IMG/VR virus record: IMGVR_UViG_3300024514_000008
Span: 1-47,541 of that record
Source of the DNA: a virus
Direction: 5' to 3' (one strand)
Length of the DNA: 47,541 nt
Below the pieces are notes generated by a model, which saw only the letters and a list, made by a program, of their open reading frames with translations, was not told where the DNA came from and did no database searches. A program made the position numbers and the translations under genes. Every line of letters starts with the position of its first letter. Position 1 is the stretch's first letter. Shown in pieces: positions 1-47,541 of this stretch.

Positions 1-192
1 ACGATTATGGTCAGACAGAATTAAAAATTGATCAATTAAACTGGAATCAGTTCCTTCAGGAACATCTGCTCCAACTTCATAACCATTAGGAACATATAGC
101 CCATTGCTCAGTGTTCCAGCATTATCGGACCATAAGACTGCTTGAGGACGCTGATATCTTTTTCTACCAGTTATATAACCAGACGTAGCCAT
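1..192 (-). CDS. Distal tail protein candidate, 5' part only
   Basis: The first 64 codons of a minus-strand gene are visible, starting MATSGYITGRKRYQRPQ; the rest lies off the left edge. Its ATG overlaps the stop of the tape measure gene by one base (TAATG), so translation is probably coupled. In siphoviruses the gene after the tape measure usually encodes the distal tail or first baseplate protein, which would fit. That assignment rests on position only; I do not recognise the visible N-terminus. The frame is open without interruption to the window edge. Confidence 0.75.
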   Translation of the reverse strand, partial: MATSGYITGRKRYQRPQAVLWSDNAGTLSNGLYVPNGYEVGADVPEGTDSSLIDQFLILSDHNR

Positions 193-3100
193 TATGCTCT
201 CTGACTCCTAATTCTTTGTGAATCAATATATTTAATTTCATTTATTACTGCTCTTGCAATTCCATTTGGATTAGAGTTTGTACCGCCAACTGTAATACCA
301 ACATTATAATTATACACTGTGCTTGAGTTATCTGATACAGGGGCAACTACTGTGGCGGTAGGCATAGAAGAAATATTTACAGGATTAGAAACTGCATAAA
401 CTGGCTGATTCATTTTATCCTTAATCATTGATGGATAAACAGCATCATTAATTGACCTTAAAAATGGACGAAAAGCCTTTGCACTATTTTTATTAACTAC
501 AAATTCTCCAGGAGTAAGCATTGCTGGGACTGTATCTGAACCTTTTGCTACAAAACCTCCATTAGGGAAATATCTAGGAACCATTCCACCAGAACTTAAA
601 TATCCTAGTATTTGCTTTCTAGCAGCAACTACCTGTGTAGAACTTAATTGAGTACCAGGTATTTTTGGATTTGCATCAACAGTTTGTTTTGCTGCTAAAT
701 CTTTCATTGCTTGAACCGCAATTGCTTCAGATCCTCCAGAACCCATTACGTTGCCTTTTGCTGCTTGCGTTGATGCCTTACTTGCTGCTGTATTTATAAT
801 AGATTGTTGCTGTGTACTGAATGAACCAGTTACGTTTCCACCACCGCCACCACCTCCGCCTCCTCCGCCCCCTGTAGAAGCAAGAGCAGCGGCAAGTTGC
901 ATAGCAGCCTGAATAGCAGCCTGAATCTTAGAAATAATAGTATCAATTTTTCCAGCAGTACCAACTAATAAATCATTTGTCATTGTAATCACATCATTAA
1001 ATTCACCCTGTTTAATTTTTTCTAAATCAAGGGCACGTTGTGCATCTGACCAAGCCTCACGCTGAACTCTAATCTTTTCCATTTCAGCAGCCTTCTGGTC
1101 GTTAATTTTTTGAAGATTAGCCTCATGTACAAGTTTTTGTTGTTCAAGATTATAAATTTGATTATTTTGAATATTATATATTAAATCTTCTGTATTTCTA
1201 ATACTCAAAAGTCTTGCTTCACGCTGCTCTTCAAGAGCATAAATTTGATCTTCTTTAATGCGTATTTCTTCCTGCTTTAATGCCCTGGCTTGCTCTAATT
1301 GATAAATTTGATCTTGCTTAATAAGCATTCTTGCTTGTACCGCTTCACGCTGCTCTTCTAGGGCAAAAACTTGTTGACTAATCTGGAACTGTCTTGCTTC
1401 TACTTGTTCTCTTGTCAGACCACCTGCTGTACGTAATCCGCCTAGTTCTGCTTGACGTGCTGCATCTAATACTCCACTAGCACGTTGTGAAGCAGCCTCT
1501 GCTGACTGTGCCCTCATTTCTTGTGCAGCCTGTGCTGCTGCAGAAATATCACCTTGTGTTAAAGCATCTGCAAGACCAATTTGTTGTTTTTGTTGTGCAA
1601 TAATTTGCTGATTAATTTCAGATACTTTATTAAGTGCCTCAGCCTGAGCATCATACTTTTGATTAATTCCTTCAGCAACCTTATCCATCAAGGTCATTTC
1701 ATTAGCAAGATCTGAAGACTCTTCTTGAAGTGCTGCTATAGGACGTTCAAAATCAACTTCAATTCCACGCTGTAGGTCATCAATTGTCTTTTGAATATCT
1801 TCAATTGGACGAGTAAATTGCATTTCAATTTCTCTTGCAGCATCATTAACTTCTTCTTGCAATGCTTCAATTGGTCTTGTTAGTTCTAACTCAATTGATC
1901 TTTGTGCTAAATCAATGCTACGTTGATATCCATCAATTTCTTTTTGTGCTGCTTGAATTGAACGCTCAATACCATTAATTGCTGTTTCTTCAACACGAAT
2001 AGCATCTTCATATCTATCATTAATTTCTTCTTCAAGAATACTAAAATACTGTTCAGCCTTGTTTTGAAGATTATCAAAGAAATCACGTCTGCCTTCAGGG
2101 GTAGCCATTTGAATTTGAATCTTAATAGCCTTTTCTTGTCTAAATGAATCAAGAAGTTTCTTTACCTTTTCAGCATCTACCTTACCATCTTTAAGACCTT
2201 CTGTTAAGTATGTCATTAAGTCAGGATTGTCTAGGATAGTATTAATATCTTCTATTTTTGCACCCATGGCTGTTAATTGTGGTATTGCTTTTGCAAAACT
2301 TTCATTTAGTTTATTTTCAGTATTGATCTTTGTAAAGAACTCTGTAATGGCTGCAGCCTTAGATTTCTTTTCAATCTGCTCCATAAGTTTTGTAAGTTTT
2401 TCTAGGTTCTCTGGTTTAATATTTCCAGTAGCAATTCCAAGCGCAACAGTTGAATCGCTTGCATACTTTAGTGCTGTGGCTGCATCAAATCCTGCTTTTT
2501 TAAGAATATTAAATGCTTTTGCTTGTGCCCAAAGTTCTTCGTTTTGTCCTTGTAGTGCTTCAAGAGCCTTTTGGAATGGAGATTTTTCACCAGTGCCAGT
2601 GCCCTGTCCTTCTTTGTTTTTCTTTTCTGCTTCTGTTACTTTATTAACTGATTCAAAATATTTATCATATAATTTAGTTAATTGTAAAATACCTCTAGAT
2701 CTAGTTTTAGAATCATTAGAAGATAAAGCCTTTAATATTCCACTTTCTTTATCTAATAAACCAGCGCTAATGAGTGCTAGAGCCATCATCTGTTGTTTAG
2801 CAGAATAAAGATTCTTTAAAAATGCTCCTGCATCAACATTTAACTCTTTAAAGACTTTAGTCAAAATAAGTTGTCTTTGTGCTGCATCAAGACTATAAAT
2901 TCTTTGATTTACTGAACTTAACATATTTTGATACTGTTCTCCAGTAATAATTCCAGATTCAAACATAGTTGCTGCAGACTTGCTTGTAGTTGCTATAAAT
3001 GATGATAGGTTTGCCGTTTGTCTTTCTAATTCTTTTGTAGGAACTAGTTTTTCTACTAATTCTATGCCACCTGATGCAGATGGGGCATATGTAAATACTT

Positions 3101-6100
3101 TATCAAATCCCTTTTTATATTTATCCTGAAATACTTTTAGGTTGGCATCTAAAGCAGTGCCCATTTCCTTAAGTCCAGCCTCATCAAACTTAAGAGATTT
3201 AACATCAATCTTTATATCAGTTTGACCAGACTCTTCACGTAGAGCATCGATAATTGTTTGAACTTGTTCTTTTGCAAATCCCCTAGACTGTAAATCTATA
3301 GCAAGAGACTGAAATGCAAGTTTTGCTTCTTCATTGCTTGCAGTTCTAAATGATTCAATTTGAGTTTTAAACTCTTTTTGGAATCCTTCATCCTGTCTTA
3401 ATCTATCACGCTCAGATCTAGTTTGTGCTCCTACAACTTCACGATTACGTAAATCTGCACGAGATTCAAAGGCAGACCTTCCAGCAACTACTCCAAAGAA
3501 ATCTCCAAGAGTTTTTGCCTGTTCTGCAGTAACACGCATAGCCTCAGAAAGACCATATGTTGCTAATCTTTCCTTTTCTTTTTCAGCATTAAGTTTCTTT
3601 ACAATAGCATATAAACCAGTAACTACTGTAATTCCTATACCTATTGGACCTAAGAATCTTGCAATAATACCGCCAAATCTTAATAGGTTAGGAATAATTT
3701 TTTTAAGTCCACCAGCAAATAATCCTGGAACCATACTAAACTTCTTTGTACTAATATTTTGAACAAGAAGACCTGCTGTTGCTGCTCTAGTAGCAGCCAA
3801 TTCTAATATTTTTTGCTGTGTTAGTAGTTGGGTTACAGACATTAATGCAAATAGTAGACCAGAGTATTTAAATACTGCTTGAGATAATTCTCCAAGTTTA
3901 CCGCCAGCCATTGATCCAGCACCTGCAAGACTTGTTAGAGCAAATGTTCCAGTCATAAGAACTCTATTCATTGAGTCCATACGCTGTTGCATTGTTTTAC
4001 GTGCTGCTATTTCCCCTTCAATTGCCTTCTTTGTTTCTTGATTAATAGCAGAACCTTGCGTTACGTTAGATATTGGGGCACTTGGTGTAACTGGTACACG
4101 AAGTGGTTTGCCTCCTGGACCCAAGAGACCAGTGTCTCTCATTTGTGTAACTGCACCCTGTGTAACTGCTCCTGCAGCCATTGCAACATCGTCAGCCTGA
4201 TTCATCATTCCAACAGAAAGACCACGAGCAATATCTTCTCCAATTGGAATAGTTCTCTTAGATGGAGATTGTGTTTGTGCAGCCTGCGCTGTTGCCATTA
4301 CTGTTTGATTTACAATATCTTGCGCTGCTGCTGTAACTGGAGCAAATGACTGCTGACCTCTAAATCTTGCCTGTGTAAGCGTTTGTCTAGCAGTTTGTCT
4401 TTGCTGTTCTGTTCTATATCCAACACCAGCCTGTTGTGCAGGATTTTGCATTAAATAATCTGTAGCAGCAATGGCTCCCTTTGCCTGTGGAATAAATGAT
4501 GTAGATAGTTTTGCCATTGAGTCTGTTGATGAAAGCATACGCTCAAGGACTTGTTTTTGAACCATTAATTCTTGTTCAGTTAAAGCGATATTATTAGTAA
4601 TTTTTTCTCTAATAGATTTAACAATTGTTTCATCAGCATTTATCTCTTCAAGATTTTTTAAATATTCATTGCGAGTAGATGTTGAAGAATCTAGAATATT
4701 GCTTACTTGATTTAAAGTTGATGATTGTGCAATCCAAGCATTTGGATCCCATGCTTCATCAAACATTTTATCAATATTATCTTGCATTTCAATAACATGT
4801 GCTCTATGAACTTCTCCAGACTGAGCAATAGCATTTAAAACATTTTGTGTTTTCTTATCTGTTTTTGTTAAATCTATACCAAGTTCTGTATAGTATTCAC
4901 GAATTGCTTCTTGTGCTACACGGCTAGATTCTTTTGCTCTAACTAATTCTTCTTCTAGAGCAGCATTTCCTGCTACTTGCTGCTCCATTGTGCCAACATT
5001 AGTTTGTCCAGCACTAAACTTTCTTTCTCCTCTGCCAGCAGCAAGAAATACTTCTTTTGGAATAACAGATCCAGTTAATTCTTTTGTAACAAGGTCTAGT
5101 TCTCTGGTAAATGATCCAATACTAATCTTAGTATCATTTGCCATTCTTGATAAAGTTTCTTGAACAATTTCTAATGCATTTTCAATACCCATACCCTCTG
5201 CAAGCATTGCATCAATAAGTTTTTGTGCTTTAGCAGCAGTATCTCGTCTAGCAAAGTCTAATCCTGTTGAACTTCCACCAACACTAACAGTACCTGCCAT
5301 AAATCCTGGAATATTTCCAGCAATCATTCCTTGAATTAGTGGTGCATATTGTTTTGCTCTATCTTTTGGAATAATTGCTTCTCCAGGAGTAAGCATTGCG
5401 GGAACTGTATCCCTATTGCCACTTCCAGGAACTACTGTTATACCATTATTATATTTCCTTGGTGGTATCATCATTCCAGGATTTTGCATTGCAAACTGTG
5501 CCCCAGCATTTGCAGCAGCACGATAAGCCTGGATTAATTGATTAATTGCTCCAACTTCAGCGGTAAATGTTTGTGTTAGTCTTGCGTGTGACTGATCAAG
5601 GGAGTGTGAAGCAGCAGCAGCGTTAACCTGCTCCATTGTCAAATAATCTGTTTGTTCTCCAAGTATTTGTGTTTGACCAGTTAATCTTAAATATCCATTA
5701 CGAAGAATCATTGCACCCTTGACAATGTTTGCAAGTCCGTTTGCAAGCAAACCAAATGTCATAAGTGCAACTGGACCAATAGCACCAATAGCAACTGTTA
5801 GTACTACAATTGCTTTCTTTACTCCAGATGAAAGGTTGTTAAACTTCTCTAATATGCCACCAATAAATTCTACAATTGGTGTGACTGCTTCTAAAAATGT
5901 TTGACCAACTGGAATCAAAGACATTTTTAAGTCTTCTACAGACTTACGGAATTTATTCATAGCAGAGTCAGCAGTCATTCCTAATTCTGACTCAGATAGT
6001 GCAGCAAGATCTTCAATTGATGTACCTGCTAAATCAAGTACACGAGCAGCCTGACCAGTCTGATTTGTAACATTATCAAACAAAGTAGATAGACGAGCAA

Positions 6101-7439
6101 ACTGGAATTTACCAAATAACTGTTCAATAGCACGAGCACGAGTTAATGGATCAAGTGTGTCTAGAGCCTGTGCAAAAGCAATTACTGTTCCTTTAAGATC
6201 TCCCTTATTTGCCTCAACAATTTTTTTAATATTAATACCCATACTTGCAAGCATTTCTGCTGCTTTTTCAGTTGGATTAATAAGAGATGCAAGACCAGAC
6301 TTGAGTGCGTTTGCACCTTCTGATGCATTAACACCGCCTTCTTTCATGGCTGCCATAAAGAATGCTAAATCTTTTACATCTCCGCCAAGTTGTTGAATAA
6401 CTGGAGCAACTTTAGGAATAGCAGTTGTAATATCATCAAGAGATACGACTGTTTGGTTTTCTACTGCGTTAAGAAAGTCAATGGATCCAGCAAGATCTTC
6501 AGACGACATTTTAAATGCATTTTGCAAAGAAATTGTAGTCTCAAGAGCCTTCTGGTTTTCAATTTGACCAAGAACAGAAAGTCGTGTTGCTTGTGTAGTC
6601 TGTCGCTGTAAATCTATACCCTGGAAACCTGCTGCTGCTGCTTCTGCTGCTAAACCAACAGTATCAGATACAGCAATTCCATATTTTGTAAACATTTCCC
6701 CAAGGGCAGTAATATCAGCAAGCGCTTGTTGTGTTTCTGCTTTTGGTGTAAATAAATCTCCATATACTTTTCTAAACTTAAGTGCTGCTGCTTCCATTTC
6801 CATAAATGTTCTTGCAGCAGTTGTTCCCAAAGTAGCAAGAGGTAAAGTAAAACCAACCATCAACTGGCGACCAGCCCATTGCGTATTCTTACCAAAGTTT
6901 AGAAGATTTGTAGATCCTTGTCTGACTAACTGATTAAATAAAGCCTGTCTTTGTGCTGCAATTTGGGTCTGTGTAGACCAATTCTTCATATCTAATTCGT
7001 TTGGAATTACTGCGATAGCCTTCATCGCACCAGTAGTATCACGACCTAGTTTAATGTATTGTGTTTGTAGTTTCTTAACACGATCTTCGGCTACCTTGCC
7101 GATTGTGTCAAATTCAGACCTGAATAATTTGCCAAATGTTTTTGTTGCGCCTCCCGCATAGCGGAAGTATTCACGCATTGAAAACTTATTTTTTTCTAAT
7201 GAATCAGTAAATGACTCCGAAGTAGTTTTAACAGTACGGAGTTCTGCAGAGAAGGCACCAAGAGAATTTACACTATTGATGAAGTTTCTCTGCAGATCCC
7301 GCTGTGCTAATGCAGCAGTTTCACTGCTTTTTGCAATAGAACTGTGAAATTGAGATATCTGACGTTGTAACGACTTAAGTTGCGCTAATGCTTGCGTCGT
7401 ATCAATATTAACGCCAATATTAGCATTAACGTCAGCCAT
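192..7439 (-). CDS. Tail tape measure protein (TP901-like core)
   Basis: At 2,415 aa this is the largest gene in the window. It sets tail length and is packed inside the tail tube before DNA ejection. Residues about 1-160 are helical. A TP901-type core follows, with the stretches FMEMEAAALKFRKVYGDLF and MKEGGVNASEGANALKSGL. Hydrophobic segments lie near residue 550 (VVLTVAIGAIGPVALMTFGL) and near 1300 (FLGPIGIGITVVTGLYAI). The motif DTVPAMLTPGE occurs twice, near residues 675 and 2300. A long coiled coil at about 1780-2100 contains repeated RPI units, followed by a run of about a dozen glycines near 2190. Start: GAGGTG lies just upstream of the ATG. Using the usual 0.15 nm per residue, a tail near 360 nm is inferred. 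Confidence 0.95.
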   Translation of the reverse strand: MADVNANIGVNIDTTQALAQLKSLQRQISQFHSSIAKSSETAALAQRDLQRNFINSVNSLGAFSAELRTVKTTSESFTDSLEKNKFSMREYFRYAGGATKTFGKLFRSEFDTIGKVAEDRVKKLQTQYIKLGRDTTGAMKAIAVIPNELDMKNWSTQTQIAAQRQALFNQLVRQGSTNLLNFGKNTQWAGRQLMVGFTLPLATLGTTAARTFMEMEAAALKFRKVYGDLFTPKAETQQALADITALGEMFTKYGIAVSDTVGLAAEAAAAGFQGIDLQRQTTQATRLSVLGQIENQKALETTISLQNAFKMSSEDLAGSIDFLNAVENQTVVSLDDITTAIPKVAPVIQQLGGDVKDLAFFMAAMKEGGVNASEGANALKSGLASLINPTEKAAEMLASMGINIKKIVEANKGDLKGTVIAFAQALDTLDPLTRARAIEQLFGKFQFARLSTLFDNVTNQTGQAARVLDLAGTSIEDLAALSESELGMTADSAMNKFRKSVEDLKMSLIPVGQTFLEAVTPIVEFIGGILEKFNNLSSGVKKAIVVLTVAIGAIGPVALMTFGLLANGLANIVKGAMILRNGYLRLTGQTQILGEQTDYLTMEQVNAAAASHSLDQSHARLTQTFTAEVGAINQLIQAYRAAANAGAQFAMQNPGMMIPPRKYNNGITVVPGSGNRDTVPAMLTPGEAIIPKDRAKQYAPLIQGMIAGNIPGFMAGTVSVGGSSTGLDFARRDTAAKAQKLIDAMLAEGMGIENALEIVQETLSRMANDTKISIGSFTRELDLVTKELTGSVIPKEVFLAAGRGERKFSAGQTNVGTMEQQVAGNAALEEELVRAKESSRVAQEAIREYYTELGIDLTKTDKKTQNVLNAIAQSGEVHRAHVIEMQDNIDKMFDEAWDPNAWIAQSSTLNQVSNILDSSTSTRNEYLKNLEEINADETIVKSIREKITNNIALTEQELMVQKQVLERMLSSTDSMAKLSTSFIPQAKGAIAATDYLMQNPAQQAGVGYRTEQQRQTARQTLTQARFRGQQSFAPVTAAAQDIVNQTVMATAQAAQTQSPSKRTIPIGEDIARGLSVGMMNQADDVAMAAGAVTQGAVTQMRDTGLLGPGGKPLRVPVTPSAPISNVTQGSAINQETKKAIEGEIAARKTMQQRMDSMNRVLMTGTFALTSLAGAGSMAGGKLGELSQAVFKYSGLLFALMSVTQLLTQQKILELAATRAATAGLLVQNISTKKFSMVPGLFAGGLKKIIPNLLRFGGIIARFLGPIGIGITVVTGLYAIVKKLNAEKEKERLATYGLSEAMRVTAEQAKTLGDFFGVVAGRSAFESRADLRNREVVGAQTRSERDRLRQDEGFQKEFKTQIESFRTASNEEAKLAFQSLAIDLQSRGFAKEQVQTIIDALREESGQTDIKIDVKSLKFDEAGLKEMGTALDANLKVFQDKYKKGFDKVFTYAPSASGGIELVEKLVPTKELERQTANLSSFIATTSKSAATMFESGIITGEQYQNMLSSVNQRIYSLDAAQRQLILTKVFKELNVDAGAFLKNLYSAKQQMMALALISAGLLDKESGILKALSSNDSKTRSRGILQLTKLYDKYFESVNKVTEAEKKNKEGQGTGTGEKSPFQKALEALQGQNEELWAQAKAFNILKKAGFDAATALKYASDSTVALGIATGNIKPENLEKLTKLMEQIEKKSKAAAITEFFTKINTENKLNESFAKAIPQLTAMGAKIEDINTILDNPDLMTYLTEGLKDGKVDAEKVKKLLDSFRQEKAIKIQIQMATPEGRRDFFDNLQNKAEQYFSILEEEINDRYEDAIRVEETAINGIERSIQAAQKEIDGYQRSIDLAQRSIELELTRPIEALQEEVNDAAREIEMQFTRPIEDIQKTIDDLQRGIEVDFERPIAALQEESSDLANEMTLMDKVAEGINQKYDAQAEALNKVSEINQQIIAQQKQQIGLADALTQGDISAAAQAAQEMRAQSAEAASQRASGVLDAARQAELGGLRTAGGLTREQVEARQFQISQQVFALEEQREAVQARMLIKQDQIYQLEQARALKQEEIRIKEDQIYALEEQREARLLSIRNTEDLIYNIQNNQIYNLEQQKLVHEANLQKINDQKAAEMEKIRVQREAWSDAQRALDLEKIKQGEFNDVITMTNDLLVGTAGKIDTIISKIQAAIQAAMQLAAALASTGGGGGGGGGGGGNVTGSFSTQQQSIINTAASKASTQAAKGNVMGSGGSEAIAVQAMKDLAAKQTVDANPKIPGTQLSSTQVVAARKQILGYLSSGGMVPRYFPNGGFVAKGSDTVPAMLTPGEFVVNKNSAKAFRPFLRSINDAVYPSMIKDKMNQPVYAVSNPVNISSMPTATVVAPVSDNSSTVYNYNVGITVGGTNSNPNGIARAVINEIKYIDSQRIRSQRA

Positions 7440-7463
7440 TTATTTACACCTCGTTCTTAAGTT

Positions 7464-7784
7464 TTATTCTGTTGCTGAAAGAGCGTCAGCGACTGTAGCA
7501 AGTGTTACACCTGATGCAGCCTCTACGATCTTATAGACAGTTGGCAAATCTAGAACCTCTTCTAGTTTTGCAGTATCTGCCAATTCTGGCTTATACTGTT
7601 CCATAGCGATTTTTACACATTCAATAAGAAGAGTCATTGACTTTTCATTATCATCCGCCACTGCCGCAACACCCTCAAACTTCTTCATAAAAGGACGAAG
7701 AAGAGAGATTTTTAAAGGACGAACTTCGATTTTTGTACCATCCATCAGTACTAGTTCTTGAGTTTCGTGCTTAGTCGTTGCCAT
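7464..7784 (-). CDS. Tail assembly chaperone paralogue, short form
   Basis: This 106-aa protein is clearly related to the N-terminal half of the next gene upstream (7831-8514). Both begin MAT, share a PLKI segment near residue 24, end the shared region with DLPTVYKI, and have matching lengths up to that point. By position, just before the tape measure, it is the counterpart of the short G-type chaperone that coats the tape measure during tail assembly. Only 24 bases separate its stop from the tape measure ATG, so there is no room for a frameshifted extension. It has an AGGAGG Shine-Dalgarno and its own TGATATAAT element at 7810-7818. Confidence 0.85.
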   Translation of the reverse strand: MATTKHETQELVLMDGTKIEVRPLKISLLRPFMKKFEGVAAVADDNEKSMTLLIECVKIAMEQYKPELADTAKLEEVLDLPTVYKIVEAASGVTLATVADALSATE

Positions 7785-7809
7785 TTTACCTCCTAATTAG
7801 GTTATGTTA

Positions 7810-7818
7810 ATTATATCA
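7810..7818 (-). promoter_or_regulatory. Extended -10 element TGATATAAT
   Basis: Minus-strand TGATATAAT lies 25 nt upstream of the short chaperone ATG, with AGGAGG in between. I see no good -35. It belongs to a series of identical elements in the left arm. Confidence 0.6.
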
Positions 7819-7830
7819 GATAAGGGCTTA

Positions 7831-8514
7831 TTACGTTAAATTTTCGTAATCTAATCCCATACCAATTCCAAAACCATATTTTTTTGCATTTTGTCCTTGT
7901 AAGGCTAATACATCATTACTATCACTTGTAGCACCCTTACTAAATACCCTGGCTTTCATGTCTTCCCACTCTTTTTGACCACGTTGTGGGTCAGATGCTC
8001 CATCTAAATCTATGCCCTGAATTGCTGCTAAAAATTTTCTTTCCTCATAGTCTAGTTCTCTTTTACTTCCAAGAGTAGCCATAAGTTCTGGCATAGATAA
8101 TGAAGACTCTAGTTCCTGATAATCTTTCCAAATACCCAGCACAAATACTTCAGCCTCTAACTTTGCTAAATCTAACTCTTGCCAGGTAGATCCTTTTTGT
8201 ATGGCTTGATCTTTAACAGAATCATCAACTTCTTTATTTATTTTAATACCAGCAGCAATATCAATAATTTTATAAACAGTAGGAAGATCTAAATAGTCAT
8301 CTGCATTTTTTGCTATTTCAGGATAGTATTGTTTCATACAAATACAGGCACACTTAGTTAAGACTTCTATAGCCTCATCATCATTTGTTGCATTTTTCAT
8401 TGACTGAAACTCTAACATAAATTCTCTTAGATATTTAATCTTAAGAGGAATTATTTCTAACTCTCTACCGTCAATCAAAAATATATTATCTTTACCATAT
8501 ACTTCTGTAGCCAT
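7831..8514 (-). CDS. Tail assembly chaperone, long (GT-type) form
   Basis: This 227-aa protein has two parts. Residues 1-105 match the downstream 106-aa paralogue (shared PLKI and DLPTVYKI blocks). Residues 125-227 carry the segments SMPELMATLGSKRELDYEE, KFLAAIQGIDLDG and YGFGIGMGL, typical of the T-type extension in actinophage tail chaperones. In most siphophages this extension is made by programmed ribosomal frameshifting; here both parts sit in one continuous frame. It follows a terminator-like hairpin, and its TGATAGAAT element ends 7 nt before the ATG with no clear Shine-Dalgarno, so a leaderless mRNA is likely. Expected partners are the tape measure and tail tube subunits. Confidence 0.88.
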   Translation of the reverse strand: MATEVYGKDNIFLIDGRELEIIPLKIKYLREFMLEFQSMKNATNDDEAIEVLTKCACICMKQYYPEIAKNADDYLDLPTVYKIIDIAAGIKINKEVDDSVKDQAIQKGSTWQELDLAKLEAEVFVLGIWKDYQELESSLSMPELMATLGSKRELDYEERKFLAAIQGIDLDGASDPQRGQKEWEDMKARVFSKGATSDSNDVLALQGQNAKKYGFGIGMGLDYENLT

Positions 8515-8521
8515 TTTATCT

Positions 8522-8530
8522 ATTCTATCA
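8522..8530 (-). promoter_or_regulatory. Extended -10 element TGATAGAAT, leaderless spacing
   Basis: Seven bases separate this element from the ATG of the long chaperone, and no Shine-Dalgarno is present. Transcription would start at or within a few bases of the ATG. Confidence 0.5.
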
Positions 8531-8538
8531 CAACAACA

Positions 8539-8561
8539 AAGCCCACCGCATGGGTGGGCTT
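8539..8561 (-). terminator. Terminator after the major tail protein
   Basis: A perfect 8-bp stem, AGCCCACC (8540-8547) with GGTGGGCT (8553-8560), encloses a 5-nt loop. On the minus strand it is followed by TTTGTTGTTG, a modest U-rich tail. It lies 24 nt past the tail-tube stop codon and just before the next promoter element, so it probably limits read-through from the highly expressed tube gene into the chaperones. Confidence 0.8.
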
Positions 8562-8584
8562 GTCGTTAATCTAATTTAAGATTA

Positions 8585-9220
8585 TTATGATGCTGGGGTC
8601 CAAGTACGATCTACGATCTTACCGTATGACGCTGAAGCATCTTCAGGAAGAAGACGGAAGGAAACTTCGAACATCGAAGGTTCATCACGCTTTGCGGATA
8701 CTGTTACATTCTCAATTGAGAGTGCACGATATGCTGCGTAAACACGCTCTACATATGCAGAGTCAGCGCAGTCTCCAGTTCCAGGTCCAACAGCAACAAT
8801 TCCACGCTCAACTGGACATTCTCCAATGTCACCTGCTGAGAGGTTAAGAGTTTGTCCTGCTGAAGTGGACTTTGTTCCTGATAGATCATCAGAATTGTAA
8901 GCAAGAGCCAAGAGAAGGTTCTCAAGGGTAGCCTCAGCAAAAGCAGTTGCAAGATTTACTTGCATACCCTGCTTGTACAACTTAGCAACGTCAAGAATCT
9001 GGTCAACCTGTACTTCACCGAAGTCTGGTTGGAACTGCAATTCAAGACCGTTCATGGTATAACCTACGTTTGTAAAATCTACATCATCAGCAAGGGTTTC
9101 CTTGTATGATTCAGATGATACGAATGCAGGCAATGTACCTGCTGTCAATGTTGTATCAGCAACAAAGAGAGCGGCTGCACCAACGATAATGTTGGTCGAT
9201 GTACCACGAGTATATGCCAT
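8585..9220 (-). CDS. Major tail (tube) protein
   Basis: This 211-aa protein is the likely tail tube subunit. The evidence is its place between the tail terminator candidate and the chaperones, its small size, its Ala/Thr/Val-rich beta-type composition without membrane segments, and its isolation as a transcription unit with a promoter element upstream (9283-9291) and a terminator downstream, as expected for an abundant virion protein. The start MAYTRGTSTNIIVGAAALF has GAGGTG upstream. Two Cys residues near 135 and 150 (ECPVERG and DCADSAY) could pair. The fold is inferred from context, not from a motif I can name. Confidence 0.85.
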   Translation of the reverse strand: MAYTRGTSTNIIVGAAALFVADTTLTAGTLPAFVSSESYKETLADDVDFTNVGYTMNGLELQFQPDFGEVQVDQILDVAKLYKQGMQVNLATAFAEATLENLLLALAYNSDDLSGTKSTSAGQTLNLSAGDIGECPVERGIVAVGPGTGDCADSAYVERVYAAYRALSIENVTVSAKRDEPSMFEVSFRLLPEDASASYGKIVDRTWTPAS

Positions 9221-9282
9221 ATTTTTTCACCTCTACTTTCAATAGAATCTATATGAAGTTTTTGGCGGGTTTCCTCACCATA

Positions 9283-9291
9283 AGTATAACA
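9283..9291 (-). promoter_or_regulatory. Extended -10 TGTTATACT of the tail-tube gene
   Basis: It lies 62 nt upstream of the tube-protein ATG on the minus strand. There is no recognisable -35 at 17 bp, so recognition would depend on the TG extension. Confidence 0.55.
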
Positions 9292-9297
9292 GCATTT

Positions 9298-9837
9298 TTA
9301 ATTATAGTAGGATTGGGAAGAGTGATAATCATACTCAATAATCAGTTTATTTGAATATACCGTCCTGGCTGAGGCTAGTTCTAGGATATCTCTAGTCTCA
9401 TCTGCCTGATAAACACGGCTATTGTGAAAAAATACATTTCGTCCATCTGGAAATTCGGCTGGATTGTTATTTATCCATTTATTTAAGTCCTGAGCAGAAG
9501 CGTCCTCACGATCCATGCAGTCAGTTATAATTCTATGTGCGTCAGATACTTTGCTTAAGTCTGTGCAATATAAATAATAGATTAGTTGTTCACGTTTGCG
9601 GGGATAAAAAGGACCAACCCTAAATCTTACAAGACGCTCATATTGAATAAGCAGAGGATCTCCAACTCCAGGCGCTCCGATATAATTTTTAAAAACATCC
9701 TCTATATTTGTTGGACTTGTTGGAAAAATAGGAATCATTTGTTCATATCCACTCAAGATACCGAAGTCTGTAAGTTGACCATTAATATATTTATTAACAT
9801 AATATGGAGGAAACGCTGTTTGATTTACATTTGCCAT
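9298..9837 (-). CDS. Tail terminator protein candidate
   Basis: This 179-aa gene occupies the slot directly before the tail tube gene, where siphophages encode the protein that caps the tail tube and joins it to the head. The middle is basic and aromatic (RFRVGPFYPRKREQLIYYLY), and the C-terminal half ends in a hydrophobic strand (NKLIIEYDYH). It is separated by only 4 bp from the preceding gp10-like gene. The assignment rests on gene order and size; the sequence itself is not diagnostic. Confidence 0.65.
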   Translation of the reverse strand: MANVNQTAFPPYYVNKYINGQLTDFGILSGYEQMIPIFPTSPTNIEDVFKNYIGAPGVGDPLLIQYERLVRFRVGPFYPRKREQLIYYLYCTDLSKVSDAHRIITDCMDREDASAQDLNKWINNNPAEFPDGRNVFFHNSRVYQADETRDILELASARTVYSNKLIIEYDYHSSQSYYN

Positions 9838-9841
9838 AATC

Positions 9842-10516
9842 TTATTCTACCTCAACCTTTGCATTTGTAATCCATTTAAATCCAGTAGATACTCCAACGC
9901 TCTTACCGCCTTTTGCTCCAGCGGCAAAATTCTTTTTGTATATTCTAGGATTAGATATATAATCAATTAGACCGCTTGCTCTTAAAAATCCTTGTGTAAA
10001 ATAATTTCTCATAAATTCATCAAATGTTCTTTCAAATGAACCCTGAACTTCTTCTCCTCCAGGATTACGAACATTAACTGGTCTCCGTGTAAAAACTTCT
10101 TCCCCGCCTGCTCTGAATCTTAATGCAGTTCTTTTTGGTTTAATTAAAACAGGAATACCATTTTCCATAATTGATGCCTTGTTATAAAATGGAACAGTTC
10201 CGTCTTCAGCAACAGTTCTTGATTGTCTAAATGTAGAATTAATTGATAATCCAAGATTGCTTACGGTATAGTCAATATCAAATAATCTTGCTGACGGGCT
10301 GCCAGTTTGATACCATTCATAAACATGGTGTAAAGCGCTACTATTTGCTTTTGCTTCAACATCTATATATCTACCTAAAGTATATATAACGCCTTTGCCC
10401 ATATTATCTAAAAATATTTTTTTACCCTTATTAACCCCATCAAGAAAGCCAATAGAATAATTAGCAATATTTAAAATCTGTTTTTCAAAATCGTTAGTAG
10501 TCAGTGATACTCTCAT
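9842..10516 (-). CDS. Neck protein candidate (HK97 gp10-like position)
   Basis: This 224-aa protein starts MRVSLTTNDFEKQILNIANY, an N-terminal helix followed by a basic region with AALRFRAGGEEVF-like beta character (residues about 130-145). Its place between the head-closure candidate and the tail terminator candidate matches HK97-gp10/tail-completion proteins. It overlaps the upstream gene by one base (TAATG), so the connector genes are translationally coupled. The C-terminus is Gly/Lys-rich (FAAGAKGGKSVG). Confidence 0.6.
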   Translation of the reverse strand: MRVSLTTNDFEKQILNIANYSIGFLDGVNKGKKIFLDNMGKGVIYTLGRYIDVEAKANSSALHHVYEWYQTGSPSARLFDIDYTVSNLGLSINSTFRQSRTVAEDGTVPFYNKASIMENGIPVLIKPKRTALRFRAGGEEVFTRRPVNVRNPGGEEVQGSFERTFDEFMRNYFTQGFLRASGLIDYISNPRIYKKNFAAGAKGGKSVGVSTGFKWITNAKVEVE

Positions 10517-10965
10517 TAGTCATTAACATCCTGATTATCTGATCTACGCCACATCATTTTATAATACTCAATGTCTCCAAATGGACCAATAAAAGGTTCT
10601 AGCGTTCCAACCTCATAGATAGTTCCTTTACCTGTTCTTGGACCTGCTGTTTCTTTATAAATAATAAGATCGTTAGAACTTCTAATGTTAGTAATCAGTA
10701 TATTTGTTTCTGCATAAGGTTCATTAGTTGATGATACTCTAAGATCATTTTTTGTTCTAGATACTAGTTTATCTTTATATTGAATAAATATTTCAGGCTT
10801 GATTTCTTCTGTACCTGCCCCGCCAACTGGCGTAGCATTGCAGACAACAGTTCTGTCAAATACCCAATTTTTGTTAGCCTGACCGTATTGATTTTGCGTA
10901 ATAATAGGATAATAAATATCAGCCTTCATTGGGTATAAAAAATCTGTTGTCTCGCAAGAGTTCAT
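10516..10965 (-). CDS. Head closure protein candidate
   Basis: This 149-aa protein follows the adaptor gene with a one-base TAATG overlap. It starts MNSCETTDFLYPMKADIYYP. The pattern of short beta strands and the line KADIYYPIITQNQYGQANK resemble stoppers (SPP1 gp16 type), which often begin with a strand containing a Q-x-x-Y-G-Q turn. The role would be sealing the connector after DNA packaging. The call relies on context plus this weak resemblance. Confidence 0.55.
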   Translation of the reverse strand: MNSCETTDFLYPMKADIYYPIITQNQYGQANKNWVFDRTVVCNATPVGGAGTEEIKPEIFIQYKDKLVSRTKNDLRVSSTNEPYAETNILITNIRSSNDLIIYKETAGPRTGKGTIYEVGTLEPFIGPFGDIEYYKMMWRRSDNQDVND

Positions 10966-11957
10966 TATAAAACTCCTGGAGTGCCAAAGTTTGTTATGTA
11001 TTTCTGTAGAATTTTATCTACTAATATATTTCCAGTGCCTTCTAACGCAGACTTATCAATTTGAATTTTATATTGATCAGTAGAGTAGTTAGTAATATAC
11101 CTCTTATGGTATTCCATCTTACCGCACTTGATATCTTCAATTAACATTTTTGTAGCATCTTGAATTTCATATGGAACAACCTTATAGCCAGTTTCTAAAT
11201 GAAATAGATAATTAAATGTTACTGGAAATGTTACTCCAGGTGCGACTGCTAAAGTTACTGTGCTATCTTCTGTATCATAAAGATAGATTGAGTCTGATTC
11301 TCCAAGTGGAACTCCTTTTGGTGTTCCTATTTGACGAATATATGATTGATCGCCCATCTGGGTCCACTCTTTAAGAATGGATGTTTTATCTTTGCTAAGT
11401 AGATAAATCCATTGGCTATCGTTTTGTGTTTGTGGGGTAGCATCATAATCCCAAACAAGTTGATTATTTTCGTATGCTTTTAAAATTGTGTATGTTCTGT
11501 CCCAAATAGGCATGTAATCTGATCCATTACCATTTGTTTCATACCAAGAGCGCTCATAATAAAATCCGCCAGGTACTATAGAGTCAATAATTGCTCTTGC
11601 TATATTTTCCCACTCTGTATAGTTTGCAATATCTGTTGCTGTTCCATCTGCATTGGTCTGAGCCAATCTAATTGGATTAACATATGGTCTAGCAATATCT
11701 AGATTGTCTTCTACTACAATTTCTGCCTGTTCCCCATCAACAATAGAATAAATTGCTAAATAGTATGACTCATCATACGAGTTAAACATATTAGAAAGAG
11801 TATAACTAATTTGAGCATTGGCATCTGATGTTATATTTTCTTCTACTTCATTAACATTTCTTGTACCCTGATTAATAATTAATAGATACTCTGTATTAGC
11901 ATCTGGCACATCATATGTGATGGTCAGTGGGTATGGGGGTAAACGTAGAATCTGCAT
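10965..11957 (-). CDS. Head-tail connector/adaptor with N-terminal Ig-like region
   Basis: This 330-aa protein is longer than a usual gp6-type adaptor (100-200 aa). Residues 1-90 look like a beta-sandwich (LPPYPLTITYDVPDANTEYL and following strands), and residues about 100-330 carry an adaptor-like helical end with TKMLIEDIKCGKMEYHKRYI and VDKILQKYITNFGTPGVL. It lies between the 118-aa post-capsid gene and the stopper candidate. Inferred role: ring below the portal, with an extra exposed domain. It overlaps both neighbours by one base (TAATG). Confidence 0.55.
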   Translation of the reverse strand: MQILRLPPYPLTITYDVPDANTEYLLIINQGTRNVNEVEENITSDANAQISYTLSNMFNSYDESYYLAIYSIVDGEQAEIVVEDNLDIARPYVNPIRLAQTNADGTATDIANYTEWENIARAIIDSIVPGGFYYERSWYETNGNGSDYMPIWDRTYTILKAYENNQLVWDYDATPQTQNDSQWIYLLSKDKTSILKEWTQMGDQSYIRQIGTPKGVPLGESDSIYLYDTEDSTVTLAVAPGVTFPVTFNYLFHLETGYKVVPYEIQDATKMLIEDIKCGKMEYHKRYITNYSTDQYKIQIDKSALEGTGNILVDKILQKYITNFGTPGVL

Positions 11958-12313
11958 TAGATCTTACCGTAGTGTTTGGCTACCTCTGCTGGAGTTGCTT
12001 CACGAACAGATTTCTTGGTAAGCCACTTTACGGATGCCTCCTTTGTGACAATATTATATCCTTTTTCAAGGCTACCCACACCGTTCCAATAAATGTTTCC
12101 TTTTGAGAAAAGTGCTACCTTTTCTTTTGGAGTCATTGCTGCTGCTTTTCTTTCTTCTTCATCTTGTCTAGGAACAAAAGGAAGAATTGCCTCTAACAAT
12201 TCCTGCTTTGTAGTTGCTCCAAGAGTATCAATTTTGTTCTTTTTTGCATATGACTTTAATTCAAGAACAGTTTTCTTTGAAAATTCTTCTACTACTTCTT
12301 TTGTTGTTGCCAT
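11957..12313 (-). CDS. Post-capsid protein with SAP/Rho-N-like helix pair
   Basis: This 118-aa protein has an N-terminal segment, VLELKSYAKKNKIDTLGATT, that resembles the helix-extended-helix of SAP/Rho-N nucleic-acid-binding domains. The C-terminal half, WNGVGSLEKGYNIVTKEAS followed by a KSVREATPAEVAKHYG tail, resembles small proteins found after the capsid gene in actinophages. The function is unknown; it may sit at the head-tail interface. GGAGG precedes the ATG, and an upstream TGATATAAT lies at 12329-12337. Confidence 0.7.
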   Translation of the reverse strand: MATTKEVVEEFSKKTVLELKSYAKKNKIDTLGATTKQELLEAILPFVPRQDEEERKAAAMTPKEKVALFSKGNIYWNGVGSLEKGYNIVTKEASVKWLTKKSVREATPAEVAKHYGKI

Positions 12314-12328
12314 AAATCCTCCACTGCT

Positions 12329-12337
12329 ATTATATCA
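12329..12337 (-). promoter_or_regulatory. Extended -10 element TGATATAAT
   Basis: It lies 15 nt upstream of the 118-aa gene's ATG with a GGAGG between, so a short leader is predicted. It is identical to the elements at 7810 and 20851. Confidence 0.55.
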
Positions 12338-12343
12338 GAATTA

Positions 12344-12568
12344 CTATTTTCTACTTGCTCTTAATGTTTGTGGTTTTCTTATTCCTGCTGGAGTACCAGA
12401 TATTGTTATATTTTCACCAAATATAGGTGTTGGAATATTACCTAATACATTTGTTTGCATAATCATACCTTGTGGACCCATTACCATTACCCCACCAACT
12501 CCACCTACTGCAATTGCTCCATCGCCATCGTGTTGATGTGAGACTGTTGGATTTCCTGGATATGACAT
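12344..12568 (-). CDS. Stand-alone copy of the capsid protein N-terminal arm
   Basis: This 74-aa protein aligns over most of its length with the N-terminus of the major capsid protein upstream. Shared elements in the same order are YPGxPTVSHxHxGDGAxA, a GG pair, LGNIxTP and TPxGI. It lacks everything that follows, including the HK97 core. It has its own Shine-Dalgarno (AAGGAAA) and lies 71 bp after the capsid stop, past the hairpin at 12588-12618. It may be a decoration or assembly peptide that occupies the same capsid surface as the arm, or a duplication remnant; the intact frame and RBS favour a working gene. Confidence 0.8.
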   Translation of the reverse strand: MSYPGNPTVSHQHDGDGAIAVGGVGGVMVMGPQGMIMQTNVLGNIPTPIFGENITISGTPAGIRKPQTLRASRK

Positions 12569-12587
12569 TTTATTTCCTTAAGTGATA

Positions 12588-12618
12588 AGGGAGGACAGAT
12601 TTTTTGTCTGCCCTCCCT
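12588..12618 (-). terminator. Hairpin after the major capsid gene
   Basis: Arms AGGGAGGACAGA (12588-12599) and TCTGCCCTCCCT (12607-12618) pair over 12 bp with one mismatch around a 7-nt loop. It lies 22 nt beyond the capsid stop. On the minus strand the 3' side is TATCACTTAAGG, with no U-run, so it may stabilise the capsid mRNA 3' end or attenuate rather than fully terminate. Confidence 0.7.
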
Positions 12619-12639
12619 ATCGGTTAGTTTTTTAAACTA

Positions 12640-13779
12640 TTATGCGGTTGGATCAACTGCTGCATCTGCGTAAGCAACTGCATCAAGTTCTTCCCATTGA
12701 ATACCAAAGCGTACAAAGACGGTATACTCAATTGTATCCTTCTTTGGCTTGTATTCACGGTTTACAGTGATATCACGCTGGAAACCCCATACACGGTTTG
12801 CAGGGAATGTCAAGTCGACATAATCTGCTGGGTAGTAAGGAACTTCCATAACATCCACTCCGAGAACACGAGTTGTACGTGCTCCACCGAATGTCTGTCC
12901 CATACCATCAAGATAGTCTTGACGGTTACGCTCTGTACCACCAGTACGTGGAGCAAATGCTTCAGCAATAGCGTCAGCGAGTGTTCCGTTGTTCTTAACA
13001 ATACCTGCGAATGCATCAGTACCTGCGTAGAACTTTAGGTTCTGCTTTAGGGCACGATACTTACGTGGCATTGCAAGGATAATGTCCTGCATTACCTCTG
13101 TAGTCCAGTTGTCATCTGTAACTGTAACGGCTGCTTCGTGAGCATCTCCGTCATTTTCAACTTTGTGAACGAAACCTTCCATGATTGAAAGGAAGTCGCC
13201 AGTTGAACCATCACCGTTGATAGCGAGGTCTTCGATATCGTTAGCGAATGCGTTTGTCATCAAGCGAACTAGATGATCTTCAAGCGCACCACCTTCAATA
13301 TTGTCTTCAAGTGCTTCAGTTGAAACTTCCCAATCAAGACGAATCTTCTTGGTTGTGAGTTCTACCTTAGTAAATGTAGCACCAGCGTTTGTATAATTGT
13401 TGTTTGCCTGTGCAGCAGCACGAATTACACGTTCACCCACGTTAACTTTTTCAAGTTCCATGGTGTTTGCTCGCATAGTAACTCTACGACCATCTTTGGC
13501 GAGAACTGTTGCATCCCACACATAGTCGATGAAGCGGCGAGCCTGCTCTGGAAGGAGAATACCTCCTGGTGTACCAGTTGGATTAACTGCGTTTGGACCA
13601 GAAGTTACACCCCATTCAGGAGTAGCAATGTTACCCAAGTTTGCACCAATATCAGATGTGGATGGGTTGGTTGCTGTTGCACCACCGATATCACCTGAAG
13701 CGAAAGCACCATCACCTTGGTGGTTGTGCGATACTGTTGGAGAACCTGGATAGTTCTTTACGATTTCTTGTTCCGACAT
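12640..13779 (-). CDS. Major capsid protein (HK97 fold)
   Basis: This is the main shell protein, 379 aa from the ATG at 13779. That start has AGGAGG eight bases upstream, whereas an in-frame GTG at 13788 overlaps the Shine-Dalgarno. Residues 1-75 form a Gly/Pro/His-containing arm. The remainder has HK97-type features: RANTMELEKVNVGERVIRAA in the E-loop region, the long helix with DHLVRLMTNAFANDIEDLAI and GDGST, the P-domain segment, and a C-terminal A-domain strand FVRFGIQWEELDAVAYADA. It follows the protease-scaffold gene by 27 bp, the standard order. The N-terminal arm is duplicated as a separate gene downstream. Confidence 0.93.
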   Translation of the reverse strand: MSEQEIVKNYPGSPTVSHNHQGDGAFASGDIGGATATNPSTSDIGANLGNIATPEWGVTSGPNAVNPTGTPGGILLPEQARRFIDYVWDATVLAKDGRRVTMRANTMELEKVNVGERVIRAAAQANNNYTNAGATFTKVELTTKKIRLDWEVSTEALEDNIEGGALEDHLVRLMTNAFANDIEDLAINGDGSTGDFLSIMEGFVHKVENDGDAHEAAVTVTDDNWTTEVMQDIILAMPRKYRALKQNLKFYAGTDAFAGIVKNNGTLADAIAEAFAPRTGGTERNRQDYLDGMGQTFGGARTTRVLGVDVMEVPYYPADYVDLTFPANRVWGFQRDITVNREYKPKKDTIEYTVFVRFGIQWEELDAVAYADAAVDPTA

Positions 13780-13806
13780 ATTGTTCACCTCCTAAGTGAA
13801 TATACC

Positions 13807-15129
13807 TTAACTAAATAGGTCGGCATTTGTGAGGAAACGACCGCCCCATAGGGATTTTTGAACCTGACGTACAGGTTCCTGCACGATCTCGCCTAGATCG
13901 CCAGACTTGCGGAAAGCAGTATCTTTTTCTACAAGATCTACTCGCTTTCCAAACTCATTAAAAGTGCTCTTTACTTGGCTTACCTCACTTGCTACAGACT
14001 TTACTTCGCCTGTAACTGTTTCAAGAGACTTTGTAATTGCTTCAACATTGGCTTGCATAGCCTTTACTGTATCAGCAAGATTGCTCAAGGCATTAGTTAG
14101 AGAGTTATTAATTTCTTCCACAGACTTTGCAACTTCTGCTGTTGCATTAACAACTGCTTCTACTGCATCATCTGCTTCTTCAGCAACAGGAGCGTCTGCA
14201 ACAACTGCATCTGCTTCTGCCACTGCCTCTGCTACTGGCTCTTCCGCTGCTGCTTCTTCAGCAACAACTTCAGTAGCCTCTGCTACAGCATTATCTGCTG
14301 GAGCCTCGGGAGCAACCTCAACATTTTCAACTTTTGTTGCATCTGCGACAACTAGTGTCTCTTCTGCAATAACAGTTTCTTCTGTCATAGGATTTTCCTC
14401 CTTTGTAATCTTAATTGTCCTAATGCCTTTTGCACTATCAACTAAGAACTTTACGGTATCAATATCATTCTGATCTTCAACAAAGCCAATGTTTTTCATT
14501 GACCCGCTGCATGTTGGACATGATTCATCAGATTCTTTAGAGAGTCTTACAATATCATCAGTGTTGCACCAATAAACTGTATCAACTACAGTCTTTGCAA
14601 GGAATCCACCAATTTGTCCCTTTTCAATAGAAACAACATTAGCAAATTGATTTGCAGGATTATCTACAAGAGATAATTCATGCAATTCATATTCCTTAAC
14701 AATTCTTATTGCCTTTTCTAGTTCTTCATCGTAAGAGTCCATTGACTTTGTAATATTCCCTCCGATAGAAAAACCAGTTAGTGTGCCATCAAGAACTTTT
14801 TCCCAAGTATCTTGTGCACCCTTTGAAACATATGCAGAAACATAAACACCGCTATAAAAGTTTTTTGACTTTGGATCAAAATAACGATCTTCCTTAAATG
14901 AAACTACTTTGCCTACTGCTGTAGGTTGATGCATTTCACGTAAGTTACCACGGAATTTCTTAAATGCTTCAAGGCTGGCTTCTGTTGTAACAATGTCGTT
15001 TTGCTTATCAATATTATCTAGTGTCGCAAAGCCAGAAACAATTCTGCGTTCTTTGTCGACTTTTCCGATAGGCATCGAAAAGCGAACATTGTCGCCATCA
15101 GTAGTCCAGTGTGCTTTATTTATAGTCAT
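13807..15129 (-). CDS. Prohead protease fused to a scaffold-like domain (XkdF type)
   Basis: This 440-aa protein combines two functions that cut the scaffold and shape the prohead. Residues 1-175 resemble XkdF-type phage proteases: SGFATLDNIDKQNDIVTTEA, LREMHQ (candidate His), GTLTGFSIGGN and ELSLVDNPAN. Residues 185-220 hold a small Cys cluster (C-N-T-D, then CPTC). Residues 245-345 are an extreme Ala/Glu/Val repeat, followed by a coiled coil and a basic end, typical of scaffolding proteins. The internal methionine beginning MTEETVIAEE (near 14389) has GGAGG upstream, so a separate scaffold may also be made by internal initiation. TATAAT lies 9 nt before the ATG without a Shine-Dalgarno, so a leaderless mRNA is likely. 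Confidence 0.85.
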   Translation of the reverse strand: MTINKAHWTTDGDNVRFSMPIGKVDKERRIVSGFATLDNIDKQNDIVTTEASLEAFKKFRGNLREMHQPTAVGKVVSFKEDRYFDPKSKNFYSGVYVSAYVSKGAQDTWEKVLDGTLTGFSIGGNITKSMDSYDEELEKAIRIVKEYELHELSLVDNPANQFANVVSIEKGQIGGFLAKTVVDTVYWCNTDDIVRLSKESDESCPTCSGSMKNIGFVEDQNDIDTVKFLVDSAKGIRTIKITKEENPMTEETVIAEETLVVADATKVENVEVAPEAPADNAVAEATEVVAEEAAAEEPVAEAVAEADAVVADAPVAEEADDAVEAVVNATAEVAKSVEEINNSLTNALSNLADTVKAMQANVEAITKSLETVTGEVKSVASEVSQVKSTFNEFGKRVDLVEKDTAFRKSGDLGEIVQEPVRQVQKSLWGGRFLTNADLFS

Positions 15130-15138
15130 GGCAGTATT

Positions 15139-15147
15139 ATTATAGCA
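15139..15147 (-). promoter_or_regulatory. Extended -10 TGCTATAAT, leaderless spacing
   Basis: Nine bases separate the element from the ATG of the protease-scaffold gene, and no Shine-Dalgarno is present. Confidence 0.5.
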
Positions 15148-15170
15148 AACCTTTTGACATGTTTTCTCAA

Positions 15171-16802
15171 TTATTGAGACGCTCTACCTTCACCTTGTGG
15201 ATTTCTTCCATCAATGGTTGCAGGAGAGTCAGATACGTTATTTGCTCTTTCGGCATCTCTTTCACGGTTACCCGCTAAATTTGCACGAGCATCTGTTGCT
15301 TGTCTTGGAGTCATAGTAAATGGAGTGCTACCGTCACCGTCTGGTCTTGGTGGCAAATCTAACATTTCACGAGCCTCGTCAGGCGTAATAACCTGAGTCT
15401 TGACATATCTTTCAATAATTTGAGACTGAGCAATTTCATCCGTTAAGGTCATTTCATTAAACTTTAACTGAAGAATATCTGTTTTTTCTTTAATAATCTT
15501 ATTGACCATTTTTTCAAGTTGTGCTTGTGCTGGTCTAGCAACCTGTTCTTTAAATGTTCTATCTTGAGACATTGCTGCAGCAATAGCAGCAGAATCTGAA
15601 CCTCCAAGTTTAGAAATAGGAACTTGGTGTGCTACAAGAATATCATCACGGTTTTGTTTACGATATTTTTCAAACGATGCTTCTTGTACAGAAGTCTCAA
15701 CTGGATCCATCTTAAACTCAACCTTATTGTTGTCAGTATCTCCAGGAAGTGGGATATATAGGGTTCTATGGTTCTGACCCTTTAGACCTGTCTGCAAGAA
15801 TCTAAACATCTTATCTTCTGCGTCTGCAGAAAGTTTGGCACCTTTGACCGTAATGATATAACGTGGTGCACCCTTGTTTTGGAAATAATCAATATTATAT
15901 TGAGCAGCCAAAGAGTCTCCAATAAGAGAAGAAACTGCAGAAATAATATCTGGAATTCCATAATAGGTGTTTAAAGGAGAATACTCTTTGATATGAATAA
16001 TTTCATTTGGACGTGTATCTGTAGTCATTGGGTTTGGATTAGTTGCTCCAAAATTACGGAAATAAACAACCTTCTGTCCAATGATCTGAACAAATCCATC
16101 ACGAAGACGGCGTACACGAATAGTTGTAGATGGAATATGTCCTACATATCCAATCTCTCCAGATACTGTTCTTCCTATTTCTAAAAAGCCATTACCTGTA
16201 GCCTGAAGATCTGTATAAATTTTTTCCATTGTATTTGTAAATGAATCATCATCATTAAGTGACTCTAGCCACTCACGAATTTCTAGTTTCATTCTTTCAA
16301 TACGACGACGTGCTCTATCTACCGCTCCTGAATCACCATTAGTTTCAAAGCGAAGCATTGTGCGGTCTGTAATATCAAAACGATATCCAAGACCAACAAC
16401 ATTTTCTACTTTAGCATCAATGGCTGCGTGATTGGCAAAAGATGTATCATAATAACTTGCTAACTCATACATGTTGTATGGTGGTGTAATTACATCAAAT
16501 AGTCCATAACCATTTCGGTATACCGTTCCAGGATTAATCTGCTTAGAACCACTACCGTCTTGTCCCATTGGAATAGCGTTAGCATTTTCCAAATAACGGG
16601 CTGTTGGTTCTACCGCATTGTATCCGTAAACCTTAGAAACATTTCTTGTAGTTCTACGTTTAAAGTTTTGATCTAGTCCAGAATATTCTTTTAATATTGA
16701 CCAATCTTTTGTAAAAGGATCTTGTCCTTTAAATAAACTTTCAGGGTCTTCTTGTGTTTTAAGACTAGCCTGAATAAAATCATAATCGTATTGTTCGCTC
16801 AT
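15171..16802 (-). CDS. Portal protein
   Basis: At 543 aa it has the usual length for a siphophage portal, the dodecameric DNA gate at one capsid vertex. Supporting stretches are NHAAIDAKVENVVGLGYRF (clip/wing start), GNGFLEIGR, NEIIHIKEYSPLNTYYGIPD (the classic PBSX-type portal signature), FQNKGAPRYIITV and the helical stem and crown VAHQVPISKLGG with DIL before it. The C-terminal 60 residues are low complexity and rich in Asn, Arg and Asp. The ATG overlaps the stop of the 131-aa gene (ATGA). The expected upstream terminase is missing here: the next genes are a 131-aa gene and the LamG-like gene. Confidence 0.93.
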   Translation of the reverse strand: MSEQYDYDFIQASLKTQEDPESLFKGQDPFTKDWSILKEYSGLDQNFKRRTTRNVSKVYGYNAVEPTARYLENANAIPMGQDGSGSKQINPGTVYRNGYGLFDVITPPYNMYELASYYDTSFANHAAIDAKVENVVGLGYRFDITDRTMLRFETNGDSGAVDRARRRIERMKLEIREWLESLNDDDSFTNTMEKIYTDLQATGNGFLEIGRTVSGEIGYVGHIPSTTIRVRRLRDGFVQIIGQKVVYFRNFGATNPNPMTTDTRPNEIIHIKEYSPLNTYYGIPDIISAVSSLIGDSLAAQYNIDYFQNKGAPRYIITVKGAKLSADAEDKMFRFLQTGLKGQNHRTLYIPLPGDTDNNKVEFKMDPVETSVQEASFEKYRKQNRDDILVAHQVPISKLGGSDSAAIAAAMSQDRTFKEQVARPAQAQLEKMVNKIIKEKTDILQLKFNEMTLTDEIAQSQIIERYVKTQVITPDEAREMLDLPPRPDGDGSTPFTMTPRQATDARANLAGNRERDAERANNVSDSPATIDGRNPQGEGRASQ

Positions 16803-17194
16803 GAATCGTATGCTTCTCTTCCGTGAGTATCAAGTGTATCTTGTGCAGCCTTCCAAGCACCAAGATCGTTCATAGATGGAATAAGTCCACTCTTTAATCT
16901 ATCCATTTGTTCTGTATATTCTTCATCAGTAATTCTATTTAGTCCTGGTACGAATACCGCTTTTCCTTGACCGTCATCTCCATAGTGAACTGCAGCAGCC
17001 TTCAACTCTGCAATCTTAGAGATATCACCCTTCATAGATGGGATGTTTAATACATTTCCTTCGCCATCTGTAAACCATTTTCCATTTGCTTTCTTATAAA
17101 CATATAGTCCCCAGTCATAACTTTTAGGAATGACCTTACGGCGTACATTGCTTACAATGGGTTTACCAGTTTTTTGACTAATTAATGGATTCAT
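16799..17194 (-). CDS. Small pre-portal protein, unknown function
   Basis: This 131-aa protein is basic in its first 30 residues (GKPIVSNVRRKVIPKSYDWG) and then mixed. Residues about 30-60 (YVYKKANGKWFTDGEGNVLN) look like a beta hairpin with a glycine turn, and the C-terminus is helical. The position between the LamG-like protein and portal, coupled by ATGA, suggests a virion or packaging accessory role. Seven bases separate TGGTATACT from the ATG and no Shine-Dalgarno is visible, so the mRNA may be leaderless. Confidence 0.7.
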   Translation of the reverse strand: MNPLISQKTGKPIVSNVRRKVIPKSYDWGLYVYKKANGKWFTDGEGNVLNIPSMKGDISKIAELKAAAVHYGDDGQGKAVFVPGLNRITDEEYTEQMDRLKSGLIPSMNDLGAWKAAQDTLDTHGREAYDS

Positions 17195-17201
17195 GTACTA
17201 A

Positions 17202-17210
17202 AGTATACCA
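17202..17210 (-). promoter_or_regulatory. Extended -10 TGGTATACT, leaderless spacing
   Basis: It ends 7 nt before the ATG of the 131-aa gene, with no Shine-Dalgarno. A second TATAAT-like sequence lies just upstream (17211-17218). Confidence 0.45.
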
Positions 17211-17212
17211 GA

Positions 17213-20200
17213 TTATACCGCTGAACCAAGTCTAACGGTCCAAGTGGTGTCATTATAAATCTTAACCTTATCTGCATCAAACATCATGCCTTCATCATCA
17301 TCAATAATAATCTTATTAGTTCCAATATAGGTCTTATAAACTTCAGACGGGCTTACTCCGTATTGGTCGGAAGCAGAAATAATAAGGACACCTTCCCAAG
17401 TAAAACTGTTAATCCAGTATTCCCAGTCAAAATTAGTAAATCCATCTGTTTTTACCTTAAGCCATGGTCTGGTTAAGTTACTTTGTACCTGCTGAAGATT
17501 ATTTGCTTGATAATATGAAATATTGTTAAATACTAGAGGACCAGTTAGATTAATACCGCCAATAAATAAGTCTAGATTTAGTGCAGTAGAAAATGCTATA
17601 CCTAGAACTGACCACTCTTCAATAGTTAAAACTGGTTCTCTTACAAGAGATCCATTTATAAAATATGATAATCCATTATATGCCTGACCTGTATTTAAAC
17701 TTCTAGCATATATTTTTGCTCTTGTTCCATCTGGGTTATCTGCAACCATATAGAACTTAATTGTGTCTCCTTTATATACAATCTCAAATATTTCTGTGGG
17801 TGTAATCGGAAACTGTTCTTGATCATAGCGCATCCAAATTTGCATAGCACTAACACGATAGTTATCTGCAAGAGTTGAGTTAATCGGAATTGCTAAACCA
17901 CGAGAAACTAGTGGGCTGAAATCACCACGAACTTCAATACCCGAAGTTCTATTCAAATAAAGATATGGAGTGCTACCTTTATAAATGCTAAATGGATTTT
18001 GTGCTTTATAATCGTAATATAAACCAGATCTGGTATATGGAAATATATTAACTCCAAATCTCGTTCCTATAGGATTAAATGCATTATCATTAAACGCTTG
18101 TGAAGCCAACTCAAGTCTACGCAATTTAATTGGTTTTCTCAAAATACCACGAATATTAAAATCTAAGTGATAAACAATTGCTAAGTCATTAAAGTCAACA
18201 GTTTTTGTAGGATAAATTAAAGTATTATCAATAACTTCAAACTTTGTTGTAAGCCAGTTAGAATACTCATCAATGTTAATAATTTTATTTTCTTTTGCTG
18301 GAACATAATTTGCAAACTCGCTAATAGGAGTATTTGCCCCTTCTGCAATATATTGAAGAGTTATATAACTTCTAACCACAGCATCTGTGGTATCGTACTC
18401 ATAATATTTTTGTGATTTTTCAGCCATGTCGGTATAATTATTCCAACCAGTATATAAACTATTATCTAATTGATAATATGTTTTTTGAGTTGGATGAGAA
18501 TATGCTTCTTTTAATTCATTATATGTCCAAGACCCCACTATTTCAGATTCTGCTAATTTTGTTGGTGATGGATATCCTAAATTAAACTGCAAAAAATCTA
18601 AATCGTAATAACTATTACCAACATCATTTGCTACATATTGTGCAAAATAAGATAGTGGTAGATAATCTTCCCAGTACCCAGAAACTCCAATATCTAGAAA
18701 ATATGTATTATATGCTTCCGAAGGAAGTAGAGTATAACTTGCAGTATGAGCAAGAAGTGCTTTAGCATTAGCAGACTCTGCTGAACCAGTTGCTAAATAA
18801 CTATCTAAAATAGCAGTTCCATTTGTTTCAAAATGATCAGATATCTCATTTGCATTATAGGCACTAGAAATACCTATAGAATAAATCTTTCCAGTAAATT
18901 GATATGTTCCAGTTTCGTCTCCTCCAACATACATTTCTAAGCCATTACGATTGCCAAAGAAAGATGCAACATTTCCTCCAAAGAATGAAACAAGAGAGGC
19001 TATCTTAATTCCTACTGCATATTTTTCATCTGCCACAATAATATCTGTAGTATAAATTTCTTCTTCTACTCCATTAAAGTATAAATAGTAATGAATTTCG
19101 TCTACATCTTTACGAATAGCAAAATAATTTCCAGTGAGCCTGTTATAGATTTTAAATAATGTTTCTTCTGAAGCCAAATCATCTGAACTAAATACTCCAT
19201 AGACTGTATGAATTTCATCATTAAGAACATTAAATCTTGGAAAATTAAAATAACATTCTTCGCTACTCCAAGAACCATTAGGTCTAAAAGTTATAAAATT
19301 GCTATCTGTTGGATCTTGGATTTCTTGATTATCATCATAAAGTTCTTGCAGTGTTTTGCTGCTTAAAAAAATTTCTGGAAGCGAATATTCTGGTGTTGTT
19401 AATGCAGTATTGGTTGTTGAAAGATTATCAAATGTTCCCTGCTCCCATTGAGCAAAATCTGGATAACTATAATTTCCTGTATAGTCTGCAAAAGGATAAT
19501 CTATAAAAGCCTGTGTTCCTCCGTAAGCAGAGTTAATTGCTTCTGGTGACAGCACACCTTGACCATATACCCACCTACGTTTTGCAACATTTATAGCAAC
19601 AGAATATGGATAAATTGCTACACAGTCTAATTCGATTGGGGTAACATCGTTATATGAATAAAATCCTAGCCAATCTTGACTATCTCCAGCATTGTCTAAT
19701 TCTGAAGGCAAAGATAAAGAATCAGTGTTTAAAGAAATATTTATGACTTCTTCTCCATTGACTAAAAGACTTGCATTATTACGAATAATTCTAAAATGAA
19801 CAAGCATTGGTCTGAACCACTCACCAACAAAATGTGAGGCAAACTGATTTCCAATAACCATAGTAAGGAAGCCAGATTCTACATAAAGCCCATCGGAAGA
19901 TGCAATTGGTCCAAAAATTCTTCTTGGTGTATATGCGTCAGAATTTACTCTGATCCAAAACTCAACAGTATAGTCTTTATATTTTCCAACTTCATTTAAA
20001 AATCCTTGTCCAGGAACTATTATAGATGGCTTGTTAGATTCATTTGGTGTTAATCTAGTTATTCCTGATGCGCCGTATACCATTGGAACACCGCTGTTTC
20101 TTGCTACTAAAGAATTATTGTTAACTAGATAATACCCAGATTCGCCTCCCAATCCATATGCATCTGCTTCGACTGCAGCATCTGCTGTTAAAGCAATAGT

Positions 20201-20833
20201 AGATGGTAAAGAAATTGGAGTAACTCCAAGAGAAACAGCATTAAATTCTTCCGACCATTGACCTGCAGTAATGCCATTAACATAAAATTGATAGTCTGAT
20301 GTTGATACACCCCCAGAAGAATAAACAAATTTTATAACTGCTCTAAAAGCAGTATTTTCATTTGGTATATCAAAAGTGCCCGATACAAAACTCCAAGACC
20401 CAAATATAGAAGTATCGAAAGATTCTAGTTCTTGAACTATTTGAGATGTTGTTGTATCTGTATACTCAAAACCTATCTGAACTTGTGTTAAATAAGGGCT
20501 ATTAGAATAAAAATATCCGCCAACACTAAAAGATCCAAGAGATGAATTTAAGTTAGTAAAATTTACAAGGTCTTCGCTAACACACTGAATAGTCAAAGAA
20601 CTTGTAGTAGGAACGTCTCCTTCAACAAAATTTAATACGCTATTTTCAAAAGGCTGATTAACATCAATACCTGATGTACTGGCAACGCAGTTTGTAAGAG
20701 TCCAAGAATCTGATATATCTCGTTGTGCTTCTGTAATTAATGTTATATAATCAGCCTGGTCATCTAGCGACCACAAAATTTGGGGTTGCTCAGAATATAC
20801 CTTTTCTGCATATAAATTGGACGGTATGGACAT
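17213..20833 (-). CDS. Large virion protein with LamG/concanavalin-like domain
   Basis: This 1,206-aa beta-rich protein has no membrane segments. Residues about 280-415 look like a LamG/concanavalin A-type sandwich: YTVEFWIRVNSDAY, LVHFRIIRNNASLLVNGEEV and GFYSYNDVTPIELDCVAIYP. Related strands recur around 500-680 and 990-1190 (YRVSAMQIWMRYDQEQFP, IKFYMVADNPDGTRA), which suggests repeated sandwich units. Such domains bind carbohydrate, so a receptor or cell-wall-binding role is likely. It lies between the reductase and pre-portal genes, an unusual place for a tail protein. AAGGAG precedes the ATG and TGATATAAT lies at 20851-20859. Confidence 0.75.
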   Translation of the reverse strand: MSIPSNLYAEKVYSEQPQILWSLDDQADYITLITEAQRDISDSWTLTNCVASTSGIDVNQPFENSVLNFVEGDVPTTSSLTIQCVSEDLVNFTNLNSSLGSFSVGGYFYSNSPYLTQVQIGFEYTDTTTSQIVQELESFDTSIFGSWSFVSGTFDIPNENTAFRAVIKFVYSSGGVSTSDYQFYVNGITAGQWSEEFNAVSLGVTPISLPSTIALTADAAVEADAYGLGGESGYYLVNNNSLVARNSGVPMVYGASGITRLTPNESNKPSIIVPGQGFLNEVGKYKDYTVEFWIRVNSDAYTPRRIFGPIASSDGLYVESGFLTMVIGNQFASHFVGEWFRPMLVHFRIIRNNASLLVNGEEVINISLNTDSLSLPSELDNAGDSQDWLGFYSYNDVTPIELDCVAIYPYSVAINVAKRRWVYGQGVLSPEAINSAYGGTQAFIDYPFADYTGNYSYPDFAQWEQGTFDNLSTTNTALTTPEYSLPEIFLSSKTLQELYDDNQEIQDPTDSNFITFRPNGSWSSEECYFNFPRFNVLNDEIHTVYGVFSSDDLASEETLFKIYNRLTGNYFAIRKDVDEIHYYLYFNGVEEEIYTTDIIVADEKYAVGIKIASLVSFFGGNVASFFGNRNGLEMYVGGDETGTYQFTGKIYSIGISSAYNANEISDHFETNGTAILDSYLATGSAESANAKALLAHTASYTLLPSEAYNTYFLDIGVSGYWEDYLPLSYFAQYVANDVGNSYYDLDFLQFNLGYPSPTKLAESEIVGSWTYNELKEAYSHPTQKTYYQLDNSLYTGWNNYTDMAEKSQKYYEYDTTDAVVRSYITLQYIAEGANTPISEFANYVPAKENKIINIDEYSNWLTTKFEVIDNTLIYPTKTVDFNDLAIVYHLDFNIRGILRKPIKLRRLELASQAFNDNAFNPIGTRFGVNIFPYTRSGLYYDYKAQNPFSIYKGSTPYLYLNRTSGIEVRGDFSPLVSRGLAIPINSTLADNYRVSAMQIWMRYDQEQFPITPTEIFEIVYKGDTIKFYMVADNPDGTRAKIYARSLNTGQAYNGLSYFINGSLVREPVLTIEEWSVLGIAFSTALNLDLFIGGINLTGPLVFNNISYYQANNLQQVQSNLTRPWLKVKTDGFTNFDWEYWINSFTWEGVLIISASDQYGVSPSEVYKTYIGTNKIIIDDDEGMMFDADKVKIYNDTTWTVRLGSAV

Positions 20834-20850
20834 ATCACTCCTTATCCATA

Positions 20851-20859
20851 ATTATATCA
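20851..20859 (-). promoter_or_regulatory. Extended -10 element TGATATAAT
   Basis: It lies 17 nt upstream of the LamG-like gene's ATG with AAGGAG between. It sits next to the stop of the reductase gene (20861), so the LamG gene can be transcribed independently. Confidence 0.55.
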
Positions 20860-20860
20860 G

Positions 20861-22891
20861 TTAGGATATTTTTATTTCGCAGTAATCAGTAGTACAGTAT
20901 GCCTCTCCAAGAGCCTCTAGATTATCTACCCCATCATAAATGGCAGACCAGTTAATCTTCTTAATTTGACCAATATAAGACTCATACTCTTCTTTAGTTA
21001 TTTGAGTATATGGCTGCTGTGGGTATACAGTATTTCCCATTGGCAAAAATGATACTGCCTTTAACTGACCTTCATACATATGTAATGCTGGAGCAACATG
21101 CTTAGACTCTGTTTCTTTATCAAATGATAAGGTTACAGATACTCCATTATCTGACCAGTATTTTTGAGCAGTTGCTGCAAGAGCAATTTTTTCAAATAAT
21201 GTAACATCTTTCTCAGAACGTGGGTGACCAGAATGGACTGGGAAATAAACTACTTGTGTATTTGCTGATACTAGATCTTTTTCAATCTTATATCCTGCTG
21301 CCTTAAACAAGTGAAGCATTGGATCTGTTTCTCCAAAACGAATAGCACGAAGGAAATAATCCCCTCCTGGTGCCCAGTGAACTCCTGGAGTTGCTCCAGA
21401 TAAAATAGATACAGATCCAGATGGCTTTACTGTAGTTACACGAATTGATTCACGAACACATAGCCATTCTGAATACTGATGATCATAGTGACGAATCTTT
21501 TGATATCCCTCATCCATCCATTCACGTACTGCAGGCAAACCCTTCTTGTCTGCAAATGAAGCAATGCCAGTTAATGAGGTTCCGATACGACGATTTCGTT
21601 GCATAATGCCATTTGTTTGTTGCCAATGTGTAGGAATTAATGTAACTGTTTTTCCATAAAGATAAGCAAACTTTAAAGTACGCAAGAAATCTTCTTTGCT
21701 TTCATGTCGATTTAAATGAACTTCAACAAGTGTGCAAAGTTCATACGACTCTAATGGCTGTTCTGCACATGGGTTAAATCCCATAACACGATAGTCCTTG
21801 CCATCTGGAGAGTCTTTTAGTCTTCCATAATTACGAGCAACATCTAGCCAAATAAATCCTGGCTCTCCGTTATTTACAATAAGATCAACATATTCGTCAT
21901 AATTAGTTCCAACTGTTGCTGAAATAGAATTATTACTCATCCATGCCCAACCTGGATTTTCTGAATCATATGAATTTCTATCAGGAAATACTTCTGCATT
22001 TTTTAAATTAATAAAATCTTGATCTCCTGCTGCACCTAACGCAAGTGTTGCAGAACGACGAACATTTCCAGAAACAACACATGTTCCAATAAGATTTACA
22101 ATATCAACAATTGCACGGCTATCTAAGGTTTCTCCAGCCCTACCGCCAATAACTTTACGAATGCGTGTATGGAGGTCAATTAGTGGCTGAGGACCGCTTG
22201 CAACGCCACCGAAGCCTTTAATCGGTGCTCCTAGAGGACGGATAAGGGTATAGTCAAATTCTTGAATATTTTGATTAGGGCGTAAAAATGAATTAAGCAA
22301 TAGACGAACTGATTCTACCCATCCCTCACGAGTATCTGGGATTTCATATGTAACTACTGGCTCTGTAGGTGCATAAATAATAAAATCTTTTTCAGCACCA
22401 ACTGTATCAAAGCCTACACCAATTCCAAGCATAAGGGCATCCATTACCCATGCAAATAATGCACCTGGATCATTTTTATCTAGATCTTTTGTTGATACCA
22501 TTGCACAGTTTTGAAGAGCAGCAGAGTTGCGCTTTTCCATTGTCATGGGTGTACCAAAAGCCCACATACCACGTCCTGGTGGAGTCCACTTTAGATTAAA
22601 CATACGATCATATGCTTCTTGTGCAGATTTTTGAGCCTTATTGTCATTCCAAGGTAGGCGATTTTCTTTTGCCCAGTTCTTTTGAACTGAGTACATACCC
22701 TCAATTACACGCTTACAAACCTCATGCCAGCGTTCTTTTGTACCGTCTTCCTTTACCCTTGAGTATGTTCTGATAAAGGTGATTTCTCCTAAAGAGTTTC
22801 CTCCAGCGTCTGCAAAACCAAAAGGAGGCTCAACATCCTTATATTTTGCAATAAAATCATCTAATAAACGGAAAGAAAAGATATCTGACAT
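20861..22891 (-). CDS. nrdJ: Class II (adenosylcobalamin-dependent) ribonucleotide reductase
   Basis: This enzyme reduces ribonucleotides to deoxyribonucleotides using coenzyme B12, supplying DNA precursors without oxygen dependence or a second subunit. At 676 aa it resembles the monomeric Lactobacillus-type enzyme (about 740 aa). Visible catalytic residues are Cys129 in NCAMVST, the finger-loop set CAEQPLESYELC (Cys375, Glu377, Cys386, with the same spacing as Cys408, Glu410, Cys419 of the leichmannii enzyme), and a C-terminal CxxxxC pair (Cys666, Cys671). The ATG at 22891 is preferred, with GAGAGG 13 nt upstream; an in-frame GTG at 22912 overlaps that motif. It has its own promoter, a palindrome and a leader hairpin, and sits among virion genes. 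Confidence 0.95.
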   Translation of the reverse strand: MSDIFSFRLLDDFIAKYKDVEPPFGFADAGGNSLGEITFIRTYSRVKEDGTKERWHEVCKRVIEGMYSVQKNWAKENRLPWNDNKAQKSAQEAYDRMFNLKWTPPGRGMWAFGTPMTMEKRNSAALQNCAMVSTKDLDKNDPGALFAWVMDALMLGIGVGFDTVGAEKDFIIYAPTEPVVTYEIPDTREGWVESVRLLLNSFLRPNQNIQEFDYTLIRPLGAPIKGFGGVASGPQPLIDLHTRIRKVIGGRAGETLDSRAIVDIVNLIGTCVVSGNVRRSATLALGAAGDQDFINLKNAEVFPDRNSYDSENPGWAWMSNNSISATVGTNYDEYVDLIVNNGEPGFIWLDVARNYGRLKDSPDGKDYRVMGFNPCAEQPLESYELCTLVEVHLNRHESKEDFLRTLKFAYLYGKTVTLIPTHWQQTNGIMQRNRRIGTSLTGIASFADKKGLPAVREWMDEGYQKIRHYDHQYSEWLCVRESIRVTTVKPSGSVSILSGATPGVHWAPGGDYFLRAIRFGETDPMLHLFKAAGYKIEKDLVSANTQVVYFPVHSGHPRSEKDVTLFEKIALAATAQKYWSDNGVSVTLSFDKETESKHVAPALHMYEGQLKAVSFLPMGNTVYPQQPYTQITKEEYESYIGQIKKINWSAIYDGVDNLEALGEAYCTTDYCEIKIS

Positions 22892-22911
22892 TGTATTTTG
22901 TAAACCTCTCA

Positions 22912-22950
22912 CTAAAAAAAATTAAAGTACTTTGTTAAATTCAAAGTACT
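22912..22950 (-). promoter_or_regulatory. Leader hairpin with U-run before the reductase gene
   Basis: On the minus strand AGTACTTTG and CAAAGTACT (22950-22926) form a perfect 9-bp stem with a 7-nt loop, followed by TTTAATTTTTTTT. It begins close after the predicted transcription start and ends just before the Shine-Dalgarno. The shape is that of an intrinsic terminator, so it could act as an attenuator; being a symmetric repeat it could also be an operator. Confidence 0.65.
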
Positions 22951-22955
22951 ACCCA

Positions 22956-22985
22956 AGTATAGCATATGTTATTTATTAAAATCAA
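22956..22985 (-). promoter_or_regulatory. Promoter of the ribonucleotide reductase gene
   Basis: -35 TTGATT (22985-22980), 18-bp spacer, extended -10 TGC-TATACT ending at 22956. This is one of the better sigma-A-type promoters in the left arm and lies in the longest left-arm gap. Confidence 0.7.
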
Positions 22986-23001
22986 GTTCAAAATTGAACT
23001 T
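22984..23001. promoter_or_regulatory. Palindrome over the reductase -35
   Basis: AAGTTCAAAATTGAACTT has two perfect 8-bp half sites around AA. It overlaps the last bases of the -35 hexamer, which is a repressor-operator arrangement. A TAAGT-rich stretch (23001-23050) follows upstream. Confidence 0.6.
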
Positions 23002-23045
23002 TAAGTGTTAAGTTAAGGTTGAGTGCTTATAAAATTTAAAAGTAC

Positions 23046-23810
23046 TTAACTAATTACAAGACCAGACTTACCATTTTTAACATCTCCCCATGTAAGGGAT
23101 GGTAAGGCTGCTGATATTGCAGTATTATTTATCTTATATGATTTACCAGAAACAAGATTCATATGTTCTGATGAGGTCCATGCATCTGTTGCATCTACCC
23201 ATGTAAATGTTTTGTTTGTAGCACCTGTTAATGTAATACCGCCACCATCTACAGCAGCATCTGATGTTGCACCATAGCCAAGAACAATATTTTTGTCTTC
23301 TACTTGTAGATTTTGTGTATCAATGGTTGTTGTAGTACCAGTAACTGTTAGGTCACCATTAACTGTCACAGCACCTGAAAAAGTAGCGCCTGTTAGAAGA
23401 GCATATGCAGAAAGATCTGAAGTTAATGCAATAGTTCCAGAAGTTGTTGGTAGAGTAAATGTAGTATCTGCTACTGCTGGCTCTGCACCAAGTTGAATGT
23501 ACGTTTCATAGGCATCTACTGTAGCACCTTCAAAAACAACCTTGCTTGCAGTTATAACATTTTTATCTCCATCAAGTTCTGCAACACCATTTGCTGCACC
23601 CTTTTCAGATATATCAATAGCATTGATTTCTTGTGGAGTAATACTGGCTGCTGTCTGATAATAATCTAACTCAGACCATACTGTAGATCCGTCTCCAATT
23701 TTAAATGCTGCCAGGGTTGTATTGTAGCCAATCTCTCCTGCATTTAGTGTTGGGTCTGCATTATTCCATTCGGAGGTCGTGCCCCTACGCATCTGAATTC
23801 TAACTGCCAC
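23046..23810 (-). CDS. Tail fibre protein with Mtd-like N-terminal domain
   Basis: This 254-aa protein starts from GTG at 23810, with GGAGG upstream. Residues 1-52 (RIQMRRGTTSEWNNADPTL, AGEIGYNT, FKIGDGSTVWSEL) match the N-terminal domain seen in phage tropism determinants and many fibres. Residues 130-215 hold repetitive VNGDLTVTGTTTTID and VEDKNIVLGYGAT, common in fibre shafts of marine and freshwater phages. The C-terminal end, SLTWGDVKNGKSGLVIS, is a possible tip or trimerisation segment. It is the last gene of the second fibre module and is separated from the reductase by a 154-bp regulatory gap. Confidence 0.85.
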   Translation of the reverse strand: MAVRIQMRRGTTSEWNNADPTLNAGEIGYNTTLAAFKIGDGSTVWSELDYYQTAASITPQEINAIDISEKGAANGVAELDGDKNVITASKVVFEGATVDAYETYIQLGAEPAVADTTFTLPTTSGTIALTSDLSAYALLTGATFSGAVTVNGDLTVTGTTTTIDTQNLQVEDKNIVLGYGATSDAAVDGGGITLTGATNKTFTWVDATDAWTSSEHMNLVSGKSYKINNTAISAALPSLTWGDVKNGKSGLVIS

Positions 23811-23833
23811 GATTTACCTCCATGTTAGGTTCT

Positions 23834-23842
23834 ATTATACCA
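23834..23842 (-). promoter_or_regulatory. Extended -10 element TGGTATAAT
   Basis: It lies 23 nt upstream of the GTG start of the Mtd-like fibre gene, with GGAGG between. No clear -35 is seen. Confidence 0.5.
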
Positions 23843-23849
23843 AAATTTG

Positions 23850-24251
23850 TCATACTGCTGCCCCACCGTCTATAACTGCTGAAAATGACGTTGTAGATGG
23901 AGATCCACCATCAAAATCTTTCCAAATAAATGCTGGCAATGTTACACCATTTCCAGTGTACTGATATGTATCTTCTACAAAACCACCAGCATCGTGATCA
24001 TGATCAACAACACTTTGTGTATCATCATAATTTGCTAAAGGATTCCAAGTAGAGTTATAATAATAATATATTTTTGATGTTACTGTGTCCAAATGCATAG
24101 CGCCAGTAGATGGACTTACTGGAAATGTTGATCCTACAGTTAGTGGTGAACCTGTATAGGCTGTTGTTTGTACAGAATTATCTGGAAATGTAACTCCAGT
24201 AGCAACCTTGAGTCCTTGCTTTACTACAAAGTCTTTATTTGTTGTTGCCAC
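23850..24251 (-). CDS. Short fibre protein, N-terminal relative of the 768-aa fibre
   Basis: This 133-aa protein starts at GTG 24251 (MATTNKDFVVKQGLKVATG). Its first 20 residues match the start of the 768-aa fibre upstream (pattern MATxxKxFxxKxGLxVxxG), so the two probably share an attachment domain. The middle has the fibre-type TFPVSPSTGAMHLDTVTSK and YYYYNSTWNPL, and a His/Asp cluster DHDHDAGG, a possible metal-binding spot of the kind found in fibre shafts. It lies 29 bp after the large fibre gene. It is probably a virion protein. Confidence 0.7.
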   Translation of the reverse strand: MATTNKDFVVKQGLKVATGVTFPDNSVQTTAYTGSPLTVGSTFPVSPSTGAMHLDTVTSKIYYYYNSTWNPLANYDDTQSVVDHDHDAGGFVEDTYQYTGNGVTLPAFIWKDFDGGSPSTTSFSAVIDGGAAV

Positions 24252-24280
24252 TGAAGTTCACTGTCCCTTCGTGGTTCACA

Positions 24281-26587
24281 TTACGCTTCGATAAGCGTCT
24301 TGTGTACCTTTACTGATGTACCATTTGTTGATGTGACTAGCAGACGAACATCTCCGCCTGAATAATCTGCATCTGTTGTACCAAGTTGTGTATTGCTCTG
24401 AATATCTGCATATTCTGTTAGATAGACATTGTTATTTCCATCTACAGTTACAAGAACCTCAAGAACTTCAACGTCATTTCCATTTGTCATTTGAACAATA
24501 TACTTTGCTGAACCAAATGATGCTGCTGACCATGAATCAACTACAGTTGCGCTTGTGCCAGAAATGCTTGTTGTAGCAGTTCCAATAAATGCATCTGCAA
24601 GAGTAATATATCCAAGTGTTGCACTAGCAAATGTTGGGCTAGATGTTGTAGCAATGCTCTGTGGTAGAGACAATGTTACTGAACCAGTTGAAGCAGTTGC
24701 TGAAATTTGATCAGCAGTTCCTGCAATGCTTGTTACGCCTACGTTTGTAATTGTTAGTACATTTGAAGTTGATGCATATGAAGCACTAATTCCTGTACCA
24801 CCAGTTACTGCATTACCAAAGTTATCTACAGCAGTTTCAATATCTGATGTAAATGCAACGGTACCTGTAGCATCTTTAAATGTAATTGTATTATCCTGTG
24901 TAGGATCTGTAAATGTTAATGTGGTTTCGTGTGTATCGTTTGTACCCTCAATAACAATGTTATTGTCTGAGAGATATAGTCCTGATACTGTTGGATTTGT
25001 CAAACTTGGACTTGTTAGAGTCTTATTTGTAAGAGTTTGAGTAGAGTTTAGATCTACAGTAATTGCTGTGTCAATTGCAAATGTATTTCCAGTTAGTGTT
25101 ATACCGTTGCCAGCCAAGTATGTTCCAGCACCAGAGAACTGCTCAAATACAATTGGGCTAGTTCCTACTGTAGTTACTACTTCTGTTTGTACCCATCCAG
25201 TATTGTTATAAAGTGTTCCTTCAGATACGAATGTAAAATCACCTGGAACAATTTCTGTTGGTGTATTAAAGTCTGCTGCACGAACTGCTGCTCCAGAAGA
25301 CTGTACTACATAAATACCATTTTGAGAAGTCGTTGACTGTGATTTAACAAGAACACGATCACCAGCGACTAGCGTTACGCCATCTACTACATCTCCTGCT
25401 TCAAGAGCATTTGATAAATCAACATTACTTGTTGTTGCAACACGGCAAGCAGCATGAACATTTAAACCCTGTGCAACAGCATCAACATATTGCTTTGTTG
25501 CTGCTTCAAGAGCATTTACTGGATCTGCATTAAGTGTTACAGTTCCTGGGAATGTTACTGCATTTGGAAGAGAAAGAGTTACTGCTCCAGTAGATGCTGA
25601 TGCAGCAATTTGGTTTGCTGTTCCAGAGATGCTTGATACTCCGCCAGAGGCGTTGAATGATAGTGAGTTTGCAGTATCATCGTAGGTAATTGTAATATTT
25701 GTTTGAGTACCATTTGCAATTGCCTGTGCTACTGCATCCTGTGCTCGTTCATCAGTAAACCACTTATTTGTTGGTGATGCATCTTCAGAAATATCATCTG
25801 TTACGAGTGTACGAGTTCCACCAAGTGAAGTCGCTGTACCATTAATTGTAATTGATGAATTCTCAAGAGAACCATTTGCAATGTTTGTAATTGTATTTGA
25901 TGTACCAGAAATTGTCTTATTTGTTAGTGTCTGTGTACCAGTTTCTGTTACGTACCCTGTCAAAGATGGGATATCAGAAGTAAGAGCAATTGTTCCTGTT
26001 GCTGCAGGTAGTGTTAAAACACCTGATGCTGTATTTGCTGCAACAATTTGTGTAGTTCCTGTTGTTGCACCATTAACATTAAGACCATTTGCAACATATA
26101 GAGAAGTAATTGTAGGGCTGCTGCTAAGAACAACATTTGATCCAGATCCTACATAAGAGTTTACAGTATTTCCATTAATCTGAAGTGTATTTCCAGTTGA
26201 TGCTGTATTAAAAGTTTTATTTGTAAATGTATCTGTTGTATCCTTACCAACAAGAGTTGTTGTTGCATTTGGAAGTGTTACTGTAACATCTTGTGTTGGT
26301 TCTGGTGAAAGAAGTGTTAATTCATATGCGTCAGGGGTTAAGCCTTCAAAAATAATTCTATCTGAAAATGTAGGTGTTGTAGATACTGCAGCATCAATTA
26401 CACCTGTTGAGTCGTTATAAGTAAATGTAATACCTGTATAGGTACCATTTGTAAACATTGCTCCAGTTGTGTCTTGGAGAAACTCTGTGCTGGCTTCTGT
26501 CAAAACATTAGAGCCATTGACTGTAGCAGATGATCCTTCTACTACAAGCCCATTTTTAATACGAAAGGCTTTGTCGACTGTAGCCAT
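24281..26587 (-). CDS. Long tail fibre protein with repeated shaft
   Basis: This 768-aa protein is poor in charge and rich in Thr, Ser, Gly and Asn. Repeats of the type LTNKTLTSPSLTNPT, GTANQIAASASTGAVTLSLP and GTADQISATASTGSVTLSLP (positions about 318 and 638) indicate a trimeric beta-helix shaft. Residues 1-20 match the next gene's N-terminus (attachment domain). Residues about 360-480 contain a globular insert with YVDAVAQGLNVHAACRVATT. The last 85 residues, from AKYIVQMTNGNDVEVLEVLV, match the C-terminal domain of the 145-aa neighbour (26604-27041), so both probably carry the same tip domain. Host recognition is the inferred role. Confidence 0.88.
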   Translation of the reverse strand: MATVDKAFRIKNGLVVEGSSATVNGSNVLTEASTEFLQDTTGAMFTNGTYTGITFTYNDSTGVIDAAVSTTPTFSDRIIFEGLTPDAYELTLLSPEPTQDVTVTLPNATTTLVGKDTTDTFTNKTFNTASTGNTLQINGNTVNSYVGSGSNVVLSSSPTITSLYVANGLNVNGATTGTTQIVAANTASGVLTLPAATGTIALTSDIPSLTGYVTETGTQTLTNKTISGTSNTITNIANGSLENSSITINGTATSLGGTRTLVTDDISEDASPTNKWFTDERAQDAVAQAIANGTQTNITITYDDTANSLSFNASGGVSSISGTANQIAASASTGAVTLSLPNAVTFPGTVTLNADPVNALEAATKQYVDAVAQGLNVHAACRVATTSNVDLSNALEAGDVVDGVTLVAGDRVLVKSQSTTSQNGIYVVQSSGAAVRAADFNTPTEIVPGDFTFVSEGTLYNNTGWVQTEVVTTVGTSPIVFEQFSGAGTYLAGNGITLTGNTFAIDTAITVDLNSTQTLTNKTLTSPSLTNPTVSGLYLSDNNIVIEGTNDTHETTLTFTDPTQDNTITFKDATGTVAFTSDIETAVDNFGNAVTGGTGISASYASTSNVLTITNVGVTSIAGTADQISATASTGSVTLSLPQSIATTSSPTFASATLGYITLADAFIGTATTSISGTSATVVDSWSAASFGSAKYIVQMTNGNDVEVLEVLVTVDGNNNVYLTEYADIQSNTQLGTTDADYSGGDVRLLVTSTNGTSVKVHKTLIEA

Positions 26588-26603
26588 TCTTTACTCCTTT
26601 GGG

Positions 26604-27041
26604 TCAAGCCTTCAAACCAGTGCGGTAGTACCTTATGGTCATCGGCGTTAGTGTTGGTGTTACCGTCATGCTAATTGTACCAGAATTTAAACTGGCAGTT
26701 ATATTTCCAACATTATTTCCAGTATTAGCAACTGAGGCAAACTCTGTAACATTTTGGTTAGTTCCATCAAAAACTAAGTTAATTTCAGTACTTCTATAAG
26801 AATTTGACCCAACATGTGACAACTGAATCATATACTTTACAGTTCTCCATACAGAGGTATCAATAGTGTCAAAGACTGTTGCTGACTCTATACCATTTAC
26901 TGTTACGGCGTTATTTCCATCCCCACCTAAAGAGTCTGCTCTAAAAGATGCTGTATCAATCAAATCAGCGTAGTCTTGTCCTGTTGGTCTATCGCCAGTC
27001 TCAAATTTTGCTTTTAGTTGATTGATGGGTAGGATTGCCAT
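26604..27041 (-). CDS. Small tail protein with fibre-tip domain
   Basis: This 145-aa protein has an N-terminal helical segment, ILPINQLKAKFETGDRPTGQ, followed by YADLIDTASF, a start common in fibre or baseplate accessory proteins. The C-terminal 85 residues (VWRTVKYMIQLSHVGSNSY, EINLVFDGTN) are related to the tip of the 768-aa fibre. TATAAT lies 6 nt upstream of the ATG and there is no Shine-Dalgarno, so the gene is probably leaderless and separately transcribed. The tip-on-short-stalk design suggests a second copy of the same receptor-binding domain. Confidence 0.75.
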   Translation of the reverse strand: MAILPINQLKAKFETGDRPTGQDYADLIDTASFRADSLGGDGNNAVTVNGIESATVFDTIDTSVWRTVKYMIQLSHVGSNSYRSTEINLVFDGTNQNVTEFASVANTGNNVGNITASLNSGTISMTVTPTLTPMTIRYYRTGLKA

Positions 27042-27047
27042 ATTGTG

Positions 27048-27056
27048 ATTATATCA
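27048..27056 (-). promoter_or_regulatory. Extended -10 TGATATAAT, leaderless spacing
   Basis: Six bases separate TATAAT from the ATG of the 145-aa gene. The element overlaps the stop codon region of the preceding 66-aa gene, so it lies in a gap only 12 bp long. Confidence 0.55.
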
Positions 27057-27254
27057 TAAAATATAGTTATTCAAACCAACGATAGCAATGCCAATTGGAG
27101 GCACATCTATAGGGCTATAACCTGGGACTTTAATATTTGTTATTCTTATTTTAAAAGGAAGTTCATATAAAACAATAGATTCTCTATTTTTACAGGTAGG
27201 GTTAATTTCAACAACCCTTTGACTGTCTGTATTAATAACAGTGGCTGTTGCCAT
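27054..27254 (-). CDS. Small fibre-module protein, unknown
   Basis: This 66-aa protein runs from MATATVINTDSQRVVEINPT to a hydrophobic C-terminal half with IRITNIKVPGYSPIDVPP and IAIVGLNNYIL. No membrane segment is convincing; it looks like a small beta domain. It is coupled to the upstream gene by TAATG. I do not recognise it; a virion accessory role is suggested only by its position. Confidence 0.6.
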   Translation of the reverse strand: MATATVINTDSQRVVEINPTCKNRESIVLYELPFKIRITNIKVPGYSPIDVPPIGIAIVGLNNYIL

Positions 27255-27634
27255 TAGTCAGTGATATCCTCTACCATTGTTACGGTACCCTGCAAAACTG
27301 TCCAAACTACCTCATCTAATGGTAGAGACATTTGAATATCAAACTGGTCTTCAGTTTGTAAAATCTCTGTTTCAGAAGATTCTAAAAATACTGTAAACTC
27401 ACCGCTACCGTCATCTGGATCTGCTTCTGGAAATACTTCAAGAACTGGATTGCTTGTTGCGCCTTCTCTATAAAAATCCATTTTAATTGTCCAATCAGGA
27501 ATTACCAAAGGATTTCCAGAGTCATCCTGTACATACATTTTAAAAGATGCCGTATCTCCTCTAACAATTGTCCATACGGATTGTGGTGGTATAGAGCCAA
27601 TTTGATATGGTGACTGATTTCGATATTGTGCCAT
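27254..27634 (-). CDS. Ig-like baseplate/fibre-attachment protein (BppU-type), copy A
   Basis: This 126-aa protein starts at ATG 27634, which overlaps the upstream stop (TAATG); longer in-frame starts would invade that gene. The pattern of a GDTASFKMYVQDDSGNPL strand, a DWTIKMDFYRE strand, an LESSETEIL turn, then FDIQMSL and TVLQGTVTMVEDITD is the single beta-sandwich seen at the N-terminus of baseplate upper proteins. Two relatives occur upstream (37225-37572 and 37667-38092). It probably holds fibres to the tail tip. Confidence 0.72.
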   Translation of the reverse strand: MAQYRNQSPYQIGSIPPQSVWTIVRGDTASFKMYVQDDSGNPLVIPDWTIKMDFYREGATSNPVLEVFPEADPDDGSGEFTVFLESSETEILQTEDQFDIQMSLPLDEVVWTVLQGTVTMVEDITD

Positions 27635-28176
27635 TATGCTAACCCTGCTTTCATAGATCCCCAAGTGCCATTACCTTTAAATGAACCAACTAAAATAGTT
27701 CCATTAACATTTGCTTTTGAAACAACTCCGACTACACCTGAGTTTGTTGTTGCTGTAATTGGTTGCGTTGCAGTCAGACCACCGCTTGATCCAACATATA
27801 GTGTATCTCCAGCGGTATATGTAGAAGTATCAACTCCTGTAAACACACCAGAAATAACTACTACACCATCGCTACCATTTCCAATTGATGCTTGTGCTAA
27901 TCCTATTACTGGAAATGTTGTTATATCACTTGCTTGTGATTTTGTAACTTCGGGCTTACCACTTGTAGAATTATATGAAGAAATATAAACTGGATCTGCT
28001 TTATTTATTGTTACACCACTATCATTTGTAACTTCAATAGTATGATAAGGCAAACCAATAGTAGGTAAAATAACCTCTATACGCTCTGCTAATGCTTGAA
28101 TATCTCCAGCAACATCTACTGGGTCAGAATTGACAGGGTAAGGAATATCATATATTGTTGTTTCACCTGATGCCAT
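27634..28176 (-). CDS. Tail fibre protein with DUF2190-like segment
   Basis: This 180-aa protein opens MASGETTIYDIPYPVNSDPV, followed by DVAGDIQALAERIEVILP, a helix near the N-terminus. Residues 50-165 run GVTINKADPVYISSYNSTSG, GVVVISGVFTGVDTSTYTAG, DTLYVGSSGGL and NGTILVGSFKGNGTWGS, as in fibre proteins of many phages. The upstream TATAAT elements lie close to the ATG (4 and 9 nt) without a Shine-Dalgarno, indicating a leaderless mRNA, and they overlap the divergent lysin promoter. It is the first gene of the second fibre set. Confidence 0.8.
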   Translation of the reverse strand: MASGETTIYDIPYPVNSDPVDVAGDIQALAERIEVILPTIGLPYHTIEVTNDSGVTINKADPVYISSYNSTSGKPEVTKSQASDITTFPVIGLAQASIGNGSDGVVVISGVFTGVDTSTYTAGDTLYVGSSGGLTATQPITATTNSGVVGVVSKANVNGTILVGSFKGNGTWGSMKAGLA

Positions 28177-28185
28177 AGTTATTAT

Positions 28186-28194
28186 ATTATATCA
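28186..28194 (-). promoter_or_regulatory. Extended -10 TGATATAAT, leaderless, divergent from the lysin
   Basis: It lies 9 nt upstream of the 180-aa fibre ATG. A second TATAAT (28181-28186) lies nearer. The region just upstream carries the -35 of the plus-strand lysin promoter, so the two promoters share DNA and may compete. Confidence 0.5.
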
Positions 28195-28205
28195 CTTCAC
28201 GTAAC

Positions 28206-28235
28206 TTGACTTGCGGGTAATATTTATGTTATACT
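28206..28235 (+). promoter_or_regulatory. Lysin promoter
   Basis: -35 TTGACT (28206-28211), 18-bp spacer, extended -10 TGT-TATACT (28230-28235). It is followed at once by the palindrome at 28236. Confidence 0.72.
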
Positions 28236-28263
28236 AGTGCTATAGCACTGTTATGGTGCTATA
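28236..28263 (+). promoter_or_regulatory. Palindrome and hairpin in the lysin leader
   Basis: AGTGCTATAGCACT (28236-28249) is a perfect 14-bp palindrome touching the -10. TATAGCAC (28241-28248) also pairs perfectly with GTGCTATA (28256-28263). Because it covers the transcription start, it could be an operator that silences the lysin until late infection, or a 5' mRNA hairpin. Confidence 0.6.
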
Positions 28264-28283
28264 TGCATTTTAGGAGGAAAAAC

Positions 28284-28838
28284 TTGAATAACAATAAAAT
28301 GCTTGTAGGGGTAATTAGTTGCACATTTGTTTTGGTCTCTATTTTGGGGGCTATTCCAAGTAATGCTGCTAGTAATAATTTATCTAAAAAGGGAGCAGTT
28401 TCTCTTGCCACCCCAAAGGTGGCTTTTCTGCTTTCTAAGGATAAAAATAAAGAAATACTTACTAAGTATGAAAATGCGACAAGTTTGACTGACAGCCAGT
28501 TGGTTGAATTACTTAAGGCAGTAGGGTTCACTGGAAAAGGTCTAAGAACTGCTTGGGCAGTTGCTAAGGCTGAATCCAATGGTCGTCCATTTGCTTTTAA
28601 TGGAAACACCAAGACTGGAGATTCCTCTTATGGTATCTTTCAGATTAACATGCTTGGAACTTTAGGTCCAGATCGTAGGGATAAACTTGATCTTGATTTA
28701 AATGCTGAACTATTTAGCCCAGTTAAAAACGCAGAAGCCGTGTTTCACATGACTAAAGGCGGAGAAGACTGGAGTTCATGGTCATCAATAAAAACTGGTG
28801 CTGCGAATAAATGGTTAAATAAATTTCCTAATAAATAA
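28284..28838 (+). CDS. Secreted peptidoglycan hydrolase (lytic transglycosylase-like lysin)
   Basis: This 184-aa enzyme is read from TTG at 28284, which has a perfect AGGAGG six bases upstream. The in-frame ATG at 28263 lies inside the leader hairpin without a Shine-Dalgarno. Residues 1-30 form a Sec signal peptide: NNNKML, a hydrophobic core, then IPSNA before the cleavage region. Residues 65-184 resemble an SLT/lysozyme domain: AKAESNGRPFAFNGN (candidate catalytic Glu in the AES motif), GDSSYGIFQINM and AEAVFHMTKGGEDWSSWSS. It is the only plus-strand gene within the left arm and has its own promoter and terminator, consistent with independent late control of host lysis. Confidence 0.88.
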   Translation: MNNNKMLVGVISCTFVLVSILGAIPSNAASNNLSKKGAVSLATPKVAFLLSKDKNKEILTKYENATSLTDSQLVELLKAVGFTGKGLRTAWAVAKAESNGRPFAFNGNTKTGDSSYGIFQINMLGTLGPDRRDKLDLDLNAELFSPVKNAEAVFHMTKGGEDWSSWSSIKTGAANKWLNKFPNK

Positions 28839-28852
28839 TTGGAAATAAAAAT

Positions 28853-28890
28853 ACCCCCTTGGCTTTATGCCTTGGGGGTTATTTTTTTAA
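28853..28890 (+). terminator. Lysin terminator, probably bidirectional
   Basis: Five C-G pairs and a GGC/GCC top are separated by a TT/TT internal loop (28854-28878), followed by TTATTTTTTT. It sits between the convergent lysin and the minus-strand 125-aa gene; on the minus strand the hairpin is followed by a shorter U-containing tail. Confidence 0.8.
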
Positions 28891-28893
28891 TAT

Positions 28894-29271
28894 TTATTGA
28901 AAATCAATCCAAGATTGTGTTACTTCATCCCAAATATAAAGACCACCATCTTCTGGATATGGAACTGGAGAAATCCAATCAAAAATTGTTGTATCTAAAA
29001 TCCATGATGGAAATGGTTTTGGTGGTATAAAAGCATCATTTTTTTCGTCATACGTATAGCCAATGCCTGCATAGTTTTTTCTAAATGGTGTACCGCCTAA
29101 TTTATGTTCATTGTGATATGTATTATAAGAAGTTCTTTTACAAACCTGACCACGGAATTCACCATAGTAAGTTTCCCAATCAGAAATACCTTCTACAACT
29201 TCATTTTCATCTTTTCCAGTAATTACTTCTGTAACGATGTTGTTTTCATCTAAAAATGCATAGTGTCCCAT
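28894..29271 (-). CDS. Adhesin partner protein, copy 3
   Basis: This 125-aa protein is one of three paralogues, each directly after a glycine-rich adhesin gene. Shared features are an N-terminal MxHxAxLDExNxVxxV, a WxxTSYN block, TPFRKNYAGIGYTYDEKNDA, the IPPKPFPSWILD stretch and a PxPxPxDGxxYxWDE ending. Such proteins are common beside fibre genes in aquatic phages. It is coupled to the upstream adhesin gene by TAATG. Inferred role: fibre chaperone or virion tip component. It is the last gene before the lysin terminator. Confidence 0.8.
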   Translation of the reverse strand: MGHYAFLDENNIVTEVITGKDENEVVEGISDWETYYGEFRGQVCKRTSYNTYHNEHKLGGTPFRKNYAGIGYTYDEKNDAFIPPKPFPSWILDTTIFDWISPVPYPEDGGLYIWDEVTQSWIDFQ

Positions 29272-30167
29272 TAGAATGTCACCGAACCTGTTCCTGCTGT
29301 AAATGAATAAACTTTATATCCACTTCTTGAAGAAGTGTCTTTTGTATATGTTAATCCTGCACCAATACTTGTTATATCTGGATATGAACTTGGATAAGCA
29401 ATAATTACAATTCCAGATCCACCAGAACCACCACTACCACCTGTTCCACTTCCTCCGCCTCCACCACCTGTGTTTGCAGTTCCTGAACTTGCGCCACCGC
29501 TTCCAGTTCCAGCACCGCCACCACCAGAACCACCAGCACCTCCAGAACCACCTTCAGGTCCGTAGGCTCCCCCACCTCCACCGCCACCACGAGTAACTGA
29601 TGAACCAGTTATTGATGAAGAAACGCCAGCACCGCCAGCACCACCTACTTTATTTGAACCATTCCAGTCAACACCGACTGCACCTGCACCACCACCGCCA
29701 CCTGGTGGATATGCATAAGCAGATGAAGCAGCAGCGCCGTGTCCTTTACCTCCAGCATAACCTTCTACTGGTGAATAACCGCCCTCATTACCAGCAGCAC
29801 CTGGTGCACCTGATGGATATGATCCATTCCAAGATCCACCACCTCCAGAACCACCAGTTCCAGGAGCGCTTGATTGATTTATTCCATTACCACCACCTGT
29901 AGCAGTTAAAGTAGAAAAAACTGAATTATTTCCTTTTGTTTGTGCACCACCACCACTACCAACAGTAATAGTAAAAGAACCATTTGGAGTTGTTTGAGAT
30001 GCAAAATATCTATAGCCACCAGCACCTGCTCCAGATCCAATATTTCCATTACCACCACCGCCGCCACCAGCAATAAGTAAAAGTTCAACTGTTGGGGTAA
30101 TTGTTTTTGCATTTGAATTTAATCCATAAGCCTTTGCACCACCTATGAGTTCTGTTAATGGACTCAT
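29271..30167 (-). CDS. Glycine-rich adhesin, copy 3
   Basis: This 298-aa protein contains dense polyglycine runs across residues 35-250 (for example LLIAGGGGGGNGN and RGGGGGGGAYGPEGGSGG), with short aromatic spacers, a strand GSGIVIIAYPSSYP and the end YKVYSFTAGTGSVTF. The layout resembles T-even gp38-type adhesins, whose polyglycine helices present receptor-binding loops. The variable spacers between the glycine runs are the likely host-range determinants. It follows the 298-aa fibre gene (30176) by 8 bp and is coupled to its partner gene by TAATG. Confidence 0.82.
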   Translation of the reverse strand: MSPLTELIGGAKAYGLNSNAKTITPTVELLLIAGGGGGGNGNIGSGAGAGGYRYFASQTTPNGSFTITVGSGGGAQTKGNNSVFSTLTATGGGNGINQSSAPGTGGSGGGGSWNGSYPSGAPGAAGNEGGYSPVEGYAGGKGHGAAASSAYAYPPGGGGGAGAVGVDWNGSNKVGGAGGAGVSSSITGSSVTRGGGGGGGAYGPEGGSGGAGGSGGGGAGTGSGGASSGTANTGGGGGGSGTGGSGGSGGSGIVIIAYPSSYPDITSIGAGLTYTKDTSSRSGYKVYSFTAGTGSVTF

Positions 30168-30175
30168 GGGACTAC

Positions 30176-31072
30176 CTACGCAAACTTAGTTTGAGATGCT
30201 AGAACTGTATATGTAGCAGATGCTGTTTTAATGATATTAAATACATAGGAGTCAATACTTGATGTATTACCAGAAGATGGCGCTGTACCACCTTGCCACT
30301 TTGGAGTAACAGATGCTCCATCAATTTGGAAAGCAGTTTGATAGTATGCTGTTGCTCCATTAGTATTTAAAAATACAACAGTAATCGAGTCTCCAGTTGT
30401 TAAAATTGAATTAAGAGATGTTGAAGAACTACCACGAACATTTAGTGTCCAGTTACCTGTTGCATTTGATGTATAAAGCATTGTTCCTGCAGTAAGGGCA
30501 TCTAGTGCTACTGTTCCAGTTGCTGCAGATGCAACAACATTTACACGCTCTTCTGGTGAAACTAAAATTCCCTGATTAATTACTGGAGTATTTAATGTTG
30601 GAGTTGTTAATGTTTTACCACTCATTGTAAGAGTGTTATTTGTAGTTGCTACTACGGCTGTATCTACCGCCAAAGAAACAGTACCAGATGTTCCGCCACC
30701 TGTTAAACCTGTTGAGGCTGTAACTCCAGTAATATCAGCATCTACTGCTGTCCATGTAGATCCAGAGTAGTATTGAATTTGGTTTATTGTGTTTCCACCA
30801 GAGTCTTGACGAACAAAAGCAAGTGTTCCCTGTACTGGAGATGTTATTGCTGCATCTCTTGCAGCAGGATTAAGAAAGTTATTAAAACCATCTCTTAAAA
30901 TAACAGTAGCATCTGTTGTTACAGTATTAAAAAATGTATGTGCTCCATACCAGTCGTAACCAGAAGCGGTGTCAGATTTAGCAGCAAGTAAATACCAAAC
31001 ACCATCAGTAGAGGTTGCCCCCTGCTGAAACATATATCCAGGTTTACCGCTTGAGTCTATTGTTATTGCCAT
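30176..31072 (-). CDS. Short tail fibre, C-terminal twin of the 382-aa fibre
   Basis: This 298-aa protein starts MAITIDSSGKPGYMFQQGA. Its last 185 residues, from GVTASTGLTGGGTSGTVS to the QTKFA end, are closely related to the fibre at 35469-36617, with two stretches identical at DNA level (30660-30727 and 30288-30324). The pattern TNNTLTMSGKTLTTPTLN is a fibre-shaft repeat, and FQIDGASVTPKWQGG is a shared tip. Six bases separate TATAAT from the ATG and no Shine-Dalgarno is present, so the mRNA is probably leaderless. Confidence 0.82.
   Translation of the reverse strand: MAITIDSSGKPGYMFQQGATSTDGVWYLLAAKSDTASGYDWYGAHTFFNTVTTDATVILRDGFNNFLNPAARDAAITSPVQGTLAFVRQDSGGNTINQIQYYSGSTWTAVDADITGVTASTGLTGGGTSGTVSLAVDTAVVATTNNTLTMSGKTLTTPTLNTPVINQGILVSPEERVNVVASAATGTVALDALTAGTMLYTSNATGNWTLNVRGSSSTSLNSILTTGDSITVVFLNTNGATAYYQTAFQIDGASVTPKWQGGTAPSSGNTSSIDSYVFNIIKTASATYTVLASQTKFA
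30288..30324. repeat. 37-bp exact direct repeat, copy 1
   Basis: Identical to 35581-35617. It encodes the shared fibre-tip stretch around DGASVTPKWQGG. It lies 37 bp from the next divergent position and in the same reading frame in both genes. Confidence 0.9.
30660..30727. repeat. 68-bp exact direct repeat, copy 1
   Basis: Identical to 35959-36026. It encodes the shared shaft segment GVTASTGLTGGGTSGTVS of the two twin fibre genes. The two copies are 5.3 kb apart and enclose two of the adhesin cassettes. Confidence 0.92.
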
Positions 31073-31078
31073 AGTGAT

Positions 31079-31087
31079 ATTATAGCA
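31079..31087 (-). promoter_or_regulatory. Extended -10 TGCTATAAT, leaderless spacing
   Basis: Six bases separate TATAAT from the ATG of the 298-aa fibre gene, and no Shine-Dalgarno is visible. Confidence 0.55.
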
Positions 31088-31109
31088 GAATTAACTGCAT
31101 CTCCTAATC

Positions 31110-31508
31110 TTAGTCTGCTCGTGGAATTTCAACCCACTGTTGATTTTCTTCATCCCATTCGTATGAAGCATCATCTGTAGGTTTTGGAACTGGTGCGTAC
31201 CAGCAACATTCATCTTCATCTAATATCCAGGAAGGATATGGTTTTGGTGCAATAAATGCATCACGTTCTTCATCATATGTATATCCAGCACCAGCAAAGT
31301 TTTTTCTAAATCCTGGTTGATCAGTTGGTTGCCAATCTTCTGGATTTAATTTTTTTCCTGCTCTTGCTGTGTAAGAAGTTTTTACCCATCTTCCACCCAA
31401 ATTATTAATTAGCCAAGAATAACCTTCGTCACCTGCTGGATCGTTATTGTCTCCAACTGTTACACGAAGAACTACATTATTTTCATCTAATTCTGCCCAG
31501 TGAGCCAT
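31110..31508 (-). CDS. Adhesin partner protein, copy 2
   Basis: This 132-aa paralogue of 28894-29271 and 34181-34570 starts MAHWAELDENNVVLRVTVGD and contains FRKNFAGAGYTYDEERDAFI, KPYPSWILDEDECCW and PTDDASYEWDEENQQWV. The adjacent CC in its conserved CxW position is specific to this copy. It directly follows the second glycine-rich adhesin with a one-base TAATG overlap. The function is not established; conservation of its position beside every adhesin argues for a paired role. Confidence 0.8.
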   Translation of the reverse strand: MAHWAELDENNVVLRVTVGDNNDPAGDEGYSWLINNLGGRWVKTSYTARAGKKLNPEDWQPTDQPGFRKNFAGAGYTYDEERDAFIAPKPYPSWILDEDECCWYAPVPKPTDDASYEWDEENQQWVEIPRAD

Positions 31509-32710
31509 TATCCACCTACCTGTGCTTTTGTATAACGAACAATTACAAGACCAGAACCGCCAGCGCCATTACCGCCTAGTGTGTAAGATCCACCGCCACC
31601 TGCTCCAACATTTGCTGCTCCAGCATTTGCCGATGCTCTAGAAGCATTTCCGCCTCCGCCAGCACCGCCAGAATTGCCATTAAATTCACCAGATCCACCA
31701 CCACCTGCTCCAAGATAACCTGAGTTACCTACAACAGATTGGAATGTTGCATCCATTCCAGTTTTAATAACATTGATCCAAGAAGAGAATGAGGTAAACC
31801 CATTTGCTCCGTTACCTCCATTATCGGAAGAACCCGCAGAACTTCCTGCTCCTGCTGGAGATGCGCCACCTCCACCAGAGCGACGTGCTCCGATACAACT
31901 GCTATTATCAGTTCCGTATCCTGTGCCACCAGTTCCAGTCTGATTAGTTTGACCTCCAGGCTGTGATGCTTGTGCGTCAGATCCGCAACCACCACCACCG
32001 CAACCGCCAATTAGATTTGCCTGTACGTTAATACCATTATTTGCTCCACCATTACCGCCACCTTTTCCTCTAGTTAAAGTTCCAAAGATGCTATCTTGAC
32101 CAGCATAAGACGTAGAAGGTACTTGTGTTGTATTATATGGTCCACCACTACCGACTGTTACAGTCCATGAAGATGAAGCAAGTGATTGGTTAGTTGCATA
32201 GAAAATACCACCACCACCGCCACCTGCCTGTGTACCAGATCCACCTCCACCAACAACAAGAACGTCAGCAGTTACTGGACCATTTGTAACTGTAAGGCTT
32301 GAATTACTTGTAAATGTTCTATAATAGTATGTTGAGTCTGAAGTTAAAATGCCACCGCTAACGGTAGGCAAACTTAAAATTGTTACTGAAGTACTTGGAG
32401 CACTTGCTGCAGAAGTTCCCGTAGAGTTTGATGCAGTAACTGTAAATGTATAAGAAGTACCACTAGTTACACCATTTACTGTAATAGTAGTTGATGTTGA
32501 TGATGCAGAAATATTTCCTGGAGTTGATACTGCAGTATAAGTAGTTCCAGCATATGTTCCTGGTGTGATAGTAAGTGTTGCGCTTGTTTGTGTATTAGAT
32601 GTTACAGCGCTAATAGTAGGAACAGATGGAATTGGTGTTACACCCGCAGAAAATGCATTATATTCAACACCAGAGTTAATACTTGATGCGCTAAATCTGC
32701 GGATTGTCAT
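31508..32710 (-). CDS. Glycine-rich adhesin with fibronectin-III-like domain, copy 2
   Basis: This 400-aa protein is the longest of the three adhesins. Residues 28-110 look like a fibronectin type III or Ig-like domain (TPIPSVPTISAVTSNTQ through SYTFTVTASNSTGTSAAS), absent from the other two copies. Residues 140-400 are glycine-rich (DVLVVGGGGSGTQAGGGGG and similar), ending GGSGLVIVRYTKAQVGG. It starts at ATG 32710, which overlaps the stop of the small 104-aa gene (TAATG). Inferred role: receptor-binding tip mounted on a sandwich stalk. Confidence 0.82.
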   Translation of the reverse strand: MTIRRFSASSINSGVEYNAFSAGVTPIPSVPTISAVTSNTQTSATLTITPGTYAGTTYTAVSTPGNISASSTSTTITVNGVTSGTSYTFTVTASNSTGTSAASAPSTSVTILSLPTVSGGILTSDSTYYYRTFTSNSSLTVTNGPVTADVLVVGGGGSGTQAGGGGGGIFYATNQSLASSSWTVTVGSGGPYNTTQVPSTSYAGQDSIFGTLTRGKGGGNGGANNGINVQANLIGGCGGGGCGSDAQASQPGGQTNQTGTGGTGYGTDNSSCIGARRSGGGGASPAGAGSSAGSSDNGGNGANGFTSFSSWINVIKTGMDATFQSVVGNSGYLGAGGGGSGEFNGNSGGAGGGGNASRASANAGAANVGAGGGGSYTLGGNGAGGSGLVIVRYTKAQVGG

Positions 32711-33024
32711 TATGCTATCTCCACTCCAGAAATATGGAAGTTTACTGTTGTAGCAGATGCAAGACCTGTAATTGTTGCTGCTGGATTGCTAGGTGGAATA
32801 ACCTGCTTGATGCCAATAACAACAGAATCATTTGCAGCAATTGAAACTGTTTTTGCTAATACAGTTCCTGCAATATTTAATTCATATGTTGCACCAGTTG
32901 CAGCAGTATTTGTAACAACAATATCTGTAACTACTGTTGTTGTTGAGGTATTTGGTTGTGTATAAAGCGTGGTAGATGATGTTGTTGCTGCTCCACGATA
33001 CAGTACCTTAGATGTTGTAGCCAT
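32710..33024 (-). CDS. Small beta-sandwich fibre-module protein
   Basis: This 104-aa protein starts MATTSKVLYRGAATTSSTTL and contains VVTDIVVTNTAATGATYEL, a SIAANDSVVIGIKQVIPP segment and the end VNFHISGVEIA, a form repeatedly seen among fibre-module genes of aquatic phages. No catalytic motif is present. AAAAAGGAG lies upstream of the ATG, and the gene is coupled to the adhesin downstream. It may be a stalk or collar subunit. Confidence 0.72.
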   Translation of the reverse strand: MATTSKVLYRGAATTSSTTLYTQPNTSTTTVVTDIVVTNTAATGATYELNIAGTVLAKTVSIAANDSVVIGIKQVIPPSNPAATITGLASATTVNFHISGVEIA

Positions 33025-33045
33025 TAATTACTACTCCTTTTTCTT

Positions 33046-33354
33046 TTAGTATGCACCCATAATATTCATGATCTCTAGTGAACTTAAATCAACTACAGCC
33101 CATGAAGATGTGGTTCCATCTGTATATAAATATTTGCCAGCGTTTCCAGATAGTGATGGTAGACCTGCGTCTTCGCCATTTACCCAAACTGTTCCGTTAT
33201 ATTTTAAAACCTGACTTGTTGTAGGAGATGTAATAGAAACATCTGTTAGTGAATCAAGAGATTGTGTTGTTAATCCTAATAGTGGATACCATGTATCATC
33301 GTCTTGATTGTATACATACCCTGGTTTCGGATCTGTGGTGTTGATAGTTGCCAT
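33046..33354 (-). CDS. Small fibre protein with PGYVYN start
   Basis: This 102-aa protein has an N-terminal motif, PKPGYVYNQDDDTWYPLLG, that parallels the N-terminus of the 298-aa fibre (KPGYMFQQGATSTDGVWYLL), so these may share an attachment element. Then follow SLDSLTDVSITSPTTSQVLK and YNGTVWVNGED, typical of fibre shafts. The C-terminus is short (LEIMNIMGAY). TGATATAAT at 33372-33380 and GGAGG precede the ATG. Confidence 0.75.
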   Translation of the reverse strand: MATINTTDPKPGYVYNQDDDTWYPLLGLTTQSLDSLTDVSITSPTTSQVLKYNGTVWVNGEDAGLPSLSGNAGKYLYTDGTTSSWAVVDLSSLEIMNIMGAY

Positions 33355-33371
33355 TATTCCTCCTACATGGA

Positions 33372-33380
33372 ATTATATCA
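33372..33380 (-). promoter_or_regulatory. Extended -10 element TGATATAAT
   Basis: It lies 17 nt upstream of the 102-aa gene's ATG with GGAGG between. It separates this gene from the 246-aa moron-like gene just upstream. Confidence 0.55.
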
Positions 33381-33398
33381 GATTAATTGTACCACATT

Positions 33399-34139
33399 TC
33401 ACTTGAATTCTTTGCGGCTCCACCACCATCTTTTATAGCCTTCCCACCAAACAGTATGCAACTTTTTATTTTGCATTAAAACCTGATCTATGTCAGTTTT
33501 ATCGACATTCATCTGCCAAGACTCTCTTTTAAAAGGTATAACTTGAGCAATTGGAGTACCTGCTGGGATTATGCCAGTATATGTATTGTCTTTAAAAATA
33601 AATGGAAAATTAATTGGACCATGGTAAAGGTCAGTATCTACTATACCCTCTAAAATCTCAAAAGGCTGAGTATCTCTATGAACTGGATTTATAAAAAGAC
33701 AGGAATATCCTTTTGGTGTTTTAATTGCAAAAGGTTGCTCAAACTTTCCTGCCCCGCCTAAACTGTCATCAAAACCAGGGTAGTCAGGCAATTGATGTGC
33801 GTCATGAGCAGTTACTGGTTTAGTAAAGTCACTACTAGAAGCATAATGCCAATATTTTACATTTCCTATTTCATTTCCAAATGGATCATATTCCATCTCA
33901 TCACTAAAAGAAATATCAACCTGAGTAAACATTATATACCCAGCAGTCATTGAATCAAATACTGGCATACATTTTTTAATTGTTGGTTTGCCAACAGGAC
34001 TATCTTTTACTTTTGCTTTTTTACCGCCTACATAACCTTCTGCATTTTTATACCAATCTGGAATAAATTTTGATGCAGGAACAGGCTCAATAAAAGATAT
34101 GTCATCAACTGGAATAAACTTAATAATATTTTTTTTCAT
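33399..34139 (-). CDS. Moron-like protein of unknown function, copy A
   Basis: This 246-aa protein is a paralogue of the plus-strand gene at 38221-38937. Shared blocks in order: an N-terminal IPDWYK motif, CMPxxDSxTxGY, KTPKGYSCLFxxPxxR, GIxDTD, then GxIPAGTPIxxVxPFKRxxW. The tail is Trp/Arg-rich (WWEGYKRWWWSRKEFK). Relatives occur in aquatic phages without a known role. It breaks the fibre module and is the only gene here with a full TTGACA-17-TATACT promoter, whose -35 overlaps the upstream stop codon. The AGGTGGGG Shine-Dalgarno is strong. An intracellular role is at least as likely as a structural one. Confidence 0.8.
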   Translation of the reverse strand: MKKNIIKFIPVDDISFIEPVPASKFIPDWYKNAEGYVGGKKAKVKDSPVGKPTIKKCMPVFDSMTAGYIMFTQVDISFSDEMEYDPFGNEIGNVKYWHYASSSDFTKPVTAHDAHQLPDYPGFDDSLGGAGKFEQPFAIKTPKGYSCLFINPVHRDTQPFEILEGIVDTDLYHGPINFPFIFKDNTYTGIIPAGTPIAQVIPFKRESWQMNVDKTDIDQVLMQNKKLHTVWWEGYKRWWWSRKEFK

Positions 34140-34155
34140 AACCCCACCTAATAAA

Positions 34156-34184
34156 AGTATACTACACTAAAAGTAGTATGTCAA
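34156..34184 (-). promoter_or_regulatory. Strong promoter of the moron-like gene
   Basis: -35 TTGACA (34184-34179), 17-bp spacer, -10 TATACT (34161-34156). The -35 overlaps the stop of the adhesin partner gene. Confidence 0.8.
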
Positions 34185-34570
34185 ACTGCTGATGGAATCC
34201 AGGATTGATTTATTTCATCCCAAGAATAGTCTTCACCATCATTTGGATATGGTGTTGGCGGATCCCATCTACAAGTCTCTTCATTAAAAATCCATGATGG
34301 GAAATCTTTTACAGGAATAAAAGCATCTCTAATTGGATCATATAAATATCCAACTCCTGCATAATTTTTTCTAAATGGTGTACCACCTAAAAGATGAACG
34401 CCACCAACTGTATTATAAGATGTTTGTCTCCAGTTAGAATGTCCACCAGACCATTCTGTTAAAAATGCAATACCTGATCCTTCTTCATTATTAGGATCAA
34501 GGGCTTCATTAGCAACAAGTTGTACTTCTAATACAATGTTGCTTTCATCTAGTTTTGCAAAATGTGCCAT
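34181..34570 (-). CDS. Adhesin partner protein, copy 1
   Basis: This 129-aa paralogue of 28894-29271 and 31110-31508 starts MAHFAKLDESNIVLEVQLVA and contains WRQTSYNTVGGVHLLGGTPF, FRKNYAGVGYLYDPIRDAFI, FPSWIFNEETCRW and DEINQSWIPSAV. It is most like copy 3 in the GVHLLGGTPFRKNY block. It is coupled by TAATG to the glycine-rich adhesin upstream. Its stop codon lies inside the promoter of the moron-like gene. Confidence 0.8.
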   Translation of the reverse strand: MAHFAKLDESNIVLEVQLVANEALDPNNEEGSGIAFLTEWSGGHSNWRQTSYNTVGGVHLLGGTPFRKNYAGVGYLYDPIRDAFIPVKDFPSWIFNEETCRWDPPTPYPNDGEDYSWDEINQSWIPSAV

Positions 34571-35457
34571 TAGAAAGTTATACTCCCTGCCCCTGTATAT
34601 CTATAATAACGGAATCCACCACTTGTATAAGATGTTGGAGATCCAGTTGTTGATGCTGGAGTAATACTATCAGCCATTCTAACAATAACAACACCAGAGC
34701 CACCGTTACCACCAACTGTACCGCCTGGAGAAATTCCTGCTCCTCCGCCACCAGTTAATGAAGTACCAGCGCCACCTTGTGCGCTTCCTCCTCCACCAGA
34801 ACCACCGCTACCATTTGTACCAGAGTTACTTGCTCCTCCGCCACCTCCAGCATAAAATCCACCTGAACCACTAGATGTAACAGTTGCCCATGTTGACCAA
34901 GTACTTAAACCACTTCCGCCATCTCCAGCCTTATTGGCATCAGCATTTCCTCCAGCGGTTCCAGCGCCTCCGCCTCCGCCACCACGACGTGCATTAGCGT
35001 TATTTGTATTTCCTCCAGGGTTACCGTATCCTGTTGCATTTCCCTCTGCGCTACTAAAGTTTGTTTGTGTTGAGTTTCCAGGTGTACCGCAGTCTTCTCC
35101 GCCACCTGCACCAGATCCACCACTAACTGTTAAGCCACCGCAACCTGCTCCTGCACCACCATATGCAGTAAAATTAGAAAAAGTTGAATTACCGCCATTA
35201 GATCCACTTGTTTTATTATATCCAGCACCTGTACCGCCAGATCCTACAGAAATTGAATATTGTGTTCCTATTGCTGCTGTGAATGTATCTGAATATACAA
35301 CACCACCCGCACCGCCACCACCTGCGCCACCCATATTACCTTGACCAGCGCCACCGCCAGCAACCATAAGAACAGAAATTATTTTTCCTGATGCGCCACC
35401 ATTAAATCTACCAAAACCTCTTGCAGATGCACCACCACGAGTTCCAATTAATGGCAT
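34570..35457 (-). CDS. Glycine-rich adhesin, copy 1
   Basis: This 295-aa protein starts MPLIGTRGGASARGFGRFN. Polyglycine segments run from residue 33 to 255 (VLMVAGGGAGQGNMGGAGGG, RRGGGGGGAGTAGGN, AGGGGGASNSGTNGSGGSGG). A strand GSGVVIVRMADSI and the end GGFRYYRYTGAGSITF match the closing segment of copy 3 (SVTF). AGGGGAG precedes the ATG. It follows the 382-aa fibre by 11 bp, the same order (fibre, adhesin, partner) as in the copy 3 set. Confidence 0.82.
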   Translation of the reverse strand: MPLIGTRGGASARGFGRFNGGASGKIISVLMVAGGGAGQGNMGGAGGGGAGGVVYSDTFTAAIGTQYSISVGSGGTGAGYNKTSGSNGGNSTFSNFTAYGGAGAGCGGLTVSGGSGAGGGEDCGTPGNSTQTNFSSAEGNATGYGNPGGNTNNANARRGGGGGGAGTAGGNADANKAGDGGSGLSTWSTWATVTSSGSGGFYAGGGGGASNSGTNGSGGSGGGGSAQGGAGTSLTGGGGAGISPGGTVGGNGGSGVVIVRMADSITPASTTGSPTSYTSGGFRYYRYTGAGSITF

Positions 35458-35468
35458 CAGTATCTCCC

Positions 35469-36617
35469 CTATGCAAACTTAGATTGTGAAGCAAATGCTG
35501 TGAAAGCAGCGTTTCCTGTCTTTACAATTGTAATTGAATAAATATCTACTGAAGAAGTGTTTCCTGAAGAAGGGGCAGTTCCACCTTGCCACTTTGGAGT
35601 AACAGATGCTCCATCAACCTGGAATCCTGACTGATAATATGCTGTTGCGCCATTTGTAGTTAGCAAAGCAATTGTCAAAGACTGTCCAGTTGACATAACA
35701 GTATTAAGGCTTGTTGTAGCATCTCCACGAACATTTAATGTCCAGTTGCTTGTATTGCTTGCTGTAATATATGTAACTGCTCCATTTGTCAAAACATCAT
35801 AAGTTGTTGTTGCTGTAGGAGCAGATGTTGATACAGTAACTTTTTCAAGTAACTGTTGAATATTTGTTGTACCAGTAATAGTTGGACCAGTAATAGTTGG
35901 TGATGTTAATGTCTTTGCTGACATTGTTAAAGTATTATTTGTTGTTGCAACTACTGTTGTATCTACCGCCAAAGAAACAGTACCAGATGTTCCGCCACCT
36001 GTTAAACCTGTTGAGGCTGTAACTCCTAAAATATCTCCTGGAGGAGTAATCCATTCAAGTCCACTTGTTGTTGATGAGTTAACAGAAAGAACATATCCAT
36101 TAGTTGCTGCAACATTCAAAACAGAAGCAGTATCATTTGCAGTACCAACTATGATATCTCCTTTAGCATTAATTACTGATTGTGGAATAAAAGGATTATC
36201 TGTAATTGTTGCTGCATCTTTATCTACCCAAACAAGACCTGTTGTTAATCCAGATGTTGGAGCAGAGTTTGTAAAAATTGCTGTAGCAGATGTTGGTGCT
36301 CCACCAATTGTACCGTCAGAATCTACCCAGATAAAGCCGTCTGGAATTTCTGCAGGAGTAAAATCTCCTGGTACTGGCTGAGTATTATTTACTTCTCCAC
36401 CTGATGATGGACGATTTTCAAGATCTGTGATATCTGCCTGAATATCATAAATAGTTTTTGCCATAGATGGCGTAACAAGATTGTTTGCAGATGTATTTGC
36501 TGGATCATATGAGTAAGATCCGTAGTGATAAGCACGTAGTGCTGCTTGAATGTCTGCTGCATCAGCATATCCTGGGATTGCTGTTGGAATTAACACTCCG
36601 ATTGATTCTGTTGCCAT
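35469..36617 (-). CDS. Tail fibre protein, 382 aa
   Basis: Residues 1-80 form an N-terminal domain with helical AADIQAALRAYHYGSYSYD and DIQADITDLENRP. Residues 85-190 hold GFIWVDSDGTIGGAP and GLVWVDKDAATITDNPF, paired repeats also found in other fibre proteins. The C-terminal 190 residues, from GVTASTGLTGGGTSG, are the twin of the 298-aa fibre (30176-31072), including identical DNA stretches. The end FTAFASQSKFA parallels that gene's end. GAGAGG precedes the ATG. Confidence 0.85.
   Translation of the reverse strand: MATESIGVLIPTAIPGYADAADIQAALRAYHYGSYSYDPANTSANNLVTPSMAKTIYDIQADITDLENRPSSGGEVNNTQPVPGDFTPAEIPDGFIWVDSDGTIGGAPTSATAIFTNSAPTSGLTTGLVWVDKDAATITDNPFIPQSVINAKGDIIVGTANDTASVLNVAATNGYVLSVNSSTTSGLEWITPPGDILGVTASTGLTGGGTSGTVSLAVDTTVVATTNNTLTMSAKTLTSPTITGPTITGTTNIQQLLEKVTVSTSAPTATTTYDVLTNGAVTYITASNTSNWTLNVRGDATTSLNTVMSTGQSLTIALLTTNGATAYYQSGFQVDGASVTPKWQGGTAPSSGNTSSVDIYSITIVKTGNAAFTAFASQSKFA
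35581..35617. repeat. 37-bp exact direct repeat, copy 2
   Basis: Identical to 30288-30324; it encodes the shared fibre-tip stretch. Confidence 0.9.
35959..36026. repeat. 68-bp exact direct repeat, copy 2
   Basis: Identical to 30660-30727; it encodes the shared shaft segment. Flanking DNA is diverged, so identity is confined to this block. Confidence 0.92.
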
Positions 36618-36634
36618 TAGGTCACCTCTCCAAA

Positions 36635-36643
36635 ATTATACCA
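36635..36643 (-). promoter_or_regulatory. Extended -10 element TGGTATAAT
   Basis: It lies 17 nt upstream of the 382-aa fibre ATG, with GAGAGG between. Confidence 0.5.
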
Positions 36644-36646
36644 TAA

Positions 36647-37225
36647 TTATGATACCGTTGGAGCCTCAACGATACTGATATGGAAATGTACAGTAACTGG
36701 CTCGTCAAGTCCTGACCAAGCACTGCTTACATATTCTATGGCTTCAAGATTAATAACTAAGTTATCTCCAGATCCTACAAGTGGTGGAATCTGCATTGCT
36801 GAAGCAACTGGATTTGTATGTGCAATGCTGTACTGAACACTAAAGTTTTCTGCAGTAAGCGGGGTACCAGTAACAGTAACAATGTCTGCAATTGGAATAA
36901 CTACTTCTGCACTGCCTGACTCAAATGTAACATCATAGTTAGTTGAGTAAACAGCAGGATAAATGTCAAGAACCTCTACCCAAGAGTTTCCTCCTGGAGA
37001 AGCCTGATACTGATAAATATAACCTAGTTCTCCACCAGGTGATGTATTTATATATAAATCATTAAGGTTAGGCGTTTGTCCAATATCTATAATATTTGGA
37101 TTTCCTACCCCAACAAAAAATTGGCTTCCACGAGTTCCTTGTGGTCCAATATCAACCAATACCTCAACAATTGGTGGTGGACCAAGAACTGTAATATCGT
37201 CGTTAGAAAGTAATACCTCTGGCAT
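36647..37225 (-). CDS. Fibre-module virion protein, unknown
   Basis: This 192-aa protein begins MPEVLLSNDDITVLGPPPIV and EVLVDIGPQGTRGSQFFVGV; the GPQGTRG stretch is collagen-like. The remainder is beta-rich (VTFESGSAEVVIPIADIVTV, NFSVQYSIAHTNPV, PVTVHFHISIVEAPTVS). A region GELGYIYQYQASPGGNSWVE resembles the generic YQYxxxxxxWxx turn of fibre collars. It is coupled to the Ig-like gene upstream by TAATG. Confidence 0.68.
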   Translation of the reverse strand: MPEVLLSNDDITVLGPPPIVEVLVDIGPQGTRGSQFFVGVGNPNIIDIGQTPNLNDLYINTSPGGELGYIYQYQASPGGNSWVEVLDIYPAVYSTNYDVTFESGSAEVVIPIADIVTVTGTPLTAENFSVQYSIAHTNPVASAMQIPPLVGSGDNLVINLEAIEYVSSAWSGLDEPVTVHFHISIVEAPTVS

Positions 37226-37572
37226 TATGCAGCACCTGTGACTTGTTCTGTTACCGTAATTGTGCCAGTGATTAAAGTGTAAATAACAGAAGGTCCAGAT
37301 GTAATTTCAACGTCATAAACGTATGTGCCAGCATCTAAAGTAGATCCAACACCTGGCAGAATTGTACAAGTAACAATATCGTTTGTAGAATCTACAACAG
37401 CCTGTGCTTCAACACTGTATGTAGGATTATCACCACGGCTAGTTGCAATAAAAAAATCTGCGCTAAACCCTGTTAGATCAAAAGCAGATCCATCAGAATT
37501 TTTTGGGCGGATAACAAATTCATTTGTATCGCCTTTATAGTAACTAAAATTATATGTACCTGGAAATGCCAT
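37225..37572 (-). CDS. Ig-like baseplate/fibre-attachment protein (BppU-type), copy B
   Basis: This 115-aa single beta sandwich shows YYKGDTNEFVIRPKNSDGSA, DLTGFSADFFIATSRGDNPT, LDAGTYVYDVEITSG and VIYTLITGTITVTEQVTG. This is the same order (GDT strand, DLTG turn, R-containing strand, YDVE strand, GTITV ending) as copies A and C. It is coupled on both sides (TAATG) to the 32-aa and 192-aa genes. Confidence 0.75.
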   Translation of the reverse strand: MAFPGTYNFSYYKGDTNEFVIRPKNSDGSAFDLTGFSADFFIATSRGDNPTYSVEAQAVVDSTNDIVTCTILPGVGSTLDAGTYVYDVEITSGPSVIYTLITGTITVTEQVTGAA

Positions 37573-37670
37573 TATGCTCTCACCTTATAAACCTTATTGT
37601 CGACTTTAATTAAAGGTGGAAGTTCTGGACGTGGGCTACTAACCTTAATGACTGGCGGTAGATTTGTCAT
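37572..37670 (-). CDS. 32-aa proline-rich peptide with IKV repeats
   Basis: This 32-aa frame starts at 37670. It contains LPPVIKVSSPRP and LPPLIKVDNKVYKV, an approximate repeat of LPPxIKV. It overlaps the stop of the 141-aa gene (ATGA) and the start of the 115-aa gene (TAATG), with GGAGG upstream, so it is embedded in a coupled series. It may be a short virion linker or plug; I do not recognise a family. Confidence 0.65.
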   Translation of the reverse strand: MTNLPPVIKVSSPRPELPPLIKVDNKVYKVRA

Positions 37671-38092
37671 AGACTTCCTCCTGGAGTTACATTACCTAAT
37701 ACACATATTGTACCAATAACTGGTGTCCAAATTATATCTTCTGCAGTTACTCCACTAACAGTTTCATTTGGAATTGTTACTTGTAAATCAAATGGTAATT
37801 CGGCAACAATATTTTTATATCCTGTTCCCCAATTTTCTGTAATACAACCATCAACGCTAATTGTTACAGATCCTGTTGTAGCCTCTACTGGCAAGTTGTC
37901 TAAGACATTACCTAGCGGATCATATGAAGTTGCCTTATAGGTCCAGCCAGACGTGTCAAAAGAGGTAGTTTCATCAATCTCTAAAAAGTCAATTGTTAAA
38001 CTTCCATTACTTCCACGTACAACTTTCCACTGAACATTAACTGGTTCAGCACCGAATTGTTCAAGAGATGTAGCGCAGGAAGAACATGCCAT
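37667..38092 (-). CDS. Ig-like baseplate/fibre-attachment protein (BppU-type), copy C
   Basis: This 141-aa protein opens MACSSCATSLEQFGAEPVNV, with a CSSC pair near the start. The sandwich pattern NVQWKVVRGSNGSLTIDFLE, DTSGWTYKATSYDP, LPFDLQVTIPN and IIWTPVIGTICVLGNVTPGG parallels copies A and B. It is the first minus-strand gene of the structural region; 8 nt separate TATAAT from its ATG and no Shine-Dalgarno is present, so the mRNA is probably leaderless. Confidence 0.72.
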   Translation of the reverse strand: MACSSCATSLEQFGAEPVNVQWKVVRGSNGSLTIDFLEIDETTSFDTSGWTYKATSYDPLGNVLDNLPVEATTGSVTISVDGCITENWGTGYKNIVAELPFDLQVTIPNETVSGVTAEDIIWTPVIGTICVLGNVTPGGSL

Positions 38093-38100
38093 AATGTTTG

Positions 38101-38109
38101 ATTATATCA
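38101..38109 (-). promoter_or_regulatory. Extended -10 TGATATAAT, leaderless, first structural gene
   Basis: It lies 8 nt before the ATG of the 141-aa gene, facing away from the stem-loop at 38119-38172. Confidence 0.55.
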
Positions 38110-38118
38110 CAAAATAAG

Positions 38119-38172
38119 GCTGAACACCCTAGGGGCAGTGGGGGTGGGTAGAGAGCAACCTAGGGTGCCAGC
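38119..38172. promoter_or_regulatory. Large imperfect palindrome between divergent genes
   Basis: CACCCTAGG (38125-38133) and CCTAGGGTG (38159-38167) form a perfect 9-bp inverted repeat; outer GCTG (38119-38122) and CAGC (38169-38172) extend it. The 25-nt loop is G-rich. It lies between the promoters of the minus-strand structural genes and the plus-strand 238-aa gene, so it could be an operator, an insulating terminator or a replication/recombination site. Confidence 0.65.
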
Positions 38173-38175
38173 AAT

Positions 38176-38204
38176 TTGAATTATAACATTATTTGTGCTA
38201 GAAT
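38176..38204 (+). promoter_or_regulatory. Promoter of the plus-strand moron-like gene
   Basis: -35 TTGAAT (38176-38181), 17-bp spacer, extended -10 TGC-TAGAAT (38199-38204). AAGGGGG lies before the ATG. Confidence 0.7.
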
Positions 38205-38220
38205 TTACTAAGGGGGTAAT

Positions 38221-38937
38221 ATGAAAGAAATTATTTTTTATCCAAGTTCTAAACTTGTAGAAGAAGTTGTTCCTGCACCTAAAAAAGTAGAGATTCCAGA
38301 CTGGTATAAAAAAATTCCTAGTTACGAAGATATTTCTGGTGTGCCTAAAGGTACTATGATTGTAGAAAATAATGATATTAATACAACGGCAAAAACATGT
38401 ATGCCATTTTTAGATTCTTTTACAAGTGGGTATACTTTTAATCTTTGGGCAGATATACAAATTAGACAAGTAAATGGCGGTCCAAGAATTACTTGGCTTC
38501 ATAAAGAAGAAGAGTTAAGACAAGTCGAAAGTAGAAGCGTTCCAAGCCATATGCCTGTTCCTGTTGGATTTGAACCATTAATTTTTAGTTGGTGGAGTCA
38601 TTGGGGAATTAAGACACCCAAAGGATATAGTTGTTTATTTACGCACCCGCTTAATCGCTCAGATCTTCCTTTTATAACAACAAGCGGAATTATGGATACT
38701 GATGAGTGGGGCATTTGGGGAAATCAGCCATTCTATCTACAAAAAGGTTTTGAAGGTGTAATCCCCGCTGGAACTCCAATTATCCACGTATTACCGTTTA
38801 AGCGTGATGACTGGCGTGGAGTACAAGATAAAACTGGAAAACTTATGGAATGGGCTAATTACGAAAAGACCAGGCAAAATTCTAAATTCAGAGGTTACTA
38901 CAAAAATAAGTATTGGAAAAAGAAAAATTACCAGTGA
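38221..38937 (+). CDS. Moron-like protein of unknown function, copy B
   Basis: This 238-aa paralogue of 33399-34139 shares IPDWYKK, KTCMPFLDSFTSGYTF, IKTPKGYSCLFTHPLNRSD, GIMDTDEWG and GVIPAGTPIIHVLPFKRDDW. The two diverge in residues 45-115 and at their basic C-termini. It lies on the strand opposite to the structural genes, has its own extended -10 promoter and faces into the accessory arm. Homologues occur in aquatic phages; the function is unknown. The conserved Cys, aromatic and Asp residues are consistent with an enzyme, which is only a guess. Confidence 0.8.
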   Translation: MKEIIFYPSSKLVEEVVPAPKKVEIPDWYKKIPSYEDISGVPKGTMIVENNDINTTAKTCMPFLDSFTSGYTFNLWADIQIRQVNGGPRITWLHKEEELRQVESRSVPSHMPVPVGFEPLIFSWWSHWGIKTPKGYSCLFTHPLNRSDLPFITTSGIMDTDEWGIWGNQPFYLQKGFEGVIPAGTPIIHVLPFKRDDWRGVQDKTGKLMEWANYEKTRQNSKFRGYYKNKYWKKKNYQ

Positions 38938-38981
38938 TATTAAAAGTTATCAAAAAGTTATAAAGAAAACCAGGAATTGAC

Positions 38982-39010
38982 TTGACAAGCCAGGATATTA
39001 AGTGTATAAT
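38982..39010 (+). promoter_or_regulatory. Consensus sigma-A promoter facing a non-coding hairpin
   Basis: TTGACA (38982-38987), exactly 17 bp, TATAAT (39005-39010). It matches the sigma-70/sigma-A consensus at all twelve positions, the best promoter in the window. No ORF with a start codon follows before the convergent holin-like gene. Confidence 0.85.
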
Positions 39011-39013
39011 TTA

Positions 39014-39065
39014 AATATATAAAGAAAAAAGAAATATCTTAATAAATTAAATATCTTTATATATT
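39014..39065 (+). ncRNA. Candidate small or antisense RNA hairpin
   Basis: AATATATAAAGA (39014-39025) is the perfect reverse complement of TCTTTATATATT (39054-39065). A direct repeat AAATATCTT (39032-39040, 39049-39057) lies between. The predicted transcript starts near 39017 and, if it continues, becomes antisense to the holin-like gene. An RNA product is inferred only from promoter quality and absence of an ORF; the AT-rich stem is weak. Confidence 0.4.
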
Positions 39066-39085
39066 ATATATATAGTAAATAGTAA

Positions 39086-39313
39086 TTATTTGCTAGGGTG
39101 ATCTTTAAGATGGTCAATCATTAAATCAAACACTTTATCCATTTTATCTTCAAGCCGTGTAACCTGATCTTTTAAACTTGATCCAGAATTTGGCTTAAGT
39201 TCGGACAAAATCTCTTCGACGTATTTTTTCACAATCCACCTCGCACCTACTCCGACAATGCCAATTATGGACAAAACCGTTAAAATCATTCCAGCCCAAT
39301 CTTGTGCAGTCAT
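39086..39313 (-). CDS. Holin candidate, single transmembrane segment plus coiled coil
   Basis: This 75-aa protein is read from ATG 39313; the longer frame to 39412 has an unlikely N-terminus. Residues 5-27 (WAGMILTVLSIIGIVGVGA) form one membrane helix, followed by RWIVKKYVEEIL and a charged coiled coil with LKDQVTRLEDKMDKVFDLMI. Small proteins of this layout act as holins or holin partners in actinophages. TGATATAAT (39321-39329) ends 7 nt before the ATG, so it is probably leaderless. The convergent consensus promoter at 38982 could produce antisense RNA over its 3' end. Confidence 0.6.
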   Translation of the reverse strand: MTAQDWAGMILTVLSIIGIVGVGARWIVKKYVEEILSELKPNSGSSLKDQVTRLEDKMDKVFDLMIDHLKDHPSK

Positions 39314-39320
39314 GAAATGA

Positions 39321-39329
39321 ATTATATCA
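39321..39329 (-). promoter_or_regulatory. Extended -10 TGATATAAT, leaderless, holin-like gene
   Basis: Seven bases separate TATAAT from the ATG, and no Shine-Dalgarno is visible. Confidence 0.55.
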
Positions 39330-39433
39330 TTATTTGAGATAAAATTCGGCGGGTATAAACCGAAGCCGAAAATAGAGTTACAAACCTTCCTATAGACAAA
39401 CAATGTATGCAAGCATACACTATGTCTAGAAAG

Positions 39434-39462
39434 TTGTGTTTATCTCTGGCATAGGCTATAAT
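39434..39462 (+). promoter_or_regulatory. Promoter of the 28-aa membrane peptide and zinc protein
   Basis: -35 TTGTGT (39434-39439), 17 bp, -10 TATAAT (39457-39462). It lies six bases before the ATG at 39469. Confidence 0.7.
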
Positions 39463-39468
39463 TAAAGG

Positions 39469-39555
39469 ATGTGGGAGTTTTTGTTAGAAATGAGCATTGC
39501 TCTGATAATTAGTATTGGCATATGGAGTATTATTAAAAATGTCTTCAGACAATAA
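39469..39555 (+). CDS. 28-aa single-span membrane peptide
   Basis: MWEFLLEMSIALIISIGIWS then IIKNVFRQ: the middle is one hydrophobic helix flanked by Glu and by Lys/Arg. The ATG begins 6 nt after the -10, so the mRNA is probably leaderless. It overlaps the next gene's start by 17 bases in another frame. It could be a second lysis or membrane-active peptide; its small size leaves real doubt. Confidence 0.5.
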   Translation: MWEFLLEMSIALIISIGIWSIIKNVFRQ

Positions 39556-39745
39556 GGATGTTACACCTTGGGATTTAATTAATGGTTCTCCAAGATCGCC
39601 AGAAGAATTGGCTGCATACCGCCTTGAAATATGCAGAGGTTGTGAACATTTTTCTAAATTATCCCAGAGATGTAAAAAGTGTGGATGTTTTATGAAATTA
39701 AAAACACAATTAGAAAAAGCATATTGTCCTATAGGGAAATGGTAG
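39539..39745 (+). CDS. Zinc-ribbon small protein (DUF6171-like)
   Basis: This 68-aa protein starts MSSDNKDVTPWDLINGSP. Cys pattern: CRGC near 36, KKCGCFMKLK near 49 and a final CPIGKW. The series CxxC...CxC...CP with KW at the end fits the small zinc-ribbon family seen in many aquatic phages. No Shine-Dalgarno is evident; translation may follow from the overlapping upstream peptide. Likely a nucleic-acid or protein-binding accessory factor, but its role is unknown. Confidence 0.75.
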   Translation: MSSDNKDVTPWDLINGSPRSPEELAAYRLEICRGCEHFSKLSQRCKKCGCFMKLKTQLEKAYCPIGKW

Positions 39746-39825
39746 TTATCCCCAGGACTGTTGTTGTAGATATGCCATGTAGTTTAAAAATATAAAAATT
39801 GCTAGTAATAATACCGCCGCAAATT

Positions 39826-39984
39826 TCAAATAGACCACCAGCCCTGTAATGTGGCTTTTCCAGATGCGATCCATTCTCTATGTAACTCTGCTTGATATGC
39901 CCAATCTAGTTTATGTGTATACCCGCCACAAATAGGGCAAATCTCTTCTTCCATTTCTTGATATACATGTTTGCAAAAGGTCAT
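39826..39984 (-). CDS. 52-aa zinc-knuckle protein
   Basis: Read from ATG 39984 (MTFCKHVYQEMEEEICPICG); a longer frame upstream overlaps the 60-aa gene and looks artificial. It carries C-x2-H then CPICGGYTH, and an aromatic tail (QAELHREWIASGKATLQGWW). The motif CxxC with a nearby Cys and His suggests one zinc site. TGCTATAAT lies 6 nt before the ATG, without a Shine-Dalgarno, so the mRNA is probably leaderless. Function unknown. Confidence 0.68.
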   Translation of the reverse strand: MTFCKHVYQEMEEEICPICGGYTHKLDWAYQAELHREWIASGKATLQGWWSI

Positions 39985-39990
39985 GTTTTT

Positions 39991-40019
39991 ATTATAGCAA
40001 AAATCTGAAAATTTTTCTA
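39991..40019 (-). promoter_or_regulatory. Promoter of the 52-aa zinc gene
   Basis: -35 TAGAAA (40019-40014), 17-bp spacer, extended -10 TGC-TATAAT (39996-39991), leaderless spacing. Confidence 0.6.
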
Positions 40020-40081
40020 AGATGTATGATGCATGATTTATAAAAATAAAAATAAAAAAAATAGTGAGCACACCACAAGGA

Positions 40082-40264
40082 TCAGCGCAAAGGCGCTGTA
40101 CCCTGTAGGTATCCGTCAATTCCTAAAATATCACATGTAATTTTTACACGTTGATTTTTCTTTAGTGACTTTTTGTATAAGTCAATAAAATAAAATACAT
40201 TTTCTTTAGTTGGCAATTCCATTGTGCTGGTGTTGCCTGCCATGCTTGTTATTGTTAGTTTCAT
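40082..40264 (-). CDS. 60-aa protein, paralogue of 43116-43298
   Basis: Starts MKLTITSMAGNTSTMELPTK and ends VKITCDILGIDGYLQGTAPL. The C-terminal block VKITCDILGIDGYLQG is closely related to VKISCDLLGVRGTLKG in the plus-strand gene at 43116. The whole length and the LP-K/S start of the central helix (NVFYFIDLYKKS) also agree. Its start lies inside the 3' end of the 57-aa gene in another frame, with AAAGGAAAG upstream. Function unknown. A CAGCGC/GCGCTG hairpin lies at its stop. Confidence 0.75.
   Translation of the reverse strand: MKLTITSMAGNTSTMELPTKENVFYFIDLYKKSLKKNQRVKITCDILGIDGYLQGTAPLR
40083..40098 (-). terminator. Possible terminator of the tiny-gene group
   Basis: CAGCGC and GCGCTG form a perfect 6-bp stem with a 4-nt loop across the stop codon of the 60-aa gene. 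The nearest U-rich run (TTTTTTTT) is about 20 nt further on, so intrinsic termination is uncertain. Confidence 0.4.
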
Positions 40265-40379
40265 TTCTTTCCTTTTCTAATTTATCTTTGTACCATTGGG
40301 GGTAATGTGAGCGGTCATAGTTTTCTATGGTACCCCCTGCTTCTAGGTGTGCTCTGCGTCTATCTCTTTCAGATATCAC
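40206..40379 (-). CDS. 57-aa Arg/Glu-rich small protein
   Basis: Read from GTG 40379 (MISERDRRRAHLEAGGTIEN), which overlaps the stop of the 36-aa zinc gene (GTGA). A highly charged, probably helical protein (WYKDKLEKERNETNNNKHGR) with no recognisable motif. Codon use resembles its neighbours. It is probably translated by coupling. The 3' end overlaps the next gene by 59 bases, which is unusual, and may mean only one of the two is expressed well. Confidence 0.55.
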   Translation of the reverse strand: MISERDRRRAHLEAGGTIENYDRSHYPQWYKDKLEKERNETNNNKHGRQHQHNGIAN

Positions 40380-40486
40380 GCAACACACTCGCAAGGCTCT
40401 ATTGAGTAATCATAGTTATCGCCAAAGAACACCATGCCTTTGCCGTTACATGTTGAGCATTCTGCTACATAAACTGAGTTTATCAT
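40376..40486 (-). CDS. 36-aa DnaJ-type zinc miniprotein
   Basis: MINSVYVAECSTCNGKGMVF then FGDNYDYSIEPCECVA. It has the C-x2-C-x-G-x-G half of a DnaJ zinc finger and a CEC end, giving four Cys ligands in 36 residues. The same pattern, with the same spacing, recurs in the 74-aa gene at 44850. GAAAGGA lies upstream of the ATG (40486). It is small but well supported by RBS, coupling and motif. Function: presumably protein or nucleic-acid binding, unknown. Confidence 0.7.
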   Translation of the reverse strand: MINSVYVAECSTCNGKGMVFFGDNYDYSIEPCECVA

Positions 40487-40501
40487 TTTAGTTATCCTTT
40501 C

Positions 40502-40654
40502 TTACTGACTTACTGAGGTGATAGTAAGAGTAGCGTCTTTATCTAATTTCTGTATCTCTTTTAGAAACTCTAGGGCTTCCTCTGATGATGAGAATGATGG
40601 CACTGCCAATACTCGTGTTTTCTTACCATTCCAAATTGCTGTTTCGATTTTCAT
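40502..40654 (-). CDS. 50-aa small protein, unknown
   Basis: MKIETAIWNGKKTRVLAVPS, then FSSSEEALEFLKEIQ, KLDKDATLTITSVSQ. A predicted beta-alpha-beta unit with no cysteines. The AGGAAATAAA before the ATG serves as a Shine-Dalgarno. It is the first of a run of tiny genes transcribed from the promoter at 40690-40718 that ends near 40082. Function unknown. Confidence 0.65.
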   Translation of the reverse strand: MKIETAIWNGKKTRVLAVPSFSSSEEALEFLKEIQKLDKDATLTITSVSQ

Positions 40655-40689
40655 TTTATTTCCTATTCTTTCTTTCTGTTTATAGTTCT

Positions 40690-40718
40690 ATCTTATACTA
40701 GGGGGCTGACATTTTGGC
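40690..40718 (-). promoter_or_regulatory. Promoter of the tiny-gene group (proximal)
   Basis: -35 GCCAAA (weak, 40718-40713), 17-bp spacer beginning ATGTCAG, -10 TAAGAT (40695-40690). The Crp-like site at 40740-40755 is centred about 64 bp upstream of the predicted start, a class I activator position. Confidence 0.5.
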
Positions 40719-40739
40719 TACTTATTTGCTAAGGCTCAT

Positions 40740-40755
40740 TGTGATTTGTATCACA
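40740..40755. promoter_or_regulatory. Crp/GlxR-like site A, exact
   Basis: TGTGA-TTTGTA-TCACA. Both half-sites are perfect. It lies between two minus-strand promoters. Confidence 0.7.
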
Positions 40756-40810
40756 CTTATTTGCTTAGGCTCATTAGCCTTGTGTCCTTTATTTAGTTTT
40801 GATACTGAGT

Positions 40811-40839
40811 ATCCTATCAGACATACCGCCAAAAGTCAA
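40811..40839 (-). promoter_or_regulatory. Promoter of the tiny-gene group (distal)
   Basis: -35 TTGACT (40839-40834), 17 bp, extended -10 TGA-TAGGAT (40816-40811). Strong. Crp-like site B is centred about 64 bp upstream of its predicted start. Confidence 0.7.
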
Positions 40840-40841
40840 GA

Positions 40842-40850
40842 CGACACGCC
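40842..40850 (-). repeat. GGCGTGTCG box, minus-strand copy
   Basis: Exact 9-mer also found at 41171, 42751 and 43979 on the plus strand, each next to a promoter module. Confidence 0.6.
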
Positions 40851-40860
40851 GTAGGCGTTG

Positions 40861-40876
40861 TGTGGTGTTAGTCACA
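40861..40876. promoter_or_regulatory. Crp/GlxR-like site B, one mismatch
   Basis: TGTGG-TGTTAG-TCACA. It overlaps the last codons and stop of the 58-aa gene. Confidence 0.5.
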
Positions 40877-41044
40877 CTCTCCACATGGGCATTGTGGGAA
40901 TTCTCGCTCTTGCTTAATTCTATTAGCAAGGCGCATAACCTTAGCGTATGTAGTAACACTAGCACCTCTAAAGGATACTAGTTCGCCATTGGCTACCTTT
41001 TCTGCAGCGATAGCGATTTTATCATTGAGTGTTAATGTAGTCAT
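40868..41044 (-). CDS. 58-aa small protein with C-terminal Cys cluster
   Basis: MTTLTLNDKIAIAAEKVANG, then ELVSFRGASVTTYAKVMRLA and the end CPCGECD. Residues 1-48 are predicted helical and resemble small DNA-associated proteins in size only; the final CPCGEC could hold a metal. AGAAAGGTGG precedes the ATG at 41044. It is transcribed from the promoter at 41132-41160, divergent from the plus-strand series. Confidence 0.65.
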   Translation of the reverse strand: MTTLTLNDKIAIAAEKVANGELVSFRGASVTTYAKVMRLANRIKQEREFPQCPCGECD

Positions 41045-41131
41045 TTGAGACCACCTTTCTTTTTTTTAATTCTAGTGGCAGGGATTTCGCCTATTTACTA
41101 TTTCTACCCTTATTTAATTTTCTATAGTAGA

Positions 41132-41160
41132 ATACTAGCACACTACCCTCCAAAAGTCAA
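41132..41160 (-). promoter_or_regulatory. Promoter of the 58-aa gene
   Basis: -35 TTGACT (41160-41155), 17-bp spacer, extended -10 TGC-TAGTAT (41137-41132). Crp-like site C is centred about 64 bp upstream of its predicted start. A leader of about 80 nt precedes the ATG. Confidence 0.65.
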
Positions 41161-41170
41161 GTCCTAGCAC

Positions 41171-41179
41171 GGCGTGTCG
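41171..41179 (+). repeat. GGCGTGTCG box
   Basis: One of four exact copies in the right arm. It lies just before Crp-like site C. Confidence 0.6.
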
Positions 41180-41181
41180 CA

Positions 41182-41197
41182 TGTGATTTACACCACA
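41182..41197. promoter_or_regulatory. Crp/GlxR-like site C, one mismatch
   Basis: TGTGA-TTTACA-CCACA. It lies between divergent promoters. Confidence 0.5.
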
Positions 41198-41209
41198 CGG
41201 GTCGGGCGC

Positions 41210-41225
41210 TGTGGTCTACATCACA
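41210..41225. promoter_or_regulatory. Crp/GlxR-like site D, one mismatch
   Basis: TGTGG-TCTACA-TCACA. It abuts site E exactly. Confidence 0.5.
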
Positions 41226-41241
41226 TGTGTCTTACATCACA
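41226..41241. promoter_or_regulatory. Crp/GlxR-like site E, one mismatch
   Basis: TGTGT-CTTACA-TCACA. Directly adjacent to site D, giving a tandem pair. Confidence 0.5.
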
Positions 41242-41249
41242 ATGTCCAC

Positions 41250-41262
41250 AATGTCCGTTTTA
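41250..41262 (+). promoter_or_regulatory. TGTCCGTTTT box 1
   Basis: AATGTCCGTTTTA. Shared motif that occurs 39-49 bp upstream of the -10 in four right-arm promoters; here about 26 bp after the start of Crp-like site E. Confidence 0.55.
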
Positions 41263-41267
41263 TACCC

Positions 41268-41296
41268 CTCAAAATGTCAGTGGTAGGTGTTAGGAT
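41268..41296 (+). promoter_or_regulatory. Promoter of the 41331-41954 gene group
   Basis: -35 CTCAAA (41268-41273), 17-bp spacer beginning ATGTCAG, extended -10 TGT-TAGGAT (41291-41296). The weak -35 fits an activator-dependent promoter. Confidence 0.6.
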
Positions 41297-41330
41297 ACTA
41301 GTATCAAATAAAGAAAGGTTAGGTCTAAAA

Positions 41331-41591
41331 ATGACTAACACTAAAGTAAATAAATGTAGAGTAAATGATTGCTCACACTCTAAAAAATTCGTTGAACGCT
41401 ACGATGTAGTAGACGGAAAGGTTATCAAAAAAGATAACCACAAATGGCACTTCTGCCTAACTTGTGATAAGGTAGTCCATAAAGATTGGATAAACTATCA
41501 CGAAATGCGTTGCAGTAGTTTCCATGAACTAAGAAAAAATTGCATAGAAAAAAATCATACACATAGCGAACATGTCGCTTGTAATCTCTAA
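41331..41591 (+). CDS. 86-aa Cys/His-rich zinc protein
   Basis: Read from ATG 41331 (MTNTKVNKCRVNDCSHSKKF), since longer in-frame starts would enter the promoter. Cys/His ligands: CRVNDC near 9-14, HFCLTC near 44-49, then H, RC, H, C, H, H and C over the final 30 residues. This gives enough ligands for two or more zinc sites. Clean RBS (AAAGAAAGG). First gene of a set including the 69-aa and 48-aa genes. Function unknown; zinc-based binding likely. Confidence 0.75.
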   Translation: MTNTKVNKCRVNDCSHSKKFVERYDVVDGKVIKKDNHKWHFCLTCDKVVHKDWINYHEMRCSSFHELRKNCIEKNHTHSEHVACNL

Positions 41592-41605
41592 GAAAGGATA
41601 ACTAA

Positions 41606-41815
41606 ATGTCAATAGAAATTTTCCGCATGAATAATGAGGGTGCAGGGTGGGTAGACATTGAAGATGCTACCACTGCAGAATTGCTAGACCTTGAATTAGC
41701 AATCGTAACTAAAGCACCTATGCAAATGCTTTGCTTCAAGTGCCACACACCAATTCCAAAAGGTAATGTGTGTGTAAATCATAAAAATGTGAAAGGGGGA
41801 ATTTACCTTGACTAA
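41606..41815 (+). CDS. 69-aa protein with a CxxC...C...H motif
   Basis: MSIEIFRMNNEGAGWVDIED, ATTAELLDLELAIVTKAPMQ, then LCFKCHTPIPKGNVCVNHKN. The FKCHTPIPKGNVC segment is a likely single zinc site. AAGAAAGGATAAC lies before the ATG. The 48-aa gene starts at TTG 41808 inside its 3' end. Function unknown. Confidence 0.72.
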   Translation: MSIEIFRMNNEGAGWVDIEDATTAELLDLELAIVTKAPMQMLCFKCHTPIPKGNVCVNHKNVKGGIYLD

Positions 41816-41954
41816 GAAAAATGTTTTAATTAGTTTTGTAACTGATGCTGAAACTGATATTGATGCAGTGTTTAGTTTAAACAAAATTTTGCATAAACTT
41901 TCTGATGAAGAATTAGAAAAGTTTGATGCATTTACAGTTTTAGATGTAGAGTAA
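41808..41954 (+). CDS. 48-aa acidic protein, TTG start
   Basis: Starts at TTG 41808, with GGGGGAATTTACC before it, giving normal spacing to AAAGGGGG. MTKKNVLISFVTDAETDIDA then VFSLNKILHKLSDEELEKFD and AFTVLDVE. It is acidic and helical. It overlaps the previous gene by 8 bases. Followed by the GC hairpin at 41968. The TTG start and small size make it a moderate call. Confidence 0.6.
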   Translation: MTKKNVLISFVTDAETDIDAVFSLNKILHKLSDEELEKFDAFTVLDVE

Positions 41955-41967
41955 TTTCTACACTAAA

Positions 41968-41993
41968 ACGCCCGATCCTAAAGGTCGGGGCGT
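41968..41993 (+). terminator. GC hairpin after the 41.3-41.9 kb genes
   Basis: ACGCCC-GA-CC pairs with GG-TC-GGGGCGT with small bulges around TAAA. No U-run follows; instead Crp-like site F begins at its last base. It may act as a terminator or a structural boundary. Confidence 0.5.
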
Positions 41994-42008
41994 GTGATAC
42001 GAATCACA
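41993..42008. promoter_or_regulatory. Crp/GlxR-like site F, exact
   Basis: TGTGA-TACGAA-TCACA. Both half-sites are perfect. Confidence 0.7.
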
Positions 42009-42013
42009 TTTCG

Positions 42014-42027
42014 AAATGTCCGTTTTG
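42014..42027 (+). promoter_or_regulatory. TGTCCGTTTTG box 2
   Basis: AAATGTCCGTTTTG, 48 bp upstream of the -10 and 24 bp after the start of Crp-like site F. Confidence 0.6.
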
Positions 42028-42041
42028 TACGCATACTCGTC

Positions 42042-42070
42042 AGTAGAATGTCAGTGGTCTATGTTAGGAT
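42042..42070 (+). promoter_or_regulatory. Promoter of the 42.1-42.7 kb genes
   Basis: -35 AGTAGA (weak, 42042-42047), 17-bp spacer beginning ATGTCAG, extended -10 TGT-TAGGAT (42065-42070). Shares spacer sequence ATGTCAGTGGT with the promoter at 41268. Confidence 0.6.
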
Positions 42071-42085
42071 AGATACTATCAAGAT

Positions 42086-42102
42086 GAGATAAAGGTTATC
42101 TC
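42086..42102 (+). other. 5' UTR hairpin next to the RBS
   Basis: GAGATAA and TTATCTC form a perfect 7-bp stem with an AGG loop, ending just before AAAGAAAGGA. It could modulate translation of the 77-aa gene. Confidence 0.45.
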
Positions 42103-42118
42103 AAAGAAAGGAGTCAAA

Positions 42119-42352
42119 ATGACTCACTATACAATAAACACTTTACCTGCTTCATACGCTAATAAAATCGTATGTTGCTTCTGCTCACAATACGCTAATG
42201 AAAATTTCTGCGTATCTTGTAATGAATACAAGGGTCTAATGACTCTTGCTGAATTCATGACTACCTATGAAATCTCTGAATGGGTTTCAGATGAAGCAGA
42301 TGAACTATCTGCTAAGTTAGACTCTCTAATTGCGAAAGGAGTGTATGCCTAA
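42119..42352 (+). CDS. 77-aa zinc-ribbon protein
   Basis: MTHYTINTLPASYANKIVCC with CCFCSQYANENFCVSC gives CxxC(x9)CxxC, a compact four-Cys zinc site at residues 19-34. Then an acidic helical C-terminus (VSDEADELSAKLDSLIAK). AAAGAAAGGAG precedes the ATG. Coupled by TAATG to the 51-aa gene. It may be a small transcription or host-interaction factor, not established. Confidence 0.75.
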   Translation: MTHYTINTLPASYANKIVCCFCSQYANENFCVSCNEYKGLMTLAEFMTTYEISEWVSDEADELSAKLDSLIAKGVYA

Positions 42353-42507
42353 TGTTATCTCAAAATACACTAGATAAAATCGTATATGAATATCAGCATG
42401 GTGGTGTAAAAAACTATCACCCTGAAATTTCTATGTCTGAGCGTAAGGCTTTGCTAAAGTACTTATTCTCTCTACCTACCCATTGTTCATGCTGCGTGAA
42501 AGGATAA
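42352..42507 (+). CDS. 51-aa small protein with terminal CxxCC
   Basis: MLSQNTLDKIVYEYQHGGVK, then NYHPEISMSERKALLKYLFS and LPTHCSCCVKG. It is coupled to the 77-aa gene by TAATG. The SCC plus His near the end may bind a metal. Function unknown. Confidence 0.62.
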   Translation: MLSQNTLDKIVYEYQHGGVKNYHPEISMSERKALLKYLFSLPTHCSCCVKG

Positions 42508-42511
42508 ATAA

Positions 42512-42628
42512 ATGAAAAAAGATTTCTATGATGACTACTATGACTATCAGAATGATAATCTACTTGCAGTAGGTTGCTATTGCAAAATTAATTTTGTTTG
42601 CTCAGAATGTAAAAGGAGTTACAATTGA
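42512..42628 (+). CDS. 38-aa Tyr/Asp-rich zinc-type peptide
   Basis: MKKDFYDDYYDYQNDNLLAV then GCYCKINFVCSECKRSYN. Four cysteines in two CxC/CxxC pairs within the last 17 residues. Good RBS (GTGAAAGGATAAATAA). Its stop overlaps the TTG start of the next gene. Function unknown. Confidence 0.6.
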   Translation: MKKDFYDDYYDYQNDNLLAVGCYCKINFVCSECKRSYN

Positions 42629-42711
42629 AAACGCTACAAGAAAAATTAGATCTCGCTGCAAAAGAATTAGAACCAATTCTTTTGGAATTGCTAGATGAGA
42701 TTGATGAATAA
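42625..42711 (+). CDS. 28-aa acidic peptide, TTG start
   Basis: MKTLQEKLDLAAKELEPILL then ELLDEIDE, one amphipathic acidic helix. TTG 42625 overlaps the preceding stop (TTGA) and has AAAAGGAG seven bases upstream, better than most starts here. Small size keeps confidence moderate. The GC hairpin at 42736 follows. Confidence 0.5.
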   Translation: MKTLQEKLDLAAKELEPILLELLDEIDE

Positions 42712-42735
42712 AAATTCATAGCACTGCATAAAAAT

Positions 42736-42753
42736 GCCCCGACGCATTCGGGC
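42736..42753 (+). terminator. GC hairpin after the 42.1-42.7 kb genes
   Basis: GCCCCGA pairs with TCGGGC (one bulge) around CGCAT. The form matches the hairpin at 41968 and no U-run follows. It is followed by the GGCGTGTCG box at 42751. Confidence 0.45.
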
Positions 42754-42759
42754 GTGTCG
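42751..42759 (+). repeat. GGCGTGTCG box
   Basis: One of four exact copies in the right arm, at the end of the GC hairpin. Confidence 0.6.
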
Positions 42760-42773
42760 CACCTTACGTAAGA

Positions 42774-42789
42774 TGTGATAAATCTCTCA
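42774..42789. promoter_or_regulatory. Crp/GlxR-like site G, one mismatch
   Basis: TGTGA-TAAATC-TCTCA. It is preceded by a CTTACGTAAG palindrome (42763-42772). Confidence 0.45.
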
Positions 42790-42796
42790 TTTTTTC

Positions 42797-42811
42797 AAAA
42801 TGTCCGTTTTG
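42797..42811 (+). promoter_or_regulatory. TGTCCGTTTTG box 3
   Basis: AAAATGTCCGTTTTG, 48 bp upstream of the -10 and 27 bp after the start of site G. Confidence 0.6.
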
Positions 42812-42825
42812 ATAGCATTTTGGAT

Positions 42826-42854
42826 TTGATTTTGTCGCTGATAAATGCTAAACT
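42826..42854 (+). promoter_or_regulatory. Promoter of the 42.9-43.8 kb gene group
   Basis: -35 TTGATT (42826-42831), 17 bp, extended -10 TGC-TAAACT (42849-42854). Confidence 0.68.
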
Positions 42855-42895
42855 TACAGAGTAAGAAAATGAAAGTCTCTTGAAAGGGGAACTAA

Positions 42896-43099
42896 ATGTC
42901 CGCAAATGTCTATTCAATAGAAAATCTACTTGTAGGAAAAACTTATCGCTCTCGCTCAGTAGTGGGAGAAATTGTAAATGCTGAAAAGCACCCTCACGCT
43001 GTATGGTATGAGAATTGCGAAAGTTATCTTGTAGAAATTCGCCCTACTAATTCTCTGCGTAATACTTATCGCACTCTCGCTGTAAAAGTTTCAGACTAA
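42896..43099 (+). CDS. 67-aa protein, paralogue of 44050-44265
   Basis: MSANVYSIENLLVGKTYRSR, VVGEIVNAEKHPHAVWYENC and YLVEIRPTNSLRNTYRTLAV, ending KVSD. It shares YSI-LLV start, an AEK site and an IRPTxSL...TxAVxVSD ending with the 71-aa gene at 44050. A small beta-barrel fold is likely. AAAGGGGAAC lies before the ATG. Together the pair frames a group of small genes. Function unknown. Confidence 0.75.
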   Translation: MSANVYSIENLLVGKTYRSRSVVGEIVNAEKHPHAVWYENCESYLVEIRPTNSLRNTYRTLAVKVSD

Positions 43100-43115
43100 G
43101 AAAGGAAAACTAACA

Positions 43116-43298
43116 ATGAACTATCCTGTAAAAATTGAAACCTTCAATGGTTCAGTAAAAACTATCACACTTCCCTCTAAAGGCGCAGTAGCACAATTTA
43201 TTTCTACTTACCCTGAACAATTACCACAAGGTATCTCTGTAAAAATTTCTTGCGACCTACTTGGCGTAAGAGGAACTCTGAAAGGAAAACTAAAATAA
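43116..43298 (+). CDS. 60-aa protein, paralogue of 40082-40264
   Basis: MNYPVKIETFNGSVKTITLP, then SKGAVAQFISTYPEQLPQGI and VKISCDLLGVRGTLKGKLK. The block VKISCDLLGVRGTLKG is conserved in the minus-strand gene at 40082. AAGAAAGGAAAAC precedes the ATG. Coupled by TAATG to the 85-aa gene. Function unknown. Confidence 0.75.
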   Translation: MNYPVKIETFNGSVKTITLPSKGAVAQFISTYPEQLPQGISVKISCDLLGVRGTLKGKLK

Positions 43299-43555
43299 TG
43301 AACACAACTTATACAGACTATCCATTCACTACTAATGGCGTGAAATTTATTTCTCGCATACATAATGATTCACCATTCGCAGGCAGAATTGCTATGCTAC
43401 CCGTTCAGGTTATCAACGACATGAACATTCAAGCAGTTACAGAAATCATAGGTAACGCTTCTAAATTTACTCGTAACGAATTACTCGCAGAATTAGAGCG
43501 TGTAAATGATGGTGGCACTCATGCTTTCATTCTATTAGATGAGGAGAATAACTAA
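43298..43555 (+). CDS. 85-aa small protein, unknown
   Basis: Read from ATG 43298 (MNTTYTDYPFTTNGVKFISR), which overlaps the previous stop; a longer in-frame start at 43250 would lie inside that gene. Contains IHNDSPFAGRIAMLPVQVIN, EIIGNASKFTRNELLAELER and VNDGGTHAFILLDEENN, a plain alpha/beta mix with no cysteines. Coupled to the 63-aa gene by TAATG. Function unknown. Confidence 0.68.
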   Translation: MNTTYTDYPFTTNGVKFISRIHNDSPFAGRIAMLPVQVINDMNIQAVTEIIGNASKFTRNELLAELERVNDGGTHAFILLDEENN

Positions 43556-43746
43556 TGATGACTAGAAAAGACTATGTAAAAACTTCAGACATTCTGCGTG
43601 GATTTTCAGAGGAAATTCACCCAGCAGTTTTTGAAGATTTAGTAGAGGAATTCGCACAATATTTTGCTTCTGATAATGAGCGATTTGATAAAGCACGATT
43701 TGAAAAAGCGTGTGGCATTGATGAGTTAGGATTAATTCCAGCATGA
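43555..43746 (+). CDS. 63-aa acidic helical protein
   Basis: MMTRKDYVKTSDILRGFSEE, IHPAVFEDLVEEFAQYFASD, then NERFDKARFEKACGIDELGL. It could start at 43555 or 43558. It is helical and acidic, with TAATGATG coupling upstream and ATGA coupling to the next peptide. Function unknown. Confidence 0.68.
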   Translation: MMTRKDYVKTSDILRGFSEEIHPAVFEDLVEEFAQYFASDNERFDKARFEKACGIDELGLIPA

Positions 43747-43844
43747 GTAGATTTCTAACAACTATCGTTCAGTTATCTTTGCTAACTGTAACAATTTATC
43801 TTGTGCGATTAATGATTCAAGATATAAAAGAAAACGGATTGTAG
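43743..43844 (+). CDS. 33-aa single-span membrane peptide
   Basis: MSRFLTTIVQLSLLTVTIYL then VRLMIQDIKENGL. Residues 4-21 form one transmembrane helix, positive-inside at the N-terminus. Coupled by ATGA. It could be a holin-like or membrane-regulatory peptide; there is no family signature. Confidence 0.55.
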   Translation: MSRFLTTIVQLSLLTVTIYLVRLMIQDIKENGL

Positions 43845-43903
43845 TTTTCAGATCCTAAGCATGATTTAAAACTGCTTGAAATTTCAACTAAATGCCCCGA
43901 CCC

Positions 43904-43920
43904 TGTGGATATGTGGATAA
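43904..43920 (-). promoter_or_regulatory. Tandem DnaA-type boxes
   Basis: TGTGGATAT (43904-43912) and TGTGGATAA (43912-43920) are in tandem and share one base. The second is the exact reverse complement of the consensus TTATCCACA. They could bind DnaA at an origin or as a regulatory site. Confidence 0.45.
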
Positions 43921-43932
43921 CTTTAAGGGGAA

Positions 43933-43948
43933 TGTGATTATAATCACG
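43933..43948. promoter_or_regulatory. Crp/GlxR-like site H, one mismatch
   Basis: TGTGA-TTATAA-TCACG. The centre GTGATTATAATCAC is a perfect 14-bp palindrome. Confidence 0.55.
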
Positions 43949-43978
43949 AAAATATTTTCTCAGATTTTGAGATTTTAC

Positions 43979-43987
43979 GGCGTGTCG
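43979..43987 (+). repeat. GGCGTGTCG box
   Basis: One of four exact copies in the right arm. It lies just upstream of the -35 at 43990. Confidence 0.6.
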
Positions 43988-43989
43988 AT

Positions 43990-44018
43990 TTGAAAATGTC
44001 AGTAGAAAATGATAGGCT
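43990..44018 (+). promoter_or_regulatory. Promoter of the 44.0-44.8 kb genes
   Basis: -35 TTGAAA (43990-43995), 17-bp spacer beginning ATGTCAG, extended -10 TGA-TAGGCT (44013-44018). Confidence 0.62.
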
Positions 44019-44049
44019 GGAAGCCTGAAAATAAAGAAAGGAAAAAACA

Positions 44050-44265
44050 ATGAGAGGTTATTCTATTGTTGATTTACTAGTAGACCAATACTATGCGCCT
44101 ACTTCACTACGCCGCCGTTTCAATGGTGGCATAATAAACTTCGCTGAAAAGCGTGAGGACACTTATCCACCTGAAGGGTGGGAACACTTTGCTATTCGCT
44201 ATCGCCCAACAGGCTCACTAAAAGATGAGTGGGCTACAGTTGCCGTAAGAGTTTCAGACTACTAA
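44050..44265 (+). CDS. 71-aa protein, paralogue of 42896-43099
   Basis: MRGYSIVDLLVDQYYAPTSL, RRRFNGGIINFAEKREDTYP, EGWEHFAIRYRPTGSLKDEW and ATVAVRVSDY. It shares the YSI/LLV start, AEK and IRYRPTxSL/AVRVSD ending with 42896. A longer arginine-rich loop (RRRF) is specific to this copy. AAAGAAAGGAAAAAAC lies before the ATG. Coupled in transcript to the 165-aa gene. Function unknown. Confidence 0.75.
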   Translation: MRGYSIVDLLVDQYYAPTSLRRRFNGGIINFAEKREDTYPPEGWEHFAIRYRPTGSLKDEWATVAVRVSDY

Positions 44266-44281
44266 GAAAGAAGGAAAATAA

Positions 44282-44779
44282 ATGGGACTAGATATGTATC
44301 TCCACGCTAGAAAGTATGTGGAAAAAATTGACTGGAATAAACTTGATCGTGATAACGATATAAGTATGGACAGCCCTGAAGTGATTAATCCACTTTGGAA
44401 TGATATTGTAGATACTGCTGGAATGGCAGGTGTTGCTACTGATATCTATGGCGTTCATGTAGATGTAACTTGTGCTTATTGGCGCAAGGCTAATCAGATA
44501 CACAAATGGTTTGTAGATAATGTACAACAGGGTGAAGATGACTGCGGTGATTACTATGTATCCCATGAGAAATTGAAAGAATTATTGACTACCTGCCAAC
44601 AGGCTCTATTCAATAAAGACCCTAATCTATTGCCACCACAGCCAGGATTTTTCTTTGGCTCATATGATATCGATGAATGGTATTGGGCAGATATCAAGGA
44701 CACTATCAAGAAACTGAAGCGTGTGCTTGAATTGCCTGAAATGTCCAAATTGTCCTTTTACTACACTTCTTCATGGTAA
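44282..44779 (+). CDS. MGLDMYL-type phage protein, 165 aa
   Basis: The N-terminal MGLDMYLHARKY, central CAYWRKANQIHKWFVDNVQQ, followed by DDCGDYYVS, and the C-terminal PGFFFGSYDIDEWYWADIKD are well-known blocks of a widespread phage and bacterial family of unknown function, sometimes misannotated as phosphoglycerate kinase. No catalytic site is evident. It is strongly conserved and intact, with AAGAAAGAAGG before the ATG. It sits in the accessory arm next to the paralogous 71-aa gene. Confidence 0.88.
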   Translation: MGLDMYLHARKYVEKIDWNKLDRDNDISMDSPEVINPLWNDIVDTAGMAGVATDIYGVHVDVTCAYWRKANQIHKWFVDNVQQGEDDCGDYYVSHEKLKELLTTCQQALFNKDPNLLPPQPGFFFGSYDIDEWYWADIKDTIKKLKRVLELPEMSKLSFYYTSSW

Positions 44780-44785
44780 AAGGCG

Positions 44786-44813
44786 TGGGGGATTTGATTT
44801 TGTCAGTCCCCCA
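44786..44813 (+). promoter_or_regulatory. Hairpin with the -35 in its loop
   Basis: TGGGGGA (44786-44792) is the perfect complement of TCCCCCA (44807-44813). The loop contains the -35 of the next promoter. As RNA it may end the 165-aa transcript; as DNA it may be an operator. Confidence 0.5.
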
Positions 44814-44822
44814 TGATAGGAT
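44794..44822 (+). promoter_or_regulatory. Promoter of the 44.8-45.8 kb gene group
   Basis: -35 TTGATT (44794-44799), 17-bp spacer containing TGTCAGT, extended -10 TGA-TAGGAT (44817-44822). It has no Crp-like site or TGTCCG box, since the upstream DNA is coding. Confidence 0.7.
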
Positions 44823-44849
44823 TTATTTATAAAGAAAGGAAATAAACTA

Positions 44850-45074
44850 ATGACAGAAAAACTTGAATTGGCTCTACGCCTAATAAAGAGTTGCCATATT
44901 TGTAATGGCACAGGTTATCACTACTACGGAAATGGAGAGGACTACTTTGACGCTGAAAGTTGTGAGTGTAATCTCTATGATATTATCTTAGACCAAGACG
45001 GAGACGTTATTTGGGACAACGGCTTGCTAACTGAGCCTGAACTTGCTATATTTGGAACTATGGAGGCTAACTAA
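44850..45074 (+). CDS. 74-aa DnaJ-type zinc protein, long relative of the 36-aa gene
   Basis: MTEKLELALRLIKSCHICNG, TGYHYYGNGEDYFDAESCEC and a 34-residue acidic tail ending in GTMEAN. CHICNGTGYHYYG and the CEC site repeat the CSTCNGKGMVFFG/CEC pattern of the 36-aa gene on the opposite strand, with nearly equal spacing. A small zinc fold like half a DnaJ finger is expected. AAAGAAAGGAAAT lies before the ATG. Function unknown. Confidence 0.78.
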   Translation: MTEKLELALRLIKSCHICNGTGYHYYGNGEDYFDAESCECNLYDIILDQDGDVIWDNGLLTEPELAIFGTMEAN

Positions 45075-45075
45075 A

Positions 45076-45375
45076 ATGGGAAGTAATTTTGCTACTGAAA
45101 TGGCAGACGGAACACTAGAGGATTTAGGTATTCACCTAGATTTAGAAACTCAGATAGGTATTCACTTATCTGCTAATCACTATCCACCCGTACCTAAGTC
45201 AATGGTTCAACCTTGTATTGAGGCTATTGACGCCGTAAATGATTTAGGACTATGGGACTTAGAAATTCCCCTGCCTGAAGGCGTATCTTGGAGAGGTTTG
45301 ACTAGCGCACCTGCCCATGCTATTATTTCTAATCACCACTTAGACGCTTGGATTATTGAAAGAGAGGACTACTAA
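45076..45375 (+). CDS. 99-aa protein, unknown
   Basis: Read from ATG 45076 (MGSNFATEMADGTLEDLGIH) with GGAGG upstream; a longer start at 45043 lies inside the preceding gene. Residues with DLETQIGIHLSANHYPPVPK and CIEAIDAVNDLGLWDLEIPL, with the ending SNHHLDAWIIEREDY. Probably a helix-rich soluble protein. Close RBS spacing and the same transcript as its neighbours. Function unknown. Confidence 0.72.
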   Translation: MGSNFATEMADGTLEDLGIHLDLETQIGIHLSANHYPPVPKSMVQPCIEAIDAVNDLGLWDLEIPLPEGVSWRGLTSAPAHAIISNHHLDAWIIEREDY

Positions 45376-45376
45376 A

Positions 45377-45586
45377 ATGGAATATAACTATTCTCTAACT
45401 ATCTCCTATGACGGAGAACTTGTATCAACAACACGCACCGCAGATTTACTAGAAATTGTAAATGCTTGGAATAAATGCGTAGACTTTGGCGATGCTAAAG
45501 AATATGCTACTTACAACCTATCAGACCCTATTGGTAAAATGTATACCAAAACTTTTTATAGAAATGGGTGGGTATCTATAAAATGA
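45377..45586 (+). CDS. 69-aa protein, unknown
   Basis: Read from ATG 45377 (MEYNYSLTISYDGELVSTTR), one base after the upstream stop. Beta-strand start, helix with TADLLEIVNAWNKCVDFGDA, then YNLSDPIGKMYTKTFYRNGW. Looks like a small ferredoxin-like fold (beta-alpha-beta). It overlaps the next start by ATGA. Function unknown. Confidence 0.68.
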   Translation: MEYNYSLTISYDGELVSTTRTADLLEIVNAWNKCVDFGDAKEYATYNLSDPIGKMYTKTFYRNGWVSIK

Positions 45587-45816
45587 CTGCTACAATGACA
45601 AACATGGAACTACGCTTCGCTGATTATCTTTTTCCTAATCAATTAATGGAAGAAGATCTAATTGAGGTAGAGGATAATTTATTGACAGTCGTTTCAATTA
45701 ATGAAACAAAAGAAGGATATCAATTAATTTTATCTGATGACTTTGGTGATGAAACAGAATTGTTTTTAACTGAAGATGATAAAGTTAAATGGTATGTTTT
45801 TGTAGAGACTGAATAA
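45583..45816 (+). CDS. 77-aa acidic protein, unknown
   Basis: Read from ATG 45583 (MTATMTNMELRFADYLFPNQ), overlapping the upstream stop by ATGA; an upstream in-frame start is less likely. It is strongly acidic: EEDLIEVEDNLLTVVSINET, EGYQLILSDDFGDETELFLT, EDDKVKWYVFVETE. The strand-rich layout and charge may indicate a DNA-mimic or small beta-barrel, which is only a suggestion. Confidence 0.65.
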   Translation: MTATMTNMELRFADYLFPNQLMEEDLIEVEDNLLTVVSINETKEGYQLILSDDFGDETELFLTEDDKVKWYVFVETE

Positions 45817-45835
45817 AAACCCCCCGACCCGTCCA

Positions 45836-45849
45836 TTTTGTCCGTTTTG
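45836..45849 (+). promoter_or_regulatory. TGTCCGTTTTG box 4
   Basis: TTTTGTCCGTTTTG, 49 bp upstream of the -10. No clear Crp-like site precedes it. Confidence 0.55.
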
Positions 45850-45864
45850 TGAATTAAGTACGAT

Positions 45865-45893
45865 TTGATTTTTTCCCCTAAAAATGTTAAACT
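45865..45893 (+). promoter_or_regulatory. Promoter of the Gp88 gene pair, leaderless
   Basis: -35 TTGATT (45865-45870), 17 bp, extended -10 TGT-TAAACT (45888-45893). The next ATG is 5 nt away, so the mRNA is probably leaderless. Confidence 0.65.
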
Positions 45894-45898
45894 AGATT

Positions 45899-46045
45899 AT
45901 GTTTAAAAAGAGTAGTGAAGACCTAAGACGCTTAATGGAATTAAGGCGATCTAATGCTGCTTCCCCAAAATTAAATAAGAAAAAATACACTAGACAAAGT
46001 AGCAAAAAAATGTTAGAATTAGAAAAGAAAGAAAGGCGCTCATGA
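45899..46045 (+). CDS. 48-aa basic helical peptide
   Basis: MFKKSSEDLRRLMELRRSNA, then SPKLNKKKYTRQSSKKMLEL and EKKERRS. A very basic amphipathic helix suited to binding nucleic acid. Its stop overlaps the start of the Gp88-like gene (ATGA). No RBS, leaderless spacing. It may be a small cofactor of its neighbour, judged only by coupling. Confidence 0.58.
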   Translation: MFKKSSEDLRRLMELRRSNAASPKLNKKKYTRQSSKKMLELEKKERRS

Positions 46046-46761
46046 AACTAAAAAGAAGCATGGACAGAAAGGTAACTAATGCTGTATCGAAAAATGGAAA
46101 GACCCCAACAATTGCCAACACTTTTGGATTGCCTAGTGGAAAGGCTTACTCATGCCCTGGTGAAACCTCTGTATGTAGCAAAGTCTGCTACGCAGGAAAA
46201 CTTGAAAGGGTATATAAAGGAGTAAGAGAAGTATTACTTCATAACTGGGAATTACTAAAAGACGCAGACCATGACACTATGGAAGCATTGCTCACAGATA
46301 TGATTAATGATTTCAGAAAAGATTGTGAAAAGAAAGACGCACCTATGCTATTCCGTATCCATTGGGATGGCGATTTCTTTTCAGATGAATATGCATTCGC
46401 ATGGAAGCATGTCATTCTAAATAATCCTGATATAAAGTTTTGGGTATATACCCGTGTGGCTGCCGCTGCAGATATGCTAAAGGGTATCGAAAACCTATCT
46501 CTCTATTTTTCTACTGATAGTGAGAATAAAGAAATTGCTATTAATCTTAATAAAGATAAAGGAATTAAATTAGCATACCTTGCAGATACTTTTGCAATAG
46601 GACAGTCAGACATGAAAGAGATGATTGGTAAAGTAGGCGCTAAATGCCCTGAGAATAAAAAGGCTATTCCGCTTATTTCTACCGCTGGCTCTGCGTGTGT
46701 ATCGTGTGGATTGTGTATTGAAAATAAAGCAAATATAGTTTTCTCTGCTAAGAAAAAGTAG
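46042..46761 (+). CDS. Gp88-family protein, 239 aa
   Basis: Belongs to the family of mycobacteriophage L5 gene product 88, found in many actinophages without known function. Diagnostic blocks: TFGLPSGKAYSCPGETSVCS followed by KVCYAG (Cys cluster, residues 38-49), RIHWDGDFFSDEYAFAWKHV (105-124), KFWVYTRV (133-140) and a C-terminal CVSCGLC (220-226). Two Cys sets at the ends could bind a metal or an iron-sulfur cluster. Fully intact, coupled by ATGA to the basic 48-aa peptide, with GAAAGAAAGG upstream of the ATG. Confidence 0.9.
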   Translation: MKLKRSMDRKVTNAVSKNGKTPTIANTFGLPSGKAYSCPGETSVCSKVCYAGKLERVYKGVREVLLHNWELLKDADHDTMEALLTDMINDFRKDCEKKDAPMLFRIHWDGDFFSDEYAFAWKHVILNNPDIKFWVYTRVAAAADMLKGIENLSLYFSTDSENKEIAINLNKDKGIKLAYLADTFAIGQSDMKEMIGKVGAKCPENKKAIPLISTAGSACVSCGLCIENKANIVFSAKKK

Positions 46762-46776
46762 GGGATCTAGGGGGAC

Positions 46777-46805
46777 TTGCCAAATACCCCTAAAAATGCT
46801 ACAAT
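46777..46805 (+). promoter_or_regulatory. Promoter of the 22-aa membrane peptide
   Basis: -35 TTGCCA (46777-46782), 17 bp, extended -10 TGC-TACAAT (46800-46805). Confidence 0.62.
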
Positions 46806-46826
46806 GGCAAAAACAGAAAGGAAAGC

Positions 46827-46895
46827 ATGGAAGTATTAATAATAACACTATTAGTCTTAGCCTTGTTTTTCGCAGGCATGGGACATAGAAAGTGA
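46827..46895 (+). CDS. 22-aa single-span membrane peptide
   Basis: MEVLIITLLVLALFFAGMGH then RK. One hydrophobic helix with a basic end and a clear RBS (AGAAAGGAAAG). Its promoter is dedicated, which raises the chance that it is expressed; the product is too small for a family call. Confidence 0.5.
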   Translation: MEVLIITLLVLALFFAGMGHRK

Positions 46896-46906
46896 TTTAC
46901 CTCACA
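46891..46906. promoter_or_regulatory. Crp/GlxR-like site I, one mismatch
   Basis: AGTGA-TTTACC-TCACA. It overlaps the stop of the 22-aa gene. The promoter at 46941 follows. Confidence 0.5.
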
Positions 46907-46940
46907 TATCTCACATTTTGAGATTTTAGGGGGAAATAAC

Positions 46941-46969
46941 TTGACAAGCCCAAAAATAAATGAAATAAT
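46941..46969 (+). promoter_or_regulatory. Promoter of the 56-aa gene
   Basis: -35 TTGACA (46941-46946), 17 bp, extended -10 TGA-AATAAT (46964-46969). The -35 context CTTGACAAGCC recurs at 38981-38991. Confidence 0.68.
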
Positions 46970-47002
46970 AAATACATCAACCTAACAAAAGGAGAAAAAC
47001 AA

Positions 47003-47173
47003 ATGGCAGTAAATACAGCACTATACAAAGTAGGAGATACCTACACAAGCCAAAAGTCAAAGCAGACAGGCGTTATCAAGGAAATCGTGCCACAGGCAAA
47101 TGGTAATGTTCGTGTTCGCTTAGATGTTGAGGGTGCTACACGCTGGACTACTTGGACACCTAAATCCAACTAA
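47003..47173 (+). CDS. 56-aa KVGDTYTSQKS-type small protein
   Basis: MAVNTALYKVGDTYTSQKSK, then TGVIKEIVPQANGNVRVRLD and a Trp-rich end (RWTTWTPKSN). This is a common actinophage family with a compact beta-barrel look (KOW/SH3-like), probably nucleic-acid associated, although its role is unknown. AAAAGGAGAAAAAC precedes the ATG. Confidence 0.82.
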   Translation: MAVNTALYKVGDTYTSQKSKQTGVIKEIVPQANGNVRVRLDVEGATRWTTWTPKSN

Positions 47174-47222
47174 TTTAGCAAACGCTAACGCCACCTGAGC
47201 AAGTGGAGGCTAAACTGCTCAC

Positions 47223-47251
47223 TTGATTTCTTTACTAGAAAATGCTAGTAT
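47223..47251 (+). promoter_or_regulatory. Promoter of the last (partial) gene
   Basis: -35 TTGATT (47223-47228), 17 bp, extended -10 TGC-TAGTAT (47246-47251). Confidence 0.65.
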
Positions 47252-47286
47252 AGGATAAGCCCAAACACCAAACAGAAAGGAAAACA

Positions 47287-47541
47287 ATGTCAAGAGGCAA
47301 AGCCATAAATGTCAAGATTGCTACGACCAAAGTAATCAAGGCACTTGAAACTAAACTAGCCCAACTCCAAAAGGATAAGGCTAATCAGAAAGTCAATGAG
47401 GAAAAGTTCTCAAAGGCACAAGAAAAGTATAACAAAGAGATTGCTAAGTTAGCACTTGGTCAAATCTCTAAGGCAGAGGACTTGTCTGCTCACACTCGCT
47501 ACAATGGCGAAATAAATGTATCGTTCTCCTTGCCAAAGGGA
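47287..47541 (+). CDS. Coiled-coil actinophage protein, 5' part
   Basis: 85 codons are visible before the window edge. MSRGKAINVKIATTKVIKAL, ETKLAQLQKDKANQKVNEEK and IAKLALGQISKAEDLSAHTR. Residues 18-60 form a lysine/glutamate-rich coiled coil. The start is typical of an actinophage family found near small accessory genes. AGAAAGGAAAAC precedes the ATG. The 3' end is off the window, so the full length is unknown. Confidence 0.78.
   Translation, partial: MSRGKAINVKIATTKVIKALETKLAQLQKDKANQKVNEEKFSKAQEKYNKEIAKLALGQISKAEDLSAHTRYNGEINVSFSLPKG

Follow-up and report, generated by a model that had tools for sequence, protein, structure and literature searches.

A short gene encoding a protein of 74 amino acids was found directly behind the gene for the major capsid protein (MCP) in a 47.5-kb viral fragment from IMG/VR, herein referred to as the window. 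The short protein is homologous to the N-terminal arm of the MCP, and the tips of the two sequences are matched in nearly all related phages having both of them. The short protein is proposed, with a probability of about 0.5, to be a capsid accessory protein of the decoration or cement type, which would use the contacts of the MCP arm and in which a basic C-terminal tail would replace the HK97 fold.

Gene locus and homology of the short protein

The window encodes, in this order, a portal protein, an S78 prohead protease, the MCP, the short protein, and a SAP/Rho_N-like protein, with a tape measure protein of 2415 amino acids further on. All features from the protease gene to the SAP/Rho_N-like gene are located on the minus strand. 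Profile matches identified both the protease (13807..15129, phrog_9427), which has a C-terminal scaffold-like coil, and the SAP/Rho_N-like protein (11957..12313, 118 aa), encoded by the next gene after the short gene. The MCP belongs to the HK97 family (12640..13779, 379 aa from the ATG; PF05065, E = 1e-6; phrog_1623, E = 4e-72). Its true start is the ATG at 13779 (MSEQEIVKN...), the same as in the original prediction, 7 nt behind the Shine-Dalgarno sequence AGGAGGT (13787..13793). The GTG at 13788, given as the start in the list of open reading frames, sits within the Shine-Dalgarno sequence AGGAGGTG.

The short gene (12344..12568; protein sequence MSYPGNPTVSHQHDGDGA...RASRK) starts with an ATG and is separated from the intact MCP gene by a gap of 71 nt. 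As originally claimed, it has its own Shine-Dalgarno sequence, TAAGGA (12575..12580), 6 nt before the ATG. The interval between the MCP stop and the short gene also contains a strong RNA hairpin (12584..12621; MFE -25.5 kcal/mol, z -6.3) with a GATAGGGAGGGCAGAC/GTCTGTCCTCCCTTATC-like stem and without a T tract. Hairpins of similar stability (median MFE about -26 kcal/mol in 70 nt) were found behind the MCP stop in relatives both with and without the short gene; the element may serve to stabilise or process the MCP mRNA.

Elsewhere in the window, genes were found for an Ig-domain protein (8585-9220, phrog_2175), a ribonucleotide reductase (20861-22912, phrog_367), and a protein of 768 amino acids with head-decoration and tail-fibre matches (24281-26587; phrog_2647, phrog_11518). 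Among isolates, the closest are Streptomyces phages from the Stanwilliamsviridae, with MCPs about 42% identical in an alignment that begins only at residue 75. One relative was found in an Actinomycetota MAG, and the host of the window phage is therefore probably an actinobacterium.

In a BLASTP comparison, the short protein and the MCP were identical at 33 of 74 positions (45%, 56.6 bits, E = 1e-15). Residues 2-70 of the short protein were aligned with residues 9-81 of the MCP counted from the ATG (12-84 counted from the upstream GTG), and this part of the arm is encoded at 13537..13755. Both proteins have the motifs YPGxPTVSHxHxGDGA, LGNIxTP, and GTPxGIxxP (noted as TPxGI in the original prediction), and the order of the motifs is the same in both, as originally stated. 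A search of the whole record found exactly two places with this match, the short gene and the MCP arm, and no other protein of the window has the arm motifs. The short gene was also said to lack the HK97 fold; indeed, Pfam and PHROG show the HK97 domain in the MCP only, from residue 73-75 on, and the short protein has no match in either collection, whether to PF05065 or to a head PHROG. Since no long DNA repeat is common to the arm stretch and the short gene, the duplication appears to be old and conserved as protein.

In total, related uncultured phages, mostly from freshwater, yielded 94 distinct intact homologues of the short gene, located immediately behind the MCP gene. The start is conserved in these relatives and is preceded by Shine-Dalgarno matches of 4-7 nt. 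In the window's clade, the short gene had a median dN/dS of 0.22, as against medians of 0.15 in the arm and 0.07 in the core of the MCP, with no pair above 1. Taken together, the sequences indicate that the short gene is a real gene. A pattern of frameshifts in relatives, set beforehand as evidence against such a gene, was looked for and was absent among the 94 homologues. A frameshift product of the MCP is ruled out by the own start and Shine-Dalgarno sequence of the short gene, a separate copy behind an MCP gene that is itself intact. A non-functional remnant of an mcp duplication would fit the patchy presence of the gene, for which parsimony on the MCP-core tree gave about 14 changes; for the family as a whole, however, this reading is refuted by the intact homologues, the purifying selection, and the conserved start and Shine-Dalgarno sequence. 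A remnant or a frameshifted MCP piece is thus highly improbable.

Distribution and origin of the arm and the short gene

All intact MCPs in the clade of the window have the arm. It comprises about 60 residues, somewhat fewer in some lineages, and is located between the leader MSEQEIVKN and GGILLPEQARRF. In the outgroup MCPs, which come from the Streptomyces Stanwilliamsviridae (Wakanda) and about 80 viral contigs, the N-terminus is merely short at this place, and thus the arm is most simply explained as an addition to the MCP of the window's clade. No stand-alone copy was found in the about 80 armless contigs or in Wakanda. Among 50,697 records of isolated phages, neither the arm nor the short protein was found.

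The short gene adjoins the MCP downstream in every locus with both. It is absent at 46-47 of the 103 representative MCPs; in these cases, the SAP gene is usually located directly behind the MCP. One phage without the short gene (L069) has an MCP 98% identical to that of the window. The patchy presence and this near-identical MCP indicate that the short gene is accessory and non-essential. Long contigs (56-106 kb) contain either the arm together with the short gene or the arm alone, and no third copy of the arm was found in nine such contigs.

Two loci have unusual arrangements. The first, L130 (IMGVR_UViG_3300012286_000260, 3494-6007), was counted as lacking the short gene by automatic scoring, but the gene is actually present behind a rearranged second MCP piece. 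In this locus, the MCP is followed by about 14 first codons of a short gene, which run out of frame, at a microhomology of sequence ggtgcaa near position 4730, into the second half of an MCP arm with a second MCP core; an intact short gene comes thereafter. This arrangement is either a recombination between the short gene and the arm or a library chimera. In the second locus, L055 (666-1856), the MCP lacks its last ~30 residues, the short gene lacks its first ~27, and the intervening stretch is gone, by either deletion or assembly error.

In a joint tree of the arms and the short proteins, which is unrooted and based on few alignment columns, the short proteins form one side of a branch (SH-aLRT 96, or 99 without the N-terminal motif). 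Since all short proteins are grouped in a single clade that excludes the arms, they probably stem from one ancient partial duplication of mcp. Derivation from the capsid arm, as originally proposed for the short protein, is well supported by the homology, the adjacency, the single short clade, and the occurrence only beside armed MCPs. The opposite direction, in which the MCP would have acquired its arm from an independent gene, is less likely: the about 80 armless relatives have no stand-alone copy, and the homology extends into GI(L)LPxQ (GIxLPxQ), where the conserved capsid domain starts. This extent of homology and the nested distribution favour the direction from mcp to the short gene. 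In a weak test, the capsid motif of the armless MCPs scored weakly above shuffles in the tails of the short proteins.

Matched tips of the arm and the short protein

The tip class is equal in 88 of 90 arm/short pairs, including 81 HxH/HxH and 7 LNxxG/LNxxG pairs. The remaining two are the truncated contig L055 and L276, which has an FNGGG short tip beside an LNGEG arm, a near-match. Tips of mixed class were not found among the complete pairs. The motif identity between the arm and the short protein is 62% in the same genome, 57% for other genomes of the same class, and 30% for the other class. A partial Mantel test of the arm against the short protein, given the MCP-core distance, yielded r = 0.58 (0 of 2000 permutations); this test is known to be liberal, and so shared phylogeny could partly explain the matched tips.

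Recent gene conversion is unsupported as a cause of the shared motif. Codon identity at the same residues is about equal within and between genomes (50% vs. 46% for HxH, 36% vs. 35% for LN, and 52.6% vs. 53.9% for clade A). A single clade of LN arms and LN short proteins was not rejected (p-AU 0.28). On the assumption of a single old clade of short proteins, the arm and its copy would have changed tip class in parallel, a pattern pointing to direct contact between them or to a partner common to both. The match of copy and arm in every genome with both intact suggests that the two act together in the virus shell.

A difference was also observed in the arm itself. Among the 103 representative loci, Q before the last G of the arm tip motif was found in 21 of 46 arms without the short gene and in 0 of 57 arms with it; a link of this residue to the absence of the gene is not established, with only 5 independent supported pairs.

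Possible role and comparison with known systems

At least two K/R residues were found among the last 8 residues in 98% of the short proteins, and the first 50 residues have a median of 0. The MCP arms have a median net charge of -4. The AlphaFold model of the short protein (mean pLDDT 59) has, at low confidence, four strands at residues 18-44; the MCP model (34) was a failed prediction. As to a helical or coiled-coil delta-domain or scaffold peptide, the arm contains 20% glycine and the low-confidence model of the short protein contains no helix. Foldseek and PDB sequence searches with the short protein were empty, and no match was found in known families, the PDB, or fold libraries; with a model of such low confidence, no match to the known decoration folds (beta-tulip, OB, Ig) was obtained either.

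In the proposed scenario, the 5' part of mcp, which encodes the arm and the beginning of the capsid N-arm (GTPxGIxxPxQ), would have been duplicated into the space downstream of mcp in an ancestral phage with an armed MCP. Through loss of the HK97 domain and acquisition of a short, basic tail at the C-terminus, this copy would have evolved into a non-essential accessory protein of the capsid. Judging from the sequences, the short protein would be present in the virion, fold like the MCP arm, and dock at the arm docking sites on the shell, beside or instead of the MCP arms at local symmetry axes. Its tail would anchor it to the acidic arms or the shell, which it may stabilise. Since the short protein would dock where arms dock, its N-terminal tip would have to fit those of the arms: HxHxG(D/E)G with HxH, and LNxxG with LNxxG. 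The position in the head module, directly downstream of the MCP, is that expected for a decoration or cement protein. Accessory proteins are often found at local three-fold axes (PMC10635136), the N-arms of T4 are ordered on the outer surface once expanded (PMC9958956), and the N-terminal arm of a decoration protein becomes ordered upon capsid binding (PMC7602432). More tentatively, the shell arm may be supplied both in cis and in trans, the detached copy co-assembling with the shell arms, perhaps in mixed trimers with HxH metal sites, and the tips co-evolving by matched motif switching.

Matched tips and adjacency would also be expected for an assembly-control peptide. As a free arm mimic, it would occupy arm sites of the MCP, portal, or scaffold while the prohead is assembled, but would be absent or rare in mature virions. 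The Shine-Dalgarno sequence, weaker than that of the MCP, and the hairpin between the genes would fit the lower output of such a peptide; still, phages with near-identical MCPs (L069) manage without the gene and the protease gene already has a scaffold-like coil, which makes this role rather unlikely. A role in surface adhesion or display is unlikely as well. In that case, the arm and its copy would be exposed glycine-rich tips binding host or particle surfaces and diversifying together under a shared ligand. Both evolve much faster than the MCP core, motif classes switch in both, and HxH motifs have been interpreted as metal-binding sites of phage tail fibres (PMC11705849), but dN/dS is well below 1 and the searches revealed no resemblance to fibre or adhesin families or folds. 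The confinement of K/R to the C-terminal tail in nearly all homologues would also suit an internal head protein, with the tail binding packaged DNA and the arm-like part tying the protein to the inner capsid wall. This is distinctly unlikely for a tail of only ~3-4 basic residues on a protein otherwise nearly uncharged and glycine-rich.

If the short protein is indeed a capsid accessory protein, partial duplication of the shell gene itself would be a possible route to such proteins. The contact rule between the arm and the accessory protein is directly testable with the ~90 natural arm/short pairs, the near-identical MCPs that differ in the presence of the gene, and the two motif classes.

The Streptomyces phages Wakanda, BillNye, and Circinus (Stanwilliamsviridae) are similar to the window phage in the MCP core (~42-44% identity) and in the gene order protease - MCP - SAP-like gene, but their MCPs are armless, with 27-45 residues before the capsid domain, and the short gene is missing. 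Already known are unrelated decoration or stabilisation proteins (PMC7602432, PMC10635136) and full-length MCP paralogues such as the T4 vertex protein gp24, which originated by duplication of the MCP gene (PMC9958956). For a detached copy of the MCP arm, a limited search of the literature found no account, which does not prove absence. The short gene is, like that of gp24, a paralogue of the capsid gene, but gp24 is a full HK97-fold subunit and the short gene corresponds to the arm only. With lambda gpD, T4 Soc/Hoc, P74-26 gp87, and Patience gp4, the short protein, as a putative decoration protein, can be compared only in its way of working: all are small, accessory, and encoded in the head module. 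No fold similarity to the short protein was found for any of these proteins and, to our knowledge, none of them is a copy of a part of its own MCP. In nested scaffolds of the lambda Nu3 type, an internal start in the same gene yields a small separate protein that corresponds to one domain of a larger head protein. The short gene is similar in providing such a domain as a protein of its own, but it contains no scaffold coil and is a separate, diverged copy of the N-terminal part.
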